In this document: positions 1 through 64,000 of the stretch, piece after piece | Position numbering within the stretch: position 1 is the first letter of the stretch | Layout of the letters: the number at the start of each line of letters is the position of its first letter | Assembly (NCBI RefSeq): GCF_036226405.1 | Contig: NZ_CP108464.1 | Location: 8,060,001 to 8,124,000 of the forward strand | DNA from: Streptomyces sp. NBC_01260 | Lineage (GTDB): Bacteria > Actinomycetota > Actinomycetes > Streptomycetales > Streptomycetaceae | DNA length: 64,000 nt | Direction: 5' to 3' | Position numbers and translations under genes: made by a program | The notes under the pieces: generated by a model | What the model was told of the DNA's origin: nothing | Databases searched by the model: none | The model's input: only the letters and a program-made list of their open reading frames with translations

Positions 1-489
1 CCCGCGCGCGGTGGTGCGCCTGCGCAGCGGACGCCGGGACGCCAGCAGGGCCCCGAGGTCGAACGCGGCGCAGCCCACCAGGACGAGCGCGATCGCGGTC
101 ACCAGGTCGGAGCGCGGCCCGACCATCGGCGTCGGGGTCTGCCCGATGACGGCCTGGGCGAACGGGGCCACCCCCATCGCGATGTACACGAACATCCAGA
201 AGACGCCCTGCAGCAGCCGGCGCCGGGTGGAGAGGATCATGGTCGCCAGCCGCGCCCCCGAGTAGCACGTCAGCACCAGCTGCAGCCAGTACGCGGTGTC
301 CCGGACCCCGCTCCCGGGCTGCGCGGCGATCAGCGCGGGCAGGAAGCAGACGAGGCCGAGGATGAGCGGCACGGCCATCGCGCGCGACAGCATCGCCCAG
401 GACATGGGTTTGGCGGGCGGCTCGACCGGACGCCCCGGTCCGCTCTCCAGGACGGGAGCGGACGGCGTCACCCCGTGCACGGACGTCAT
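1..489 (-). CDS. Multi-pass membrane protein, N-terminal part (cut by window edge)
   Basis: Reading the minus strand from an ATG at 489 gives 163 open codons running off the left edge. After a Pro/Ser-rich, non-signal start of about 30 residues come roughly four hydrophobic stretches (about residues 36-58, 62-84, 90-112 and 118-143) separated by Arg-rich turns, so the protein is integral to the membrane. It is divergent from the GT4 gene and sits at the edge of a surface-polysaccharide locus. That position and topology fit an O-antigen/oligosaccharide-polymerase-type protein, but no diagnostic motif is visible and the C-terminal half is missing. The polymerase idea is inference from context only; the coding call is better supported. 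Confidence 0.7.
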   Translation of the reverse strand, partial: MTSVHGVTPSAPVLESGPGRPVEPPAKPMSWAMLSRAMAVPLILGLVCFLPALIAAQPGSGVRDTAYWLQLVLTCYSGARLATMILSTRRRLLQGVFWMFVYIAMGVAPFAQAVIGQTPTPMVGPRSDLVTAIALVLVGCAAFDLGALLASRRPLRRRTTARG

Positions 490-593
490 CTGTTCCCCGT
501 TCCGTGATCCTGTGAACACTCTAACGAATCAACCCACTTGGGGGGATGTGATGACTAGTCTGTGAACTGCTGCCGAGGTCGAGGGGAACCCTG

Positions 594-1754
594 GTGAAGA
601 TCCTGCACGTCGTCACACTGCACACTCCGGACCACGCCTTCGGGGGTCCGACCCGGGTGGCCCTGAATCTCTCGAAGGTACAGCGCGCCGAGGGGGACGA
701 CGCCCGGATCATGGCACTGGGCGACGGTTTCGACGGCCCGCTGCCGTCCCAGGTGGAGGGGGTGCCCGCGCACCTCTACCAGGCCCGCCACCTGCTGCCG
801 CGGTTCGAGGTCAGCGGCATCACCTCGGGGCCGCTGCTGCTTGCCGCGCGTCGCATGATGCACGGCGCCGACGTCGTCCATGTGCATCTGATGCGCGATC
901 TGGTGACGCTGCCCGCCGCGCTGCTGGCACTGGCCTCCGGCACCCCGCTGGTCGTCCAGACGCACGGCATGGTGGACCCGACCGAGAAACGGGTGGCGCA
1001 GCTGACCGACCTGCTGGGCGTACGGAGGGTCCTGCGCGGCGCGGACGCGGTGCTGCACCTCACCGAGAGCGAGCGGATCGATGTGAACGCCGTCGCGGCC
1101 CCGGTGCGGCTCACCCGGACGGTGCGCCTGGTCAACGGCGTTCGGCCGCAGGAGCGCAAGCCCGACCGGGACCCCGCGCGGCCGCCGACGGTGCTCTTCC
1201 TCGCCCGGATACAGGAGCGCAAGCGCCCGGAGGACTTCGTCGCCGCGATGCCCGCGGTACTGGCCGAGTACCCGGACGCCAGGTTCGTGCTGGCGGGACC
1301 GGACACCGGCGCACTTCCCGGCACGCTCCGGCTGGCCCGTGAACTGGGCGTGCTGGACTCGCTCGACCACGTCGGACCGCTCGGCCACGAGGAGGTGCTG
1401 GCGGCGGGACGGCAGGCCGATGTGTACGTCCTGCCGTCGATCGAGGAACCCCTCGGCGTCTCGGTTCTCGAAGCGATGTCCGTCGGCACCCCCGTGGTCA
1501 TCACCCGCACCTGCGGCCTCGGCCCCGACGTGGCCGAGGCCGGTGCGGGCCGGGTGATCGACAGCCGGGTCGGCGACGACGCGGCCAACGCGGGCAAGGT
1601 CGCGCGGGCGGTCCTGGAACTGCTGGAGCCGAAGGCCAACGCCGAGGCCGGGCAGGCCGCCTGGGAGCTGGTCGGTGAGCACTTCACCATCGACGTCGTG
1701 ACCCGGACGCTCCGGCGGACCTACGAGAGCGTGGTCCGCCGGAAGCGCCGGTGA
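594..1754 (+). CDS. GT4-family glycosyltransferase
   Basis: 386 residues from a GTG start with a GAGGGG ribosome site about 8 bases upstream. The N-terminal Rossmann half opens with KILHVVTLHTPDHAFGGPTR, the glycine-rich acceptor loop typical of retaining GT-B enzymes. It contains the VVHVHLMRD and VVQTHGMVD strands. The C-terminal half has FLARIQERKRPEDF and the EX7E donor-binding motif EEPLGVSVLE followed by AMSVGTPVV. The length is normal for family GT4. It probably adds one sugar to a lipid-linked repeat unit at the cytoplasmic face of the membrane. Donor and acceptor cannot be read from sequence. The gene converges on the GT2 gene with one base between the stops. Confidence 0.9.
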   Translation: MKILHVVTLHTPDHAFGGPTRVALNLSKVQRAEGDDARIMALGDGFDGPLPSQVEGVPAHLYQARHLLPRFEVSGITSGPLLLAARRMMHGADVVHVHLMRDLVTLPAALLALASGTPLVVQTHGMVDPTEKRVAQLTDLLGVRRVLRGADAVLHLTESERIDVNAVAAPVRLTRTVRLVNGVRPQERKPDRDPARPPTVLFLARIQERKRPEDFVAAMPAVLAEYPDARFVLAGPDTGALPGTLRLARELGVLDSLDHVGPLGHEEVLAAGRQADVYVLPSIEEPLGVSVLEAMSVGTPVVITRTCGLGPDVAEAGAGRVIDSRVGDDAANAGKVARAVLELLEPKANAEAGQAAWELVGEHFTIDVVTRTLRRTYESVVRRKRR

Positions 1755-1755
1755 C

Positions 1756-2583
1756 TCAAGAAGCAGGTACCCCACGCGACTTCAGGGCGATCTGCCACCG
1801 GTAGAAGCTCATCGCCAGGGCGAAGTCGAGGCCCGCCCGCCCGTCCAGGAAGCCCCGCCGGTACACGTACATGTACGCGAAGGACACCAGCGGCTTGAAC
1901 GGCGCCTTGTGGAACAGCTGCCCCTGGCGGGACTTGACCCGGCGCACCTGCTCCTTGACCTCGGGATGGTGCTCCAGCCACGCCTCCCAGTCCGAGTACC
2001 GGTTGTGCCGCTCGAACCAGGCGGTCACCGGGTCGAGGTCCTGGTGCTCGATCGGATTGCGGAGGGACCCGGCGGTCTCCGCGACCGGCTGGTAGTGGCC
2101 CTCGACCTCGCCGATGCCGGGCGCGTCGAGATCCCCCACCTCCGGGTACCGGCTGCGGGTGCGGTCGGTCAGCGACCGCTTGCGGATGGTGTAGCCGTGC
2201 CGCAGCCGCTTCCCGGAGAACCAGTACCCCAGCGGAATGTCGTACGCGGCGGGCCTCGGCGCGTCCGGATCGGCGAAGACCTGCCGCAGCTCGGCCAGCA
2301 GACCGGGGCTCAGCCGCTCGTCGCCGTCGAGCAGCAGGATCCAGTCCAGGTCCGTGCGGACCTGATCCAGGCACCACTGCTTCTTCCGGGGATGTCCACC
2401 GTCCCAGGTGTACATGACGACCTCGGCCCCGCACTCCGCGGCGATCTTCGCGGTGTCGTCCGTACTGTGCGAGTCGACCACGACGACCGCCTCGAAGTGG
2501 CCGAGGACCGACTTCACCGCCTCGGCGATGTTGAGCCCCTCGTTCTTCGTGGGGATGGCCACGGCTATCGGCAGCTTGTTCAT
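1756..2583 (-). CDS. GT2-family glycosyltransferase, WaaE/KdtX-like
   Basis: 275 residues. It starts MNKLPIAVAIPTKNEGLNI, the standard first strand of an inverting GT-A fold, continues with VVVVDSHSTDDT, and has the metal-binding LLLDGDERL (a DxD-type motif). The C-terminal half (KRLRHGYTIRK, HQDLDPVTAWFERHNRYSDWEA, then a short hydrophobic helix) resembles the WaaE/KdtX beta-glucosyltransferase branch. The ATG overlaps the stop of the upstream lipoprotein gene by four bases, so it is the last cistron of the coupled five-gene operon starting at gmd. Its probable job is adding a sugar to the fucose-containing glycan or to one of the operon's surface products. The exact specificity is unknown. 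Confidence 0.88.
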   Translation of the reverse strand: MNKLPIAVAIPTKNEGLNIAEAVKSVLGHFEAVVVVDSHSTDDTAKIAAECGAEVVMYTWDGGHPRKKQWCLDQVRTDLDWILLLDGDERLSPGLLAELRQVFADPDAPRPAAYDIPLGYWFSGKRLRHGYTIRKRSLTDRTRSRYPEVGDLDAPGIGEVEGHYQPVAETAGSLRNPIEHQDLDPVTAWFERHNRYSDWEAWLEHHPEVKEQVRRVKSRQGQLFHKAPFKPLVSFAYMYVYRRGFLDGRAGLDFALAMSFYRWQIALKSRGVPAS

Positions 2584-3278
2584 CCGTTGTCTCCTTCGGG
2601 CAGCCAGGCGTAGCAGCCTGTGGAGGTGAAGGTGCGGGCCGCCTTCGGGATCGTGATGCCGGTCCGCTTCCCGTCGTCGGACGAACCCGACGCGAGGTTC
2701 TTGCCGTTCGCCCCGGTGATCTCCCAACTGCAGTTCTTCGTGGGTGTGACGTCGCGGTAGCGGCCCGGCCGGAGCTGTGCGCCCTTGTACATGCCGTCGG
2801 CGTACGCCCGCGAGGCCCGCTCCACGACCTCCTCGTGCCGCGGGCACAGGTGCCCGACGGCGGGCCCGGCGTCCGCGATCTCGCCCGTGGCCACGGCCCC
2901 GACCGCGGTGTCCCGGTCGACCTTGACCAGGTACGTCAGCCGGTCGCAGGTCTCCTGTCCGGTCTGGAGGACCGCCGCCGGGTCCATGCCCTTGGGTACC
3001 CGGTCGACCAGGTACTCCTTCTGCTTCTTCGTGAACGTACCGGTGGCCGGGGTGAGTTCGTCGGTGGGGGTCTTCGGTGGCTCACTGGAGCGTGAGGCCC
3101 GCGGGCCCTTTGAGGCGGAGCCGTCCGGCTCCGCGGGTGCGCCGGCCACCGGCCCCGCCGAGGCCGCGGCGGGGGCGCCGGCCGTCTTCTCCCCGGCTCC
3201 GCCGGAGGAGGAGCCGCAGGCGGCCAGCGCCGCCGTCGTGATGATGACGACGGCGCCGGCCAGGAACGGATGTCTCAT
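2580..3278 (-). CDS. Secreted lipoprotein of unknown function
   Basis: 232 residues. The N-terminus MRHPFLAGAVVIITTAALAAC is a lipoprotein signal with lipobox LAAC, so Cys21 should be lipidated and the protein held on the outer face of the membrane. A low-complexity Ala/Gly/Pro/Ser linker follows to about residue 75, then a compact domain. That domain ends in a segment (about 165-230, LRPGRYRDVTPTKNCSWEIT onward) with paired cysteines and a small beta-rich look. No family is recognised. The gene overlaps both neighbours by four bases and lies between the LamG protein and the GT2, so it probably serves the same surface-glycan process, perhaps as an assembly or anchoring factor (inference). Confidence 0.85.
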   Translation of the reverse strand: MRHPFLAGAVVIITTAALAACGSSSGGAGEKTAGAPAAASAGPVAGAPAEPDGSASKGPRASRSSEPPKTPTDELTPATGTFTKKQKEYLVDRVPKGMDPAAVLQTGQETCDRLTYLVKVDRDTAVGAVATGEIADAGPAVGHLCPRHEEVVERASRAYADGMYKGAQLRPGRYRDVTPTKNCSWEITGANGKNLASGSSDDGKRTGITIPKAARTFTSTGCYAWLPEGDNG

Positions 3279-5530
3279 CCACCTGTCCTCAAGGCGTAGT
3301 GGGCACTGACCTGGGCAGCGGTCAGCGCGGTCGGGTACACGGCGGTCTCGTCGATCTGTCCGGCGAAGAAGTCGCTCGTCGGACGGTTCGGCCAGCTCGC
3401 CAGGTTGTCCCCGCCCACCCGCCAGTAGCCGGTGTAGTTCTCGTTCGTGGTGTACTGCGCGTTCGAGGCACGGAGCTGTCCGTCCACGTACAGGGCCATG
3501 CCGCCTGAACCCTGGGTCGCGACGACATGGTGCCAGGCACCGTCGTTGTAGGCCGCGGTTGTGCTGACGGTCCGGCCGCCGCCGTTGTGGGTGCCGAAGG
3601 TGAGGCGCCCGTTGTTGAGCATGTACACATGCTTGTCGTACTGGCCGCTGACTTCCATGGTCTTGTTCCCGAAGCCGATGATCTTCCCTCCCCGGGTCGT
3701 CGTCGTCTTGATCCAGGTCTCCACGGAGAACTTCGTGGCCTGGGCATGACTCCGGTTGCTGTACGCGTACTGAGTGGTCCCGTTGAACCCGATGGCGGTC
3801 GAGGGCCCGGCCACGGCGGCCGGGGTCTGCCGGTAGGAGGGCGCGTTGCGCAGGAAGCCGTTGTCCAGGCCCGCTCCCGTGTCGGCGGCGAAGGTGGACG
3901 TGCCCTCGTCGTAGCGCCAGTACAGGGTGGCGCCGTCGGACAGCACCCTGGCCGGGTAGCTCTCGGCCTTCGACGCCACGGTCGCGGTCACCGCGGGTGA
4001 CTTGGCGCTGGTGTTGATGCCGTCGCTCGCACTGATCCGGTAGGTGTGCGTCTCACCCGGTGCGACATCGGTGTCGGTCCACCGCAGCTGCGGGCGGTCC
4101 CAGAACACGGAGAAGCCTGTCGTGGTGTACACGGGGGTGCTCGCGCCGTCCCGGTAGACGCGGTACGTCAGCTCCCCGTCGTCCGTGTCGAAGCTCGTCT
4201 GCCAGTTCACGTCCACCTTGTTCGGGGCGACCGTGGAGACGCTCACGTTGGGCACCCAGGGCGCCCCGGTGTCGGGGCCGTCGGCGAAGCGGGTCAGCCC
4301 CTGCTGCGGTGAGCTGTTGACGGTGGTGAACTCGCCGCCCACCCAGAGGTAGTGATGCCCGCCCTTGTCGGTCTGCGCCATCACCCGGGGGCCGACCGGC
4401 TCCCCGATCCCGTCGTTGGTGTCCGGGAACCACGGAAGCAGCTTGGGATCATCGACGGACTGCGCCAGCAGATGCTTGCGCGGCTGGTCCGGGAACTCAC
4501 CCATCGAGGCGCAGTCATGAGCGTGACTGCCGCTGTAGAGCACCCCCTTGTGCACCAGGACGGCCTGTGTGGCACCGAGACAGGTGTCCCGCCACACCTG
4601 CTGGAAGGTGGTCAGGTCCACGGCGATCCGGCCGTCGAAGACACCACCCCCGGTGCCCTCGTTGGCGGTGTAGAACTTGGTGGCGTCCGCGGTGAGGTCC
4701 TGCACCGTCGAGGTATTCGGGATGAAGCCCGGGTAACTCTTGTCCAGGGCACCCGTCGTCGCGTTCACCACCGCGAGGGCGTGCGACGCGGTGCCGTTGA
4801 CGGTGAAGAAGTCGCCTCCGATCACGACGTGCTGTCCATCGGGAGTGACCTCGACGGCCCGGCCGACCTCGTCCGTGTTGGCCGTCCACGGCTTCAGCGC
4901 CGCGCCCGTGGTGACGGCGGCGAACTTGTTCCGGGTCTGTCCCGCGACACTGTTGAAGTCACCGCCCAGATAGACCGTGTCGTCGGTGACGGCGAGGGCC
5001 CGGACGGTCGCGGAGACGGCGACCTTGAAGTTCGTGCGCGGGGTGCAGGTCGCCGTGTCGATGGCCGCGATATTGCTCACGCCGACCCCGTTCACCGAAC
5101 CGAACTGGCCCCCGGCGTAAAGGGTTTTGCCGTCGGGGGAGAGGGTGAGGGCCCGGACGGTCGCGGTTCCCGAGGAGAGCGTGAACGACAGGCTGCAGCC
5201 GGTCGGCGCACCGGTCGCGGCGTCGAAGGCGGCGAAGTTCACCGCGGGCTGTTCGGACGTCCCGGCAGGCGCGTTCGGCGGCCGTACGGTGGAGAACGTG
5301 CCGCCCGTGTAGACGACCCCGTCGTCCGTCGCGGCCATCGACCAGACGATGCCGTTGGTCTGCCAGGTGGAGAGGTCGTCGGCGGTCAGCGAGACCGGTG
5401 GGGTGAGCGCCGTGGCCGGGGAGCCCCCGGCGGCGGCGCTCAGGGCCCCGGTGAGCAGGCAGAGCGCGGCGGCCGCGGCCCGTACCCGGCCGCTTCCACG
5501 GGATCTGCGCCCCGTACTTTCGTTCATCAT
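3275..5530 (-). CDS. Secreted beta-propeller / FN3 / LamG surface protein (751 aa)
   Basis: The N-terminal signal peptide (about residues 1-42) is followed by a propeller region to about 400. Its blades carry a recurrent GG-x-F motif: VYTGGTF, LYAGGQF, VYLGGDF, VVIGGDF and LWVGGEF. A fibronectin-III-like domain follows (about 415-515, with VDVNWQTSFDTDDGELTYRV). A C-terminal concanavalin/LamG domain occupies about 530-745 (FSVETWIKT, WHHVVATQG, MALYVDGQL, GQIDETAVYPTAL). It is predicted to be exported and to bind carbohydrate. It is a tandem paralogue of the 929-residue gene just upstream, which has one extra C-terminal domain. Four-base overlaps on both sides tie it to the gmd operon. The ligand and exact role are unknown. 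Confidence 0.88.
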   Translation of the reverse strand: MMNESTGRRSRGSGRVRAAAAALCLLTGALSAAAGGSPATALTPPVSLTADDLSTWQTNGIVWSMAATDDGVVYTGGTFSTVRPPNAPAGTSEQPAVNFAAFDAATGAPTGCSLSFTLSSGTATVRALTLSPDGKTLYAGGQFGSVNGVGVSNIAAIDTATCTPRTNFKVAVSATVRALAVTDDTVYLGGDFNSVAGQTRNKFAAVTTGAALKPWTANTDEVGRAVEVTPDGQHVVIGGDFFTVNGTASHALAVVNATTGALDKSYPGFIPNTSTVQDLTADATKFYTANEGTGGGVFDGRIAVDLTTFQQVWRDTCLGATQAVLVHKGVLYSGSHAHDCASMGEFPDQPRKHLLAQSVDDPKLLPWFPDTNDGIGEPVGPRVMAQTDKGGHHYLWVGGEFTTVNSSPQQGLTRFADGPDTGAPWVPNVSVSTVAPNKVDVNWQTSFDTDDGELTYRVYRDGASTPVYTTTGFSVFWDRPQLRWTDTDVAPGETHTYRISASDGINTSAKSPAVTATVASKAESYPARVLSDGATLYWRYDEGTSTFAADTGAGLDNGFLRNAPSYRQTPAAVAGPSTAIGFNGTTQYAYSNRSHAQATKFSVETWIKTTTTRGGKIIGFGNKTMEVSGQYDKHVYMLNNGRLTFGTHNGGGRTVSTTAAYNDGAWHHVVATQGSGGMALYVDGQLRASNAQYTTNENYTGYWRVGGDNLASWPNRPTSDFFAGQIDETAVYPTALTAAQVSAHYALRTGG

Positions 5531-8316
5531 TCAGCTCCGAAGGTGAGAACGAGCTGCGGCCGGTGGGCCGCGGTTGCGACCTCGCCCGACCAGATGCGGA
5601 GCGAATCCGTTCCGCCGCTGGTGAGGGCGAGTGAGTAGGCGGAGCCCAGGGCTCCGCCCAGCGCCGGCGCGTCCAGCTCCACCGAGTAGTCGGTGGAGAC
5701 GGCGGTCGCGCCGGAGATGGTCCCCAGCACCGTCGTGGCGAGCGAAGGCCGGGAGTTGTAGGTGACCGCCGACTCGGTCCACGCGCCGGAGACCGGCACG
5801 AGGGTGTGGCTGTCGGCCGAGCCCGCCGTGGGGTCCGACGAGGTACGGAAGGTGAGCCGGGCACTCCTGAGCTCCTGCCCGGCCGGGGCGGTGGGCAGCG
5901 TGTACCGGAGGTAGCTCAGATAGGCCGTGGTACCCCGCGAGGCGAGCTGGTCGTTGTTGTACGTGGTGTTCGCGGCGACGCTGTTGACGTACGCGTCCTC
6001 GGTCGGTGTCAGCGTGAGCGTGGTGTCCCCGGGGCCCGGCGGGGTGTCCGCCAGATCGTGGTGCGCGGCCACCTGCGCCGCGCTCAGCGCCGACGGATAG
6101 AACGCCGTCTCGTCGACCTGCCCCGCGAAATAGGTGCTGGTGGGGCGGCTGGGCCAGCCGTTGGCCATGGCGTCGCCGCCGACTCGCCAGTACCCGTTGT
6201 ACGAGCGGTTGCCGGCCGTGGCGTTGGAGCCGACGGACGCGCCGTCCACGTACAGCCTCATGCCGGACGGTCCCTGGGTGGCCACCGCGTGGTGCCAGGC
6301 GTTGTCGTTGTACGAGGCGGCCGAGGTGACGGTGGGACGACTGCTGGTGCTGCCGACCTGTACGCCGAACGCGAGGCGCCCGTTGTCGGTGAGGTAGAGG
6401 AGCTTGTCGGAGATCCCGCTGGTGTGCCCCTGCGCGCTGCCGATGTTGTTGCCGTAGCCGACGATCCGGCCGCCCCGGCCCGTGTCCGTACGGAACCAGG
6501 TCTCGATGGAGTACGGGGTCGGTGACGTGTAGTGGTGCAGCCGGTCGCTGTACACGTACTCGTCGGCGCCGTTGAGGGCGAGCGTCGACGAACCGGCCAC
6601 GGCGGACGGTGCCGATCGGTACGAGGGGGCGTTCACGTACACGCCGCCGTCGTCATTGTCCGAGGCGTCGGCGGCGAACGCGCCGCCCGCCTCGTCGTAG
6701 CGCCAGTACAGATCCGCCCCGTCGGCGAGCACCCGCTGCGCGTACGGACTCGACGAACCGGCCGCCGTGACCGTGGCGTTGGCGGAGAGCGCACTGGTGT
6801 TGGTGCCGTCGCTCGCCGTGATCCGGTACGAGTAGCTCCGGCCCGCCACGACATCGGTGTCGGTGAAGGTGAGCTGGGGCCTGCTGAAGAAGAGCGAGGA
6901 GCCGGTCGTGGTGTGGACGGGCGTCGAGCCGCCGTTGCGGTACACCCGGTAGGTCAGCAGGCTGTCGTCCAGGTCCAGGCCCGAACGCCAGCTGACCCGC
7001 ACCGCACCGGCCCGCGGCGCCGAGAGGCTCACCACGGGTACGGAGGGCGCCCCGGTGTCCGGCGTGGTGGCGAACCGGGTCAGCGCCTGCTGCGCCACCC
7101 CGTTGACCGTGGTGAACTCGCCGCCCACCCAGAGGAAGTCGCGGCCGCCCCGCGACGAGACGGTCAGGGCGCGCGGCCCCACCGGTTCACCAATGCCGTC
7201 ATTGGTGTCCGGGAGCCAGCCCAGCATGGCCGGATCGCCGACCGACTGGGCGGTGAGGTGCTTGCGCACCTGGTTGGGGAACCCTCCCATGGTCGAGCAG
7301 TCGTGGACGTGGCTGCCCGCGTAGAGCACTCCCCGGTAGACCCGCAGGGCCTGCGTGGCGCCCTGACAGGTGTCCCGCCAGCGCTGGTCGAAGGTGTCGA
7401 GCCCCATGGCCAGACGTCCGTCGAAGGAGGCACCGCCGGCGCCCTCGCCGCCGGCGTACCAGCCGTTGGACGCGGTGTCGGTGACGATGTCCTTGATCAC
7501 GGCGGACGACGGGATGAAGTTTCCGGTGTAGGCACGGGTCAGCGCACCCGAAGCGGCGCTGGTCACCGCGAGGGCGTGCGAGTTCGCGCCGCCCACGGTG
7601 AAGAAGTCGCCGCCGATGAGCACGTTCTGCCCGTCCGGGGTGACCTTCAGGGTCCTGCCCGGATCGTCGGCGTCCGGGTTCCACGCGGTCACCGCACCGG
7701 CGGCGGTGACCGCGCCGAAGAAGCGGCGGGTCCGGCTGTCTAGGCTCTGGAAGTCGCCGCCGGCGTAGACGGTTCCGTCCCCCGCCACGTCCAGCGCCCG
7801 CACGGTCGCCCCGAAGTTCGGTGCGAACCCCGCACGTAGCGTGCAGTCGGCGGTGTTGACGGCCACCAGGCCGTTGGCGCCCTTCCCGTTGACCGCGTTG
7901 AAGTAACCGCCCGCGTACAGGGTGGACTTGTCGGGTGAGACGGCGAGCGCCCGCACGGGCGCCGTGCCGCTGCTCCGGGTGAAGGAGAGCGAGCAGCCGG
8001 TGGGCGCCCCGGTGGCGGCGTCGAACGCGGCGAAGTTGACCGCCGAGGTGGTGTTGCTGCCCGCCGGGGAGCCGGCCGGGCGCACGTTGGTGAACGTGCC
8101 GCCCGCGTAGACGACGCCGTTCGTCTCGGCGAGCGACCAGACGATGCCGTTCGTCTGGTACGTGGCGAGGTTGTCGGCGGTGAAACCGACGGGCGGGGTC
8201 AGCGCCGCGGCCGGGCGAGCGGTGGCCGCGGACGCGGTGAGCGCCCCGGCGGTGAGTGCGAGGACGGCGGCGAACACCTCGCCGGGCGTACGTCTGAGAC
8301 GTCCGGGGCGGCTCAC
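5527..8316 (-). CDS. Secreted beta-propeller / FN3 / LamG / DNRLRE-type surface protein (929 aa)
   Basis: It starts with GTG overlapping the gmd stop. Signal peptide about 1-38; propeller with GG-x-F blades ([35 protein letters not shown]) to about 390; FN3-like domain about 410-500; LamG-like lectin domain about 515-735 ([28 protein letters not shown]). A DNRLRE/CBM96-like beta domain follows from about 745 to the end ([26 protein letters not shown]). It shares the opening phrase TNGIVWS and most of its layout with the downstream 751-residue paralogue. It is probably a cell-surface or matrix protein binding the polysaccharide made by the locus. That role is inferred from architecture and operon position, and no enzyme motif is seen. 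Confidence 0.88.
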
Positions 8317-9326
8317 CGGTCCACCCGCACCGCGGCCCCGGTGAGCTGGTCGGCCAGTTGCCGGACATCGGCGTCGACCATGATCCGGGCCAGCTCACGC
8401 GACTTCACGGCCGGTTTCCAGCCGAGCAGTTCCGCCGCCTTGGACGCGTCCCCGATCAGCGCGTCGACCTCGCTGGGGCGCTCGTACTTCGCGTCGTACC
8501 GGACGTGCTCGCGCCAGTCCAGACCGGCGTGCTCGAAGGCGTACTCAAGGAACTGCCGGACGCTGACCCCCTCGCCGGTGGCCACCACGTAGTCGTCCGG
8601 GGCGTCGCACTGGAGCATCCGCCACATCGCGTCGACGTACTCGGGGGCGTAACCCCAGTCGCGCACCGCGTCCAGGTTTCCCAGATGCAGCCGCGTCTGC
8701 AGGCCCGCCTTGATCCGGGCCACCCCGCGGGTGATCTTCCGGGTCACGAAGGTCTCGCCGCGGCGCGGGGACTCGTGGTTGAAGAGGATCCCGTTGACCG
8801 CGAACATGCCATAGGCCTCACGGTAGTTGACCGTCGACCAGTACGAGTAGACCTTCGCGACGCTGTACGGGCTGCGCGGATGGAACGGCGTCCGCTCGTT
8901 CTGCGGCGGCGGGTTGGCGCCGAACATCTCCGAGGACGACGCCTGGTAGACGCGGGTGTCGATGCCGCTGGCGCGCACGGCCTCCAGGAGACGGATCGTG
9001 CCGAGCCCGGTGATGTCCCCCGTGTACAGCGGGGCGTCGAAGGAGACCCGGACGTGCGACTGCGCGCCGAGGTTGTAGACCTCGTCGGGCCGGATGTCGC
9101 GCAGCAGGTTCACCAGGGCGACACCGTCGGCGAGATCGGCGTGATGCAGGACGAAGGAGCGGTCCTCCTCCTCCGGGCCCTGGTAGATGTGGTCGATCCG
9201 CTCGGTGTTGAAGCTCGACGAACGGCGGATGAGTCCATGGACCGTGTATCCCTTTTGCAGCAGCAGCTCGGACAGGTACGAACCGTCCTGTCCGGTCACG
9301 CCGGTGATGAGCGCGGTCTTCGCCAC
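8313..9326 (-). CDS. gmd: GDP-mannose 4,6-dehydratase
   Basis: 337 residues from a GTG at 9326, chosen because GGGGGAGA lies directly upstream and the family's N-terminus begins there ([22 protein letters not shown], nucleotide-binding GxxGxxG). Further hallmarks are [19 protein letters not shown], the SSSEMFG catalytic Ser/Thr-Glu segment, [45 protein letters not shown] with the Tyr-x-x-x-Lys pair, and the C-terminal RPSEVD. The enzyme converts GDP-D-mannose to GDP-4-keto-6-deoxymannose. The divergent gene at 9439 encodes the next enzyme, so GDP-L-fucose is the expected product. It is the first gene of a five-gene operon coupled by 4-base overlaps. Confidence 0.96.
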
Positions 9327-9438
9327 GTCTCCCCCTTCTGTGGTCGCCCGAGAGGCTGTTGGTCGCCGAAATTTCAGAGTTTGAGCGATCTGCGGTAAAA
9401 CGTCACCGCGTGAGGGAGCTGCTGGCACAATCCGAGCC
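9327..9438. promoter_or_regulatory. Divergent promoter region between gmd and the fucose synthase gene
   Basis: These 112 bases separate two head-to-head genes of the same pathway, so both promoters must lie here. For the plus-strand gene the hexamer CACAAT at 9426-9431 sits with its centre about ten bases before the ATG at 9439. No Shine-Dalgarno is correctly spaced (GAGGGA at 9412-9417 is too far). A leaderless transcript starting at the ATG is therefore plausible. No convincing -35 box was found for either side. Confidence 0.4.
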
Positions 9439-10422
9439 ATGACGACTGATCTCCCCGGCCCTCCCCAGGAATCCGTCCCGTCCCTGCTACGGCCCGGCGC
9501 CCGTGTGTTCGTCGCGGGCCACCGCGGTCTGGTGGGCTCGGCGGTGGTGCGCCGCCTCACCGCCGAAGGCCACGAGGTGATAACGCGCGGCCGCGACCAG
9601 CTGGACCTGCGTGACGCCGAGCGGACCGCGGCCTTTCTGCGGGACGCACGTCCGGACGCCGTGGTACTGGCCGCCGCCAAGGTCGGCGGGATCATGGCCA
9701 ACAGCACGTACCCGGTGCAGTTCCTGGAGGACAATCTGCGGATCCAGCTGAGCGTGATCGCCGGGGCGCACGCGGCGGGCGTCGAACGGCTGCTCTTCCT
9801 CGGCTCGTCCTGCATCTACCCCAGGCGCACCCCGCAGCCCATCCCCGAGAGCGCCCTGCTCACCGGCCCGCTGGAGCCGACCAACGAGGCGTACGCGCTC
9901 GCGAAGATCGCCGGGATCGTGCAGACCCAGTCCTACCGCCGGCAGTACGGCGCCTCGTACATCAGCGCCATGCCCACCAACCTCTACGGACCGGGCGACA
10001 ACTTCGACCTGGAGACCTCGCACGTCCTGCCCGCACTGATCCGCCGCTTCCACGAGGCGCGGCTGAGCGGGGCGCCGGCCGTCACGCTCTGGGGCTCCGG
10101 AAGCCCCCGGCGCGAATTCCTGCACGTCGATGACCTGGCCGCCGCCTGCGTGCTGCTGCTGGAGCGTTACGACGGTGACGCACCCGTCAACGTCGGCTCC
10201 GGCGAAGACCTGACGATTCGTGAACTCGCTTCGACAGTAGCTGATGTGACGTCCTATCAGGGATTGGTCGAATGGGACACGGCCAAGCCCGACGGCACCC
10301 CGCGCAAGCTGCTGGACGTGTCCCGGCTGGCTTCCCTCGGCTTCGCACCGCGGATCGAGCTGCGTGACGGAATCGCCGGCACCTACGCATGGTGGCTCCA
10401 GCAGCAGGGCACCCGGGTCTGA
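9439..10422 (+). CDS. fcl: GDP-L-fucose synthase (epimerase/reductase)
   Basis: 327 residues. [18 protein letters not shown] is the NADP-binding start of the family. [15 protein letters not shown] sequence appears as [25 protein letters not shown] and [19 protein letters not shown] carry the catalytic Ser-Tyr-Lys set, and [29 protein letters not shown] is characteristic. Its role is 3,5-epimerisation and 4-reduction of GDP-4-keto-6-deoxymannose to GDP-L-fucose. It is divergent from gmd, which makes its substrate. The first about 18 residues are an unusual Pro-rich extension, so a slightly later start cannot be excluded. Confidence 0.95.
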
Positions 10423-10521
10423 CCGGCAGCCGGGACCGGCCCTCCCGGCCGGGTGGGCGGAGGCCGTCGCACTGCCGTCCACCCGGCCCCTCCCCGTTCC
10501 TCGCATCCCCTGCCGCCGCTC

Positions 10522-12066
10522 TCAGTAGGCCCCGCGGCCGTCGGTGACGGCGCGCAGGGTACGGGCCATGAGTCCCATGTCCGTGGCCACGGACCAGTTG
10601 TCCACGTACCAGAGGTCGAGCGACACGGTCTCCTGCCAGGACAGGTCGGAGCGCCCGCTGACCTGCCACAGGCCGGTCAGCCCCGGTTTGACCGCGAGCC
10701 GTCTCAGCTCGCGCTCGTCGTAGCGGGACACCTCGTCCGGCAGCGGCGGGCGTGGTCCGACCAGGGACATGTCACCCCGTAGGACATTGAAGAGCTGGGG
10801 CAGCTCGTCGAGGGACGAGCGGCGCAGCAGCCGGCCGACGCGGGTGACCCGGGGGTCGCGGCGCATCTTGAACATCGGGCCGTCGATCTCGTTGGAGGCG
10901 GCGAGGTGCGCCCGGTGCCGTTCGGCGTCCGCGATCATCGTGCGGAACTTCCACATGGTGAACGGCCGGTTGTGCTGCCCGTGGCGGATCTGCCGGTGGA
11001 AGACCGGTCCGCGGGAAGTGAGCCGGACCGCCGCCGCGACCAGCAGCAGCAGTGGGGCCAGTGCGAGCAGTCCGAGGGCGGCGCCGGTCCGGTCCACCGC
11101 GGCCTTGAGCGCGGGCTGCGCTCCCCGCCGCAGCGGCGGCACGATGTGCAGCAGGGTCAGTCCGGCCGCCGACGCCGGGCGGACCCGGCCCGCCGCGATC
11201 TCCGAGAGGTGCGACAGCACGGACAGTTCGAGCCCGCCGTCGTGAAGCCCCCAGGACAGCCGCCGTAATCGTTCCTCGGTGAGCTCCGGCCCCGGCACCA
11301 CCAGCGCCAGGTCGGCCTCGTGCGCGAAGGCCGCGCCCAGCACCGTCGAGGCGTCGTCGTCGGCGGGTGTGGGCGCGAGCCGCCCCGGGACCGGGGCGTC
11401 GCAGTTCAGCGCCGCCGTTCCCACGGGTACGGCGGCCACCACGACGTAGCCGTGGTCCGAACGGGAGCCGAGCAGCCGCACTGCCCGGTCCACCCCCGCG
11501 GTCTCGCCGACCACCAGTACCCGGCGGGCCGTCCGCCGCTTCCCCCACCGCGGCAGCTGACGGACTCCGGACACCGCCGTGGCCGCCAGCAGGCCCGGGA
11601 TCAGTGCCACGACCGCCGCCGCCGGATCGATGGACCCGTCGGCCACCGTCCAGAGCACCGCCAGTACGCCGATGAGCAGCAGCCAGTCCCCGGATACGGT
11701 CAGCGCTCCGGCCGGGCGGCCGGGCGCCCGGAGCGAGTACCGGCCACGCGCGGCCCGCACGGCGGACCACACCAGGGCCGCCGCGGACGCGCCGGCCAGA
11801 GCCCCGGGCTCGCCGTCGGTGCGCAGGACGAGCCAGCCGGGAAGCCCGAGCCCGAGCAGGTCCAGGCAGATGACCAGAGGCAGGTACCGGCCGGGTCCTG
11901 GCTTCGGCCCGGGCCGGGCGGAACGTTCGCGCTGTACGGTCGGGCCCTGCGGCAGCCGGTCGAACTTCTGGCTGCGGGGCCGGTTCGAAGTGGTCCGTGG
12001 GCGAGGTGCCCCCGCCAGTCCCACGGGTCCTGATCTATCGGATTCGGGTAGCTCGACATGCCCCAT
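10522..12066 (-). CDS. Exopolysaccharide polyprenyl glycosylphosphotransferase
   Basis: 514 residues from ATG 12066, selected over upstream starts because a GGGGGG run precedes it at ribosome-site distance. After about 60 polar residues come four or five hydrophobic helices (about 70-175), a CoA-binding-like middle region (RRVLVVGETAGVDRAVRLL), another membrane helix (about 300-325) and the C-terminal bacterial sugar transferase domain. That domain has FHRQIRHGQHNRPFTMWKFRTM, RRSSLDELPQLFNVLRGDMSLVGPRP and KPGLTGLWQVSGRS. This family moves a sugar-1-phosphate (often glucose or galactose) from a nucleotide sugar to undecaprenyl phosphate, the first committed step of repeat-unit synthesis. A perfect hairpin lies in the presumed leader at 12101-12139. 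Confidence 0.93.
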   Translation of the reverse strand: MGHVELPESDRSGPVGLAGAPRPRTTSNRPRSQKFDRLPQGPTVQRERSARPGPKPGPGRYLPLVICLDLLGLGLPGWLVLRTDGEPGALAGASAAALVWSAVRAARGRYSLRAPGRPAGALTVSGDWLLLIGVLAVLWTVADGSIDPAAAVVALIPGLLAATAVSGVRQLPRWGKRRTARRVLVVGETAGVDRAVRLLGSRSDHGYVVVAAVPVGTAALNCDAPVPGRLAPTPADDDASTVLGAAFAHEADLALVVPGPELTEERLRRLSWGLHDGGLELSVLSHLSEIAAGRVRPASAAGLTLLHIVPPLRRGAQPALKAAVDRTGAALGLLALAPLLLLVAAAVRLTSRGPVFHRQIRHGQHNRPFTMWKFRTMIADAERHRAHLAASNEIDGPMFKMRRDPRVTRVGRLLRRSSLDELPQLFNVLRGDMSLVGPRPPLPDEVSRYDERELRRLAVKPGLTGLWQVSGRSDLSWQETVSLDLWYVDNWSVATDMGLMARTLRAVTDGRGAY

Positions 12067-12442
12067 GAACCCCCCAGTCACAGTTGCATCTCCACAAACG
12101 GGGCGCATCCGCCGATCCTGTGGACTGACGGATGCGCCCTCGCTCGGTGCACGATATCCACACACGTGCCATTTCGCTGGAGTTCCAGTGAAGTTCAGAC
12201 ATGCGGTGTGAGCCGGAACTCGTCCCGTTCCGCGCTGGATCACAGGTTCTGTGCGCTGGTGTTGGTATTTGGGCGGCACCACAATCGGGCGGTGTGTGGA
12301 TATGTACCTCCTCTTCGACAACTACCCTACGTGGCCGCTCGGTTGGTCTGCGCTGCCTGTTCGTGGGGTGGCTCCGCGGGGCTGTCTGGGAGAATGCACC
12401 GTCGGGAGACTGCGCCCGGCCTCGAGTGAAAGAGGACGCACG
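12067..12442. promoter_or_regulatory. Divergent intergenic region with two inverted-repeat structures
   Basis: 376 bases without a convincing gene. It contains a perfect 11-bp inverted repeat, GGGCGCATCCG at 12101-12111 and its complement at 12129-12139, 35 bases upstream of the glycosylphosphotransferase ATG. It also has a second pair, ATATCCACACAC at 12154-12165 and its complement at 12292-12303. Promoters for both flanking genes should be here. The first hairpin could be an attenuator or operator; no regulator can be assigned. Confidence 0.5.
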
Positions 12443-13702
12443 GTGACTCCCGCGGAGAAGAACTGGGCCGGCAACGTCACGTTCGGCGCGAGGCGACTGT
12501 GCGTACCCCGCTCGGAGGCCGAGCTGCGGGAGACGGTGGCCGCTTCCACCGCGGTACGCGCCCTGGGTACCCGGCACTCCTTCAACGCCGTCGCGGACAC
12601 CGCCGGGGACCTCGTGTCGGTGGCCGGTCTGCCGCGCGTGGTCGAGATCGACCCGGCGGCCGGTGCGGTGACGGTGAGCGCGGGGCTGCGCTTCGGCGAG
12701 TTCGCCGGCGAGCTGAACGAGAGCGGCTTCGCCCTGCACAACCTGGGTTCCCTCCCGCACATCTCGGTGGCCGGCGCCTGTGCGACCGGAACCCATGGCT
12801 CGGGTGTCGGGAACCGGTCGCTCGCGGGAGCCGTCCGGGCACTGGACATGGTCACGGCGGACGGCGGGACCCTCTCCCTGCGGCGGGGCGACGCGGACTT
12901 CCCCGGAGCGGTGGTCTCCCTGGGCGCGCTGGGCGTGGTGACCCGGCTGACGCTGGACATGGTCCCGGCCTTCGACGTACAGCAGTGGGTCTACGAGGAT
13001 CTTCCCGAGTCCCGGCTGACCGGGGCCTTCGACGAGGTGATGTCGGCCGCGTACAGCGTCAGCGTCTTCACCGACTGGTGCCCCGGACCGGTCGGCCAGG
13101 TGTGGCTCAAGCAGCGGGTGGGGAGCGGGGGAGCGCGGCAGGCGCCCGGCGACTGGCTGGGCGCACGGCTCGCCGACGGTCCGCGCCACCCGATCGCCGG
13201 TGTGCCGGCCGGCAACTGCACCCGGCAGCAGGGCGCCGCAGGAGCCTGGCACCGCAGGCTGCCGCACTTCCGGCGGGAGTTCACCCCCAGCAACGGGGAC
13301 GAGCTGCAGTCGGAGTACTTCGTGGCCCGGGAGGACGCCGCCGCCGCCTACGAGGCGGTGGGCCGGCTCCGGGACCGGATCACCCCGCTGCTGCAGATCT
13401 CCGAGATCCGTACCGTCGCGGGGGACGACCTGTGGCTGAGCCCGGCGTCCGGCAGGGACTCGGTGGCCTTCCACTTCACCTGGATACCGGACACCGAGGC
13501 GGTGGCACCGGTCCTCCGGGAGATCGAGGAGGCGCTGGCGCCGTTCGCCGCGCGGCCGCACTGGGGCAAGGTGTTCGCCACCGCCCCCGACGTCCTGCGC
13601 ACGCTGTACGGGCGGTATGCCGACTTCGAGAAGCTGATGGCCCGGTACGACCCGGCCGCCACCTTCCGCAACGACTTCCTGGACCGGCACTTCCCGCGGT
13701 GA
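12443..13702 (+). CDS. aldO: Alditol oxidase (AldO-like FAD oxidase)
   Basis: 419 residues from GTG 12443, with AGAGGA just upstream. This length matches the about 418-residue Streptomyces alditol (xylitol) oxidase. The sequence follows that enzyme closely: NWAGNVTF, then GTRHSFN, whose His is the covalent FAD-attachment residue in the family. LPHISVAGACATGTHGSG, SLGALGVVTRLTL, VFTDWCPG, LPHFRREFTPSNGDELQSEY and ARPHWGKVF also match. The reaction is oxidation of C1 of polyols such as xylitol or sorbitol to the aldose, releasing H2O2; it is a soluble VAO-type flavoenzyme. The gene stands alone, divergent from the polysaccharide gene. The exact substrate preference is not readable. Confidence 0.9.
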   Translation: MTPAEKNWAGNVTFGARRLCVPRSEAELRETVAASTAVRALGTRHSFNAVADTAGDLVSVAGLPRVVEIDPAAGAVTVSAGLRFGEFAGELNESGFALHNLGSLPHISVAGACATGTHGSGVGNRSLAGAVRALDMVTADGGTLSLRRGDADFPGAVVSLGALGVVTRLTLDMVPAFDVQQWVYEDLPESRLTGAFDEVMSAAYSVSVFTDWCPGPVGQVWLKQRVGSGGARQAPGDWLGARLADGPRHPIAGVPAGNCTRQQGAAGAWHRRLPHFRREFTPSNGDELQSEYFVAREDAAAAYEAVGRLRDRITPLLQISEIRTVAGDDLWLSPASGRDSVAFHFTWIPDTEAVAPVLREIEEALAPFAARPHWGKVFATAPDVLRTLYGRYADFEKLMARYDPAATFRNDFLDRHFPR

Positions 13703-13721
13703 CCCCCGGGCGCGGTGGGGG

Positions 13722-14731
13722 TCAGCGGCCCTCGCGCTCGTCCCTCGCCCGGGACGGCCAGGCGGCCGCCGACTTGCCCGGCGCGAGGTGGTCCACCACA
13801 TCGGCCAGTTCCTCGCAGGCGCGCTCGATCCGACGGCGGATGTTCTGCTGCTCCGCGACGATGGCGGCCAGCAGGAGCGACGTGAGTGCAACGGCCCCGT
13901 TGAGGACCGTGAGGTTGATCATCACCTCGACCATGCCGTGGCCGGCGAACGGACCGACTTGTTCCGTCCCCGCGACCACCGCCAGGACCGACACCAGCAG
14001 CGCGCACGGCGCGCTGCCCGCGAGCTGGAACCGCAGCGCCGCCCAGATGAGGATCGGGAACACCAGATAGAGCTCGACAGCGGACCACGGGTGGCCAGCA
14101 ACGAGCCCGCGACCGTGACGGTCAGCAGCGCGCCGGCCTCGATCCACCGGTCGGTCACCCGGGGCATCCGCAACTTGCGCAGCACGACGAGGACCAGCGG
14201 GGTGACCACGAGCACCCCCATGGCGTCTCCGGCCCACCATGCCACCCAGACAGTCCAGAACCCGCTCGTGGGCAGTTTGTCGTCGAGCGCCAGCATGGCG
14301 GTGCCCACGGTCGCACTGACGGCCATCCCGGCCAACGCACCCAGGAAGACCAGCATGACGCCGTCGCGCAGCCGGTCCAGCTCCGGACGGAAGCCGACCC
14401 GGCGCAGTATCAGGCAGGCGCAGACGGGTGCGAGCGTGTTGCCCGCCACGACCGCGGCCGTCGACGGCGTCACCGAGGTGCTGAGCGTGGCGATGACGAG
14501 CAGCGAGCCCAGAGCGATCCCGGGCCAGATGTGCGGTCCCAGAATCAGCAGGCAGCCCAGGGCGATCCCGGTCGGCGGCCAGAGCGGTGTGACCACCGCG
14601 CCGTTGACGGTCACCTGCCTCAGAAGTCCCAGCCCCCCGGACACGTAGTAGGCGGCGGCGACTGCCGGCATGCGCAGTGATAATGCCGTGGCCCTGCGCC
14701 GGTACTCCTCGCTGCGGATCACGGTTCTCAT
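13722..14731 (-). pseudogene. MASE1-type membrane sensor gene with a frameshift near 14090
   Basis: From ATG 14731 the frame reads a polytopic membrane protein (AYYVSGGLGLL, PLWPPTGIALGCLLILG, VSATVGTAMLALDD, VAWWAGDAMGVLVVTPLVLV), the hallmark of MASE1 sensor domains. At about 14088-14095 this frame collapses into Arg/Ser-rich sequence. The adjacent frame picks up the expected continuation (SAVELYLVFPILIWAALRF and two more helices), ending in a coil and a stop at 13722. A one-base change explains this: pseudogene, phase-variable gene or assembly error. The intact protein would be about 335 residues with no enzymatic output domain. It lies 58 bases downstream of a SpoIIE phosphatase gene, so it probably fed or accompanied that signalling path. 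Confidence 0.75.
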
Positions 14732-14789
14732 CAGACACCGGCCCCCGCGGGAGGCGGCCGCGTGACACGCACCGGCCCTGATCGCTGCG

Positions 14790-15623
14790 TCATCCGGGGG
14801 CGGCGGGGAACGCGTCGTGGCGCAGGACGAGCACGGCGGCGTCGTCCTTGTGCCCGGTGCGCTCCGCCGTCTCCAGGATCGCGTCGGCCAGTTCGTCCGC
14901 GTCGTCGCCGACCCGGGAGCGCACCAGGCGGACCACCGCGTCCAGCCCCTCGTCGATCGAGTAGGACGGCCCCTCGATCACTCCGTCGGTGAGCAGCACG
15001 AAGGTGCCGGCGGTCGTGAGCCGCCGGGCGGTGACCGGGTACTCCTCGCCGGTCTGGATGCCGAGCGGCAGACCGCCCTCGTCCTCGGTGGTGCCCGACC
15101 GCCCGTCCGCCGTGGCCCACACCGCGGCGACATGCCCCGCGCGGGCACTCCGGAGTTCCCGGGTGAACGGGTCCATCCGGACGAAGGTGCAGGTGGCGAG
15201 GAGGCCGGAGTCCACGGACAGCAGCAGGTCATTGGTCCGCCGCACCACTTCGCCCGGATCGGCCGCGATGACGGCCAGGGCGCGCATCGCGATCCGGATC
15301 TGGCCCATGAAGGCCGCCGCCTCGACATCGTGTCCCTGCACGTCCCCGATGGCGAACGCGAGCGAACCGTCCGGCAGCTGGAAGCCGTCGTACCAGTCGC
15401 CCCCGATGTCCAGACCGCTGCGCGCGGGCGTGTAGCGGGCAGCGGTCTGCAGCCCCGGCAGGGCGGGCAGGGACGAGGGGAGCATCTCGCGCTGAAGCGC
15501 CTCGGCCAGCTCTACCCGCGCCTGATGAAGCTCCACCTCGCGGCGTGCCCGGGAGGTGAGGTGCTGGAGCGTGGTCAGCAATTCCTCGGCACTGGCCGAG
15601 CGGGGAGGACGACGCCGGTTCAT
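14790..15623 (-). CDS. SpoIIE-family PP2C serine phosphatase
   Basis: 277 residues from ATG 15623, preceded by GGAG; an upstream GTG (15662) lacks a ribosome site. An N-terminal coiled stretch (about 10-45, LHQARVELAEALQREML) leads to a complete SpoIIE/PP2C domain. All metal-binding motifs are present: GGDWYD, GDVQGHD, LLTDGVIE and HKDDAAVLVL. This class dephosphorylates anti-anti-sigma factors (STAS proteins) in partner-switching control of alternative sigma factors, in the cytoplasm. The linked MASE1 gene downstream suggests membrane sensing. No sensory domain is fused here. Confidence 0.9.
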   Translation of the reverse strand: MNRRRPPRSASAEELLTTLQHLTSRARREVELHQARVELAEALQREMLPSSLPALPGLQTAARYTPARSGLDIGGDWYDGFQLPDGSLAFAIGDVQGHDVEAAAFMGQIRIAMRALAVIAADPGEVVRRTNDLLLSVDSGLLATCTFVRMDPFTRELRSARAGHVAAVWATADGRSGTTEDEGGLPLGIQTGEEYPVTARRLTTAGTFVLLTDGVIEGPSYSIDEGLDAVVRLVRSRVGDDADELADAILETAERTGHKDDAAVLVLRHDAFPAAPG

Positions 15624-15890
15624 GGGCCGCTCCGCAGCGCGTGTGGTGGCGAGCCGCACCACAGAGTCTGTCGTGGCGGGACGATCCGGCGATCAGCGCT
15701 TCGGATCCGGGACAGGGCCGCGCGCTGCTTCGGACGCGGCTCACGTCATCCTATTTCGGTGCGGTGATCCGCGCAGTCCGAGCGGACAGCGGCTGCCCGG
15801 AACGCGCGTGGCCCGCCGGTTGGGTGGATGCTGGGAGTGAGCCCGTATGGCGGCGTCGCCTGGCGGCCGGCGCGGGCCGGGAGGTGTGCG

Positions 15891-16190
15891 ATGAGCCGGA
15901 CGTTGGAATGGACGGTCCACGTGGACCTGTCCGAGGAGGACGGCGCGACGAAGGCGGAGGCGGTGCTCGACACCGGCACGGCGAAACTCACCGGCCACGG
16001 CGTCGCCCGCTGCAGCCCACAGGACCCGGACGTCCCCACCATCGGTGACGAACTCGCGGCGAGCCGTGCGATGCGCGATGTCGCGGCCCAGCTGATGAGC
16101 GTGGCCGACCGCGAACTCGGAGAGGCCGGCGCGGGGCCCGCGGACGGGCCGGTGCCGCCGCCGTACGCCTGGTCGGACGCGACGGCCTGA
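15891..16190 (+). CDS. DUF1876 family small protein
   Basis: 99 residues from ATG 15891 with GGGAGG eight bases upstream. It matches the pattern of the actinobacterial DUF1876 family: LEWTVHVDLSEEDGATKAEAVLDTG, a middle GHGVARCSPQDPDVPTIGDELAASRAM, and an Ala-rich helix before a Pro-rich tail. It is cytoplasmic, of unknown function and common in Streptomyces, often in stress-type neighbourhoods. It is transcribed away from the SpoIIE gene, from a shared intergenic region of 267 bases. Confidence 0.85.
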   Translation: MSRTLEWTVHVDLSEEDGATKAEAVLDTGTAKLTGHGVARCSPQDPDVPTIGDELAASRAMRDVAAQLMSVADRELGEAGAGPADGPVPPPYAWSDATA

Positions 16191-16293
16191 GCCTGCCGCA
16201 CGGCCCGTGTAACGGCCCGTGCCCACGGGAGGGGCCGTAGCGTGACCGGGGAGGAGACCGGTTCACGCGAACGAGAGACCCCCGGGTGACGCC

Positions 16294-16932
16294 ATGTGCT
16301 GGAGCGCGACCGCCGATCTTGTCGCGGGCACCGCAGTGGCCGCGATCGGCGTGGCCTGCGTCCTGCGGACGCGCCGGACCCGGGACCTGCCGCTCGCCGC
16401 GCTCCCGCTGCTGCTGGGCGCCCATCAGATCATCGAGTCCGCGGTCTGGCGCGCGGACGGCGGCACCGGCCCGGCGACCGTGGCCTGGGCCGTCATCGCA
16501 CTGCCGCTGCTGGCGCTGTGGGTACCGGTGGGTGTGCTGTGCGCGGCGCCGCCGAACGCCCGGCGTCGTCTGCTGGTGCCCCTGGCGGCCGGAGCCGCGA
16601 CGTCCGCCGCCCTCGGGTACAGCCTGGCCGTCCGGCCCGTGACCGCGCAGATCCGGGGGCACACCCTGGGCTATGTGCTCGATCTGCCGCGTCCGGGGCT
16701 GCTCATCGCGGGCTACCTCCTGGCCACCGTCGGATCGCTGCTGCTGTCCGGCGACCGGTGGCTGCGGTGGCTCGGGGCGCTGGCCGGGACCGGGGCCGCG
16801 GTCTGCGCCGCCCTGTGGCGGCTGGAGTTCATCTCGACCTGGTGCGCGTTCGCCGCCGTGTGCTCGGTGGTCCTGCTCGGCTGGTCCGGGAGGCGCCGCC
16901 CCGCCGAGGCGGCCGTACCTGCCGGGCCGTGA
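16294..16932 (+). CDS. Polytopic membrane protein, DUF6629-like
   Basis: 212 residues beginning MCWSATADLVAGTAVAAIGV, a distinctive start shared by a conserved actinobacterial membrane family (I would place it in DUF6629; not searched). Seven hydrophobic helices are visible, with LPLLLGAHQIIESAVWR in the loop after helix 2. The tail is short and basic. No catalytic motif is seen, and function is unknown. It lies about 100 bases after the DUF1876 gene on the same strand and could be co-transcribed. Confidence 0.8.
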   Translation: MCWSATADLVAGTAVAAIGVACVLRTRRTRDLPLAALPLLLGAHQIIESAVWRADGGTGPATVAWAVIALPLLALWVPVGVLCAAPPNARRRLLVPLAAGAATSAALGYSLAVRPVTAQIRGHTLGYVLDLPRPGLLIAGYLLATVGSLLLSGDRWLRWLGALAGTGAAVCAALWRLEFISTWCAFAAVCSVVLLGWSGRRRPAEAAVPAGP

Positions 16933-17383
16933 ACCTCGATTCATCGCAGCCCTGCCACTCGGCCACGCGCGGTCCACACTGGCGCGATCACACGCCTCGC
17001 CCGTTGTTCGAGAGAACTTCTGTGCGCTCTTTCCGGGGGTAACGGAACGGACGTTCAGGTCCGATCGTGCGGTGGCTGTTACAGGTTCCGGGACCCGATC
17101 CATGTGCCCTGTACGGCCTGCGGTGTTGGGGGAGCCAGGGTGTCCGCCCGCGTCAACCCGGCGCCGTACGGCTGGATGCAGCGGACAGGGATTGACAGGT
17201 ACCCGGAGGGTCCGGTGGGTGGCGCCTGCAGCCGTGTGTGACGGAAATGTCCGCACTTCGTAACACGTACCGGGGTGGTGTCCATTGAACGGGCAACAGG
17301 GTCAAAGTGTGCCTTCTCGGCATCACGCCGGGACCGAAAAACGCCCGGACCGCACGGTCCGGGCCTGCATCTGAGGGGTCTTC
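16933..17383. promoter_or_regulatory. Upstream region of the lamin-tail gene, with a hairpin next to the ribosome site
   Basis: 451 bases without a gene. The only clear structure is a perfect 9-bp stem, GCCCGGACC at 17343-17351 and its complement at 17356-17364, with a GCAC loop. It ends 19 bases before the ATG at 17384 and just before the GAGGGG ribosome site. It could be a terminator for upstream transcripts or a leader control element. No sure promoter boxes were found. Confidence 0.45.
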
Positions 17384-17893
17384 ATGTCCCGTTCCGCACG
17401 GCGGATCACCGCCACCGTTCTCGCTTCCGGCGCACTCCTGGCCGCCGCCGCTCTTCCGGCGACCGCAGACGGCCACGGCCACGGCCACGACCACGGTCAC
17501 GACCACGGCCGAGGCCACAGCAAGCCGGCCCCGCGCTCGGCCGTCGTCCTGGGCAAGATCCAGCACGACAGCCCCGGCCGCGACAACCGCTCGAACCGGA
17601 GCCTGAACGGTGAATGGGTCACCGTCACCAACACCGGCCGCAGCTCGGTCAACCTGCGCGGCTGGACCCTCAGTGACGAGAGCCACCGCACCTACCGCTT
17701 CGATCTGCGTCTGGCCGGCCGCTCCTCGGTGCGCGTGCACACCGGTGTCGGCCGCGACGACAGCCGTGATGTCTACCAGGACCTCCGCCGCCACGTCTGG
17801 GACAGCAGCGACACGGCGACCCTCAGGGACGAACACGGTCACAAGATCGACTCGAAGTCCTGGGGCCGCCACCACCACGGGGGCCGCCGCTGA
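17384..17893 (+). CDS. Secreted His-rich lamin-tail-domain protein
   Basis: 169 residues. Signal peptide MSRSARRITATVLASGALLAAAALPATA, then a His/Gly/Asp cluster (about 30-46, alternating HGHGHDHGHDHGRGHS) that could bind metal. A lamin-tail-type beta domain follows (about 50-155: NGEWVTVTNTGRSSVNLRGWTL, TYRFDLRL, VRVHTGVG, WDSSDTATLRDEHG), then a short His-rich end (HHHGG). Lamin-tail domains in exported bacterial proteins are small beta modules of unclear ligand. The gene is monocistronic. Metal binding is inferred from composition only. Confidence 0.88.
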   Translation: MSRSARRITATVLASGALLAAAALPATADGHGHGHDHGHDHGRGHSKPAPRSAVVLGKIQHDSPGRDNRSNRSLNGEWVTVTNTGRSSVNLRGWTLSDESHRTYRFDLRLAGRSSVRVHTGVGRDDSRDVYQDLRRHVWDSSDTATLRDEHGHKIDSKSWGRHHHGGRR

Positions 17894-18048
17894 CCGCTGA
17901 CCGCCGCCCCCTGAACCCGGGGCCGCTGCCGGCTTCCTGACCGCGGCGCACCACGGCCCACCCGGCCGCGGTGCGCCGCACCTGTGTCCGCTGACCCGGG
18001 CAGGTCCGGGCCGAGGGCCGGCCCCGGCACCCATCGGCTGCCGGCCCG

Positions 18049-20124
18049 TCAGGAGCCGCCGTCGGGGGCCGGGATCTCCTGTTCGGTCCACAGGGCCTTG
18101 CCGTCGGGGCCGTACCGGGTGCCCCAGTGCGTGGCGAGCTGCGACACGATGAACAGGCCGCGGCCGCCCTCGTCCACGGTCCGCGCGTGGCGCAGGTTGG
18201 GCGCCACCGGACTGGTGTCGTGGACCTCGCAGGTCAGGGTGCGGTCCAGCAGGAGACGCAGATGCAGCGGCGGGGTCCCGTAGCGGACCGCGTTGGTGAT
18301 CAGCTCGCTCACGATCAGTTCGGTCGCCTCGATCGTCTCCTCGTCGAGGTTCCACCCTTCGAGCCGGTCCCGGACGAGCGTACGGGCGATGGCCGGCGTG
18401 GTCCGGTCGTGAGCCAGTTCCCAGGTCGCGACCCGGTCGGGCGGGACCACGCCGGTCCGGGCGAGAAGCAGCGCGGCACCGTCGGGATGGGCGTCGGCGG
18501 GCAGGCCGTAGATGATGGCGTCGCACAGCTGCCGCAGGCGGCGGTCCGGATAGGCGAGCGCGTCCTGCACCCTGGCCACGGCCCGGGTGTCCGGCAGCAG
18601 CGAACCGGTGAGGAACGCCAGCACACTGCCCTCGTCGAGCTCGATCGTCGCCGTGGCGAAGGGGGCGCTGTCCTCGGAGAAGAGCGGTGGACCCTCCGGT
18701 ACGTCGAGGACGATCGGGCTGCCGTCGGGCGCCACGACGACCGGCGCCGGATGTCCCGCCCGCGCCACGGTGCAGGTCCGGGCGAACGGGTCGTAGACCG
18801 CGTACATGCAGGTCGCAGTCAGGGACTGATTGTGCAGCGAGTCGCCGGGCGGCAGCGACCTGCGCTCCTCGGCCAGCCGGTCCGCCGTGTCGTTGAGCCG
18901 GGCCAGCACCTCGTCGGGTTCCAGGTCGAGGCCGGACAGCGCGTGGATGACCGTGCGCAACTGCCCCATGGTGATGGCCGTCTGCAGCCCGTGCCCCTCG
19001 ACATTGCCGATGATCAGCGCGGTACGCGCACCGGACAGCCCGATGGTGTCGAACCAGCAGCCGCTGTTGCGCCCCGGAAGCAGCGCGTGCGCGGTCTCGA
19101 CGGCGACCCGGGCACCGTTGTGCTGGGGGAGCAGCCGGCGCTGGACGGTCGACGCGATCACGTGGTCGCGCTCGTAGCGCCGCGCGTTCTCGATGCTCAG
19201 CGCGGCATGGGCGGCCGCCGTCAGAGCGAGGGCGAGGTCGGCCTCGTCGTACGGCTCGACGCCACGGAACCGGTAGAGACTCACCAGGCCGAGCACGGCG
19301 CCGTGAAGTTTCAGCGGGACCACGATCAGGGAGTGGGCCCCGGACACCTCGATCATCTGCGCGCTGTCCGGATCCGCGGCCAGCCACGGGGTGTCCGGGC
19401 CGAGCGTGGACAGCCGGGGGCGCAGATCCGTGACGGCGAGCGCGAACGGCGTACGGCCGGGCAGCCGCCGCATGTCTCCGGCCATGCTGTCGCCGCCGGA
19501 CCCCCGCTGTGCCGCGCGGCGCAGCGGGACATCGCGCCCCAGCGGACTGAGCGGAGGGGGTGAACCCCGCAGGATCTCGTCCACCACCTCGACCACGGCG
19601 AAGTCGGCGAACCGCGGCACCAGCGCCGTCACCAGGCCCTCGCAGGTCGCCGCCACATCGAGGGAGTGGCCCACTTCTCTGCGTACGGCCGTCAGGCACT
19701 CCGCCCGGGAACGCGCCTTCTCCCGCTCGTTGATGTCGACGACCGCCGCGAGCAGCCCGAGCGGCCGCCCCCGCGGGTCGTCCAGGCGGTGGAGGGTGAC
19801 CATCAGGCTGCGGCTGGGGCCGGGCGCCCGCATCAGCCGCCCGCGGAAGACCCGGTTGAGCACGGGCAAGCCGCTCTCCAGCACCTGGTGCAGCAGCCGT
19901 TGCGCTTCTTCCGGATCATCGAGCCGGTAGGCCTCGGTGAAGTGCAGTCCCACCAGCTGGTCGGCGCCGACCGCGTCGGACAGGGCGTGGACGCGCTCCA
20001 CCCGCAGTTCCGTGTCCAGGACGTGCAGTCCCACCGCGGGCTGGCTGAACAGGGCGTCCAGGAGTGCCACCGCCATGACATCGCCCGTGGGCGTCCCAGG
20101 GACCGGTCCACCGGCGTCCGACAC
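18049..20124 (-). CDS. PAS-GAF-SpoIIE-HATPase regulator with degenerate phosphatase motifs
   Basis: 691 residues. Visible order: PAS-like (about 20-135, ending LAAVVDINEREKA), GAF (about 150-305, with SLIVVPLKLHGAVLGLVSLYR and a helix ALTAAAHAALSIENARRYERD), SpoIIE-like (about 330-545) and a C-terminal HATPase_c anti-sigma-kinase type domain (ELIVSELITNAVRYG, DEGGRGLFIVSQLA). The HATPase motifs look intact. In the phosphatase domain the usual GGDWxD reads SGCWFD, GDVxGHG reads GNVEGHG, and TDG reads TGS, so metal-binding aspartates are missing. It may be a pseudophosphatase keeping a switching or kinase role. The sequence otherwise stays in frame with no sign of decay. Confidence 0.88.
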   Translation of the reverse strand: MSDAGGPVPGTPTGDVMAVALLDALFSQPAVGLHVLDTELRVERVHALSDAVGADQLVGLHFTEAYRLDDPEEAQRLLHQVLESGLPVLNRVFRGRLMRAPGPSRSLMVTLHRLDDPRGRPLGLLAAVVDINEREKARSRAECLTAVRREVGHSLDVAATCEGLVTALVPRFADFAVVEVVDEILRGSPPPLSPLGRDVPLRRAAQRGSGGDSMAGDMRRLPGRTPFALAVTDLRPRLSTLGPDTPWLAADPDSAQMIEVSGAHSLIVVPLKLHGAVLGLVSLYRFRGVEPYDEADLALALTAAAHAALSIENARRYERDHVIASTVQRRLLPQHNGARVAVETAHALLPGRNSGCWFDTIGLSGARTALIIGNVEGHGLQTAITMGQLRTVIHALSGLDLEPDEVLARLNDTADRLAEERRSLPPGDSLHNQSLTATCMYAVYDPFARTCTVARAGHPAPVVVAPDGSPIVLDVPEGPPLFSEDSAPFATATIELDEGSVLAFLTGSLLPDTRAVARVQDALAYPDRRLRQLCDAIIYGLPADAHPDGAALLLARTGVVPPDRVATWELAHDRTTPAIARTLVRDRLEGWNLDEETIEATELIVSELITNAVRYGTPPLHLRLLLDRTLTCEVHDTSPVAPNLRHARTVDEGGRGLFIVSQLATHWGTRYGPDGKALWTEQEIPAPDGGS

Positions 20125-20440
20125 GTCGCACCCCCTTCAGGCTCCGCCACCCCAGCGAATCGGCAGCTTTCGGGACAGCCTGCGCAGCTCCCGTCCGGCC
20201 CCGCCACCGTGCGGGGCCGAACGGGTGAAGCGGCTGCCGCGCGCACCGCCGCGTTCCGGCTCCGGACGGACGGCAACCTTTCCGGGTCCGGCGGTCACTG
20301 ACGTTACGTAACCCGCCCCCACCCCCGGAAGGCATCCACCGTGGCTCCTGAGCACCCCCCGATCCTCCCGCAGACGCCGCACCACCCGGACCCGCACGCT
20401 GCCCGGCGCGGTGGCGGCGGGCCTGCTGGCCGCCGCCGGG
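20125..20440 (+). pseudogene. Promoter region and truncated 5' end of an exported-protein gene
   Basis: No intact gene lies in these 316 bases. From a CTG at 20348 the plus strand reads STPRSSRRRRTTRTRT and then a hydrophobic LPGAVAAGLLAAAGL, the pattern of an export signal. The frame ends exactly where the integrase stop codon (20441-20443) begins. GGAAGG at 20327-20332 could be the ribosome site; the well-spaced GTG at 20341 is in another frame. GGCAACC at 20271-20277 resembles an ECF-type -35 element. I read it as the 5' remnant of a secreted-protein gene cut by the mobile island; no canonical start in the right frame keeps this tentative. Confidence 0.35.
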
Positions 20441-21172
20441 CTACTCAGAGTCGGGGATCTGGGCAGTCACATCAACTTCGCTCGCCGCGGTCGCGCTCTC
20501 GGTCAGGAAGCGCCCAATCGCCGCCCGGCCTCGATTGCCTGACTTCGGCATGAAGTGCACATAGGCGCGGAGCGTGAACGCCGGGTCGGCACGACCGAGC
20601 CAGGCGGCCAGTTGAGTAATGGTCTCGCCCTCGGTCAGCACAACGCCGGCGAACGTATGCCGCAAGGCGTGGAAGCCGAACTTGCGCGGCATGTCCCACT
20701 TCCCCCGCCACGGGTTCTTCCCCGCCTTCGGATCCAGGTAGGTCACCACGGCCGTCGGGATGAGACCGGCTCCCGCAAGCGCCGCCTTCCAGCACTTGTC
20801 GTTGAACGTGTCCCTGTTGACGGCTCCGCCGTTCACACCGCTCCTGAACTGCGTGGTCACGAGCAGCCGCACGGTTCTCTTCGGGCGGTCCTGCCACGCC
20901 GGACTGGGCCGGTCCGGGGCGACCGAGGGCAGGGTGACCTCAACGGTTGGGAATCGGTTCGCGTACTCCTTGACGGCCTTGACGGCCTTGGCGAGCTCGG
21001 GTGCGCACGGCGCAGCCCGTTCCTTGTTGCCCTTCGGTGGGCCGAACCCGAAGTGGCCGTTGACCTTCACGATCTGCCGGACGACGTTGATGTCTTCCCC
21101 GTCGATATCGTCCGGGGAGAAGCCGAGCGCTTCCCCCTGACGTAGCCCGGCACCAGCGGCGAGGCTCACGAG
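20441..21172 (-). pseudogene. int: Tyrosine integrase, C-terminal catalytic fragment
   Basis: About 244 codons of the catalytic domain: AGLRQGEALGFSPDDID (box I Arg), VRQIVKVNGHFGFGPPKGNKERAAP, then KFGFHALRHTFAGVVLTEGETITQLAAWLGRADPAFTLRAYVHFMP with the H-x-x-R pair and the Tyr. It resembles integrases of Streptomyces integrative elements and phages. The N-terminal DNA-binding domains are missing: upstream of about 21172 the frame has no integrase character and lies antisense to another small gene. In box II the usual LGHAD reads LGRAD, a lost catalytic His/Trp-position residue. It is not expected to be active. Confidence 0.85.
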
Positions 21173-21361
21173 AACGCAATCGAGCTCGACGAAGCCGACG
21201 GCCACCCGCGCCAGTCCGACACCCCCACCCCGCGCACCTGCGACGACGAGAACACGCTCGTGACCGTCGACATGAGCCCCGAAGGCGGCGGCGCCGTCGA
21301 CATGTGCACCAGCTGCTACGACGCCATGCAGCACGAGATCGACGAGGACGTGCAGCGATGA
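21170..21361 (+). pseudogene. Small Cys-containing phage-type protein, 5' end lost
   Basis: An open frame of 63 codons with no start codon at its left end, which lies exactly at the junction with the integrase fragment. It reads ENAIELDEADGHPRQSD, then RTCDDENTLVTVDMSPEGGG, VDMCTSCYDAMQHEIDEDVQR. The Cys and CxxC suggest a small metal-binding fold. A GTG inside (VTVDMSP) could allow a short product. Its stop overlaps the ATG of the next gene (ATGA), as in phage and ICE operons. Truncation by the deletion that fused it tail-to-middle with the integrase is inferred. Confidence 0.55.
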
Positions 21362-21594
21362 CCGACCGCCCCACTGCCGCTGTCGCCCGCTGGAACGCTG
21401 CGCACCCGATCGGTACCCCGGTCGTCGCCTACCCCGGCTTCCGCCCCGAGGTCGACAAGAACGGCATGCGCCTCGTCACCCGCACCCGCAGTGCCGCGTC
21501 CGTGCTCGGCTGGCACACCGCGGTCGTCTGGGTGGAGGGGCACGGCGCGTGCATCGCGCTCTCCCACGTCGACCCGAGCCCGACCACCGCATGA
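21358..21594 (+). CDS. Small phage/ICE-type protein of unknown function (78 aa)
   Basis: It starts at an ATG overlapping the previous stop by four bases and ends in an ATGA overlap with a possible start at 21591. The sequence MTDRPTAAVARWNAAHPIGT, VVAYPGFRPE, LVTRTRSAASVLGWHTAVVWVEGHGACIALSHVDP looks like a compact beta-rich domain. This type recurs in actinobacterial mobile elements as a hypothetical protein. No function can be assigned. The tight spacing says it belongs to the element's small-gene operon. Confidence 0.7.
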   Translation: MTDRPTAAVARWNAAHPIGTPVVAYPGFRPEVDKNGMRLVTRTRSAASVLGWHTAVVWVEGHGACIALSHVDPSPTTA

Positions 21595-21674
21595 CCGTCG
21601 TGTGCCCGACCGGCGGCTATCCGGTCGGGCACCCCGTCAGCATCCCACCCACCCCGCACACCAGGAGACCCCCA

Positions 21675-22634
21675 GTGACCGAGCAGCCCGCCGTCTGGTC
21701 CGACACCGATCCGCTGATGACCGCCATCGCCGCTGCCGTGTACGAGCAGTGCGCCTCGCATCCCGAGCGGAGCCTGACCGTTGATGACCCGCGCAACATC
21801 GCGGCCGTCGCCGCCACGGTGGCCCGGCAGGTCCTCGGCACCACCACCGAGACGGACACCACCCCGGCCGCCGCCGAGCAGAAGCCTGAGGACCACCCCG
21901 GCGCCGAGCTGTTCGCCCAGCTCCGCAGGGCCGGGCTCGACCCGGACACGGCGCACAAGCGGATCTACGCCTACGCCGCGATGGTGCTGCGCCAGGACAA
22001 GGCGATCGCCCCCGAGCCCGCACCCGCCGACCGGGCCGCCGGGCTGCGGGAAGCCGTCGAGGTGGCCGTGCGAGCCGCACGAGCGTGCGGTGACAGCGAG
22101 ACCGGGCAGTACGCCGCATCCATCGCGGCGGGTATCGGTCGAGAGCTCCGCCGCATGGCCGACGAGGCGCAGCAGCCCACCCCCACCGAGGCCGCGGCGC
22201 ACCCGGCCGAGCACACCTGGGCCGCCGAGCTGCACGACCCGCTCGCCACCGAGTGGATCCCCAGCAGGCGGTACGTCACCCGCGATCGGGCGGTGGCCGA
22301 CCTGCAGCACGGGAGAGCGATTGGTCCGACGTGGAAGGACGGCACCCCGACCCAGCGCCGACTTGTTCGCGCGACGACCACGTACACCGTCGAGCCCACC
22401 CCCGCCTCGACCGAGGACGCGCCCGTGGCGGCCTACCGCGAGCCCCACAACCCCCGCGTGCTGCTCTGCCGGGAACACGGCGAGCAGTGGCGCGGCCTCG
22501 TCCCCGTCACGTCCGACGACCTGCCCGACGGAGGGACCTGCACATTCGGGCAGCTGTCCAGCCTGACGTGCGGCCGAGACGTCCTGATCACCCCCGCCTC
22601 GACCGAGGAGCCGGCCGGGGGCATGTCGTGCTGA
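21675..22634 (+). CDS. Hypothetical protein of the mobile island (319 aa)
   Basis: Start GTG 21675 chosen for AGGAGA six bases upstream; an earlier in-frame ATG at 21591 overlaps the previous stop and would add 28 residues. An N-terminal helical part (TDPLMTAIAAAVYEQCASHPERSLTVDDPRNIAAVAATVARQVL) and a middle helical part (GLREAVEVAVRAARACGDSETGQYAASIAAGIGRELRRMADEA) are followed by a region with a Cys/His pattern, LLCREHGEQWRG...CTFGQLSSLTCGRD. It resembles modular hypothetical proteins of Streptomyces phages. Function is unknown. Confidence 0.65.
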   Translation: MTEQPAVWSDTDPLMTAIAAAVYEQCASHPERSLTVDDPRNIAAVAATVARQVLGTTTETDTTPAAAEQKPEDHPGAELFAQLRRAGLDPDTAHKRIYAYAAMVLRQDKAIAPEPAPADRAAGLREAVEVAVRAARACGDSETGQYAASIAAGIGRELRRMADEAQQPTPTEAAAHPAEHTWAAELHDPLATEWIPSRRYVTRDRAVADLQHGRAIGPTWKDGTPTQRRLVRATTTYTVEPTPASTEDAPVAAYREPHNPRVLLCREHGEQWRGLVPVTSDDLPDGGTCTFGQLSSLTCGRDVLITPASTEEPAGGMSC

Positions 22635-22852
22635 GCGCGATCCTTCACCGCCTCCGGAACCACCACCGGTCCGACCGGGCCCGCCGACGCAGGCCGGTCT
22701 GCCGGTGCGGCCGAGCCCACCCCGGACCACGGGACGAGACGCCCGCCGCACCGCCGCCCTCCGCGCCCTCGCCCAACGCCCAACCACCCGACCGCCCCGA
22801 TTCCCCGGCGAAACCCCGCCCGGCGGCGACCTCCCCGACGACCCGGACCTAG
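22628..22852 (+). CDS. Small basic/Pro-rich ORF (74 aa), doubtful
   Basis: GTG 22628 overlaps the previous stop in the manner of the operon. The first 35 residues (VLSAILHRLRNHHRSDRARRRRPVCRCGRAHPG) look protein-like with a CRCG pair. The rest is Pro/Ala low complexity. A second frame (22705-22914) looks more protein-like from about 22735 on, which suggests one gene broken by a frameshift. Confidence 0.35.
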   Translation: MLSAILHRLRNHHRSDRARRRRPVCRCGRAHPGPRDETPAAPPPSAPSPNAQPPDRPDSPAKPRPAATSPTTRT

Positions 22853-22914
22853 CCGCCGCATCCCTCAACGCCCGCTACGACGGGCTGCCGTTCCCAGGGG
22901 AGCCGACCCGATGA
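22705..22914 (+). CDS. Small ORF overlapping in another frame (69 aa), possible 3' half of a frameshifted gene
   Basis: The frame reads RDARRTAALRALAQRPTTR, PPRFPGETPPGGDLPDDPDLAAASLNARYDGLPFPGEPTR, with a credible acidic C-terminus. Its stop overlaps the next ATG (ATGA at 22911-22914). No good ribosome site lies at its 5' end. The best reading is that it continues the ORF starting at 22628 after a frameshift. Function is unknown. Confidence 0.35.
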   Translation: MRPSPPRTTGRDARRTAALRALAQRPTTRPPRFPGETPPGGDLPDDPDLAAASLNARYDGLPFPGEPTR

Positions 22915-23244
22915 GCGCCGCATCCCCCTCGACGACCTCACCAGCGACGCCCTCGACCAGCTCTACGACGACCGGGACGCCGCACGCGACCGCCTCGACT
23001 TCCACGACCGGTACACGATGCCGGACCTGCGCCGCCGCACCGAGGCCGACGCCGCAGCGATCCGCCGGTGGCGCGCCCGCGCAGAGCAGGCCGAGGCCGC
23101 CAACGAACGCGTGCGGGAACTGCACCGCACGCCAGCCACGGCGACACCTGCGTCTACTGCGCACCCGGCCAACGCACCGGCTACGACACCACCTGGCCCT
23201 GCGACACCATCCGAGCCCTCGACGCGCAGCAGCCCACCACCTGA
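22911..23244 (+). pseudogene. Phage-type small protein gene with two frameshifts
   Basis: ATG 22911 follows a good AGGGGAG site, but within a few codons the meaningful sequence is in the +2 frame: IPLDDLTSDALDQLYDDRDAARDRLDFHDRY, then RRRTEADAAAIRRWRARAEQAEAANERVREL. Around 23135 it moves again to a frame reading ASHGDTCVYCAPGQRTGYDTTWPCDTIRALDAQQP and a stop at 23242. The N-terminal coil and the Cys-containing C-terminus suit a single small mobile-element protein of about 105 residues. Two indels now break it. Confidence 0.55.
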
Positions 23245-23290
23245 CCCACCCGCGGCCGGCCGGGACCCCACCCCGGCCGGCACACCACCC

Positions 23291-23455
23291 GTGCCCGTCC
23301 GCCAGTTGACCGTTCGTCTCGACCCCGACACGTCCCGGCTGCTGCGTTGCTACCCGTGCCAGTCCCCGACCGTTGTCCTCCGCCGCGCCATGCTCATGCT
23401 CACTACCGCCGACGGGCATGTAGACACCGCTGGCTGGTTTGTGCCTCTTGAGTAG
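23291..23455 (+). CDS. Short ribbon-helix-helix-like protein (54 aa), tentative
   Basis: From GTG 23291 the frame reads VPVRQLTVRLDPDTSRLLR, then SPTVVLRRAMLMLTTADG, a strand followed by two helices as in ribbon-helix-helix DNA-binding proteins. It is in frame with upstream low-complexity sequence, so the start is uncertain and no ribosome site is obvious. If real it could be a small repressor of the element. It could also be the tail of a longer broken gene. Confidence 0.4.
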   Translation: MPVRQLTVRLDPDTSRLLRCYPCQSPTVVLRRAMLMLTTADGHVDTAGWFVPLE

Positions 23456-23509
23456 CCGTCAACAACCACAGAGCATCACCCAGACGCCAACTTAAAACGT
23501 GGGGGACAA

Positions 23510-23917
23510 ATGAAGATCGGCCGCAAGATCGCCACAACCGTCGGCGCACTCGCACTCATGGTCGGCGGGGGACTCGTCATGGCGCCCTCCGCGAGCGCCG
23601 CAGTCGCCTACAACGGAGCCTGCGGATCCGGCTACAACGTCATACGAAGCCTCACGATGAGCGCCTTCGGTACCGGATACCTCACCTACAGCTCCGCCAC
23701 CGGCAAGAACTGCGTCGTCATCATGAACGGCACCGGCGGAAGCACCTACATGAACGCGATCATCGTCGCCAGCAGCGGCGGCACTGTGGAAGAGGACTAC
23801 GGGTACTTCAGCTCATACGCCGGCCCGGTCTACTACTACGCACCCGGGCAGTGCGTCGACTGGGGCGGCCTGATCGACCAGTACTACCGAATGGAAAGAA
23901 ACGTCGCGTGTAGCTGA
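23510..23917 (+). CDS. Secreted SapA-like (spore-associated protein A) protein
   Basis: 135 residues, ATG 23510 with GGGGGA upstream. Signal peptide MKIGRKIATTVGALALMVGGGLVMAPSASAA with AxA cleavage. The mature part starts with a Cys-containing segment (YNGACGSGYNVIRS), has TGKNCVVIMN, GQCVDWGG and a terminal VACS, giving four cysteines for two likely disulfides. Streptomyces SapA-type proteins are small secreted proteins found with the spore coat. This is a complete gene within a decayed mobile island, so it may be cargo. Role at the spore surface is inferred from family only. Confidence 0.8.
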   Translation: MKIGRKIATTVGALALMVGGGLVMAPSASAAVAYNGACGSGYNVIRSLTMSAFGTGYLTYSSATGKNCVVIMNGTGGSTYMNAIIVASSGGTVEEDYGYFSSYAGPVYYYAPGQCVDWGGLIDQYYRMERNVACS

Positions 23918-24098
23918 GGCCATGCCAGACGGGTGCACACGCCCGCGACTGCGCCCCCGCACCGGAAACCGGGCGGCGGCGCAGCACTTGCGAGTATCAG
24001 CGGCCTGCCTGACGCGTATGTCCCGTGCCAGCGCGAGTCAGCCAGCATGTCTGCTTGTTCTCGTCATTCAGGTACCAGACGCGTCCGCCGCCTGTGAT

Positions 24099-24290
24099 CC
24101 GGGCTTCCTCGTCCAGTTGTGGCCACGTGTCCGTGTGCGGCTTGAGGCCACCGAGTTGGCGGCTGAGGCTCATCCACCCGTCCACGGCCGCGTCAGTGCC
24201 CTCCAGGGGGCGCCGGGCCGTATCTCGGAAGGATTCCGCGGCCGGGAGCTCACCGGGACCCAGACGGTGCGCGTACAACTGCCGCAGCCG
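24099..24290. repeat. Diverged direct repeat, copy 1
   Basis: About 190 bases matching 27391-27583 in the same orientation. Long identical blocks include CCACGTGTCCGTGTGCGGCTT and TTCCGCGGCCGGGA, and overall identity by eye is around four fifths. Both copies encode the same degraded peptide on the minus strand. They suggest two related elements inserted side by side, or a duplication within one. Confidence 0.7.
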
Positions 24291-24394
24291 AGTCCACCGC
24301 AGCACCACCCGGATCCAGGTGCGCCTTCAAGTCCTGCTCCTCCCAGCCGGCGGCGAGAGCAGCAGCGACGAGGGCGAGCAGCCGTGACAACGGC

Positions 24395-24432
24395 TGCACC
24401 ACCGTTCGGCTTCACAGCCTGGCGGGGGTGCA
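24395..24432. terminator. Hairpin after the 424-aa gene
   Basis: An imperfect stem from TGCACC (24395-24400) to the matching GGTGCA (24427-24432), with GTTCGGCTTCAC in the middle. It lies 20 bases beyond the minus-strand stop at 24453. It is an inverted near-copy of the hairpin at 26320-26355. Confidence 0.55.
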
Positions 24433-24452
24433 GATGTGTGGGCGTCACGCGT

Positions 24453-25727
24453 TCAGGGAATCTCTTCGAGCAGCCGGATGAGGGCGTGCAACTGCGGCGT
24501 GAGTTCGTCCTCATCCAGCCCGTCGGGCATCGGCGGCCGCTCCACGGGCTCGCTGTACGGGCGGGGGACGTAGAAGGCCCGCCAGGCGATGGCCACCGCG
24601 CGGAGGTCGCCGCCGGCCAGGTCCGCGCGCAGGGGCAGCAGCTCCTCCAGCCACGGACCCGGGTCGGCGTACAGGTAGGAGAGCTCACCGTCTGCCTCGT
24701 CGCGGTGGAGCTCCAGCACGAGATCGTCGTCAACGATCGTGCTCGCGACGCGGAGCAGGCTTTCGTAGGGGGCTATCTGTGGGGCCAGCGTGCCCGGGAG
24801 CCGCAGCCACAGAGTGCGCGTTCCTTCCTGACTGAAGCGGAGACCGGCGTCGAAGTACTTGCAGACGATCTCGGCCGCAGACCCGGCGACCGGGTGCTCG
24901 GCCCAGTCGGACCACTGGTCGAGCACGACCGACTCGGACGTGACCTCCGCCCAGGGCAGCGCTGCCCGCAGTTCGAGCATCTGCTGATCATTGAGATGGC
25001 GCTCGATGGTCCGGAACTCGTAGTACCAGTGCCTCCCCCGCCTGGACGGAACGTCTTGCAGCAGCGGCTGCGGCACCTCACGGCGAAGGTCGTTCCCGTA
25101 CCACTGCCATTTCCGCACCGCTCTTGACGCGTGCCTTGCTCTGCCCACGGCACCGTCAATTCCGAGATCGCGTTCAGCCTGCTCGTAATCGTCCTGGTCG
25201 TCGCTGTAGGCACCGTCCAGGTACCAGCCGAGGAACGCTGTACGCCGTGCGGCCTGCTGTGTGTCGCCTGCCCGCCCGATCTGAGCGTGGATCGCCCTCA
25301 CGAGTCCGGGACGGTCCGCATGCTCGGTCCGCATCCGTGCCAGCTGCACACGAAATAGCTGGACGAGGGCGCCGATATCCCGGTCGATCTCGGGCCGGGC
25401 CCGGTAACTGTCCGCGGGGCTGGCCAGGCGTGCCAGCACCGCGGCCATCAGCCTGGTCAGCACCCGGGTACAGGATGCGGACCGCAGCGGAATCTGATGC
25501 AACTCCACCCCGCCGGCCGCGCCGTTGCCGGGCACCGTGTGCTCCAGGAACAGCAGCACACCCGCCGGCTCGTCCAGCCATATCCGGTGCCGGACCTCGG
25601 CAGGTGCCGCGTGCGCCGCGGCCATCCTGTCCAGCTCCCGCGCGCCGGGATTCTCCTCTCGCACACGCCGCGCAAGGGCGTCGGCGTCACCGGCCGCACC
25701 GGTGGCGATGAGCTGCTCCTGGTCCAT
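24453..25727 (-). CDS. Hypothetical cytoplasmic protein (424 aa), passenger of the island
   Basis: ATG 25727 chosen because AGGGGG lies nine bases upstream; an in-frame ATG at 25736 abuts the same run. The N-terminal third is a helical/beta region (DADALARRVREENPGARELDRM, RHRIWLDEPAGVLLFLEHT). The middle is rich in Arg and aromatic residues (RAVRKWQWYGNDLRREVPQ, HWYYEFRTIERHLNDQQMLELRAALPWAEV). The C-terminal third contains LWLRLPGTLAPQIAPYESLL and YLYADPGPWLEELLPLRADL. No signal peptide, membrane segment or recognised catalytic motif is seen. It is divergent from a 90-residue gene with which it forms a small two-gene unit bounded by matching hairpins. I do not recognise the family. Confidence 0.7.
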   Translation of the reverse strand: MDQEQLIATGAAGDADALARRVREENPGARELDRMAAAHAAPAEVRHRIWLDEPAGVLLFLEHTVPGNGAAGGVELHQIPLRSASCTRVLTRLMAAVLARLASPADSYRARPEIDRDIGALVQLFRVQLARMRTEHADRPGLVRAIHAQIGRAGDTQQAARRTAFLGWYLDGAYSDDQDDYEQAERDLGIDGAVGRARHASRAVRKWQWYGNDLRREVPQPLLQDVPSRRGRHWYYEFRTIERHLNDQQMLELRAALPWAEVTSESVVLDQWSDWAEHPVAGSAAEIVCKYFDAGLRFSQEGTRTLWLRLPGTLAPQIAPYESLLRVASTIVDDDLVLELHRDEADGELSYLYADPGPWLEELLPLRADLAGGDLRAVAIAWRAFYVPRPYSEPVERPPMPDGLDEDELTPQLHALIRLLEEIP

Positions 25728-26024
25728 GAATGACATCCCCCTGGCTCGCGAGGTCACCATGGTGCCAACCGGTCCGGAATTTGGCAGCGCAACGGCAGGA
25801 CGGGCCCCAGTGGCGTTCGGGCCGGGGTCCACCGCGGCCGCACTCCACGGGACCTGGACTGGCTGAGCGGCCGCCAGCGAAATACCAGCTTCGGCCCGCA
25901 TTGTCAGTGCCTCATGCCACTGTGAACACAAACCCGGTGACACCCTGTTGCCTCGAAGTCAGAAGTCGATGCCGTCACCGGGTGAACCCAACGAGCTCAG
26001 CACTGACGCAAGGACACCCTTCCC

Positions 26025-26297
26025 ATGAGCACCCTGAACTGGCGCACCGCAACTCACGTTGTCCTGAACGACACCCTGATCCCCGACCCGAACGCCGGCC
26101 ACAACCTCCTCGGCCAACTCCGGAACGTGCGCGTCGCAGTCGAGGGAAGCTTCCTCCACATCGACCCCAGACAGCCCCAGGACGCCGACACCTCAGCCGG
26201 GGAGGAGTTCGACGTGCACATCGTGCCAGCGTCCGCTGTCAACACCATCACCTACCGGGACGCTGAGCGGCGTACCGGACGGCTCGCAGGCTTCTGA
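26025..26297 (+). CDS. Hypothetical small protein (90 aa), partner of the 424-aa gene
   Basis: ATG 26025 with AAGGA ten bases upstream. It reads LNWRTATHVVLNDTLIPDPNAGHNLLGQLRNVRVAVEGSFLHIDP, then GEEFDVHIVPASAVNTITYRDAERRTG. It looks like a small all-beta fold with no Cys, no signal and no membrane helix. It is transcribed divergently from the 424-residue gene across 297 bases that hold the promoters of both. A hairpin follows 22 bases after the stop. Function is unknown. Confidence 0.65.
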   Translation: MSTLNWRTATHVVLNDTLIPDPNAGHNLLGQLRNVRVAVEGSFLHIDPRQPQDADTSAGEEFDVHIVPASAVNTITYRDAERRTGRLAGF

Positions 26298-26319
26298 TAG
26301 CCACCACCGTGGCAACGAC

Positions 26320-26355
26320 TGCACCCCGCCCGGCCGTGAAGCCGAACGGGGGTGC
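26320..26355. terminator. Hairpin after the 90-aa gene
   Basis: TGCACCCC (26320-26327) pairs with GGGGTGCA (26348-26355) around a loop holding CGTGAAGCCG. It sits 22 bases after the stop at 26297, as expected for an intrinsic terminator without a T-run. Its reverse complement closely matches 24395-24432. Confidence 0.6.
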
Positions 26356-26545
26356 ATCTACGTGCGGGGGTCACACCGCGGTCTTGCCGGTGCGGGCTCC
26401 ACGGCCAGGCGCAGCAGCCTGGGCCGCCTCGCCAGAAACCGTCCAATGCGCGCCGCAACAACATCCACCCGAGCGCACCTCTCTGCCACACTGAACCCGG
26501 CCCCGCTGTCACCCCCGTTGACGCGGCCACCCCGGAGGGCAACCC

Positions 26546-26797
26546 ATGAACTGCGGAAACTGCGGCGCAGCAGCCAGCCAAGGCCCCGACGGGTCCTGGA
26601 CCTGCTCCAACCAATGCGGCTGGTCCTCCAACGCACCCGCACCCACCATCACCCCCGAGATCACCACCACCCGGTGCCGCGGCTGCGACGCCGAAGTCCA
26701 CGGCCTCGACGGCCGATACGCGTGCGGGCTGTGCGGCTGGTCAAACCACTGGGCGGAAGGCCACCGGCCACTCCCCACCGCGGAAAATCGGCGCTGA
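26546..26797 (+). CDS. Double zinc-ribbon small protein (83 aa)
   Basis: ATG 26546 with GGAGGG eight bases upstream. It has four Cys pairs in order: CGNCG, CSNQCG, CRGC and CGLCGW. These form two consecutive zinc-ribbon-like units (residues about 3-25 and 44-66) joined by a Pro/Thr linker. It is predicted to be cytosolic. Small zinc ribbons of this type occur in actinobacterial mobile elements; a nucleic-acid or protein-binding role is only a guess. It is the most intact small gene of the island. Confidence 0.75.
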   Translation: MNCGNCGAAASQGPDGSWTCSNQCGWSSNAPAPTITPEITTTRCRGCDAEVHGLDGRYACGLCGWSNHWAEGHRPLPTAENRR

Positions 26798-26899
26798 GCC
26801 CAGCCGCGCCGACCCTGTCAGCCTGCCGCAGCAGAACCGTTGCACGGCAAAGCCCCCACCCAGACGTGCAGCGAGGGCTCGGAGTGATCAACCCGGCTG

Positions 26900-27172
26900 C
26901 TAGCCGCCGAGGTCCGACCATTCGCCTTCGGTCTTCACGCTATGCAGCGGCTTGTCGTCGTGCTCGTAGTGCGCCAGCGCCAGCCCCAGCGTGAAGAAAG
27001 TGGGTGCCCACTCGCCGACGAAGATTCCCACACGGTCAGCGCGCGCCACGCCCGCCGGCTCGACTCTCATCGACCCGAACCACGAGGTGACGGACAAGCC
27101 GATCGAGATGAAAGCGGCGGTGTAGGCGTGCTCGGACTTCAGGCCTTTGTCATGCAGCATCTTGACGATCAT
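26900..27172 (-). CDS. Small membrane protein of mobile-element type (90 aa)
   Basis: ATG 27172 with GGAGAG upstream. It reads MIVKMLHDKGLKSEHAYTAAFISIGLSVTSWFGSMRVEPAGVARADRVGIFVGEWAPTFFTLGLALAHYEHDD. Two hydrophobic segments (about 17-36 and 50-70) with a short basic loop predict a hairpin membrane protein. The phrase DRVGIFVGEWAPTFF is strongly patterned, which suggests conserved function. Nothing is known to me of its role; phage- and ICE-borne homologues are likely. It ends facing the double zinc-ribbon gene (convergent). Confidence 0.65.
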   Translation of the reverse strand: MIVKMLHDKGLKSEHAYTAAFISIGLSVTSWFGSMRVEPAGVARADRVGIFVGEWAPTFFTLGLALAHYEHDDKPLHSVKTEGEWSDLGG

Positions 27173-27580
27173 GGCTCTCCAGGGGAGCAGGGGCAAACCA
27201 TCACGTCCAGCCTCACCCCGGACAGCTGGTGTCGCATCTCGTCAGAACCGCAACGCCGGATGACACGCCCCGCACATCTGCAGCGACGGCAGCCCCTGCT
27301 CGCCGCGGATCTCGTGCGTGCGGGTGACCTCGTCGCAGTCCGGGCCCCGCAGTGCGGCACCCGCTCCCACCCTGCCGGTCTGACGCCGTTCCGGGCTTCC
27401 TCGCCGAGTTGCCGCCACGTGTCCGTGTGCGGCTTGTGCGCACCGATCTGACGGCTGAGGTTCATCCACCCGTCCACAGCCACATAGGTACCCTCCAGCG
27501 GGCGCTGGGCGGCCTCCCGGAAGGCTTCCGCGGCCGGGAAGCTCGCGCGGGTCCAGGCGGTGCGCGTACACGGCCGCAGA
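27173..27580 (-). pseudogene. Degraded Cys-containing mobile-element gene (second copy)
   Basis: On the minus strand the repeat 27583-27391 reads AEAFREAAQRPLEGTYVAVDGWMNLSRQIGAHKPHTDTWRQLGEEAR after a frameshift from VYAHRLDPRELP. Farther down, in another frame, GPDCDEVTRTHEIRGEQGLPSLQMCGACHPALRF ends at the stop 27242-27244 with a Cys-His zinc-binding look. These are pieces of one or two genes, now out of frame with each other. The remaining bases down to 27173 carry nothing I can assign. Confidence 0.5.
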
Positions 27581-27583
27581 GCG
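27391..27583. repeat. Diverged direct repeat, copy 2
   Basis: Counterpart of 24099-24290, same orientation, about 3.3 kb away. The region between the copies contains the two-gene hairpin-bounded cassette, the zinc-ribbon gene and the small membrane gene. Confidence 0.7.
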
Positions 27584-27813
27584 CGGTGCCTACGCCTGCC
27601 GCCCCTGTCCCGACCGCATCGACCTCAACCTCCGCGCCCTCGTCGGCCCCGACGGCCTGTACGGCCAGCTCGGCAGTCGGCTCGCACCCGGATCCGGCAG
27701 CAGCGGCCCCGCCGTGTCCGGCAGCCGCACCGCGCCGCTTCCCGTCCGGCTGGAGCCGCTGGCACACCGAGGCGCTGCAGCTGTCCATGGCCGCCCGACG
27801 GATCGCGGCGTAA
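27582..27813 (+). pseudogene. Chimeric fragment of two mobile-element genes
   Basis: The frame from 27588 reads AYACRPCPDRIDLNLRALVGPDGLYGQLGSRLAPG, then SGPAVSGSRTAPLPVRLEPL. This segment looks like a conserved small protein of actinobacterial phages/ICEs with a CxxC at its start; its beginning and end are lost. The last 16 codons before the stop at 27811-27813, in a different frame, read WHTEALQLSMAARRIAA and look like the C-terminus of another protein. No product is expected. Confidence 0.45.
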
Positions 27814-27871
27814 TTCGCTGTCCGCAGCCACCAGACCTCACCCACGATCTGCGCACCGAAAGGAATCCGGC

Positions 27872-28111
27872 ATGCAGAAGATCCCGACACTGTTCGTCCG
27901 CGACTTCAACGCCCGCCCGGCGCACGTGATCCCGCAGATCACCCCCGGCTGCGAGTGGGTCACCGCAGGGGACGGCGAGGCCACCCGGAAGTACGACGGC
28001 ACGTGCGTCATGCTCGACGAAGCCGGGGAGTGGTGGGCACGGCGCGAGGTCAAGGCCGGCAGGACGCCCCCGGCCGGGTACGTGACCATCTCGGTCGACG
28101 ACGGACAGGGA
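27872..28111 (+). pseudogene. RNA-ligase-like gene, N-terminal fragment
   Basis: ATG 27872 with AAAGGA seven bases upstream. About 80 codons remain: MQKIPTLFVRDFNARPAHVIPQI, then GDGEATRKYDGTCVMLDEAGEWWARREVKAG, PPAGYV. KYDGTCV is motif I (KxDG) of covalent nucleotidyltransferases, with Lys40 as the predicted AMP-accepting residue, so the ancestor was probably an RNA ligase of phage type. At about 28111 the sequence switches abruptly to an integrase catalytic domain in another frame; the rest of the ligase is gone. It is not expected to be active. Confidence 0.65.
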
Positions 28112-28115
28112 AGAC

Positions 28116-28628
28116 GTGATGGCCCGCCGCTCCGAACGTTCCGGCCTCCACATCGAGGACGTGAAGGAAGACGACGAAGGCGACCTCACCATCCTGATCC
28201 GATCCTCCAAGACCGACCAGGAAGGCGATGGCGCAGAAGTCATCGTGCCGCGCGGCGTCCACAACGAGACCGACCCCGTCCGCGTCGTCCGCGCATACAG
28301 GGAGGCCCTCGTCGAGCGTGGCGTCACGACAGGACGGCTCCTGCGGGCCATCAACCAGTGGGACCAGATCACTCACGACACGATGTCCGGGGACGCGATC
28401 AACGAGATGGTGCAGCGGCGAGCGGCGCGCGTCCTCCCCGACGACAACCTGGTCTGCACCGCGCACGGCTTCCGGGCTGGCGGCGCTGGAGAGGCGTACA
28501 AGAACAAGGCCCCACTTTCCGCCATTCGCAACCAGGGGCGGTGGGCCGAGGGTTCGCCGCAGATCCTGGAGTACATCCGCGTCGTCGATGCTCGTGCGGA
28601 GAACCCGGTGAGGGGAATCGGCCTGTGA
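28116..28628 (+). pseudogene. Second tyrosine recombinase, catalytic fragment
   Basis: 170 codons from GTG 28116: MMARRSERSGLHIEDV opens at the box I arginine. LTILIRSSKTDQEGDGAEVIVPRGVHNETDPVRVVRAYREALVERGV follows, then HGFRAGGAGEAY (H-x-x-R) and GRWAEGSPQILEYIR with the Tyr nucleophile. It is unrelated in sequence to the integrase at 20441. The N-terminal arm- and core-binding domains are missing, and the sequence begins right after the ligase fragment, so it was created by deletion or recombination. A short protein could still be made; site-specific activity is unlikely. Confidence 0.75.
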
Positions 28629-29000
28629 CCATGACCATTTCGGAAGCGCTGAAGGAAGCGCGGCGGAGAGACGCTGTCGAGCTGGAGTGGCTGGGAACCA
28701 CGACCCAGGGGCGTCCTGACTTTGCTGCGGCCGAGCTCCTCGACCGGCAAGGCATCCCGTCCTGCCACGTCTGGCGCGTCCCTGAGGGTGACGTGGCGCC
28801 CTATCTGTCCGCCACGCAGGCCCTACGGCGGTGGCAGGACGGTGCGTGTGCCATGTGTAGCGCGCGCCCGAACCGGCTGCTCGTCGACCACTGTCACCGG
28901 AGCGGACTCATTCGGGGACTGTTGTGCACCAGCTGCAACACGGCCGAGGGAAGCTCTCTTCATGGGCATCACCAACCGCTTCGGGCTGGGGGAGAAATGA
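28625..29000 (+). CDS. HNH / endonuclease VII-type nuclease, 3' frame uncertain
   Basis: GTG 28625 overlaps the recombinase stop, with AGGGGAA seven bases upstream. It reads TISEALKEARRRDAVELEWLGTT, then ACAMCSARPNRLLVDHCHRSGLIRGLLCTSCNTAEG. That is the zinc-bound CxxC...DHCH...CxxCN core of recombination endonuclease VII-like HNH enzymes. Past CNTAEG the frame stays open to 29662 (345 codons in total). A second frame ends neatly as LFMGITNRFGLGEK with an ATGA overlap to the next gene at 28997-29000. I think the original gene ended there and a small frameshift now fuses the two. Nuclease activity is plausible, target unknown. Confidence 0.65.
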
Positions 29001-29662
29001 CCGTTCACGAGGACGCCGCTCGCCTGCTACTCGAAGATCTGCACGACGACCCGGACGGTGCTGCGATGCTCGCTCGCATGACCGCATCTCTGTACGAGGG
29101 TTCGTACAGTAGGCAGCTCATCGCTTGGGTGGGACAGACGCAGCGCGAGCCGGATTACTGGCCGTCTCATCAGGTAGCTGCCCTCATGCACGTCCTTGAG
29201 GGCTTGGCCTTTGGACGCATCGTTCGCCGACGCATCCCAGTTGGGGCGGCTCCTGGCCCTGATGCGGACCGCCATGGAAACGCAGCGAAGCTGGATGCCG
29301 TCACACATCCGTTCCGAGTCGATCTCGCCATGACACAGAACGGTGCGGACTGTGATGGCACGCTCTCGTGGAACGAGCCGGTTGCCTTTTGGCGGGCGCT
29401 CGGCGCTCGCGTGCTTCATCAGAAGGGCGTCTATGGTTCCCTGCACGTCCCCTTCGAGGTTCGCCCGTGGTCCGTACCGCTGGAGGTCGGGTACACACTG
29501 CCCAGCCGTACTGCCGCCCATCTGCTGACAGAAGGTGCGGTAGCGCGGTGGGCCTACGACGACGAGGAGATCTGCGTCCTGCTTGACCTGCCTCGTCTTG
29601 GCGCGATGGCGGGCACTCGGCCGTTGCCCGCAGGCGTGAAGCCGTTCGATCCCGGCCTGTAG
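28997..29662 (+). CDS. Hypothetical protein, last gene of the island (221 aa)
   Basis: ATG 28997 has GGGGGAG just upstream and is in frame with the HNH gene, so it may be read as its extension. It starts TVHEDAARLLLEDLHDDPDGAAMLARM and continues with VGQTQREPDYWPSHQVAALMHVLEGLAFGRIVRRRI. The later part contains MTQNGADCDGTLSWNEPVAFWRALGARVLHQKG and WAYDDEEICVLLDLPRLGAM. It is soluble, with a mix of helices and beta; no family is recognised. The island's right edge is placed just after this gene. Confidence 0.6.
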   Translation: MTVHEDAARLLLEDLHDDPDGAAMLARMTASLYEGSYSRQLIAWVGQTQREPDYWPSHQVAALMHVLEGLAFGRIVRRRIPVGAAPGPDADRHGNAAKLDAVTHPFRVDLAMTQNGADCDGTLSWNEPVAFWRALGARVLHQKGVYGSLHVPFEVRPWSVPLEVGYTLPSRTAAHLLTEGAVARWAYDDEEICVLLDLPRLGAMAGTRPLPAGVKPFDPGL

Positions 29663-29769
29663 TTGCTCACGGGACCCGGGATAGCGATCGTGCCCGCTGC
29701 GGGTACATTCACGTGGCTGAACAAGTGGACTGACGCCGCATCGGAGGACATCGGACCGTGAGACGCTGG

Positions 29770-29808
29770 GGCCGCATCCCCGGCGGACTTCATGCCGGGG
29801 ATGCGGCC
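29770..29808. terminator. Strong terminator after pgm
   Basis: A perfect 15-bp stem (29770-29784 with 29794-29808, starting GGCCGCATCCCCGGC) and a 9-base loop lie 24 bases past the pgm stop at 29833. It also shields pgm from the island. The 107 bases between 29663 and 29769 hold no gene I can support. Confidence 0.8.
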
Positions 29809-29832
29809 TCTCGCTGTGCCGCTCGCTCCGGG

Positions 29833-31473
29833 TCAGGCGTCCAGGGCGGCCGAGACGACGGCCTTGGCCTCCTCCTGGACCCGGCCGAGGTGCTCGGCAC
29901 CGAGGAAGGACTCGGCATAGATCTTGTAGACGTCCTCGGTGCCCGAGGGCCGGGCGGCGAACCAGGCGTTCTGCGTCGTCACCTTGATACCGCCGATCGT
30001 CTCCCCGTTGCCCGGCGCCGAGGTGAGCACGGCCGTGACCGGTTCGCCCGCGAGGGTGTCGGCGCTGACCTGCTCGGGGGAGAGCCGCGCCAGCACCGCC
30101 TTCTGCTCGGGGTCCGCCGGGGCGTCGATCCGGGCGTACGCCGGCTCACCGAACCGGGAGGTCAGCGCGGCGTAGTGCGCGGACGGCGAATCGCCCGTCA
30201 CCGCGAGGATCTCGGAGGCGAGCAGCGCGAGAAGGATGCCGTCCTTGTCCGTCGTCCAGACCGATCCGTCACGGCGCAGGAAGGACGCCCCGGCCGACTC
30301 CTCGCCGCCGAACCCCAGCGTCCCGTCGGCCAGACCGTCCACGAACCACTTGAATCCGACCGGCACCTCGACCAGTTCCCTGCCGAGGCCGGCGGCGACC
30401 CGGTCGATCATTCCGGACGACACCAGGGTCTTGCCGATGCCGGCTCCGGCGGGCCACTGGTCCCGGTGCGTGTACAGGTAGTTGATGGCGACGGCGAGGT
30501 AGTGGTTCGGGTTCATCAGGCCCGCGTCGGGGGTGACGATGCCGTGCCGGTCCGCGTCGGCGTCGTTGCCGGTGGCGATGTCGTAGCGGTCGCGCTGCCC
30601 GATCAGCGAGGCCATCGCGTACGGCGACGAGCAGTCCATCCGGATCCTGCCGTCCCAGTCCAGCGTCATGAACCGCCAGGTGGGGTCGGTGAGCGGATTG
30701 ACCACGGTCAGGTCGAGCCGGTGCTGCTCGGCGATGCGGCCCCAGTACGCGACCGACGCCCCGCCCAGCGGGTCGGCGCCGATCCGTACCCCGGCCGCAC
30801 GTACCGCGTCGAGGTCGAGGACGGACGGAAGGTCCGCCACGTAGCTGCCGAGAAAGTCGTACGTTCCGGTCGACGGCGCCGCCAGCGCGCGGACGTAGGG
30901 CATCCGGCGCACGTCCTTGAGACCGCTCGCGATGATCTCGTTGGCCCGTTCCTGGATCCAGCCGGTCGCCCCGGACCCGGCCGGACCGCCGTTCGGCGGA
31001 TTGTACTTGAACCCGCCGTCACCGGGCGGGTTGTGGGAGGGGGTGACCACCACACCGTCGGCGAGATGCGACGTACGGCCGCGGTTGTACGTGAGAACGG
31101 CGTGCGAGACCGCGGGCGTCGGGGTGTAGCCGTCGGCCGGGTCGATGAGCACGGCCACGTCGTTCGCCGCGAACACTTCGAGGGCGGTGACCCGCGCGGG
31201 CTCCGACAGCGCGTGGGTGTCGGCCCCGAGGAAGAGCGGCCCGTCCGCGCCCTGTCGGGCCCGGTACTCGCTGATGGCCTGGCTCGTCGCGGCGATGTGG
31301 TCCTCGTTGAACGCGGTGGCCGTCGACGACCCCCGGTGCCCCGAGGTGCCGAAGGCCACCCGCTGGCCGGCCTCGGCCGGATCGGGGTGCAGCGTGTAGT
31401 ACGCCGTCACCAGCCGTGCCACATCGGTCAGGTCCTCGGGGCGCGCCTGCTGTCCGGCTCGTGTGTGCGGCAT
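29833..31473 (-). CDS. pgm: Phosphoglucomutase (alpha-D-glucose phosphate-specific)
   Basis: 546 residues, normal for the family. ATG 31473 has GGAGGAG upstream. All four active-site loops are visible: [22 protein letters not shown] (phosphoserine), [10 protein letters not shown] (metal), [17 protein letters not shown] (sugar specificity) and [15 protein letters not shown] (phosphate). It interconverts glucose-1-phosphate and glucose-6-phosphate in the cytosol. Here it links central metabolism to nucleotide-sugar and alpha-glucan metabolism. It follows the phosphopantetheinyl transferase gene by 46 bases and may share its transcript. Confidence 0.97.
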
Positions 31474-31519
31474 CTGCCACTCCTCCGTATCGGTCGGTCG
31501 GTGCGATCTGCCCGCCCGG

Positions 31520-32323
31520 TCATTTTCGCCGGTCGTCGCCGTGGGCGGGCGGCCGCCCCGCCGTGCGGACGGCCACCGCCGCCGCGTATCCGGCGGGGAC
31601 CGCCACGTCGGTGACGGTCCAGCCCGCCGGGCCCGGCTCCGGACGGGGGCCGGTGCCCATGTGGTCGTGCGAGAGACCGCCGGCCAGGCCGATCCCCTTG
31701 CCCTTCAGATAGGCCTCCTTGCGGGTCCACGCCCGGACGAAGGCGGCCGGCCGCTGTTCCTCGGGCAGCTCCGCCAGCTCCCGGCGTTCCGCCGGATGCA
31801 GCTGGTCCCCGATCTCCGACACGGTCCTGGCCTTCGGGGTGCGCTCCACATCCACCCCCACCGGCTCGTCCGCGAACGCCAGCAGGGCGACGCCCCGGGT
31901 GTGCGACAGGGAGAAGTGCACGCCGCCGCCGGTCGCGGGACGGCCGTGCGGCCCGCCGCAGGACGGACACGGTTCCCGCGTCAGCCGGACGGCCTCCGGG
32001 GCGATGCCGAGCCGGGCGCCCAGCAGCAGCCGCAGCGCCACGTGCGAGGCGACGAAGCAGAGGCGGTCGGCCTCGACGACCAGACTCCCGGCCCGCCCGA
32101 GCTCCTGCGCGTCGAGGATCCCCGGGGCGAGCCGCTGCGCCGCCTCGCCCTCCCGCTGCGGGTCCACGATCCACAGTGCCGGGATGCCGGGGGCCCAGGA
32201 GGGCGCCGGGCTCCGGTGGCCGGTCTCGGTGAGTGCGAACTCGTCGGGCTGGTACACCGTTGCGTCTTCCCTCGGCCGGGGCGGGTGCCGTGAGCGGTCG
32301 TCAACGGCGGAGCGGTCACTCAT
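31520..32323 (-). CDS. 4'-phosphopantetheinyl transferase (Sfp type)
   Basis: 267 residues from ATG 32323. The core motifs are [30 protein letters not shown] (Mg-binding GVDVE with the upstream FSLSHT) and [19 protein letters not shown] (WxxKEA). [10 protein letters not shown] zinc-like insert is common in actinobacterial members. It transfers phosphopantetheine from CoA to the serine of carrier proteins, turning apo-ACP/PCP into the holo form. It could serve the ACP at 52864 and other carrier domains of the cell; being a stand-alone gene, this is not specific. Confidence 0.92.
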
Positions 32324-32441
32324 ATTCTATGGAGATCCGGTCCGGTGCAGACGTACGTTCGATCACAGGTGACCAGGTCGCCGTGCCGAACGAGGCACGG
32401 CGGACTTTTCGGCCACCGCGCCTTCGAGCAGGAGACACCGG

Positions 32442-32936
32442 ATGCCATCGGACGACCGCACCAGTCTCGGCACGGTACGGCTGCGGGACGCCCGCGCCGA
32501 CGACGCCGACCCTCTCACCCGGCTCTTTCTCGCCTCCCGGGCCGCCGCCATGCCGTACCTGCCCAGAGTGCACAGCGACGAGGCCACGCTCGGCTGGATG
32601 ACCCACGTCGTGCTGCCCGACACGGAGGTCTGGGTGGCCGAACTCCACGAGGAGGAGGGCGCGTCGGAGATCGTCGGCTTCGTCTCGCTCGACGGCGAGG
32701 AGCTCGAACACCTCTATCTGAGCCCCGGTGCACGGCGCCGGGGCATCGGTACCATGCTGCTGGCGAAGGCCAAGGAGCGCAGCCCCGAGGGTCTCGCTCT
32801 CCACACCTTCCAGCGCAACGCCGGTGCGCGGGCCTTCTACGAGCGGCACGGCTTCACCGCGGTCGGGTTCAGCGACGGCGGCCGCAACGAGGAGGGGGAG
32901 CCGGACGTCAGATACCGCTGGACCGCGTCCGGGTGA
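32442..32936 (+). CDS. GNAT-family N-acetyltransferase
   Basis: 164 residues, ATG 32442 with AGGAG upstream. It shows the GNAT fold order: VRLRDARADDADPLTRLF, EVWVAELHEEEGASEIVGFVSLDGEELEHLYLSPGARRRGIGTMLLAKAKE (acetyl-CoA loop RRRGIG) and NAGARAFYERHGFTAVGFSDG. The substrate is unknown. Its 3' end overlaps the 3' end of the convergent MFS gene by 29 bases. It is divergent from the Sfp-type gene. Confidence 0.9.
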   Translation: MPSDDRTSLGTVRLRDARADDADPLTRLFLASRAAAMPYLPRVHSDEATLGWMTHVVLPDTEVWVAELHEEEGASEIVGFVSLDGEELEHLYLSPGARRRGIGTMLLAKAKERSPEGLALHTFQRNAGARAFYERHGFTAVGFSDGGRNEEGEPDVRYRWTASG

Positions 32937-34335
32937 GGCGTGGCGGCGAAGGGCGGCCGAGCGTGCGGTCGAAGACGGTCAGCAGGAGGCAGAGCACGCC
33001 CGCGCCGAGCATGATCCAGGCAAGGTGGTGCATGCCTCCGGTGCCCGCGCGCTGCCCGAAGGAGGCGGCCGCGGTGGAGGAGGCGACCATCGAGCCGACA
33101 TAGGCGAAGGTGCGCAGCAGTCCGGCCGAGGAGGCGATGCGCTCGGGATCGGCCTGGAAGTAGACCGAGTTCTGCAGCGCCAGGCTGTTCAGCCCCTGCG
33201 GGAGGCCGAATATCAGCGCGACGAGAACCAGCGTCCACACGGGGCTGTCGCCGGTGAGCGTCAGCATCACCGCACAGGCGGCAATCTGGCCGAGCCCGCC
33301 GACGACCAGTTTGCCGCGCACCCCCTTGCGCCGCCCGGTGACGATCGAGACACCGATGGCCACCAGGAACATCGGGATCTGTACCAGCCCGGCGTGGAAG
33401 GGCGAGAGGCCGAAGCCCTCCTCCGTCCACTGGGTGAACCCGTAGAGGAAAGCGTAGGAGACGACGTAGGCGACCAGTGCCCGCCCGTAGGTGGCCAGCA
33501 GCGGTGTGTTGCCGCCCAGCACCCGCAGGTTGATGAAGGGGACGGGCGCCCGTAGCTCCCGCAGCGCGAACGCGGCGCTCGCGGCGGCGGCGATCACCAG
33601 CAGGTACCAGTCGCGCAGATGCAGGTTCATCAGGAACAGCAGCAGGGAGATCAGCATCGCGGCGAACAGTGCCATCCCGGGCAGGTCGAGCTGGGCGGCG
33701 AGGCGCCCACGCTGCGGGGACTCCCCGGTGCCGGCCTCCTTGGGCAGCCGGAGCAGCCCCAGCAGCACGGCCACGGCGGCGAGTGGCACGTTCAGCGCGA
33801 AGGTGGTGCGCCAGCCGCCCAGCCCGATCAGCAGCCCGCCCAGCAGTGGGCCGAGCACCGCGATGGTCTGGTTGGCGACGGCCAGGGCGGTCAGCACCCC
33901 GCCGGGACTGTCCTGCCCGGTGCGCTCGGCCTCGCTGCGCACCAGCGCCATCGCGGCGGGATAACCGGCGCAGGTGCCGAACCCGAGCAGGACGCGCGAG
34001 GCGATCAGTACCCCCAGGTTCGGCGCCAGGGTGCCGACGACACCGGCTACCCCGACCAGGCTCGTGCTGACGAGGAAGAGCCTGCGCGGCCCGAAGATGT
34101 CGATGAGCCGGCCCATGACGGGCTGTCCGAGAGCCGTGGCCAGGTAGAGGGCCGAGACCAGCCACGCGGTCCGGGAGGGCGGCGCGCCCAGCGCGTCGCC
34201 GATGGGTATGAGTGTGACGGCGATGATCGTGGAGTTGACCGGGTTCAGGACCGAGCCCAGCATCATCGGCGGCAGCAGCCGCCGGTCGAAGCCCGGTGCC
34301 GTCCCGATTCGCCCCGCTGCTGTCCGGTCAGTCAC
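32908..34335 (-). CDS. MFS drug/metabolite transporter
   Basis: 475 residues, about 14 hydrophobic helices, no signal peptide. TM1 MLGSVLNPVNSTIIAVTLIPIGDALG carries the N-P-V/D motif of DHA2-type exporters. LVSALYLATALGQPVMGRLIDIFGPRRLFLVS holds the MFS motif A (G-x-L-x-D-x-x-G-R/P-R). It is probably a proton-driven exporter in the plasma membrane. The MarR gene directly upstream (8-base overlap, ATG 34335 within the MarR frame end) very likely controls it. The substrate is unknown. Confidence 0.92.
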   Translation of the reverse strand: MTDRTAAGRIGTAPGFDRRLLPPMMLGSVLNPVNSTIIAVTLIPIGDALGAPPSRTAWLVSALYLATALGQPVMGRLIDIFGPRRLFLVSTSLVGVAGVVGTLAPNLGVLIASRVLLGFGTCAGYPAAMALVRSEAERTGQDSPGGVLTALAVANQTIAVLGPLLGGLLIGLGGWRTTFALNVPLAAVAVLLGLLRLPKEAGTGESPQRGRLAAQLDLPGMALFAAMLISLLLFLMNLHLRDWYLLVIAAAASAAFALRELRAPVPFINLRVLGGNTPLLATYGRALVAYVVSYAFLYGFTQWTEEGFGLSPFHAGLVQIPMFLVAIGVSIVTGRRKGVRGKLVVGGLGQIAACAVMLTLTGDSPVWTLVLVALIFGLPQGLNSLALQNSVYFQADPERIASSAGLLRTFAYVGSMVASSTAAASFGQRAGTGGMHHLAWIMLGAGVLCLLLTVFDRTLGRPSPPRLTRTRSSGI

Positions 34336-34774
34336 GGGTGAGGCGCTCCAGTACGGCCATGGCGGCGATCACGGCCCGCCGCTCCTCCTCCGTGCACTTC
34401 TCCTGGAACTCACCGGCGAGCCATTCCTGTCGGGTCTGCCGCCCCTCCGCCACCCGCTGGTGTCCCTGCGCGGTCAGCACGATCAGCAGACGGCGCCCGT
34501 CATCGGGGTCCGGCCGCCGTTCCACCAGCCCCAGAGCGGTCAGCGACGCGACCGTCGCCGTCATCGACTGGTGGCGCACGCCCTCGGCCGAGGCGAGCTG
34601 ACTGGCCGTGACGCCCTGCTCGCCGGACAGGCGAGTCAGAACGGACTCCTGCCCGAAGGTGATGTCCTCGGCTTCGGCGGCGTTCAGGATGCGGCGGCGC
34701 AGCCGGCCGATGACCGTACGGACCTCTCGCGAAGCCTGAACCGCTGAGGGCGACGTGCGCGGGCTCTCATTCAT
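34328..34774 (-). CDS. MarR-family transcriptional regulator
   Basis: 148 residues from ATG 34774, preceded by GGGTGGGG; an upstream GTG (34795) would add seven residues. It has a winged-helix core: FGQESVLTRLSGEQGVTASQLASAEGVRHQSMTATVASLTALGLVERRPDPDDGRRLLIVLTAQG, with recognition helix and the wing DPDDGRR. C-terminal dimer helices are rich in Glu/Arg. Such proteins usually repress a neighbouring exporter and release DNA on binding a small ligand. A palindrome 30 bases upstream (34805-34824) is the obvious operator candidate. Confidence 0.93.
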   Translation of the reverse strand: MNESPRTSPSAVQASREVRTVIGRLRRRILNAAEAEDITFGQESVLTRLSGEQGVTASQLASAEGVRHQSMTATVASLTALGLVERRPDPDDGRRLLIVLTAQGHQRVAEGRQTRQEWLAGEFQEKCTEEERRAVIAAMAVLERLTRD

Positions 34775-34804
34775 GCGCCCCACCCTAGAACCCACAGTTT
34801 GAGC

Positions 34805-34824
34805 TGTACAGCTTTACCTGTACA
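34805..34824. promoter_or_regulatory. Candidate MarR operator
   Basis: Perfect 7-bp arms TGTACAG and CTGTACA with a six-base spacer, 30 bases upstream of the MarR start. Read on the minus strand it overlaps TTGTAC, a possible -35 element. Autoregulation of the MarR-MFS operon is the simple reading. Confidence 0.6.
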
Positions 34825-34886
34825 ACCTGAACCGCCACCTGGCCTGGCCTCCCCGTCCGAGCTGGCACCTTTCAGCGCCTTTCACT

Positions 34887-34909
34887 TTTACGCAAATCTG
34901 TTGCGTAAA
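34887..34909. promoter_or_regulatory. Candidate operator upstream of the GH87 gene
   Basis: Perfect 9-bp arms, TTTACGCAA and TTGCGTAAA, with a five-base spacer. It lies in an AT-richer intergenic region (34825-35162) that otherwise holds no supported gene. The size and symmetry fit a LacI/ROK-type repressor site. A related half-match with the same spacing occurs at 39505-39521 before the sugar ABC genes. Confidence 0.6.
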
Positions 34910-35162
34910 TTGCAGGCTGCTTGCGAATTCGTCGATGAGCCATCTATTGCCTTATTTGTCACGGCAGTTGAGGCGGTGCCGGGGAGTCCGTTTACGTTGC
35001 GGGTTCTGCCGCGACAGTGGACTCTCCGTCAATTCTCTGCAACTCTCTGACCGCAATACGCAAAAGTCCATCCTGTGGGTGCAGGAAATCATGCCCCAGC
35101 AGGTACGCAGAAAGAGCCGCGCCTTGGACGCGCCCTGCGCCGAGGCCGAAGATCGGGGACAT

Positions 35163-38100
35163 ATGAGACCGCAACGCTGGAGATGGCGGGTCCTCTCCGC
35201 CACTGTCACCACCAGCCTGCTGATGATCGGCTGGCCGGCACTCAACGCCTCGGCGGCCGGCGGCCCGAACATCGCCGCCGACCAGAAGACGGCCGCGAGC
35301 AGTGCCGGCAGCGGGAAAGCCGCGGGGAACATCGCCGACGGACAGCAGTCGACGTACTGGGAGGGGGCGAGCAGCGCCCTGCCCCAGTGGGTGCAGAGCG
35401 ACCTGGGCAAGGCCGCCCGCATCGACCAGGTCACCCTGAAGCTTCCCGCCGACTGGAAGAGCCGCCGGCAGACCCTGTCGCTCCAGGGCAGCGCCGACGG
35501 CACCAGCTTCTCGACGCTGAAGACCTCGGCCGCCTACACCTTCGCACCGGGCAGCTCCAACAAGGTGACCATCAGCTTCCCGGCCACCAAGGCCCGGTTC
35601 GTACGGGCGAACATCACCGCGAACACCGAGGCGAGGAACGGCCAGCTCGCCGAGCTGGAGGTCCGCGCTGCGGCCGAGTCGTCGGTGAACCTCGCCGCCG
35701 GCCGTACGCTCACGGCCAGCAGCTACACGCAGAACTACATCCCGGCCCAGGCCAACGACGGCAACGCGGCCAGCTACTGGGAGAGCCGCAACGGCGACCT
35801 GCCACAGTGGATCCAGGCCGACCTCGGCTCCTCGGTGCGGGTCGACCGTGTGGTGCTGCGCCTGCCGGACGGCTGGGAGACCCGCACCCAGACGCTGAAG
35901 ATCCAGGGCAGCACCAACGGCTCCGACTTCACCGACCTGACGCAGTCCAGGGCGTACACCTTCAGCCCGACGGCCGGCGAGTCCGCGACGATCACCTTCG
36001 ACGCCACGACCACCCGCTATGTGCGCGTCCTGGTCAGCGCCAACTCCGTCCAGCCCGGCGCCCAGGTCTCCGAGCTGGAGGTCTACGGCCCCGACTCCGG
36101 TGACACCCAGGCGCCGACCGCGCCGACGCAACTGGCCTACACCGAACCGGCCACCGGGCAGATCAAGCTGACCTGGAAGGCGTCGACGGACAACGTCGCC
36201 GTCACCGGCTATGACATCTACGCCAACAACACGCTGCTGACGAGTGTGGCCGGCAGCGTCACCACGTTCACCGACACCCGTCCGGGCGATGCCACCGTCT
36301 CGTACTACGTCCGCGCCAAGGACGCGGCGGGCAACGCCTCGGCGAACAGCAACACCGTCACTCGTACGGGGAGTTCGGGCGACACCCAGGCGCCGACCGC
36401 GCCGACCGGCCTGAGCTTCACCGAGCAGACGGCCGGGCAGATCAAGCTGACCTGGCAGGCCTCCACCGACAACAAGGGCGTCACCGGGTACGACATCTAC
36501 GCCAACAACGTGCTGCGCAAGAGCGTGGCGGGCGATGTCACCACCTACACCGACGCTCAGTCCACCGCCATCACGGTGTCCTACACCGTCCGGGCGAGGG
36601 ACGCGGCGGGCAACGTGTCGGGCGACAGCAACACCGTCACCCGCAACGGCAGCACGAGCGCGGCGTCCAACCTCGCGATCGGCAAGCCCATCACCGCCTC
36701 GTCCGTCGTCCACACGTTCGTCGCGGAGAACGCCAACGACAACAGCCTGACCACCTACTGGGAGGGCGCCGGGGGCAGCTACCCGAACACCCTGACCGTG
36801 AAGCTGGGGGCCAACGCCGACACGGAGAACGTCGTCGTGAAGCTCAACCCGGACAGCAGCTGGGGAGCCAGGACGCAGAACATCCAGGTGCTCGGCCGTG
36901 AGCAGAGTGCCACGTCCTTCACCAGCCTGGTCGCGGCGAAGGACTACGCGTTCAGTCCGGGCAGCGGCAACGCGGTGACCATTCCGGTCAGCGGCCGGGT
37001 CGCCGACGTCCAGTTGAAGTTCAACTCCAACACCGGCTCCGGCGCCGGTCAGGTCGCGGAGTTCCAGGTCCTGGGCGCTCCGGCACCCAACCCGAACCTC
37101 CAGGTCAGCTCGGTGACCGCGGCTCCCGCCGCACCCGTCGAGTCGGACCCGGTCACCCTGACCGCGACGGTCCGCAACAGCGGCCCGGTCGCGGCGCCGG
37201 CGAGCAAGCTCGAATTCCGGCTCGGCGGCTCAAAGGTCGCCACCGTGGCCGTGGGCGCGCTGGCCGCAGGGGCCTCCACCCAGGTCAGCGCCGACATAGG
37301 GCCGCGGGACGCGGGTACGTACGAACTCAGTGCCGTCGCCGACCCGGCGAACGAGGTCATCGAGCAGAACGAGACCGACAACACCTGGACGAGCCCGACC
37401 GGCCTGGTCGTCAAGCCGGTGGCCAGCTCGGACCTGGTCTCCGCCGGGGTCAGCACCTCCCCGTCCGCCCCGTCCAACGGCCAGAACGTCACCTTCTCCG
37501 TCGCCATCAAGAACCAGGGCACGGTGGCGTCCGCGGCGGGCGGCCACGCCATCACGCTGACCCTGCTGGACTCCAAGGGCGCCACGGTGAAGACCCTCAC
37601 CGGCACCTACACCGGGGCCATCGCCGCGGGCGCGACCAGCGCCCCGGTGAACCTGGGCAGCTGGACGGCGGCCAACGGCTCGTACTCCGTGAGGACGGTG
37701 ATCGCGGACGACGCCAACGAACTCCCGGTGAAGCGCGAGAACAACACCTCCACCAGCTCGCTCTTCGTCGGCCGCGGCGCCAACATGCCGTACGACATGT
37801 ACGAGGCCGAGGACGGCGTCACCGGTGGCGGCGCTCAGGTCGTCGGTCCGAACCGGACCGTCGGCGACATCGCGGGCGAGGCTTCCGGCCGCAAGGCAGT
37901 GACCCTCAACAACACCGGCAACTATGTGGAGTTCACCACCAGGGCGAGCACCAACACCCTGGTGACCCGGTTCTCCATCCCCGACTCCGCGGGCGGCGGA
38001 GGCATCGACTCCAAGCTGAACCTCTATGTGGACGGCGTCTTCCTCAAGGCGATCGACCTCACCTCGAAGTACGCCTGGTTGTACGGCGCCGAGACCGGTC

Positions 38101-39452
38101 CCGGGAACTCCCCGGGCTCGGGTTCGCCGCGGCACATCTACGACGAGGCGAACGTGATGCTGGGCAAGACCGTCCCGGCGGGCAGCAAGATCCGGCTGCA
38201 GAAGGACGCCGCGAACACCTCCACCTACGCGATCGACTTCGTCAGTCTGGAGCAGGCCACCCAGATCGCCAACCCGGACCCGGCCGCCTACGCCGTGCCC
38301 GCCGGATTCACCCACCAGGACGTCCAGAACGCACTGGACAAGGTGCGGATGGACACCACGGGCAAGCTGGTCGGCGTCTACCTGCCGGCCGGTGACTACC
38401 AGACCGCGAGCAAGTTCCAGGTCTACGGAAAGGCCGTGAAGGTCGTCGGCGCCGGTCCCTGGTACACCAGGTTCTTCGCACCTTCGGGCCAGGAGAACAC
38501 CGACAACGGATTCCGTGCCGAGGCCAGCGCGAAGGGCTCGTCGTTCGCGAACTTCGCGTACTTCGGGAACTACACCTCGCGCATCGACGGCCCCGGCAAG
38601 GTGTTCGACTTCTCCAACGTCTCGGACATCACCATCGACAATGTCTGGAACGAGCACACGGTGTGCCTCTACTGGGGGGCGAACACCGACAGCATCACCA
38701 TCAAGAACTCCCGGATCCGTGACACGTTCGCCGACGGCATCAACATGACGAACGGCTCGACGGACAACCACGTCGTCAACAACGAGTCCCGGGCCACGGG
38801 CGACGACAGCTTCGCCCTGTTCTCGGCGATCGACTCCGGTGGCTCGGACATGAAGAACAACGTGTACGAGAACCTCACCTCGATCCTGACCTGGCGCGCG
38901 GCGGGTGTCGCCGTCTACGGCGGCTTCGACAACACCTTCCGCAACATCCTGATCGCGGACACCCTGGTCTACTCGGGCGTCACGGTGAGCTCACTGGACT
39001 TCGGCTACCCGATGAACGGATTCGGGACCGGACCGACGACGATCGAGAACGTGTCGGTCGTCCGCTCCGGCGGCCACTTCTGGGGAACGCAGACCTTCCC
39101 CGGGATCTGGCTGTTCTCCGCCTCCAAGGTGTTCCAGGGCATCCGGATCAACCACGTCGACATCGTCGACCCGACGTACAGCGGCATCATGTTCCAGACC
39201 AACTACGTGGGAGGACAGCCACAGTTCCCGATCAAGGACACCGTACTGACCGACATCTCGATCTCCGGCGCCCGCAAGAGCGGGGACGCCTTCGACGCCA
39301 AGTCCGGCTTCGGGCTGTGGGCCAACGAGATGCCGGAGGCCGGCCAGGGGCCCGCCGTCGGTGAGGTCACCTTCAACGGTCTGAAGCTCAGCGGCAACGC
39401 GCAGGACGTAAAGAACACGACCTCCACCATGAAGATCAACATCAACCCGTAG
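35163..39452 (+). CDS. Secreted modular GH87 alpha-1,3-glucanase (mycodextranase-type)
   Basis: 1429 residues from ATG 35163 (GGGGA upstream; signal peptide about 1-32). Domain order: two discoidin/F5-8C domains (about 35-175, 176-312), two FN3 (315-493), a third discoidin (497-640), two CARDB-like domains (642-740, 757-870), a CBM35/CBM6 domain opening MYEAEDGVTGG (877-1040), then a right-handed beta-helix. In the helix, FADGIN (Asp1191) and ATGDDS (Asp1214/1215) have the 23-residue spacing of the three catalytic Asp of characterised GH87 alpha-1,3-glucanases. It probably hydrolyses extracellular alpha-1,3-glucan (fungal wall, dental-type mutan). The adjacent ABC importer and GH13 gene would take up and process the products. 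Confidence 0.85.
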   Translation: MRPQRWRWRVLSATVTTSLLMIGWPALNASAAGGPNIAADQKTAASSAGSGKAAGNIADGQQSTYWEGASSALPQWVQSDLGKAARIDQVTLKLPADWKSRRQTLSLQGSADGTSFSTLKTSAAYTFAPGSSNKVTISFPATKARFVRANITANTEARNGQLAELEVRAAAESSVNLAAGRTLTASSYTQNYIPAQANDGNAASYWESRNGDLPQWIQADLGSSVRVDRVVLRLPDGWETRTQTLKIQGSTNGSDFTDLTQSRAYTFSPTAGESATITFDATTTRYVRVLVSANSVQPGAQVSELEVYGPDSGDTQAPTAPTQLAYTEPATGQIKLTWKASTDNVAVTGYDIYANNTLLTSVAGSVTTFTDTRPGDATVSYYVRAKDAAGNASANSNTVTRTGSSGDTQAPTAPTGLSFTEQTAGQIKLTWQASTDNKGVTGYDIYANNVLRKSVAGDVTTYTDAQSTAITVSYTVRARDAAGNVSGDSNTVTRNGSTSAASNLAIGKPITASSVVHTFVAENANDNSLTTYWEGAGGSYPNTLTVKLGANADTENVVVKLNPDSSWGARTQNIQVLGREQSATSFTSLVAAKDYAFSPGSGNAVTIPVSGRVADVQLKFNSNTGSGAGQVAEFQVLGAPAPNPNLQVSSVTAAPAAPVESDPVTLTATVRNSGPVAAPASKLEFRLGGSKVATVAVGALAAGASTQVSADIGPRDAGTYELSAVADPANEVIEQNETDNTWTSPTGLVVKPVASSDLVSAGVSTSPSAPSNGQNVTFSVAIKNQGTVASAAGGHAITLTLLDSKGATVKTLTGTYTGAIAAGATSAPVNLGSWTAANGSYSVRTVIADDANELPVKRENNTSTSSLFVGRGANMPYDMYEAEDGVTGGGAQVVGPNRTVGDIAGEASGRKAVTLNNTGNYVEFTTRASTNTLVTRFSIPDSAGGGGIDSKLNLYVDGVFLKAIDLTSKYAWLYGAETGPGNSPGSGSPRHIYDEANVMLGKTVPAGSKIRLQKDAANTSTYAIDFVSLEQATQIANPDPAAYAVPAGFTHQDVQNALDKVRMDTTGKLVGVYLPAGDYQTASKFQVYGKAVKVVGAGPWYTRFFAPSGQENTDNGFRAEASAKGSSFANFAYFGNYTSRIDGPGKVFDFSNVSDITIDNVWNEHTVCLYWGANTDSITIKNSRIRDTFADGINMTNGSTDNHVVNNESRATGDDSFALFSAIDSGGSDMKNNVYENLTSILTWRAAGVAVYGGFDNTFRNILIADTLVYSGVTVSSLDFGYPMNGFGTGPTTIENVSVVRSGGHFWGTQTFPGIWLFSASKVFQGIRINHVDIVDPTYSGIMFQTNYVGGQPQFPIKDTVLTDISISGARKSGDAFDAKSGFGLWANEMPEAGQGPAVGEVTFNGLKLSGNAQDVKNTTSTMKININP

Positions 39453-39467
39453 CGGCCGTCGCACACA

Positions 39468-39499
39468 GGAGCGCCGTCCGGCCTGTCGGGCGGCGCTCC
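39468..39499. terminator. Terminator after the GH87 gene
   Basis: Stem GGAGCGCCG (39468-39476) with CGGCGCTCC (39491-39499), extended by inner CCG/CGG pairing, 15 bases after the stop. It separates the glucanase transcript from the ABC operon. Confidence 0.7.
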
Positions 39500-39782
39500 G
39501 TGGTGCGCAAATTCCTTGCGTCCGCACGTGCGAACTTTGCGGGAGCGGAACTGCCGAGCAGTCACGAACCGTGCGGAACCACCCCCGGCGTGCCGTCTCG
39601 GCTCCGTGGAGCCGGGCGGCACGCCTCTGTCATGAGTCACATGAAGCGCGCAACGGACTGTCAAACTTTTACGAAAACTGCGCGAGATATTGCGTTCACA
39701 TGTCGGCGCTGGTTGAGTGTGCCTCGCCCCGGCAGAGAGCCGGCCGAGGGCCTTCCATGCTCATGCCCGAAGGGGACCATCG
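39500..39782 (+). promoter_or_regulatory. Promoter region of the sugar ABC operon with an operator-like site
   Basis: No gene is seen. GCGCAA (39505-39510), a five-base spacer and TTGCGT (39516-39521) repeat the layout of the palindrome at 34887-34909 with one arm imperfect. AT-richer sequence around 39658-39700, unusual for this genome, probably contains the promoter. The ribosome site AGGGGA is at 39771-39776. Confidence 0.5.
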
Positions 39783-41210
39783 ATGAGAAGTGCTGGGTTC
39801 AGCCGCACACGCCGTACAAGCCGTGCCTCAGCGGCCGCCCTCGTCACCGCACTCGCCCTGACCGCTCTCGCCTCCTGCGGCACGAGCAGCAGCAGCGACA
39901 ACGGTGACAAGGACAGTGGATCCAAGGGTTCGTCCGACCCGTCGGCCCCGCTCGACCCGAAGGCGAAGGTGACGATCTCGATCGACTGCATGCCGCCGGC
40001 GGCCAAGGCCGCGGAGCTGCGTGAGTGGAACGAGGACATCAAGACGTTCAACAAGACCTACCCGAACGTCACGATCAACGGAAAGTCCACCCCCGGGCAG
40101 TGCCTGGAGCCTCCCCGCTTCACGGCCATGCTGAAGGGGAAGTCGCAGCCGGACGTCTTCTACGCGTACTTCACCGACCTTCAGCAGGTGCTGGACAACG
40201 ACGGGGCCGAGGACATCTCCGCCTACGTCAACGACAAGTCCGTGCCCGCGCTGAAGGAGATCCAGCCCCAGGTCATCGATGTGGCCCGCAAGGACGGCAA
40301 GCTCTACGCACTGCCGACCAGCAACTACACCATGGGTCTGATGATCAACCGGAAGCTGTTCACACAGGCCGGTCTCGACCCGAACACCCCGCCCGCCACC
40401 TGGGACGAGGTCCGCACCGCGGCGAAGAAGATCGCGGCCCTGGGCAAGGGCGTCGCCGGCTTCGGCGAGTACAGCGCCGGCAACAACGGCGGCTGGCACT
40501 TCGCGGCCACCCAGTACGGCCTCGGCGGGGACGTCGTGGACGCCTCCGGCAAGAAGGCGGCCTTCAACGACGCCTCCGGGAAGCAGGTCCTCCAGCAGCT
40601 GCACGACATGCGCTGGGAGGACGACAGCATGGGCAAGACCCAGCTGCTGAAGTGGGGCGATCTGCAGAAGCAGATATCCACCGACAAGCTCGGCATGTTC
40701 CTCGCCGCCCCCGACGACATCGCGTACATGGTGCAGCAGCTCGGCGCCAAGTACGAGACCTTCGGCCTGGGCCCGATCCCCGGCGCCAAGGGCACCCTCT
40801 TCGGCGGCAACAACTACATGATCAAGAAGGGCAGCTCGCCCGACCAGATCAAGGCCGCTGTCGCCTGGCTGAACTTCAAGAACCTCACCCCGGGCAAGGG
40901 CCAGTTCGACTGGGCCCGTACCAAGGCCGACAAGCTGCCCGTCGGGCTGCCGCAGCCGAACTTCTTCCTGGGTGACAGCAAGGCCAAGGACGACGCGTCA
41001 CGCACCACCAACGCGTCGATGCCCATCGAGAACTTCAAGGCCTTCATGGACAACCCCGTCCAGGGCAAGGCCGAGCCGCCGAAGGCGCAGGAGATCTACA
41101 AGATCCTCGACAACGCCATGTCCGGTGTCCTGACCAACAAGGGCGCCGACATCGACAAGCTGCTCTCCACCGCCGAGCAGCAGGTCAACCAGGTTCTGGC
41201 GAACCAGTAA
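39783..41210 (+). CDS. Sugar ABC transporter solute-binding lipoprotein
   Basis: 475 residues, ATG 39783 seven bases after AGGGGA. Signal with lipobox LASC (Cys34 region), Ser/Asp/Lys linker, then a family-1 solute-binding protein: VTISIDCMPPAAKAAELREWNEDIKTFNKTYPNVTI, KGKSQPDVFYAYFTD, GKLYALPTSNYTMGLMINRKLF and GLDPNTPPATWDEV. It is membrane-anchored outside the cell and delivers oligosaccharides to the permeases encoded just downstream. Position after GH87 suggests alpha-1,3-gluco-oligosaccharides as ligand (inference). No ATPase gene is in the cluster; a shared MsiK-type ATPase is the usual Streptomyces solution. Confidence 0.93.
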   Translation: MRSAGFSRTRRTSRASAAALVTALALTALASCGTSSSSDNGDKDSGSKGSSDPSAPLDPKAKVTISIDCMPPAAKAAELREWNEDIKTFNKTYPNVTINGKSTPGQCLEPPRFTAMLKGKSQPDVFYAYFTDLQQVLDNDGAEDISAYVNDKSVPALKEIQPQVIDVARKDGKLYALPTSNYTMGLMINRKLFTQAGLDPNTPPATWDEVRTAAKKIAALGKGVAGFGEYSAGNNGGWHFAATQYGLGGDVVDASGKKAAFNDASGKQVLQQLHDMRWEDDSMGKTQLLKWGDLQKQISTDKLGMFLAAPDDIAYMVQQLGAKYETFGLGPIPGAKGTLFGGNNYMIKKGSSPDQIKAAVAWLNFKNLTPGKGQFDWARTKADKLPVGLPQPNFFLGDSKAKDDASRTTNASMPIENFKAFMDNPVQGKAEPPKAQEIYKILDNAMSGVLTNKGADIDKLLSTAEQQVNQVLANQ

Positions 41211-41219
41211 CGGACGCGC

Positions 41220-41246
41220 GGGGCCGGGTCACGCGGACCCGGCCCC
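41220..41246. terminator. Intercistronic hairpin after the binding-protein gene
   Basis: Stem GGGGCCGGGTC (41220-41230) with GACCCGGCCCC (41236-41246) and a five-base loop, just after the stop at 41210 and before the permease gene. Such hairpins often cause partial termination or protect the upstream mRNA, giving more binding protein than permease. Confidence 0.7.
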
Positions 41247-41298
41247 GCATCCGGACCCGTCCGACTGCGCTTCAGTTCACCGGCACCGAGGAGACACC

Positions 41299-42258
41299 AT
41301 GTCGGCCCCTACTCTGTCCACCGGCAAGGCGACCGGGCCACGCCAGGGACACGCAGGACCCACCCGCCCGAACTCCGCCCGCGACGAGTTCCTGCGCACC
41401 CTGCGCCGCAACATCTCAGCGCACGGCTTCCTGATCGGAGCGGTGCTCTGCTTCTCGTTCTTCTCCTGGTATCCGATGGTCCGGGAATTCATCCTGGCCT
41501 TCCAGAAGACCGAGAACGGCAAGACCACCTGGGCCGGCTGGTCCAACCTGTCCTACGTCGTCAACGACCCGGCGTTCTGGCAGGCCTGGCGCAACACCCT
41601 GCTGTTCACCGTGCTCGCGCTGGTGTTCGGCTTCGCCGTCCCGTTCGTCGTCGCCGTCGTGCTCAACGAGTTCCGGCACGGACAGGGATATCTGAGACTG
41701 CTGGTCTATCTGCCGGTGATGCTGCCGCCGGTCGCCTCCGTACTGCTGTTCAAGTACTTCTACGACCCCGGCTACGGACTCTTCAACCGCATCCTGGAGA
41801 TCTTCCATCTGCCCGCACAGCAATGGCTCCAGGACACCGACACCGCCATGCTCTCGGTCGTCATCGCGGCGACCTGGATGAACATGGGCGGCGCGACACT
41901 GATCTACCTGGCCGCACTCCAGGGAATCCCCGGCGAGCTGTACGAGGCGGCCGAACTGGACGGCGCCGGACTGCTGCGCAAGGTCTGGCACGTCACCATC
42001 CCGCAGACCCGGCTCATCCTCTCGCTGCTCCTGCTCATGCAGATCATCGCGACGATGCAGGTCTTCACCGAGCCGTTCCTGCTCACCAACGGCGCCGGCC
42101 CCGAGGGCTCCACCACCACCGTCGTCTACCTCATCTACCAATACGCCTTCAACTTCAACAACTACGGCAGCGCGGCGGCACTCGGCCTCGTCCTGCTCGT
42201 CGTCCTCGCGGGAGTCTCCGCGGTGTACGTACGGCTGAGCCGCAGCAGCGAAGACTAG
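41299..42258 (+). CDS. Sugar ABC transporter permease (MalF-like)
   Basis: 319 residues, six predicted helices starting at FLIGAVLCFSFFSWYPMVREFILAF. The cytoplasmic EAA loop reads ELYEAAELDGAGLLRKVWHVTIPQTR (EAA---G---------I-LP pattern), where the ATPase docks. The final periplasmic/TM part, TNGAGPEGSTTTVVYLIYQYAFNF, is typical of the MalF branch. It works with the next gene as a heterodimeric channel for sugars. Confidence 0.95.
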   Translation: MSAPTLSTGKATGPRQGHAGPTRPNSARDEFLRTLRRNISAHGFLIGAVLCFSFFSWYPMVREFILAFQKTENGKTTWAGWSNLSYVVNDPAFWQAWRNTLLFTVLALVFGFAVPFVVAVVLNEFRHGQGYLRLLVYLPVMLPPVASVLLFKYFYDPGYGLFNRILEIFHLPAQQWLQDTDTAMLSVVIAATWMNMGGATLIYLAALQGIPGELYEAAELDGAGLLRKVWHVTIPQTRLILSLLLLMQIIATMQVFTEPFLLTNGAGPEGSTTTVVYLIYQYAFNFNNYGSAAALGLVLLVVLAGVSAVYVRLSRSSED

Positions 42259-42273
42259 GACGGGAGCACGACC

Positions 42274-43233
42274 ATGGCATCGAACACGCTTGTCTCCCGG
42301 CGCGGGAGCGACGGACGCAAGGCCGCACGGCGCAAGGACCGGCGCACCGCCGACGTCGCGCGCCAGCGCACCCTGATCTCGCCGGCCCAGCTCGGCAGGG
42401 GCCGCGGCAAGGCCGTCTACTGGATCATCTTCGCCGCAGTGATCCTCCTGTTCACGATGGTCTTCCTCGGACCGCTGTACTGGATGGTCACCGGCGGCCT
42501 CAAGACCACGCAGGAAGTGGTGCAGAGCCCGCCCACCGCGTTCCCCAGCTCGATCCACACGGAGAACTACCGCCGGGCCTGGACCGTGATGGACCTGTCC
42601 AAGCTGCTCTTCAACACCCTGTACTACGCCTTCGGCGCGCTCGCCTTCCAGCTGGTCCTCGACGTCGCCGCCGCCTACTCGCTGTCCAAGCTGCGGCCCG
42701 TGTTCGGCAAGGTCATCCTCGGCATGATGCTGGCCACCCTGATGATCCCGGCCACCGTCCTGGTCGTACCCCAGTACCTGACCGTCCTGGACGTGCCGAT
42801 CTTCCAGCGCAACCTGCTGAACTCGCCGTGGGCGATCTGGCTCCCGTCCGTCACCAACGCCTTCAACATCTTCCTGCTGAAGCGGTTCTTCGACTCCATC
42901 CCGAGAGAACTCCTGGACGCCGCGGCCATCGACGGAGCATCACCCCTGCGCACCCTGCGCTCGGTGGTCCTGCCGATCTCCCGGCCGATCCTCGGCGTCG
43001 TCTCCATCTTCGCCGTCGTCGGGGTGTGGAAGGACTTCCTCTGGCCCATGCTCACCCTGCCCGACCCGAGCAAGCAGACCCTGAACGTGGGCATCTACTC
43101 GCTGGCCAACGGAGTACCGGAAAACGTACTCATCGCCGCGCTCACCATCGCGTCCATCCCGACGCTGCTCATCTTCCTGATCTTCCAGCGCAACATCATG
43201 AGCGGTCTGACCGCGGGCGGCCTCAAGGGCTGA
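42274..43233 (+). CDS. Sugar ABC transporter permease (MalG-like)
   Basis: 319 residues, ATG 42274, 15 bases after the previous stop. An Arg/Lys-rich N-terminal tail of about 45 residues precedes six helices (VYWIIFAAVILLFTMVFLGPLYWMVTGGLK onward). The EAA motif is ELLDAAAIDGASPLRTLRSVVLPISRP. It ends RNIMSGLTAGGLKG, a conserved C-terminus of MalG-type permeases. It is the partner of the preceding permease. Confidence 0.95.
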   Translation: MASNTLVSRRGSDGRKAARRKDRRTADVARQRTLISPAQLGRGRGKAVYWIIFAAVILLFTMVFLGPLYWMVTGGLKTTQEVVQSPPTAFPSSIHTENYRRAWTVMDLSKLLFNTLYYAFGALAFQLVLDVAAAYSLSKLRPVFGKVILGMMLATLMIPATVLVVPQYLTVLDVPIFQRNLLNSPWAIWLPSVTNAFNIFLLKRFFDSIPRELLDAAAIDGASPLRTLRSVVLPISRPILGVVSIFAVVGVWKDFLWPMLTLPDPSKQTLNVGIYSLANGVPENVLIAALTIASIPTLLIFLIFQRNIMSGLTAGGLKG

Positions 43234-43377
43234 GTGGTTCCTCCGGGACCGAGCCCGCCCCCGCCCGGGGGACACCCCGCACAGCCGCCCTCCCCTCAGC
43301 ACTCCGCCGTCGGCTCGACCGTCCTGCCCCGCATGCGGGCCGGCGGCGGAGTACCACCTGCCCGAAAGGAACGCCAC

Positions 43378-45003
43378 GTGGCAGCCAACCGCCCGTCCGA
43401 GGCCACCGCGAACTGGTGGCGCGACGCCGCCATCTACCAGATCTATGTACGCAGCTTCGCCGATGGCGACGGTGACGGCACCGGCGACCTCGCGGGAGTC
43501 CGGGCCAGGCTGCCCTACCTCGTCGAACTCGGCGTGGACGCACTCTGGTTCACCCCGTGGTACCTCTCGCCGCTCGCCGACGGCGGCTACGACGTGGCCG
43601 ACTACCGCACCATCGACCCCGCGTTCGGCACCCTGGCGGAGGCGGAGAAGCTGATCGCCGAGGCCCGCGAACTCGGCATCCGCACCATCATCGACATCGT
43701 GCCCAACCACGTCTCCGACCAGCACGCCTGGTTCCGGGCAGCCCTCGAAGCCGGCTCCGGCAGCCCGGAACGCGACCTCTTCCACTTCCGCAAGGGGCGC
43801 GGCCCGGACGGCGCGACACCGCCCAACGACTGGGTCTCCGAATTCGGCGGCACCCCCTGGACCCGGCTGGACGACGGCGAGTGGTACCTCCACCTCTTCG
43901 CCACTCAGCAGCCCGACCTCAACTGGGCGCACCCGGCCGTCCGCCAGGAGCACGAGGAGGTGCTGCGCTTCTGGTTCGAACGCGGCGTCTCGGGCGTACG
44001 GATCGACTCCGCGGCCCTGCTCGCCAAGGACCCCGCGCTGCCCGACTTCGTCGAGGGCAGCGACCCGCACCCCTTCGTCGACCGCGACGAACTGCACGCC
44101 ATCTACCGCTCCTGGCGCGCCATCGCCGACGAGTACGGCGGTGTCTTCGTCGGCGAGGTCTGGCTCCCCGACACCGAACGGTTCGCCCGCTACCTGCGCC
44201 CCGACGAGCTGCACACCGCCTTCAACTTCAACTTCCTGGCATGTGCCTGGGACGCCGGACTGCTGCGGACCGCCATCGAGGACACGCTCGCCGAGCACGC
44301 CTCGGTCGGCGCCCCCGCCACCTGGGTCCTGTGCAACCACGACGTCACCCGCACCGTCACCCGCTACGGCCGCACCGAGACCGGCTTCGACTTCGACGCG
44401 AAGACCTTCGGCACCCCGACGGACCTGGCCCTCGGCACCCGCCGCGCCCGCGCCGCCGCCCTGCTCTCGCTGGCCCTGCCCGGCGCGGCCTACCTCTACC
44501 AGGGCGAGGAACTCGGACTCCCGGAGGCGGACATCCCGCTGGACCGCATCCAGGACCCGATGCACTTCCGCAAGGGTGGCACCGACCCCGGACGCGACGG
44601 CTGCCGGGTGCCGCTGCCCTGGTCGGCGCAGGGGCCGTACGCGGGATTCGGCGCCACCGCCGAACCCTGGCTCCCGCAGCCGGCCGACTGGTCCTCCTAC
44701 GCCGCCGACCTGCAGAGCGAGGATCCGGAATCGATGCTCACCCTGTACCGCGAGGCGCTGCGGCTGCGCCGCGGCGAGCCGGGGTTCGGGACGGCGGGGG
44801 AGCCCGGCATCCGCAGGCTGACCTGGCTGGACGCGGCGCCCGGAGTGCTCTCCTTCACCCGGACCGACGGACTCATCTGCGTGGTCAACCTGGCCGCCGA
44901 GGCGGCCGAGCTCCCCCGTCACACCGCGGTGCTGCTGGCCAGCGGCCCGCTCGACGCGGCGGGCAGGCTCCCGCAGGACACCGCGGTGTGGCTGCGAGCC
45001 TGA
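43378..45003 (+). CDS. GH13 alpha-glucosidase / oligo-glucosidase
   Basis: 541 residues from GTG 43378 with AAAGGA upstream; no signal peptide, so cytosolic. GH13 signatures: WWRDAAIYQIYVRSFADGDGDGTGDLAGV, IDIVPNH, GVRIDSAA (nucleophile Asp210), FVGEVW (acid/base Glu260) and LCNHDVTR (transition-state Asp322). The layout fits the alpha-glucosidase/isomaltase subfamilies. It most likely cleaves the imported oligosaccharides to glucose. It closes the ABC operon, 144 bases after the second permease. Confidence 0.92.
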   Translation: MAANRPSEATANWWRDAAIYQIYVRSFADGDGDGTGDLAGVRARLPYLVELGVDALWFTPWYLSPLADGGYDVADYRTIDPAFGTLAEAEKLIAEARELGIRTIIDIVPNHVSDQHAWFRAALEAGSGSPERDLFHFRKGRGPDGATPPNDWVSEFGGTPWTRLDDGEWYLHLFATQQPDLNWAHPAVRQEHEEVLRFWFERGVSGVRIDSAALLAKDPALPDFVEGSDPHPFVDRDELHAIYRSWRAIADEYGGVFVGEVWLPDTERFARYLRPDELHTAFNFNFLACAWDAGLLRTAIEDTLAEHASVGAPATWVLCNHDVTRTVTRYGRTETGFDFDAKTFGTPTDLALGTRRARAAALLSLALPGAAYLYQGEELGLPEADIPLDRIQDPMHFRKGGTDPGRDGCRVPLPWSAQGPYAGFGATAEPWLPQPADWSSYAADLQSEDPESMLTLYREALRLRRGEPGFGTAGEPGIRRLTWLDAAPGVLSFTRTDGLICVVNLAAEAAELPRHTAVLLASGPLDAAGRLPQDTAVWLRA

Positions 45004-45022
45004 CCTCCGTACGCAGGACGCA

Positions 45023-45056
45023 CCTGCCCATGGGCCCGGCCGGGCCCATGGGCAGG
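45023..45056. terminator. Perfect 34-bp palindrome, terminator after the GH13 gene
   Basis: Arms of 17 bases with no spacer (left arm CCTGCCCATGGGCCCGG at 45023-45039), 20 bases after the stop. It is the end of the alpha-glucan operon. A perfect palindrome of this size could also extrude as a cruciform. Confidence 0.8.
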
Positions 45057-45093
45057 ATCGCGGGGGAACGAGGGCTGCGGCACAGTAGGGCAT

Positions 45094-45420
45094 ATGGACG
45101 CTCCGAATGATCTGAATGCCCTCGCCGACGAGCACCTGGCCGCGGCCCGCACCTCCGCGCACGGCCGCAGCGCCCACCTCCTGCTGCACGAGGAGCCGCT
45201 GCGGCAGACCGTCATCGCCCTGACCTCGGGCTCCGCGCTCGACGAGCACAACGCCCCGCCCGCCGCCTCCCTCCAGGTCCTGCGCGGCACGGTCCGGCTC
45301 ACGGCCGCGTCCGGCGACGTGGAACTGGCACCCGGACGGCTGCACCCCATCCCGCAGGAGCGGCACGGACTGCTCGCGCTGGAGGACGCCGTGGTGCTGC
45401 TGACGGCGGTCAACGGCTGA
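45094..45420 (+). CDS. Small cupin-domain protein
   Basis: 108 residues. The single-domain beta-barrel pattern HEEPLRQTVIALTSGSALDEHNAPPAASLQVLRGTVRLTA, then VELAPGRLHPIPQERHGLLALEDAVVLLTAV matches the cupin motifs 1 and 2. The first motif keeps only one His (EHNAPP) and the second has one (RHG), so metal binding may be weak. It is cytosolic and of unknown function, convergent with the sigma factor gene, with nine bases between the stops. Confidence 0.85.
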   Translation: MDAPNDLNALADEHLAAARTSAHGRSAHLLLHEEPLRQTVIALTSGSALDEHNAPPAASLQVLRGTVRLTAASGDVELAPGRLHPIPQERHGLLALEDAVVLLTAVNG

Positions 45421-45429
45421 CGGCCCCGG

Positions 45430-46698
45430 TCAGCCGTCGGGCAGCGCCCGGCGGCGGCGCCGCAGGAAGTCCCGCTCGGCCGTGTTCTGCGTGAGGTCCG
45501 CCGCAGTGTCGTAGGCGGACGCGGCCTCCCGGGTGCGGCCCAGGCGGCGCAGCAGATCGGCCCGCACGGCATGGAACACGTGGTAGCCCTCCAGCTCCAG
45601 CTGGTCGACCAGGGCGAGGGCCGCTTGCGGACCGGCCACCTCCGCCAGGGCGACCGCACGGTTCAGAGCCACCACCGGGGTCGGGGCGGCCGCGAGCAAC
45701 TGGTCGTAGAGCCGCAGGATCTGGCTCCAGTCGGTGGCGGACGCGGTCGCCGCGTCGCTGTGCACGGCGTTGACCGCCGCCTGGATCTGGTACGGACCCG
45801 GCCGGTCCCGCCGCAGGCACTGCCGTACGAGCGACTGCCCCTCGGCGATCAGCGCTCCGTCCCACAGATCGCGCCGCTGCTCATCCAGCGGCACCAGCTC
45901 GCCGGCGGGCCCCGAGCGCGCGGGACGCCGCGACTCGGTGAGCAGCATGAGGGCGAGGAGCCCCACCGCCTCCGGTTCGTCGGGCATCAGCGCGGTCAGC
46001 AGCCGGCCCAGGCGAATGGCCTCCGCGCAGAGGTCCTCGCGCACCAGCCGTTCGCCCGAACTCGCCGTGTATCCCTCGTTGAAGACGAGGTACACCACGG
46101 CGAGCACCGAGCGGAGCCGCTCGGGCAGATCGGCGTCGCGGGGCACCCGGTAGGGGATCCGGGCGTCACGGATCTTGGCCTTCGCGCGCACCAGCCGCTG
46201 CGCCATGGCCGGCTCCGGCACGAGGAAGGCGTGTGCCAGCTCCGCGGTGGTGAGGCCGCCGAGCAGCCGCAGGGTCAGGGCGATCTGCGCGGCGGTGGAG
46301 AGCGAGGGATGGCAGCAGGTGAATATCAGGCGGAGCCGGTCGTCGCGCACGGGTCCCTCCTCGGCCGGTTCGGTCCCGGCATGCAGCAGTGCGGCCTGGG
46401 CGTGCCGGTCGGCGCGGGAGGCCTCCCGGCGCAGCCGGTCGACGGCCCGGTTGCGCGCGGTGGTGATGATCCAGCCGGCCGGTGCGGGCGGCAGCCCGGT
46501 CACCGGCCACCGGTCGAGCGCGGTGGTGAACGCCTCCTGGACCGCCTCCTCGGCGATACCGATGTCACCGAACGCGCCGACGAGCACGGCGACGCACCGG
46601 CCGTACTCGGCACGGAAGAGACGCTCGATCTCCCGGGCGGGCACGGCCGGCTCGTCCGGTGCGCCGTCCGGGGCGGACCGGCCGGGCGAGCCCGTCAT
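45430..46698 (-). CDS. ECF42-type RNA polymerase sigma factor
   Basis: 422 residues, much longer than a plain ECF sigma. Region 2 is [42 protein letters not shown]...[18 protein letters not shown]. Region 4 is [44 protein letters not shown]. About 200 residues of helical, TPR-like C-terminal extension follow ([34 protein letters not shown]...[28 protein letters not shown]). This architecture and the coupled DGPF gene define the ECF42 group, which lacks an anti-sigma factor. Target promoters and signal are unknown. Confidence 0.93.
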
Positions 46699-47054
46699 CA
46701 GCCCTCCAGTTCACCCTCGAACGGGCGGACCTCGATGGGGAGCCCGATCGCCAGCGCGGCCTTGCGGCCCCAGTCGAGCCCGGCGTCCAGATCGGGGGCC
46801 TTGATGATGCTGAGCCCGCCGAGGTACTCCTTCCCCTCGATGTACGGCCCGTCGGTGAGCACCGTGCCGCCGTCCTTCGCCCGCACGACGGTGGCCGTGC
46901 TCGGCGCACTCAGCCCGCCGTCGAAGACCCAGGCCCCGGCCTGCTGGAGCTCCCGGTGGAAGCCCTCGACGTTCCGCATGATCCGTTCCATCTCCGCGGG
47001 GCCGGGCGGCACGCCGTCGGCCGGTGTGACGACGCTGAGCAGGTAGTGCTTCAT
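46698..47054 (-). CDS. YCII/DGPF-domain protein, ECF42 partner
   Basis: 118 residues. [48 protein letters not shown], then [49 protein letters not shown]. The DGPYIEGKE motif marks the DGPF/YCII family. Its stop shares one base with the sigma start, so the two are translationally coupled. In ECF42 systems DGPF proteins always accompany the sigma factor but their role is not settled. No enzyme activity is assigned. Confidence 0.92.
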
Positions 47055-47175
47055 GGGGTGCCTCCTCGGGTAGTACGCCGGCGCCGTGCCGGCCTCTCAC
47101 CCTCTATACGAACGGCTGCCGTCCGGATCGACACGGAACACGGCCGTGTTCGAGGAATTTCTCGCCCGCACCTTT

Positions 47176-47189
47176 TGGGAGCGCTCCCA
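47176..47189. promoter_or_regulatory. CebR-type operator, perfect TGGGAGCGCTCCCA
   Basis: A 14-bp perfect palindrome identical to the consensus bound by CebR, the cello-oligosaccharide-responsive LacI-family repressor of Streptomyces. It lies 19 bases before the ATG of the GNAT gene, within the leader or start-proximal promoter. Other LacI-family proteins use near-identical sites, so the regulator is inferred. Confidence 0.75.
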
Positions 47190-47207
47190 GCGCGGCAGGA
47201 TGAGGCA

Positions 47208-47834
47208 ATGACTCCGCGAACCGGCCTGCGCGCGTACCATCCGGACGACCGTGCGGACCTTGCCGGCATCTGTGTCCGGACGGCCGACAACGGCGGCGAC
47301 TCCCGGCACCTGTACCCGGACCAGGAGCTGGTGCCGTCGATCTTCGCCGCTCCGTACGCGTACCTCGAACCCGATCTGGCCTTCGTGATCGACGACGGAA
47401 CGGGCCGGGCGGTCGGATACATCCTCGGGACGGCGGACACACCGCGGTTCGTGACGGAGTTCCGCAAGCGCTGGCTGCCTCTGGTCGAGGACCGTTACCC
47501 GCGACCGGACGGCGAGCCGACCTGTCCCGGCGACGAGATGATCGCGCTCCTGCACAACCCGGAGCGGATGATCCTGCCCGAACTGGCCGCCCACCCGGCC
47601 CACTTGCACATCGATCTGCTTCCGGAGTGGCAGCGCAGGGGGTACGGGAGAGAGCTGATGCGTACGTTCCTGGCAGCCCTGCGCGCCAAGGGGGTCGAGA
47701 GCGTGCATCTGTCCATGCTCACGGCCAACACCCCGGCCAGGGCCTTCTACGACCGGCTCGGCTTCGCCGAGATCCCGGTACCGGACCCAGGGCCCGTCAG
47801 CTACCTGGTGCGCGGCACCGAGGCGGACCTGTAG
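47208..47834 (+). CDS. GNAT acetyltransferase behind a CebR-type box
   Basis: 208 residues, ATG 47208 preceded by AGGATGAGG. It has an N-terminal LRAYHPDDRADLAGICVRTADNGGD and long insert. The acetyl-CoA site is LLPEWQRRGYGRELMRTFLAALRAKG, and the end is ANTPARAFYDRLGFAEIPV, both GNAT hallmarks. It resembles the stand-alone acetyltransferases found near sugar-metabolism genes. The CebR-type palindrome just upstream suggests control by plant-derived oligosaccharides. The substrate is unknown, perhaps an amino sugar or sugar-derived amine. Confidence 0.88.
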   Translation: MTPRTGLRAYHPDDRADLAGICVRTADNGGDSRHLYPDQELVPSIFAAPYAYLEPDLAFVIDDGTGRAVGYILGTADTPRFVTEFRKRWLPLVEDRYPRPDGEPTCPGDEMIALLHNPERMILPELAAHPAHLHIDLLPEWQRRGYGRELMRTFLAALRAKGVESVHLSMLTANTPARAFYDRLGFAEIPVPDPGPVSYLVRGTEADL

Positions 47835-47933
47835 AACGACGCCGCGGCGGGGGTGCCGCGCCGGATCGCTGGGCAGGTACTGGTGTACGACCCCGAAACG
47901 GGGCGAAGCGGCCGGTGGCGAGAGGCGTGTGAC

Positions 47934-48806
47934 GTGAGCGAGCAGACCGTGTGGCAATTCTCCGACGACCGCGGACAGCGGTCGTCCGCCGAGCGGCGCC
48001 CGACGCGGGTGCTCGCGTACGTCCAGGCCGGAGCGACCTTGTGGGACCACGGGATACGGCCGGTCGGAATATTCGGCTCCGGCCATGACGACCCGGCCGT
48101 GCCCGACACCGCGAAGACCGGATCGCTGCCCCTGACCGAGGTCGCCTATGCGGGCGCGGGCACCACCCTGGACGTGGAAACACTGCTGAGCGGCGAGCCC
48201 GACCTCGTGGTGGCCGTCAGCTACGGCGGCGGCCAGGTCTACGGCCTCGCCCCGGAGACGGCCAAGCACTTGGAGGAGCACGTCCCGGTCGTCGTCATCG
48301 ACGTGGGCCAGGCGCGCACCCTCGCGGAGACCGGTGACCGGTTCACCCGGCTGGCCCGTTCGCTGGGCGCCGAGGAGCCCGCGGTGGCCGCGCAGGAACT
48401 GGACGCCGCCCGGGACCGGCTGCGCACGTTCGCCGCGCGACCGGACCGGACCAGGGTCCTCGCCCTGTCCCCGGCCGGGCAGCAGCAGGCGCACCTGGCC
48501 CGCCCTCGCATGTGGCCCGAACTGCGGGCGCTGGCAGAGCTCGGCGTCGACCTGGTGGAACCGGCCGACGGGCCCGGTGCGAACTGGTCCACGGCCGACT
48601 GGGCGGAGGCCGGGGCGCTGCGTCCCGCCGTCGTGCTCGCCGACATCCGGGTCAACGCCACCCCCCTCGAAGAGCTCCGGACGAACGCGGCGTGGGCGGC
48701 GATCGAACGCACCGCCCGGGTCGTGCCCTGGAACCCGGAGCCGGTGTGCAGCGCGCGGGCCCACGCCCGGTTCCTGGCCCTGGTGGCCGACGCGCTTGGG
48801 GCCTGA
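47934..48806 (+). CDS. FeuA/BtuF-fold binding protein without a signal peptide
   Basis: 290 residues from GTG 47934 (GAGAGG upstream). It resembles siderophore/vitamin B12 binding proteins: [76 protein letters not shown], a helical linker and [19 protein letters not shown]. Unlike transported binding proteins, it has no signal sequence or lipobox: the N-terminus is [24 protein letters not shown]. It may act inside the cell, for example in ligand release or sensing (inference). No permease gene is adjacent. Confidence 0.8.
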
Positions 48807-48943
48807 AGGCTGTCCCGTGGGGCCTCTCGTGCGCCGCGCGCCGATGCCCCGTACGGACGCCTGCGATCGCGCGGGACGCCGTGGTTCGCGAGGCTGGCCG
48901 GGAGTGTCCCGTGCCGGTACCCGCACGTCCCCAGGAGCAGGCC

Positions 48944-49207
48944 ATGCAGCAGGACAAGCACCCTTCCTACCGTCCCGTCGTCTTCCGTGACCGTTCGGCG
49001 GGCTATGCCTTTCTGACCCGGTCCACCGCGTCGAGTGGGCAGACCATCGACTGGGACGACGGCAACAGCTACCCCGTCATCGACGTGGAGATCTCCGCCG
49101 AGAGCCACCCGTTCTTCACCGGGAAGGCCCGGGTGGTCGACTCCGAGGGCCAGGTCGCCAAATTCGAGCGCAGGTACGGCGACGACGGGGGCGCCGGCGC
49201 CTCCTGA
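48944..49207 (+). CDS. rpmE2: Type B 50S ribosomal protein L31
   Basis: 87 residues, ATG 48944 with AGGAG upstream. [79 protein letters not shown] is the zinc-free (Cys-less) L31 paralogue. Streptomyces make it under zinc shortage, usually through Zur. I saw no Zur-type AT-rich palindrome in the 137 bases upstream, so regulation here is unclear. It works as a structural part of the large ribosomal subunit. Confidence 0.95.
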
Positions 49208-49382
49208 CCCGTTCGGGACCCGAGCCCCCGGCCTTCTCCACCGGGCCGGGGACCTCGTACGTCGTGACCGCACCCACCCCGCGCACGGGGAAGTGACCCG
49301 TTCGGCCCAGTGGGCGCATCCTCGGCCGGGGCCCGGCCGTTCGACCGGCGGCGGGGGCGAACGATGACGGGAGGGCCGCGGC

Positions 49383-50624
49383 ATGGCGTGGGACGGGGCA
49401 GCAACTGTGGTGACGGGCCTGGGGCTTGTGACCCCGGCCGGCGCTGACGAGCACGCCTTCTGGGCGGGGCTGTGCGCCGGGACCGGTGTGGCCCGGCACT
49501 GCGAGGAACTGGCCGGCCTGCCGGTCGACTTCGCCTGCCGGGCCGACGCGGGGGACCTGGACGAGGCGGTGGGCGGACGCGCCGTGTTCCGGATGGCGCG
49601 GTTCGTGAAGATGGCGCTCGTCGCCGCCCGCCGTGCCGTGGCGGACGCCGGGCTCCGACCGGACCGCTGGGACGGCAGCCGGGTGGGCGTCGTGCTGGGC
49701 GTCGGCGTGGGCGGTGTTTCCGTTCTCGTCGACAACGTCCGCAGGCTGGACGCGGACGGACCGCTCGCGGTCTCCCCGCTCCTTGTGCCGATGATGATGC
49801 CGAACGCGGCCGCCGGGGAGGTCGCCATCGACCTGCGCGCCCACGGGCCGAGTCTGGCCCCGGCCACCGCCTGCGCGTCGGGCGCCACCGCGCTCGCTCT
49901 CGCCCGCGACCTGCTGACGAGCGGTCAGTGCGACGTTGTGGTGGCCGGCGGTGCGGAGTCCGTGGTGACTCCGCTGGTGGTGACCGCGTTCGCGGGGATG
50001 GGCGCACTCTCGGTGCGCACCGGCGAGCCGGCGGCCGCGTCGAGGCCGTTCGCCGCGGACCGCGACGGGTTCGTCCTGGGCGAGGGCGCCGCCGTCCTCG
50101 TACTGGAACGCGCCGGGGACGTCCGGGCCCGTGGCGGACGGGCGCGGGCGGTGCTGGCCGGTGCGGGCGCTGCCACGGACGCCCACCACCCCACCGCCCC
50201 CGACCCGGGCGGCCGAGGCGCTCAGCGGGCGGTCGAGGCGGCACTGGACCGGGCGGGCTGGGCTGCCCGCGACGTGGACCACATCAACGCACATGGCACC
50301 TCCACCCCGCTGAACGACGCCATGGAATCCGCGCTGATCGCCCGGCTCTTCCCGCACCGGCCCTCGGTGACCGCACCGAAGGGCGTCATCGGGCACACCC
50401 TTGCGGCGGGCGGTGCGATCGAGGCGGTGGCCACCGTACTGACCCTGGAACACGGCCTCGTCCCGCCGATCGCCAACCTCGACGCCCCGCCGGCGGAGTC
50501 CGGCCTCGACTGTGTGACCAAGGAACCCCGCAGGCAGCGCGTCGAGCGGGCCCTCAGCCACTCCTTCGGATTCGGCGGCCACAATGTCGCCCTCGCCTTC
50601 CAGCGGGCCCCGGCACCCCGCTGA
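49383..50624 (+). CDS. Beta-ketoacyl-ACP synthase (FabF/KAS II-like), first of a pair
   Basis: 413 residues, ATG 49383. It has a complete KS triad: Cys164 in PATACASGATAL, His in HINAHGTSTPLND, and His in GVIGHTLAAGGAIEA; the end is SHSFGFGGHNVAL. It belongs to the stand-alone FabF-like condensing enzymes and is not a chain-length factor, because the Cys is present. It should condense an acyl starter with malonyl-ACP. It opens a tight set (acyl-CoA oxidase-like, small membrane protein, ACP, second KS) that has no local KR or DH, so partner reductases must come from elsewhere. The product is unknown. Confidence 0.92.
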   Translation: MAWDGAATVVTGLGLVTPAGADEHAFWAGLCAGTGVARHCEELAGLPVDFACRADAGDLDEAVGGRAVFRMARFVKMALVAARRAVADAGLRPDRWDGSRVGVVLGVGVGGVSVLVDNVRRLDADGPLAVSPLLVPMMMPNAAAGEVAIDLRAHGPSLAPATACASGATALALARDLLTSGQCDVVVAGGAESVVTPLVVTAFAGMGALSVRTGEPAAASRPFAADRDGFVLGEGAAVLVLERAGDVRARGGRARAVLAGAGAATDAHHPTAPDPGGRGAQRAVEAALDRAGWAARDVDHINAHGTSTPLNDAMESALIARLFPHRPSVTAPKGVIGHTLAAGGAIEAVATVLTLEHGLVPPIANLDAPPAESGLDCVTKEPRRQRVERALSHSFGFGGHNVALAFQRAPAPR

Positions 50625-50692
50625 ACAGGAAGTAAAGGGCTGCGAATGCCAGAATTCGGGTGTCCTGGCTGATTCCTGATCGTTCCTGTCGT

Positions 50693-52597
50693 ATGACCAT
50701 TACGATGGATAGCCCCATGGTGACCGGAGCCGGCACGGAGCGGGTCGCGGACCGGCTCACCGCAGTGCTCCTCGGCGCGGACGCCCGCCGGGAGCACGGC
50801 TTCTGGCAGCGCATCATCGCCACCGAGCCGTTCCGCAGGCCGGTAGTCCCCCTGCCCGGTCCCACCCCCGACGAGCGGCTCGCGCTCGCCCACGCCCGGC
50901 TGCGCACGCTCAACAACGCGCTGGACAGCGGCGCGAGGCTGGCAGCCGACCCGCGCGCCCTGGCCGCACTGCACGAATGGCTCGCCCCGGTGGACCCGAC
51001 TCTCGCCACCGTCGCGGGAATCCACTACAACCTCTTCCTCGGCAGTCTGCTGGACCACGACGCCGACCGGTCCCGCGATCTGTCGGACTTCCTCGCGATG
51101 CGGCGCATCGGGACCTTCCTCTGTACGGAGGTGGCGCACGGCAATGACGCCGCCGCGGTCGAGACGACGGCCACCTACGACCGTGCCCGGGACGGATTCG
51201 TGCTGCACACGCCGCACCTGGGCGCGCAGAAGTTCATGCCCAACACCAGCCGGGCCGGCGGCCCCAAGTCGGGACTCGTCGCCGCCCGGCTCCTCGTCGA
51301 GGGAGCCGACCACGGGGTCTTCCTGCTGCTGGTGCCGCTCACCGACTCGTCGCAGGCCCTGCCCGGGGTACGGATCCGCAGGCTTCCGGCACGGCTGGGC
51401 AGTCCCGTGGACCACTGTCTGACCTCCTTCGACCAGGTATTCGTGGGGCGCGAGGCACTGCTCGGCGGCCAGCAGGGGCGGGTCGGCGACGACGGGGTGT
51501 TCCGCAGCGGCACCGCCGGCCGCAGACGCCGATTCCTCGCCTCCATCGGCCGCGTCACCACGGGCCGCATCTGCATGAGCGCCAGTGCGGTCGGCTCCGC
51601 CCGGGCCACCCTTGCCATCGCGGTCCGCTACTCCGGCCACCGGTATGTCTCCGGGGGCCGTGCGCTGCCGCCGTTGCCGGTGATGGCCCACCGCAGCCAC
51701 CACGGCCCGCTGGCCGGGGCCATGGCCACCGTCTTCGCGATGAGCCTGCTGCACCGACGGGTCCTCGACCGCTGGGAGGCCGCGGTGCGCGGCCCGGCGG
51801 CGGAGCGCGCGGCGGCCGGGCAGCTGGTCGACATCGCCAAGGGCTGGATCACCTGGCAGGCCCGGTCCGTGATCGTCGAATGCCGGGAACGGTGCGGAGC
51901 CCAGGGACTGCTGGAGAACAACGGAATGACCGAACTCGTCACCGCGGTGGAGGGCGCCATCACCGCCGAGGGCGACAACCTGGCCATCCACGCCAAGGCG
52001 GCGGCCGAGATGGTCATCTCAGCGATGCCCGAGGCATTGGACGCGTGGGGCACCGCGTCCGGCCGGCCGGACGGCGACCTGAACGATCTGCGCTACCTCG
52101 GCCGGCTCCTGGCCCAGGTGGAGCGGATCCAGTTCGCCCGCTCCCGCGCACGCATGGCACGGGCCCCGCACGGTGGCCCGCTGAAGCGGTGGAACACGGG
52201 GTCCGGGCCCGCGCTGCGAGGCGTCGAGGCGCACGCCTACCGGCAGGCGGCCGACGCGTACGCGGACGCGGTCGAGGGCCTGCCCGAGGGGCCTGCCCGC
52301 GAGCGGCTGACCGAACTGGCCCGGCTGTTCGCGCTGCGCTGGGTCGAACGCAACAGCGGGGACCTGCTCGTCGCCGGTCACCTCACGGCCGACCAGGTCG
52401 AAGGGCTGACGGAGGCCACCGAGCAGCTCGTCGCCGCCGTCGCGGTCCACCTGCCGGAACTCGCCGGCTCCTTCGCGCTGCCGGCGGAACTGCTCGCCGA
52501 CTGGCCCATCGCGGGAGCCCGCTACGCGGAGGCGTACGACGACCTGGAGGCGTCCTGGCACACGGGCGAGAGGCAGGTACCCGCGGGGGATCGATGA
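50693..52597 (+). CDS. Acyl-CoA oxidase / dehydrogenase-like flavoprotein
   Basis: About 634 residues from ATG 50693; the start is uncertain (no good ribosome site; ATG 50705 is an alternative). The order of domains matches peroxisomal-type acyl-CoA oxidases: an N-terminal helical part, then a beta-domain with MRRIGTFLCTEVAHGNDAAAVETTATYDRARDGFVLHTPHLGAQKFMPN. The long helical C-terminal region follows (GRICMSASAVGSARATLAIAVRYSGHR; ITWQARSVIVECRERCGAQGLLENNGM, with Glu and Cys near the active-site position). It probably desaturates an acyl thioester at alpha-beta using FAD and O2. It may act on a CoA- or ACP-bound chain in this cluster. Its stop overlaps the next ATG. Confidence 0.85.
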   Translation: MTITMDSPMVTGAGTERVADRLTAVLLGADARREHGFWQRIIATEPFRRPVVPLPGPTPDERLALAHARLRTLNNALDSGARLAADPRALAALHEWLAPVDPTLATVAGIHYNLFLGSLLDHDADRSRDLSDFLAMRRIGTFLCTEVAHGNDAAAVETTATYDRARDGFVLHTPHLGAQKFMPNTSRAGGPKSGLVAARLLVEGADHGVFLLLVPLTDSSQALPGVRIRRLPARLGSPVDHCLTSFDQVFVGREALLGGQQGRVGDDGVFRSGTAGRRRRFLASIGRVTTGRICMSASAVGSARATLAIAVRYSGHRYVSGGRALPPLPVMAHRSHHGPLAGAMATVFAMSLLHRRVLDRWEAAVRGPAAERAAAGQLVDIAKGWITWQARSVIVECRERCGAQGLLENNGMTELVTAVEGAITAEGDNLAIHAKAAAEMVISAMPEALDAWGTASGRPDGDLNDLRYLGRLLAQVERIQFARSRARMARAPHGGPLKRWNTGSGPALRGVEAHAYRQAADAYADAVEGLPEGPARERLTELARLFALRWVERNSGDLLVAGHLTADQVEGLTEATEQLVAAVAVHLPELAGSFALPAELLADWPIAGARYAEAYDDLEASWHTGERQVPAGDR

Positions 52598-52770
52598 CGG
52601 CCGGGACGGAGCAGGGAACACCCGTGCGGCTGCGCCGTGCGGCCGCGGCGGCACAGGGCCTCGGAGTCGGTGTCGTACTCCTGGCCTTCTGGGGCACCGC
52701 GGCCGTGTTGTCGCGGTGGTGCCCGGGGGAGCGGCCCCGCGGAGGCGAATCGGTTCGCCGCAAGGCGTAA
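52594..52770 (+). CDS. Small single-span membrane protein (58 aa)
   Basis: ATG 52594 overlaps the oxidase stop (ATGA). MTAGTEQGTPVRLRRAAAAAQGLGVGVVLLAFWGTAAVLSRWCPGERPRGG has one hydrophobic helix (about 21-41) with positive residues before it. No family is recognised. Coupling with the oxidase suggests it helps place the pathway at the membrane. Confidence 0.6.
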   Translation: MTAGTEQGTPVRLRRAAAAAQGLGVGVVLLAFWGTAAVLSRWCPGERPRGGESVRRKA

Positions 52771-52863
52771 CTGGACGGACGCTGCTCAGTTACTTCGGCG
52801 TCGGGGCGTGAGAGGCAGCGCTCCGGACACCCCCGCCGGACGGGCATGATGGAGAGGAAGACC

Positions 52864-53124
52864 ATGAGCGCGATTCACCCCACGATCACCGAGGTACTCA
52901 GCCGTACCTTCAGGGTGCCCGTGGCCGAGATTCTCCCGGAATCCACGATGGACAGCCTGGACATGGACTCCCTGGCAGTCGCCGAGTTCGCCGTCGTCAT
53001 GAGGGAGGCCGTCGGCGTCGAGCTGGACCCGGGCACCCTGCACAGGGACACCAGCCTCGCCGGGCTCACGGAGTTCCTCCGGGCGTCGGCCGGCGGCCAG
53101 GCACCGGTGGGCAACGCCCGATGA
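52864..53124 (+). CDS. Acyl carrier protein
   Basis: 86 residues from ATG 52864 with GAGAGGAAG upstream (ATG 52846 is an alternative adding six residues). A four-helix ACP pattern: ITEVLSRTFRVPVAEILPESTMDSLDMDSLAVAEFAVVMREAVGVELDPG. The phosphopantetheine serine is predicted at Ser36 in MDSLAVAE. The overlap with the next KS start (ATGA at 53121-53124) ties it to that enzyme. It would carry the growing chain for the two KS enzymes after activation by an Sfp-type transferase such as the one at 31520. Confidence 0.92.
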   Translation: MSAIHPTITEVLSRTFRVPVAEILPESTMDSLDMDSLAVAEFAVVMREAVGVELDPGTLHRDTSLAGLTEFLRASAGGQAPVGNAR

Positions 53125-54344
53125 CGACGCCGGCCATCGCCGTCACCGGTCTGGGAATGATCACCCCGGTCGGCAACGACACCGAGTCCACCTGGGACGG
53201 TGTGTGCGCCGGGGTCAGCCCGGCCCGCACCGTCCCCGCACTCGCAGGGTGCGCGATCGACTTCGCCTGCACGGTCGACGGCATCGACCTGGACGCCGCG
53301 ATCGGCCGCCGCACGGCCTACCGCATGGGCAGGTACGCCAAATTCGCCGTACTCGCCGCACGGGAGGCGGTCGCCGACGCGGGAGTCGACCCGGGAGGCT
53401 GGGACGGCAGCCGGGTCGCGGTCGTCGTCGGTACCAGCAGCGGCGGCTCCGCCGGTCTCACCGATCAGGCACTGGTGCTGGAACGGCGCGGGCCCGAGGC
53501 GACCTCGCCGTCCGGGATCCTGCTCACCATCCCGAACATGCCCGCGGCCGAGATCGCGATCGAGATGGGCGCCACGGGCCCCAGCCTGGCGCCCTGCACC
53601 GCCTGCTCGTCCGGGATCACCGCACTGTCCGTGGCCCGGGACCTGCTCGTCACCGGGCAGTGCGACCTGGCGATCGCGGGAGCCACCGAATCGACCCTCT
53701 TCCCGATCGCCATGACCGGATTCGCCAGATCCGGCGCGGCCGCCCGCGCGGACGGGGACCTGTCCCGGCTCAGCCGGCCCTTCTCGGCCGACCGGGCCGG
53801 GCTCGTCATGGGCGAGGGCGCCGCCGTCATGGTGCTGGAGCGCGCCGCCGACGCCGAGGCCCGGGGCGCCGAGCCGCGCGCGCTGCTCGCGGGCACCGGC
53901 GCCACCACCGACGCCCACCACCCCACCAGCCCGCACCCCGACGGCCGGGTCGCCCAGGCCGCCGTCGAGGCCGCGCTGCGCGACGCGGGCTGGCACGCCG
54001 CGGACGTCGAACACATCAACGCGCACGGTACGGCCACCCCGCGCAACGACGCGGCCGAAGCCGCCCTCATCGGCCGGGTCTTCCCGCACCGGCCGCCCGT
54101 CACCGCGCCCAAGGGCGTACTGGGCCACTGCATGGGCGCGGCCGGAGCGATCGAGGCGGGGCTGACGATCCTCACACTCCAGCGCGGAATCATCCCGCCG
54201 GTCGCCAACCTGGACGCGCCCGCGCCCGGGTTCGACATCGACTGCGTCATCAAGCAGCCGCTGGCGCTGCCCGTCCGGCGTGCCGTCAGCCACTCGTTCG
54301 GATTCGGTGGACACAACGCCGTGGTCGCGCTCCTGCGCCCATAG
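53121..54344 (+). CDS. Beta-ketoacyl-ACP synthase, second of the pair
   Basis: 407 residues, ATG overlapping the ACP stop. It also has a complete triad: Cys162 in PCTACSSGITAL, His in HINAHGTATPRND, and His in GVLGHCMGAAGAIEA. It is a paralogue of the KS at 49383 (same openings: VTGLG, RMGRYAKFAVLAAREAVADAG) but differs in the GTSSGG stretch where the first has VGVGG. Two active KS with one ACP is unlike a KS/CLF minimal PKS. One may start chains and the other extend, or they may form a heterodimer. The product is unknown. Confidence 0.92.
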   Translation: MTTPAIAVTGLGMITPVGNDTESTWDGVCAGVSPARTVPALAGCAIDFACTVDGIDLDAAIGRRTAYRMGRYAKFAVLAAREAVADAGVDPGGWDGSRVAVVVGTSSGGSAGLTDQALVLERRGPEATSPSGILLTIPNMPAAEIAIEMGATGPSLAPCTACSSGITALSVARDLLVTGQCDLAIAGATESTLFPIAMTGFARSGAAARADGDLSRLSRPFSADRAGLVMGEGAAVMVLERAADAEARGAEPRALLAGTGATTDAHHPTSPHPDGRVAQAAVEAALRDAGWHAADVEHINAHGTATPRNDAAEAALIGRVFPHRPPVTAPKGVLGHCMGAAGAIEAGLTILTLQRGIIPPVANLDAPAPGFDIDCVIKQPLALPVRRAVSHSFGFGGHNAVVALLRP

Positions 54345-54419
54345 CGACCGGGCCGGTGGAACAGGCGGGGGCCCGCCCATTCCACCGGCCGCACCGCCGC
54401 TGAGCTGCGCAGAGGCTCG

Positions 54420-54600
54420 TGGTAGCGTGCCTGGGCCAGTCGAACTCCACGTAGGGGTCAGGGAATCCGGTGCGAATCCGGAACTGACGCGCAGCGGTGA
54501 GGGGGACGGGCGGGGCCAACAGCCACTGGGAGACCCATGGGTTCCCGGGAAGGCGTCCCGACCGTACGAACCCGAGTCCGAAGACCTGCTGGCACCCGCG
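54420..54600 (+). ncRNA. Cobalamin riboswitch
   Basis: The region between the KS gene and the importer operon contains the conserved core: GGGAATCCGGTGCGAATCCG followed by GAACTGACGCGCAGCGGTGA (54462-54500), GCCACTGGGAGACCC with its pairing partner near 54522-54556, and a B12 box-like GTCCGAAGACCTGCT (54576-54590). It should bind adenosylcobalamin in the nascent mRNA and repress the downstream uptake genes when the vitamin is plentiful. The ends are approximate; P1 pairing was not drawn exactly. Confidence 0.85.
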
Positions 54601-54670
54601 GTCCGGCACCGGGTCGCGGAACTCCGTACACCGGGCCCCGCGCATGGGCCCAGAGACGCCGAGGTACTTC

Positions 54671-55711
54671 GTGCCGCCCATAGCCGGCCACGCCCGCTCC
54701 GCCGCCCTGCTCATGGCGGGGACAGTCCTGCTGACAGCCTGTGGTGGTGGCGGGGACAGCTCCGCAGCCAAGTCCACCGGGGCCGACGGCTATCCGGTGA
54801 CCCTGAAGAACTGCGGGCGCACCGTCACCGTGGAGGCGGCCCCGCGCCGTGCCGTCCCGGTCGACCAGGGGTCCACCGAGATCCTGCTCTCGCTCGGCCT
54901 CGCCGACCGGCTGGCCGCCACCGCCACCTGGACCGACCCGGTGATGAAGGGCCTGGAGAAGGCCAACGCCGGCGTCCCGAGGATCTCCGAGAACCGTCCC
55001 TCCTCGGAGAAGGTCCTGGACCAGGAGCCCGACTTCGTCAGCGCGTCCTTCGAGTCGACGCTCGCCAAGGGCGGCGTCGCCCCACGCGAGCAGTTCGAGA
55101 AGCTGGGCGTCCCCACCTACGTCTCGCCCGCCGACTGCACCGCCAAGGACAACAGCAAGGACGGCGACGGGGTCCGGACCGGAGCGCTGACCATGGACAG
55201 CGTCTACCGTGAAGTACGCGACCTTGCCCAGGTGTTCGGTGTCCCGGAGCGGGGCGAGAAGCTCGTGGCGGAGCTGCGTGCCCGGGTGCGCAAGGCCACC
55301 GACGGCGTCGACGCCTCCGGCGCCACCCTGATGTACTGGTTCGCCAACTCCGAGTCCCCGTACCTGGCGGGCTGTTGCGGAGCACCCGGCGTCATCACCG
55401 GTGAGCTCGGCGCGAAGAACGTCTTCGACGACACCCATGAGGAATGGCCGCAGATCAACTGGGAGACGGTCGCCGACCGCAACCCGGACGTGCTGGTCAT
55501 CGGCGATCTGACCCGCAAGTCGGAGACCGCCGAGAGCGCCTCGCGGAAGATCGCGTTCCTGGAGTCCAACCCCGCCACGAAGAACATGGACGCCGTACGG
55601 CACAAGCGCTACGTGCTGCTCAGCGGCCAGGCCATGAACCCGTCGATCCGTACGGTCGAGGGCGTGGAGCGCGTCGCCGCCGGGCTGCGTACGTTCGGGC
55701 TCGCGGGGTGA
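54671..55711 (+). CDS. btuF: BtuF-like cobalamin-binding lipoprotein
   Basis: 346 residues from GTG 54671, chosen for a CGAGG site and a compact lipoprotein signal (PPIAGHARSAALLMAGTVLLTAC); ATG 54644 is an alternative. The mature part has VTLKNCGRTVTVEAAPRRAVPVDQGSTEILLSLGLADRLAAT, SSEKVLDQEPDFVSASFESTLAKG, LMYWFANSESPYLAGCCGAPGVI and RNPDVLVIGDL. This is the helical-backbone fold of vitamin B12/siderophore binding proteins. The riboswitch just upstream makes cobalamin (or a precursor) the likely ligand. It is membrane-anchored outside. Confidence 0.9.
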   Translation: MPPIAGHARSAALLMAGTVLLTACGGGGDSSAAKSTGADGYPVTLKNCGRTVTVEAAPRRAVPVDQGSTEILLSLGLADRLAATATWTDPVMKGLEKANAGVPRISENRPSSEKVLDQEPDFVSASFESTLAKGGVAPREQFEKLGVPTYVSPADCTAKDNSKDGDGVRTGALTMDSVYREVRDLAQVFGVPERGEKLVAELRARVRKATDGVDASGATLMYWFANSESPYLAGCCGAPGVITGELGAKNVFDDTHEEWPQINWETVADRNPDVLVIGDLTRKSETAESASRKIAFLESNPATKNMDAVRHKRYVLLSGQAMNPSIRTVEGVERVAAGLRTFGLAG

Positions 55712-56799
55712 CGGACACCGAACAGGCCGCGAAGGTGAGTGAGCGCGCGCTCACCCATGCCGGTGAGGGCGGGCGTCCCGGCATCCGGGGCATCCGCAGC
55801 GGACTCCTGTGGGCCGGCGGGCTCCTGCTGCTCGTCCTGTCCGTCGCGGTGGCCGTCACCATCGGTCCGGCCAGGATCTCCGTCAACGACGTCCGGGACA
55901 CGGTCGCGGCCCACCTCGGGCTCGGGGAGTCGCCGCTCAGCCCGATCCGGGACGGCATCATCTGGAACCTGCGCATGCCCAGGACGCTGCTCGCCGCCGT
56001 CTGCGGTGCCGGGCTCGCGGTCTGCGGCACCGTCATGCAGTCGCTGCTGCGCAACCCGCTCGCCGACCCGTTCGTCCTCGGTGTCTCCTCCGGGGCGTCG
56101 ACCGGCGCGGTCGTGGTCGTCGTCCTCGGGGTCGGCGGGGGAGCGGTGTCCCTGTCGGCCGGTGCGTTCATCGGGGCGCTGTGCTCCTTCGCGCTGGTCC
56201 TGCTGCTCAGCCACACCCTCGGCGGCAGCACCGACCGGGTGGTCCTGTCCGGGGTCGCGGCCATGCAGCTGTTCTCCGCGCTCACCTCCTTCGTCGTGAT
56301 GACCGCCGCCGACGCCGAGCAGACCCGCGGGGTGCTGTTCTGGCTTCTGGGTTCACTCGGCGGCGTCGGCTGGACCGATGTGTGGACCTGCTCCGCCGTG
56401 CTGGCCGTGACGCTGCTGATCTGCCTGGGCCATGCCCGTACGCTCGATGCCTTCGCCTTCGGCCAGGACGCGGCCGCCACCCTGGGTGTCCATGTCGGGC
56501 GCACCCGGATCGTGCTGCTCTGCACAACCGCGCTGCTGACCGCCGCACTGGTCAGCTCGGCCGGTGCCATCGGCTTCGTCGGCCTGGTGCTGCCGCACGC
56601 GGCCCGTGCGCTCACCGGTTCCGGGCATCGCAGACTGCTGCCGGTCACCGCGCTGGCCGGGGCCGTTTTCCTGGTCTGGGTCGACACCCTCGCGCGCACC
56701 GTCCTCGATCCGCAGGAGGTTCCGGTGGGCGTCGTCACCGCCCTGATCGGGGTGCCGGCCTTCGTCCTCGTCCTCTACCGCACCCGGCGGTCCGCGTGA
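55708..56799 (+). CDS. btuC: BtuC-like ABC permease
   Basis: 363 residues, GTG overlapping the previous stop (GTGA). Typical FecCD/BtuC sequence with about ten helices: RMPRTLLAAVCGAGLAVCGTVMQSLLRNPLADPFVLGVSSGASTGAV, LFWLLGSLGG and VSSAGAIGFVGLVLPHAARAL (the ATPase-contacting loop), then DTLARTVLDPQEVPVGVVTALIGVPAFVLVLYR. It forms the channel of the cobalamin importer, coupled to both neighbours. Confidence 0.95.
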   Translation: MTDTEQAAKVSERALTHAGEGGRPGIRGIRSGLLWAGGLLLLVLSVAVAVTIGPARISVNDVRDTVAAHLGLGESPLSPIRDGIIWNLRMPRTLLAAVCGAGLAVCGTVMQSLLRNPLADPFVLGVSSGASTGAVVVVVLGVGGGAVSLSAGAFIGALCSFALVLLLSHTLGGSTDRVVLSGVAAMQLFSALTSFVVMTAADAEQTRGVLFWLLGSLGGVGWTDVWTCSAVLAVTLLICLGHARTLDAFAFGQDAAATLGVHVGRTRIVLLCTTALLTAALVSSAGAIGFVGLVLPHAARALTGSGHRRLLPVTALAGAVFLVWVDTLARTVLDPQEVPVGVVTALIGVPAFVLVLYRTRRSA

Positions 56800-57584
56800 C
56801 CCCGCCCGCCCGCAGCGGGCTGCGGGCCGACAGAGTCAGCCGGGAGGCGGGCGGCCGTCTCATCCTGGACGGGGTCTCACTGACTTCGCCGCCCGGTGCC
56901 ACCGTCGGGCTGATCGGCCCGAACGGCTCGGGCAAGTCGACCCTGCTGCGGATACTGGCCGGAGTACTCGCCCCGGACGCCGGCACGGTCACCCTCGACG
57001 ACGACCCGCTGGCCAGGATCGGCCGCCGCACGGTGGCCCGGAGGGTCGCGGTGGTGGACCAGCACTCCCTCACCCAGGTCGAGCTGAGCGTCGTGGACGT
57101 CGTACGCCTCGGCCGCATCCCGCACCGACGCGCCTGGTCGGCGGCGACAGCGGCGGACGAGGCCGCGGTGGGCGAGGCGCTGGAGCGGACCGGTCTCACC
57201 GGCCGCCGGGACCAGTCCTGGCACACCCTCTCGGGCGGCGAGCGCCAGCGGGTCCAGATCGCCCGCGCGCTGGCCCAGCAGCCGCGCGAACTGCTGCTGG
57301 ACGAACCGACGAACCACCTGGACGTCCAGCACCAGCTGGAACTGCTGTCCCTGGTCACCTCGCTGCCGCTGACGGCTGTCATCGCGCTGCACGACCTCAA
57401 TCTGGCCGCGATGTTCTGCGACCGGATCGTGGTGATGAACGGGGGCCGGGTGGTCGCGGGCGGGTCCCCGGCCGAGGTGATCACCCAGGAGCTCATCGCC
57501 GAGGTCTACCGGGTCAGGGCCGTCGTGACACCCGACGGCCCCCAGGGGCGGCCCTCGGTGCGTTTTTGTCCGGGGCGGCCCTGA
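56796..57584 (+). CDS. btuD: BtuD-like ABC ATPase
   Basis: 262 residues, GTG overlapping the permease stop (GTGA). Walker A GPNGSGKST, Q-loop VDQHSLTQVEL, signature LSGGERQRVQIARALAQ, Walker B ELLLDEPTNHLD and switch His in ALHDLN are all present. It energises cobalamin uptake with the previous two gene products. The terminator at 57612-57639 follows. Confidence 0.95.
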   Translation: MTPPARSGLRADRVSREAGGRLILDGVSLTSPPGATVGLIGPNGSGKSTLLRILAGVLAPDAGTVTLDDDPLARIGRRTVARRVAVVDQHSLTQVELSVVDVVRLGRIPHRRAWSAATAADEAAVGEALERTGLTGRRDQSWHTLSGGERQRVQIARALAQQPRELLLDEPTNHLDVQHQLELLSLVTSLPLTAVIALHDLNLAAMFCDRIVVMNGGRVVAGGSPAEVITQELIAEVYRVRAVVTPDGPQGRPSVRFCPGRP

Positions 57585-57611
57585 CCCGAGGGGTCAGGCA
57601 GCGGCACGAGA

Positions 57612-57639
57612 GGGCGGACCCCGTGGTGCGGGTCCGCCC
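57612..57639. terminator. Bidirectional terminator after the B12 importer
   Basis: Stem GGGCGGACCC (57612-57621) with GGGTCCGCCC (57630-57639), eight-base loop. It lies between the convergent ABC ATPase and the PRC-barrel gene and can serve both. Confidence 0.8.
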
Positions 57640-57683
57640 CTCGCTCCTGTCCGGTACGGCTGGTCCGGCGCGGTGCGCGGGGT

Positions 57684-58721
57684 TCAGCGGCGCCGTCCCT
57701 GACCGAACTCGCCGCCCATGTCCTTGCCGCCTATGTCCTTGCCGTCCTTGGTCAGGCCGTCCGCGTAGTCGATCTGCTCCTTGCGCAGTTCCGCGGAGAC
57801 TTCCTTCTGTTCGGTCACCTTCTTCGTTTCCATCCGCACCCGCTCGACCGGCACGGTCTCCTTCCGCATCGTGGCGCGCTCGGCATGCAGGGTGACCTCC
57901 ACATCCTGCTCGTTGATGTTCCCGTGCCCTGCCGCCTTGTCGCCGGGCTGGAGCGGCTCGCGCACCACGCGTACCTCTTCGTGCATCACCGGCACGGTCC
58001 TGGTGACGTTCTCGGTGACGACGTACTTGTGCAGGCGCGCCCTGCCGCTCTCGTACTCCTCGGTGCCGATGCGCAGCTGCTCCTCGGAGCGGATGAGTTC
58101 CTCCTTGCCGCCCAGGTCGGTGGACGCGGACCGTTCGGAGCCCGCTCCGGCTCCGACCAGCGGCCGGGCCGTGCCGGAGGTCTCGGTGTCCCGGTGTTTG
58201 CCCGTGCCGGCGCCCGCTGCGGCGCCGGTGGTGCCGGCCGTCGCCTTGCGCGTGGCGGAGGCGTTGGCGCCCATGGCCCCGGCTCCTGCCCCGGCGGCCG
58301 CGCCCGCTCCGGCCGCGCCCATGGTGCCGGTCCCGGACGTGGTCGGCGCACCGGCCGTGCCGGCGGTCCCGGTACGCCCGGTGAGCTTGCCGCCGGTGTT
58401 CTTGCTCAGGCCGTAGTGCCGGTAGAGCTCCTCTTCCTCGGAGACGGAGAGGTGAGCGTCCGCGTCCACCCGGGGCGCTTCCTTGACGCGGTCCTTCGGA
58501 TGAGAGATGTGCAGGTCGGAGCCCACGCGACGGGCTCCGGCGAGAGGCACGAAGCTCTCCTTCATACCGAACAGGCCGGTCTTCACCGTGATCCAGTCCG
58601 GTCGGCCGGTGTTGTCGTCGACATACACCCGCCCCACGTTGCCGATCTTCTCGCCCGCGGTGTCGTACACCGTCAGGCCGTCGAGCTCTCCGGAATCCGT
58701 GAAACCGTCAGCGGCTCCCAT
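57684..58721 (-). CDS. PRC-barrel / DUF2382 (YsnF-type) stress protein
   Basis: 345 residues, ATG 58721 with AGGAGGA upstream. An N-terminal PRC-barrel (about 10-80: GLTVYDTAGEKIGNVGRVYVDDNTGRPDWITVKTGLFG) is followed by a Gly/Ala/Thr low-complexity linker (about 110-200). A C-terminal DUF2382 domain completes it (about 210-320: EELIRSEEQLRIGTEEYESGRARLHKYVVTENVTRTVPVMHEEVRVVREPL, then VEVTLHAERATMRKETVPVERVRM). Proteins of this pair of domains are common in actinobacteria and are tied to general or osmotic stress; the mechanism is unknown. A hairpin in the upstream region (58768-58801) may affect expression. Confidence 0.93.
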   Translation of the reverse strand: MGAADGFTDSGELDGLTVYDTAGEKIGNVGRVYVDDNTGRPDWITVKTGLFGMKESFVPLAGARRVGSDLHISHPKDRVKEAPRVDADAHLSVSEEEELYRHYGLSKNTGGKLTGRTGTAGTAGAPTTSGTGTMGAAGAGAAAGAGAGAMGANASATRKATAGTTGAAAGAGTGKHRDTETSGTARPLVGAGAGSERSASTDLGGKEELIRSEEQLRIGTEEYESGRARLHKYVVTENVTRTVPVMHEEVRVVREPLQPGDKAAGHGNINEQDVEVTLHAERATMRKETVPVERVRMETKKVTEQKEVSAELRKEQIDYADGLTKDGKDIGGKDMGGEFGQGRRR

Positions 58722-59126
58722 GACCGATTCCTCCTAGCCCGGGCGCGTCCTGTGGGTGGGTCCAGCAGGTGAGGCGCGTCCGGATTCCATCGCGCCTCAC
58801 CCGGATGGACGCTGCAACTTCCCGGCCGGGGGGGTGGGGTGCCGTACACCCGCCGTGTGGGCGCAGGCCCCGTGCGATGCCGATGCGGGCCGTACAGCCG
58901 GGTTAGGCCAATCGGGTGACCGCCGAGCGGTTGTGGCCCGCCCGGCGTGCCACCGGTGTGCCGCCTTCCGTAACCGCCCCTGAGCAGGCCGTTCCCGCGG
59001 CGCGGCGAATTTCCGGCAAACCCTTGACACCCGCTGGGCGTGGCAGCATCCTTTCGCCAGAAATCGCAACGTCGTTGCGATTTCCGCACCGACAGATGGA
59101 CGAAGTGGACGAAGGAGGCCCGGCCC
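58722..59126. promoter_or_regulatory. Intergenic control region between the PRC gene and the IclR gene
   Basis: 405 bases with no supported gene. It contains an 11-bp inverted repeat (GGTGAGGCGCG at 58768-58778, complement at 58791-58801) facing the PRC gene. A TTGACA at 59024-59029 has a possible -10 CATCCT 17 bases on (59047-59052). A 25-bp palindrome lies at 59060-59084. The right half is thus a regulated promoter for the IclR gene. Confidence 0.55.
59060..59084. promoter_or_regulatory. Candidate IclR operator, perfect 25-bp palindrome
   Basis: Arms GAAATCGCAACG and CGTTGCGATTTC around one central T. It sits immediately downstream of the putative -10 and 43 bases before the IclR start, the classic place for autorepression. 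Its AT-rich ends stand out in this GC-rich DNA. Confidence 0.75.
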
Positions 59127-59927
59127 ATGGCTGAGCGCGGCACGGACACCACCACCCCGGCCCTCGACGGACAGCAGGCCCCGGGAGTGCTGCAGACCGT
59201 CGACCGGGCCCTGCTCGTCCTGCTGACGTTCACCGAACAGCGGCCCGAATGGGGCGTCAGTGAACTGGCCCGCCACCACGGCTGGGACAAGGCCGTCGTC
59301 CAGCGACTGCTCACCACCCTGAGCGCGCGCGGCTTCCTGCTCTGCGACGAGAACAGCCGCCGCTACCGCCCCGGACCGGCGCTGTCCCGGCTGGCCAGGG
59401 TCAGCGAACACAGCGGAGTGCTGTCCTCGATCTCCAGGCCGATACTCGCCCGGCTGCTCCGCGAGACCGGCGAGAGCATCGTCCTCAACGTCCCGCACGG
59501 CGGCAGCTACCGTTGCGAAGCCGCCGTCGACGGCACCGGACCCGTCCGTTACACGGCGATCATCGGCGCCGTCATGCCCGGTCACGCCGGAGCGTCCGGT
59601 CACACCATCTTCGCGTACCACCCCGAACGCGAGATCCGGCAGATGTTCGGCGCCAACGGGCTGACGCGCTTCAATGACCGCACCATCACCGACCTGGACG
59701 CCCTGCTCACCTGCTACGCACAGGTCCGTGCCGACGGTTACTCCATCACCCACGGAGAGTACGACGAGGCCGTCACCGCGGTCTCCGCCCCCGTCTTCCA
59801 GGGCGACGGCGTCCCCGCCTCCCTCACCGTCATCGGCCCGTCCCACCGCGTGGACCGGGCCGCCGACACCCTCGTGACGCTGGTACGCGCCGGAGCGGCG
59901 GAGATCACCGCGGCCCTCGGCGGCTGA
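59127..59927 (+). CDS. IclR-family transcriptional regulator
   Basis: 266 residues from ATG 59127 with GAAGGAGG eight bases upstream. Winged helix: GVLQTVDRALLVLLTFTEQRPEWGVSELARHHGWDKAVVQRLLTTLSARGFLLCDENSRRYRPGP. C-terminal effector domain: ESIVLNVPHGGSYRCEAAVDG, MPGHAGASGHTIFAYHP, RADGYSITHGEYDEAVTAVSAPVFQGDGVPASLTVIGP. It probably controls itself and the downstream OPT/aminopeptidase genes in answer to a small metabolite. A palindrome marks its own promoter. Confidence 0.95.
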   Translation: MAERGTDTTTPALDGQQAPGVLQTVDRALLVLLTFTEQRPEWGVSELARHHGWDKAVVQRLLTTLSARGFLLCDENSRRYRPGPALSRLARVSEHSGVLSSISRPILARLLRETGESIVLNVPHGGSYRCEAAVDGTGPVRYTAIIGAVMPGHAGASGHTIFAYHPEREIRQMFGANGLTRFNDRTITDLDALLTCYAQVRADGYSITHGEYDEAVTAVSAPVFQGDGVPASLTVIGPSHRVDRAADTLVTLVRAGAAEITAALGG

Positions 59928-60043
59928 ACCAGCCCCGGCACCACCCGGGCCGCGGCCTCCCGTACCGCCGCGCGCCCCCGGCTCCGCCCTGCCGCGGAGA
60001 TCCGAACATCCCTCCCAGCCCTGCAAACCGAAGGGGGTGCCCC

Positions 60044-61738
60044 ATGGCGCACCACGTCTTTGCGCCGCACCCTGCCCCGCCGTCGTCCGCCCCCGACGAG
60101 CCCCGGTCGCACCCCAGGGTCATGGAACCCGTGCTGCTGGTGATCCTGGTGGTGCTCTCCGCCGTGGGAGCCGTCATCGGCATCGACCTGGTCTCCAAGC
60201 TGGGCATCTCCGCCAACACCTCGGTCGTCGGCGCACTCGTCGCCATGCTCATCGGCCGCATCCCTCTGGGCTTCCTGCGCCGGATGCGGTCCGTGCACCG
60301 GCAGAACCTCGCCCAGAGCGCGATCTCCGCCGCGACCTTCGCCTCCGCGAACGCCCTGCTGACATCCGTCGCCGTGCCGTACGTCTTCGGGCGCACGGAC
60401 CTGGTCTGGCCGATGCTCGCGGGCGCGTTCATCGGGCTCGTCGTGGACGCCTGGGTGCTCTACCGCGCCTTCGGCTCCCGGCTGCTGCCCGCCGACGCCG
60501 CCTGGCCGCCCGGCACCGCGGCCGCCGAGACCATCAAGGCCGGCGACCGGGGAGGACGCCGGGCCCTGATCCTCGCGGGCGGCACCGCGGTCGGCCTCGC
60601 CGGAACACTCTTCAGCCTGCCGCTCTCCGCCGCCGGGGTCGCCTTCCTGGGCAACGTCTGGGCGCTGATGATGTTCGGCATCGGACTGATGCTGCGCCAG
60701 TACGGCCCGGACCTCTTCCACACCGATCTGGGCGCCGGCTACATCCCGCACGGCGTCATGGTCGGAGCAGGCATCGTGGCACTCGGCCAGGCCGTGCACC
60801 TGCTGCTCAGCCGTCGCGACCGCAAACGAACCGCGGCCGCCGCAGACCGCAAACGAACCGCGGCCGCCGCGGACTCCCCGAGCACCGCACCCGTCGAGCA
60901 GACGGACCCGAGCACCGCGTACACCGTCGACGAACGCGCACTGCGGCTCTCCCTGATCCGCGGCTACGCGCTCTTCACCGGGGGCGCCGTGGTCCTCGCC
61001 GTGCTCGGCGGGCTGATCGGCGAAATGAGCCCGCTCGGCATCGTCGGCTGGGTACTGTTCGCCGCCTTCGCCGCGCTGGTGCACGAACTGATCGTCGGCC
61101 TCGCCGCCATGCAGTCCGGCTGGTTCCCGTCCTTCGCCGTCACGCTGATCTTCCTCATCCTCGGCCTCGCCATAGGAATCCCGTCGGTGCCGCTCGCCCT
61201 CCTGGTGGGGTACGTCTCCGCCACCGGCCCGGCCTTCGCCGACATGGGCTACGACCTCAAGGCCGGCTGGCTGCTGCGGCGCGAGCACCGCCCCTGGGAT
61301 CCCTTCGAGCGGGAGGGCCGCCGCCAGCAGTTCCTGGCCGCCCTCATCGGTTTCGCGGTCGCCCTCGCCGTCGTCGCCCTCGCCTGGCGCTCGTACTTCG
61401 GGCAGGGCCTCATCCCGCCCGTCGCCAAGGTGTACGCCGACACCATCAAGAGCGGGCTCAGCGACCCGGACGCGGTCCGCACCATGCTGCTCTGGGCCAT
61501 CCCCGGCGCCGCCATCCAGCTGATAGGCGGCACCCGCCGGCAGATGGGCGTCATGCTCGCCACCGGCCTGCTCATCCTCACCCCGCAGGCCTGCTGGCTG
61601 GTCCTCGGCGCCCTCGTCATCAGGGTCGGCTACCGCAAGCTGCGCGGCCCCGCGGCCGACGAGGAACTCAACCTGGTGGGCGCCGGACTGATCGCCGGCA
61701 GCTCGCTCGGCGACTCGGCCCAGATCCTCAAGACCTGA
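60044..61738 (+). CDS. OPT-family oligopeptide/metal-chelate transporter
   Basis: 564 residues, ATG 60044. About 12-14 hydrophobic helices with the OPT-family layout: VVGALVAMLIGRIPLGFLRR, AQSAISAATFASANALLTSVAVPYVFG, GTAAAETIKAGDRGGRRAL, MLRQYGPDLFHTDLGAGYIPHGVMVGAG, then KVYADTIKSGLSDPDAVRTMLLWAIPGAAIQLIGG. It imports small peptides or peptide-like chelates, probably with protons. A cytoplasmic loop holds a 27-base tandem duplication (60818-60871). It lies 116 bases after the IclR gene and before two peptidase-type genes, so peptides are the likely cargo. Confidence 0.88.
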   Translation: MAHHVFAPHPAPPSSAPDEPRSHPRVMEPVLLVILVVLSAVGAVIGIDLVSKLGISANTSVVGALVAMLIGRIPLGFLRRMRSVHRQNLAQSAISAATFASANALLTSVAVPYVFGRTDLVWPMLAGAFIGLVVDAWVLYRAFGSRLLPADAAWPPGTAAAETIKAGDRGGRRALILAGGTAVGLAGTLFSLPLSAAGVAFLGNVWALMMFGIGLMLRQYGPDLFHTDLGAGYIPHGVMVGAGIVALGQAVHLLLSRRDRKRTAAAADRKRTAAAADSPSTAPVEQTDPSTAYTVDERALRLSLIRGYALFTGGAVVLAVLGGLIGEMSPLGIVGWVLFAAFAALVHELIVGLAAMQSGWFPSFAVTLIFLILGLAIGIPSVPLALLVGYVSATGPAFADMGYDLKAGWLLRREHRPWDPFEREGRRQQFLAALIGFAVALAVVALAWRSYFGQGLIPPVAKVYADTIKSGLSDPDAVRTMLLWAIPGAAIQLIGGTRRQMGVMLATGLLILTPQACWLVLGALVIRVGYRKLRGPAADEELNLVGAGLIAGSSLGDSAQILKT

Positions 61739-61812
61739 CGCCCCGCCACCCCCTCAGCCACTTCCCGTACCACCGCACCACTCAGCACCACCCGCACGGC
61801 AAGGAGACCCCC

Positions 61813-62877
61813 ATGGACATGTACAGCAGGCTCGAACCGCGTCCCGAGTACCTCAGCTTCGAACTCGCCCTGGCCGCCCGCAAGCTCGTCGAGGAGGTCA
61901 TGCTCGTCAAGCGCGGCGAGCACGTCGTCCTCACCGGCGACACCAGCAGCGACCGCCGGGTCATCGAGGCCACCGCGCAGGCCGTCGCCGCCGCCGGTGC
62001 GCACCCCGTCGTCGTCTGGTACGAGACGCTGCCCGGCGCCTCGATGGAACCGCCCCGGCCCGTCGCCGGAGCCATCGCCGACGCCGATGTGTGGATCGAG
62101 TTCGCCGTCTCCTACCTGATGCACTCCAACGCCTTCCGCGCCGCCATGGCGAACGGCTGCCGCTACACCAACCTCACCGCGATGGACGTCCAGATGCTGG
62201 TCGCCACCGTCGGCCGCCCCGACTTCCAGGGCGTCATACGCCTCGGCAAGGCGCTCGTCGCCCTCCTGGAGGCCGCCGACGAGGTCCGGATCACCTCCGC
62301 CAACGGCACCGACCTGGTGGGCCGCAACGGCGACCGGCCGATCAACCTGCGCGGCAAGCCCGCCGAGAAGCCCGGCGAGACCGTCATGCTGTCCGGCCAG
62401 ATCTCCTGGAACCCCCTCGAAGAGACCCAGGACGGCGTGCTCGTCTTCGACGGAGCCCTGTGGCCGCCGGACGAGATCGGCCTGCTGCGCAACCCGGTCC
62501 GCTGCACCGTCGAGAAGGGCGTCGTCACCAAGATCGAGGGCGACGCCGACGCGGACACCTTCCGCCGCTGGATGGAGTCCTTCGACGACCCGAACATGTT
62601 CCGCGTCGCGCACTGGTCGCTCGGCTTCAACCCCGGCGTCCTCGCGCCGACCGGACGCATCGTCGAGGACGAGCGCGTCTTCGGCTGCGTCGAACTCGGC
62701 ATCGGAACCAAGGGTGCCTGGATCGGCGGCGAACCGTGGGTCGCCGCCGCCCACACCGACGGCAGCGTCCTCGGCCCGTCCATCTACCTCGACGGCGTCG
62801 CCATCGAGGAGAACGGGCGCTACGTGCACCCGGACCTCGTCGCGATCTGCCGCGACCTGGGCGTCGCAGGCTACTGA
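61813..62877 (+). CDS. Aminopeptidase, M29 / aminopeptidase T-like
   Basis: 354 residues, ATG 61813 with AAGGAGA upstream. An N-terminal domain ELALAARKLVEEVMLVKRGEHVVLTGDTSSDRRVIEATAQAVAAAGAHPVVVWYET is followed by a C-terminal metal-type domain: GETVMLSGQISWNPLEETQDGVLVFDGAL, VAHWSLGFNPGV, EDERVFGCVELGIGTKG, AAAHTDGSVLGPSIYLDGVAIEENGRYVHPDL. Glu, His and Asp residues there suit the M29 fold, which also includes some ring-opening dioxygenases. Given the OPT transporter it is probably a cytosolic aminopeptidase, but a dioxygenase-like activity cannot be ruled out. A strong terminator follows. Confidence 0.82.
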   Translation: MDMYSRLEPRPEYLSFELALAARKLVEEVMLVKRGEHVVLTGDTSSDRRVIEATAQAVAAAGAHPVVVWYETLPGASMEPPRPVAGAIADADVWIEFAVSYLMHSNAFRAAMANGCRYTNLTAMDVQMLVATVGRPDFQGVIRLGKALVALLEAADEVRITSANGTDLVGRNGDRPINLRGKPAEKPGETVMLSGQISWNPLEETQDGVLVFDGALWPPDEIGLLRNPVRCTVEKGVVTKIEGDADADTFRRWMESFDDPNMFRVAHWSLGFNPGVLAPTGRIVEDERVFGCVELGIGTKGAWIGGEPWVAAAHTDGSVLGPSIYLDGVAIEENGRYVHPDLVAICRDLGVAGY

Positions 62878-62882
62878 TCTCC

Positions 62883-62915
62883 GGGCGGGCCCGCACCCCC
62901 GGTGCGGGCCCGCCC
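62883..62915. terminator. Strong hairpin between the aminopeptidase and hydrolase genes
   Basis: Perfect 15-bp arms (62883-62897 with 62901-62915, starting GGGCGGGCCCGCACC) and a three-base loop, five bases after the stop. It should end or strongly reduce read-through, so the next gene may have its own promoter. Confidence 0.8.
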
Positions 62916-62968
62916 GTCACCCGTGAAACCGTTCCGCGACGCGAGTTACGCGACGTGAGAGGAGCGCC

Positions 62969-64000
62969 ATGCCCACCCCACCCCCCGTCACCTACCGCCA
63001 CGGCGGTCTGGTCTGTACCGACCACGCCATCGACGTGCCGCTCGACCACCGCACACCCGAGGGCCCCGCCATCGCCCTCTTCGCCCGCGAAGTCGTCGCC
63101 GAGGGACGCGAACACGAGGACCTGCCCCGTCTCCTCTGGCTCCAGGGCGGCCCCGGCGGCCGTGCCGAGCGCCCCAACGCCGCGGGGGCCTGGCTGCGCC
63201 GCGCCCTCACCGAGTACCGCGTCGTCCTGCTCGACCAGCGCGGCACCGGCCGCTCGACCCCCGCCGACCGGCGCACCCTCGCCCGATTCGGTACGGACTC
63301 CGAGGCCGCCGCCGGATACCTCGCGCACTTCCGCGCCGACTCGATCGTCTGCGACGCCGAACTCCTGCGCCGCCGGCTCCAGGGCGAACAGCCGTGGAGC
63401 GTGCTCGGCCAGAGCTTCGGCGGCTTCACCACGCTCACCTATCTCAGCCTCGCCCCCGAAGGGCTCACCCGGGCCTACATCACCGGCGGACTGCCGACCC
63501 TCACCGGCCACGCCGACGACGTGTACCGCGCCGCCTACGCCCGCACCCTCACCCAGAACGAGCGCTACTTCGCCCGCTACCCCGGCGACCAGGCCCTCGC
63601 CGACGCCGTCGCCGCGCACCTGGACACCCACGACGTCCGGATGCCGACCGGCGAACGCCTCACCGTGCGCCGCTTCCAGACCCTCGGCATCACGTTCGGC
63701 ACCGCGTCCAAATCCGAATCGCTCCACTACCTCCTGGAGACCGCCTTCACCGACGGCGTCGACGGGCCGGAGCTCACCGACACCTTCCTGCGCGGTGTCG
63801 ACGCCGCCGTGTCGTTCGCCGAACGCCCCCTGTACGCCGCACTCCACGAGCCGATCTACGCTCAGGGCGGCCGTGCCACCGACTGGTCCGCGCACCGCGT
63901 CCGCCAGGAGTTCCCCGCCTTCGACGCCACCGCCGGGGGCCCTCTGCGGTTCACCGGTGAGATGGTCTACCCCTGGCAGTTCGAGGAGGACCCCGCGCTC
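62969..64000 (+). CDS. Proline-iminopeptidase-like alpha/beta hydrolase (cut by window edge)
   Basis: 344 codons from ATG 62969 (AGAGGAG upstream), open at the right edge. HAIDVPLDHRTPEGPAIALFAREVV, LLWLQGGPGGRAERP (oxyanion HGGPG), VVLLDQRGTGRSTP and the nucleophile elbow GQSFGGF are marks of the S33 prolyl aminopeptidase family. The cap region contains the long helical insert EGLTRAYITGGLPTLTGHADDVYRAAYARTLTQNERYFARYPG. It should release N-terminal proline from peptides, completing the uptake/degradation set with the OPT transporter and aminopeptidase. The last catalytic residues lie beyond the window. Confidence 0.9.
   Translation, partial: MPTPPPVTYRHGGLVCTDHAIDVPLDHRTPEGPAIALFAREVVAEGREHEDLPRLLWLQGGPGGRAERPNAAGAWLRRALTEYRVVLLDQRGTGRSTPADRRTLARFGTDSEAAAGYLAHFRADSIVCDAELLRRRLQGEQPWSVLGQSFGGFTTLTYLSLAPEGLTRAYITGGLPTLTGHADDVYRAAYARTLTQNERYFARYPGDQALADAVAAHLDTHDVRMPTGERLTVRRFQTLGITFGTASKSESLHYLLETAFTDGVDGPELTDTFLRGVDAAVSFAERPLYAALHEPIYAQGGRATDWSAHRVRQEFPAFDATAGGPLRFTGEMVYPWQFEEDPAL

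Follow-up and report, generated by a model that had tools for sequence, protein, structure and literature searches.

A five-gene ketosynthase, acyl-CoA oxidase and acyl carrier protein set of Streptomyces, probably a reduced auxiliary type II fatty-acid/oxidase cassette

What could be the role of a compact gene set that encodes two ketosynthases, one acyl carrier protein, an acyl-CoA-oxidase-type flavoprotein and a small membrane protein, and that has no ketoreductase, dehydratase, thioesterase or acyltransferase of its own? Such a set lies in the stretch of 64,000 nucleotides from the chromosome of Streptomyces sp. NBC_01260 that was analysed here and that we call the window. The results suggest that it is probably a reduced auxiliary type II fatty-acid/oxidase cassette, of a kind that is already known and with an exact content that we have not found described. 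The five genes are a real, conserved, all-or-none module. The features of the locus are as follows.

49383..50624, + strand: KS1, FabF-like ketosynthase, 413 aa (Pfam PF00109/PF02801, alignment, dN/dS)
50693..52597, + strand: ACOX, acyl-CoA-oxidase-type flavoprotein, 634 aa (PF22924, PF01756, PDB sequence matches, alignment)
52594..52770, + strand: SMP, 58 aa with one hydrophobic stretch (no Pfam family found in the Pfam search; tblastn/motif, alignment)
52864..53124, + strand: ACP, 86 aa with the preferred start and 92 aa if begun at 52846 (PF00550, E 5e-10)
53121..54344, + strand: KS2, FabF-like ketosynthase, 407 aa (PF00109/PF02801, alignment, dN/dS)
49226..49251, no strand: hairpin that follows the L31 gene and marks the upstream boundary of the unit (inverted repeat, 8-nt perfect arms)
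54351..54390, no strand: strong hairpin that follows KS2 and marks the downstream boundary of the unit (19-nt arms, 89% complementary)
54420..54607, + strand: cobalamin riboswitch, a neighbour outside the set (Rfam RF00174, 100 bits)

The five open reading frames have the place and strand, and by Pfam the domains, that a sequence-only reading of this DNA had assigned to them, and all five are free of frameshifts and stops. That reading had also counted three tight junctions, which was generous: there are two ATGA overlaps (ACOX/SMP at 52594-52597 and ACP/KS2 at 53121-53124), and the other gaps are 68 bp (KS1-ACOX) and 93 bp (SMP-ACP, from the start at 52864). Its ACP is present, with a PP-binding domain, and only the start has been moved; a start at 52846 is possible, but the one at 52864 appears better placed, being closely preceded by a GGAGAGGA-like ribosome site. 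The two hairpins have folding energies, as RNA, of -24.6 kcal/mol (49220-49260) and -34.8 kcal/mol (54345-54395), and a scan around the set gave neither T-run terminators nor sigma-70 promoters. The neighbours in the window are L31, the B12 riboswitch, Fec transport and DUF2382. A gene for a second-type ribosomal protein L31 (48944-49207) is found directly 5' of the set, as in several relatives. Directly 3', the riboswitch and the genes at 54716-56799 (by Pfam a periplasmic-binding protein and a FecCD permease) form an uptake unit for B12 or a similar compound, and these transport genes are no part of the five-gene set.

Both ketosynthases carry the N- and C-terminal ketoacyl-synt domains (Pfam) and a complete active site, namely Cys164, His304, Lys333 and His338 in KS1 and Cys162, His302, Lys331 and His336 in KS2, all of which are invariant in an alignment of five sequences. 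With Cys-His-Lys-His in both proteins neither is a Cys-less chain-length factor, so that a KS/chain-length-factor pair is ruled out, in agreement with the sequence-only reading, whose picture of two active FabF-type ketosynthases sharing one ACP with an oxidase-type flavoprotein is borne out by Pfam and the alignments. The same active cysteines distinguish the set from the minimal set of type II polyketide synthases (KS/CLF/ACP), which likewise consists of two KS-fold genes and an ACP. KS1 and KS2 are 57% identical to each other, and in the ketosynthase tree they fall into one group of 40 rows with support of 100 (the KS1 of locus L209 being unplaced). The nearest rows outside this group are ketosynthases of other ACOX cassettes, and the host ketosynthase at its own FabF/FabH/FabD-like locus stands apart (41% identity). 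As judged from this tree, KS1 and KS2 are the twin products of one duplication. At the position of FabF Ile108 the alignments place Ser in KS2 and Val in KS1, which we take as a minor clue to the shape of the chain.

The flavoprotein contains the domains ACOX_C_alpha1 (PF22924) and ACOX (PF01756), both above the cut-off, and of the 11 distinct PDB sequences that it matches the nine best are acyl-CoA oxidases. Its Glu426 is aligned to Glu421 of the rat acyl-CoA oxidase, which is presumably the catalytic base. With the C-alpha1 domain, the C-terminal domain and a glutamate at the catalytic position, the protein can be assigned to the acyl-CoA oxidase family. With a protein of S. laculatispora it shares 99% identity, and with that of S. 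laculatispora NRRL B-24909 (L159) 98%. A simple Nei-Gojobori count against seven relatives (seven pairwise comparisons per gene) gives dN/dS values of 0.10-0.21 for KS1, 0.09-0.25 for KS2 and 0.18-0.36 for ACOX, and these three genes are clearly kept by purifying selection. Constraint on ACP is weaker (0.26-0.70). The values for SMP are 0.48-0.67, with 2.10 against the closest strain, where there are few sites.

How widely the set occurs was assessed in two samples. An ACOX relative (E 1e-20 or better) is found in 68 of 150 Streptomyces genomes; among the 30 loci listed from these genomes, 13 (the window's included) have KS1, ACP and KS2, six have ACOX only at the same chromosomal place, and 11 are relatives of ~50% identity elsewhere. 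The second sample, with named genomes, consists of the best 80 of 209 ACOX loci, so that its counts lean to close relatives. ACOX is at least 56% identical in 64 of these 80, which are labelled Streptomyces (62), uncultured Streptomyces (1) and [Kitasatospora] papulosa (1). In the 64 loci KS1, ACP and KS2 are all present (51) or all absent (13) and never mixed, which indicates that they work as one unit. KS1 precedes ACOX and ACP-KS2 follow it in every one of the 51 module loci, and the order KS1-ACOX-ACP-KS2 is also seen outside the B12 locus. The KS2 copies in module loci are 73-100% identical. Three loci are cut by their edges: L170 begins inside KS1, leaving the place of an adjoining gene for FabH out of view, and L174 and L204 end inside KS2. 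The sequence-only reading had made its proposal depend on conservation beyond close relatives, and the outcome is divided: among the best 80 of 209 the five-gene set is confined to Streptomyces-labelled loci, and the [Kitasatospora] papulosa locus has ACOX alone. Outside the 56%-identity group the best 80 of 209 are of two kinds: 12 loci carry P450 and receptor-like genes, and in four ACOX has other surroundings.

ACP has its Ser36 within a DSL motif, and a 4'-phosphopantetheinyl transferase-type gene that might activate it (31520-32323, - strand, PF01648) is located 17 kb upstream. SMP is the least certain part of the set and is poorly constrained; it is found beside ACOX by tblastn or motif in 52 of the 64 loci (42 of the 51 with KS1-ACP-KS2 and 10 of the 13 with ACOX alone, from the best 80 of 209). 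Its core VLLA(Y/F)WGT is conserved in an alignment of 18 sequences and recurs where ACOX stands alone, as well as in L201, which lies elsewhere than the chromosomal place of the window.

The nearest published parallel is the lipid-starter cassette of the lipopeptides CDA and cystargamide (fabH4-hxcO-fabF3-ACP; ctmA-ctmD). According to excerpts of PMC9136287, FabF3/FabH4-type enzymes make the acyl-ACP there together with primary fatty-acid synthase (FAS) enzymes, and HxcO/CtmB is described as desaturating or epoxidising the acyl chain. As far as these excerpts describe it, that cassette shares with the window an acyl-CoA-oxidase-family protein, a FabF-type ketosynthase, a free ACP and the lack of its own ketoreductase and dehydratase; ACOX is likened to HxcO/CtmB here by the description of the cassette parts. 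In contrast, the window has no KAS III, a second FabF, a small membrane protein and another gene order, and the NRPS that adjoins the published cassettes has no match among the subset of window ORFs that was run against Pfam. Neither an NRPS nor a release enzyme or acceptor was seen among those ORFs, and, as the sequence-only reading had stated, neither they nor the set include a ketoreductase, dehydratase, thioesterase or acyltransferase. By Pfam the set also holds none of the KR, DH and ER genes that a complete type II FAS would have. Nevertheless, the exclusion of a normal type II FAS by the sequence-only reading is too strong: because the FabF3/FabH4 enzymes work with primary FAS enzymes (PMC9136287, excerpts), missing KR and DH genes are no obstacle to a FAS-type role, and the same precedent fits that reading's working idea of oxidative desaturation on the carrier with a few extensions. 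Its remark that no cluster of exactly this content is described is uncontradicted by the open-access papers searched, a collection that leaves out most subscription journals, but close parallels exist.

Another group of relatives points to hormone signalling. In the available excerpts Aco is proposed to form the C2-C3 double bond of avenolide, and deletion of Aco abolishes avenolide (PMC7554373); butenolide genes are reported in 74 of 415 genomes at a threshold of 50% (PMC5575351, excerpt), so that relatives of the window ACOX may have been counted among them. ACOX is ~50% identical to oxidases beside annotated ScbR-family receptors and P450 genes (51% to L157 and 50% to L158), and the 12 P450 and receptor loci form one clade next to that of the window in the ACOX tree. 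It is thus conceivable that ACOX, like Aco, supplies a butenolide-type signal with its 2-enoyl acid, with the KS and ACP proteins only shaping the chain and a P450 encoded elsewhere completing the product, and the abolition of avenolide in the Aco deletion would agree with this. We consider this reading unlikely. The two clades are separate (support 99), neither a P450 nor an ScbR-type gene adjoins the window ACOX, and the two P450 matches near relatives (L167 and the L168/L213 region) are several kb away at 43-45%. The avenolide-type aco-cyp17-avaR loci, whose clade is taken here from the loci with P450 and ScbR neighbours, have no KS or ACP genes. Membership of the window in an avenolide-type locus is consequently not supported, given the separate clade and the absence of a P450 and an ScbR/ArpA-type receptor beside ACOX. 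The loci L157 and L158 themselves, with an Aco-like oxidase, P450 and ScbR-family genes, are on linear plasmids (of S. lunaelactis and Streptomyces sp. NBC_00335) and may move.

In the ACOX tree, which has 89 rows, three changes are needed to account for the loci with ACOX alone, all forced by well-supported branches, and a tree of three flanking genes from 33 loci likewise requires three; both are quick builds with SH-aLRT support only, and the ACOX-tree count is that of the group table, a count of four arising if the distant FabH group is wrongly coded as lacking KS. KS1, ACP and KS2 thus appear to have been lost, leaving ACOX, in about three events. No KS2 relative above 50% was found in ten ACOX-alone genomes, each searched whole, and together with the tree counts this indicates that the module is inherited and lost as a block and that the oxidase can outlive it. 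In the flank tree the neighbour of the window strain is L210 (support 98), which lacks the module and so shows that KS1, ACP and KS2 are dispensable.

Such losses would also be consistent with a catabolic or detoxifying oxidase that acts on short or branched acyl-CoA, the KS and ACP genes being an independent neighbour unit added around it, and in several strains a PfkB-type sugar kinase gene ends 40-60 bp ahead of ACOX. The invariable arrangement of the module on both sides of ACOX, at the B12 locus and away from it, and the co-occurrence of ACOX and KS relatives in more distant cassettes make this quite unlikely.

These more distant cassettes, in the orders ACOX-FabH-SDR-FabH-ACP-KS and FabH-ACP-KS-ACOX-4HBT thioesterase, combine a FabF-like KS, an ACP and an ACOX as the window does; they differ in that their ACOX is 29-36% identical, they have one KS, and they carry FabH, SDR or thioesterase genes. 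We know of no named product for them. Among 20 loci with ACOX of ~28-31%, 12 have the order ACOX-FabH-SDR-FabH-(ACP)-KS and two a variant with FabH-SDR before ACOX, and eight further loci (ACOX 32-36%) contain FabH in six cases and KS in all eight. The window thus stands at the pared-down end of a wider family of such cassettes. Close relatives point in the same direction: a FabH (KAS III) gene, assigned by NCBIfam and Pfam, adjoins KS1 in 32 of the 51 module loci (best 80 of 209) and is absent from the window unit, which therefore looks like a trimmed FabH-FabF-ACOX-ACP-FabF cassette. The strains that neighbour the window strain likewise lack this gene. In the remaining 19 of the 51 it was not seen, L170 being one that cannot be judged. 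A PfkB-type kinase gene precedes many of the sets in relatives, and the window has none. Elsewhere in its own genome the FabH-like matches are 28-37% only, and three of them (32-37%) could prime.

That the window set is a decaying remnant which no longer makes its product is highly improbable: FabH and PfkB of many relatives are missing, its close relative L210 no longer has the KS module and SMP has the high ratio given above, but all five genes are intact, KS1, KS2 and ACOX are under purifying selection, and sets without FabH are kept in 18 further loci with the FabH place visible (L170 left out; best 80 of 209).

For the reduced auxiliary cassette we infer the following reactions, carrier and role for SMP, by analogy with the systems above, and hold the central part to be rather likely: KS1, KS2 and ACP would build an acyl chain with host enzymes acting in trans, and ACOX would then oxidise it at C2-C3. 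KS1 and KS2 would extend a primer with malonyl units on the dedicated ACP, and priming by KAS III, malonyl loading, keto reduction, dehydration and enoyl reduction would be supplied in trans by the primary FAS, the KAS III having formerly been encoded in the cassette as it is in most relatives. ACOX would use O2 as the acceptor to turn a saturated acyl-ACP or acyl-CoA into a trans-2-enoyl chain, and may go on to an epoxide, as excerpts of the literature propose for cystargamide. Since ACOX survives without KS1, ACP and KS2 in 13 of the 64 loci (best 80 of 209), it need not act on the dedicated ACP. SMP may serve to keep ACOX membrane-bound, and release would be performed by an enzyme encoded elsewhere. 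The module-less L210, the ACP ratios at the upper end of their range and the weak constraint on SMP speak against the cassette reading. A more specific version, to which we give little credence, is that KS1 and KS2 form an obligate heterodimer or strictly sequential pair on one ACP with a membrane-held ACOX, that they yield a novel kind of signal, 2-unsaturated or of butenolide type, whose formation needs neither P450 nor AfsA, and that module-less strains use ACOX-SMP to make a variant signal from ordinary acyl-CoA.

If the cassette reading is right, Streptomyces has a widespread and mostly uncharacterised group of cassettes that pass on a FAS-like module together with an acyl oxidase, as one unit and outside NRPS clusters. 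The strains with the module include S. globisporus and S. anulatus, and those without it K. papulosa and S. clavifer. The 13 natural strains that kept ACOX and have no module (best 80 of 209) are ready-made controls for product discovery, and the position next to the Aco oxidases offers a testable link to hormone signalling. The alkyloxazole signal system is, by the excerpt of PMC13367870, a three-gene NRPS system and unrelated.

The sequence-only reading would have been contradicted by homologous loci that always include KR or DH genes just outside the set and make a known type II polyketide. An SDR gene directly follows KS2 in seven loci (L202, L205, L206, L216, L218, L225 and L232), and most of the loci from the best 80 of 209 have none; the SDR of L206 is of the NCBIfam PRK05872 type, and L209 was dropped as an SDR locus, its match being 31% and on the other strand. 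A geosmin-synthase-like gene is found upstream in the SDR-carrying loci, and in six other genomes that were checked the best SDR relative (61-64%) lies away from such a gene.

Several observations concern the distant cassettes. Fourteen of the 20 loci with ACOX of ~28-31% (L239, L240, L242-L245, L247, L249-L253, L255 and L256) have two FabH, an SDR and a FabF-like KS, and an ACP match is usually present; in L251 an acyltransferase-domain gene precedes, and XRE-like regulator ORFs were noted by eye in L250, L240 and L255. The loci L046 and L149-L152 have FabH-KS-ACOX sets with an ACP match in four of the five, followed by a 4HBT thioesterase where ORFs were examined, and L046 and L150 also contain, by eye, FAH-like, carboxylase-like and aminotransferase-like ORFs.
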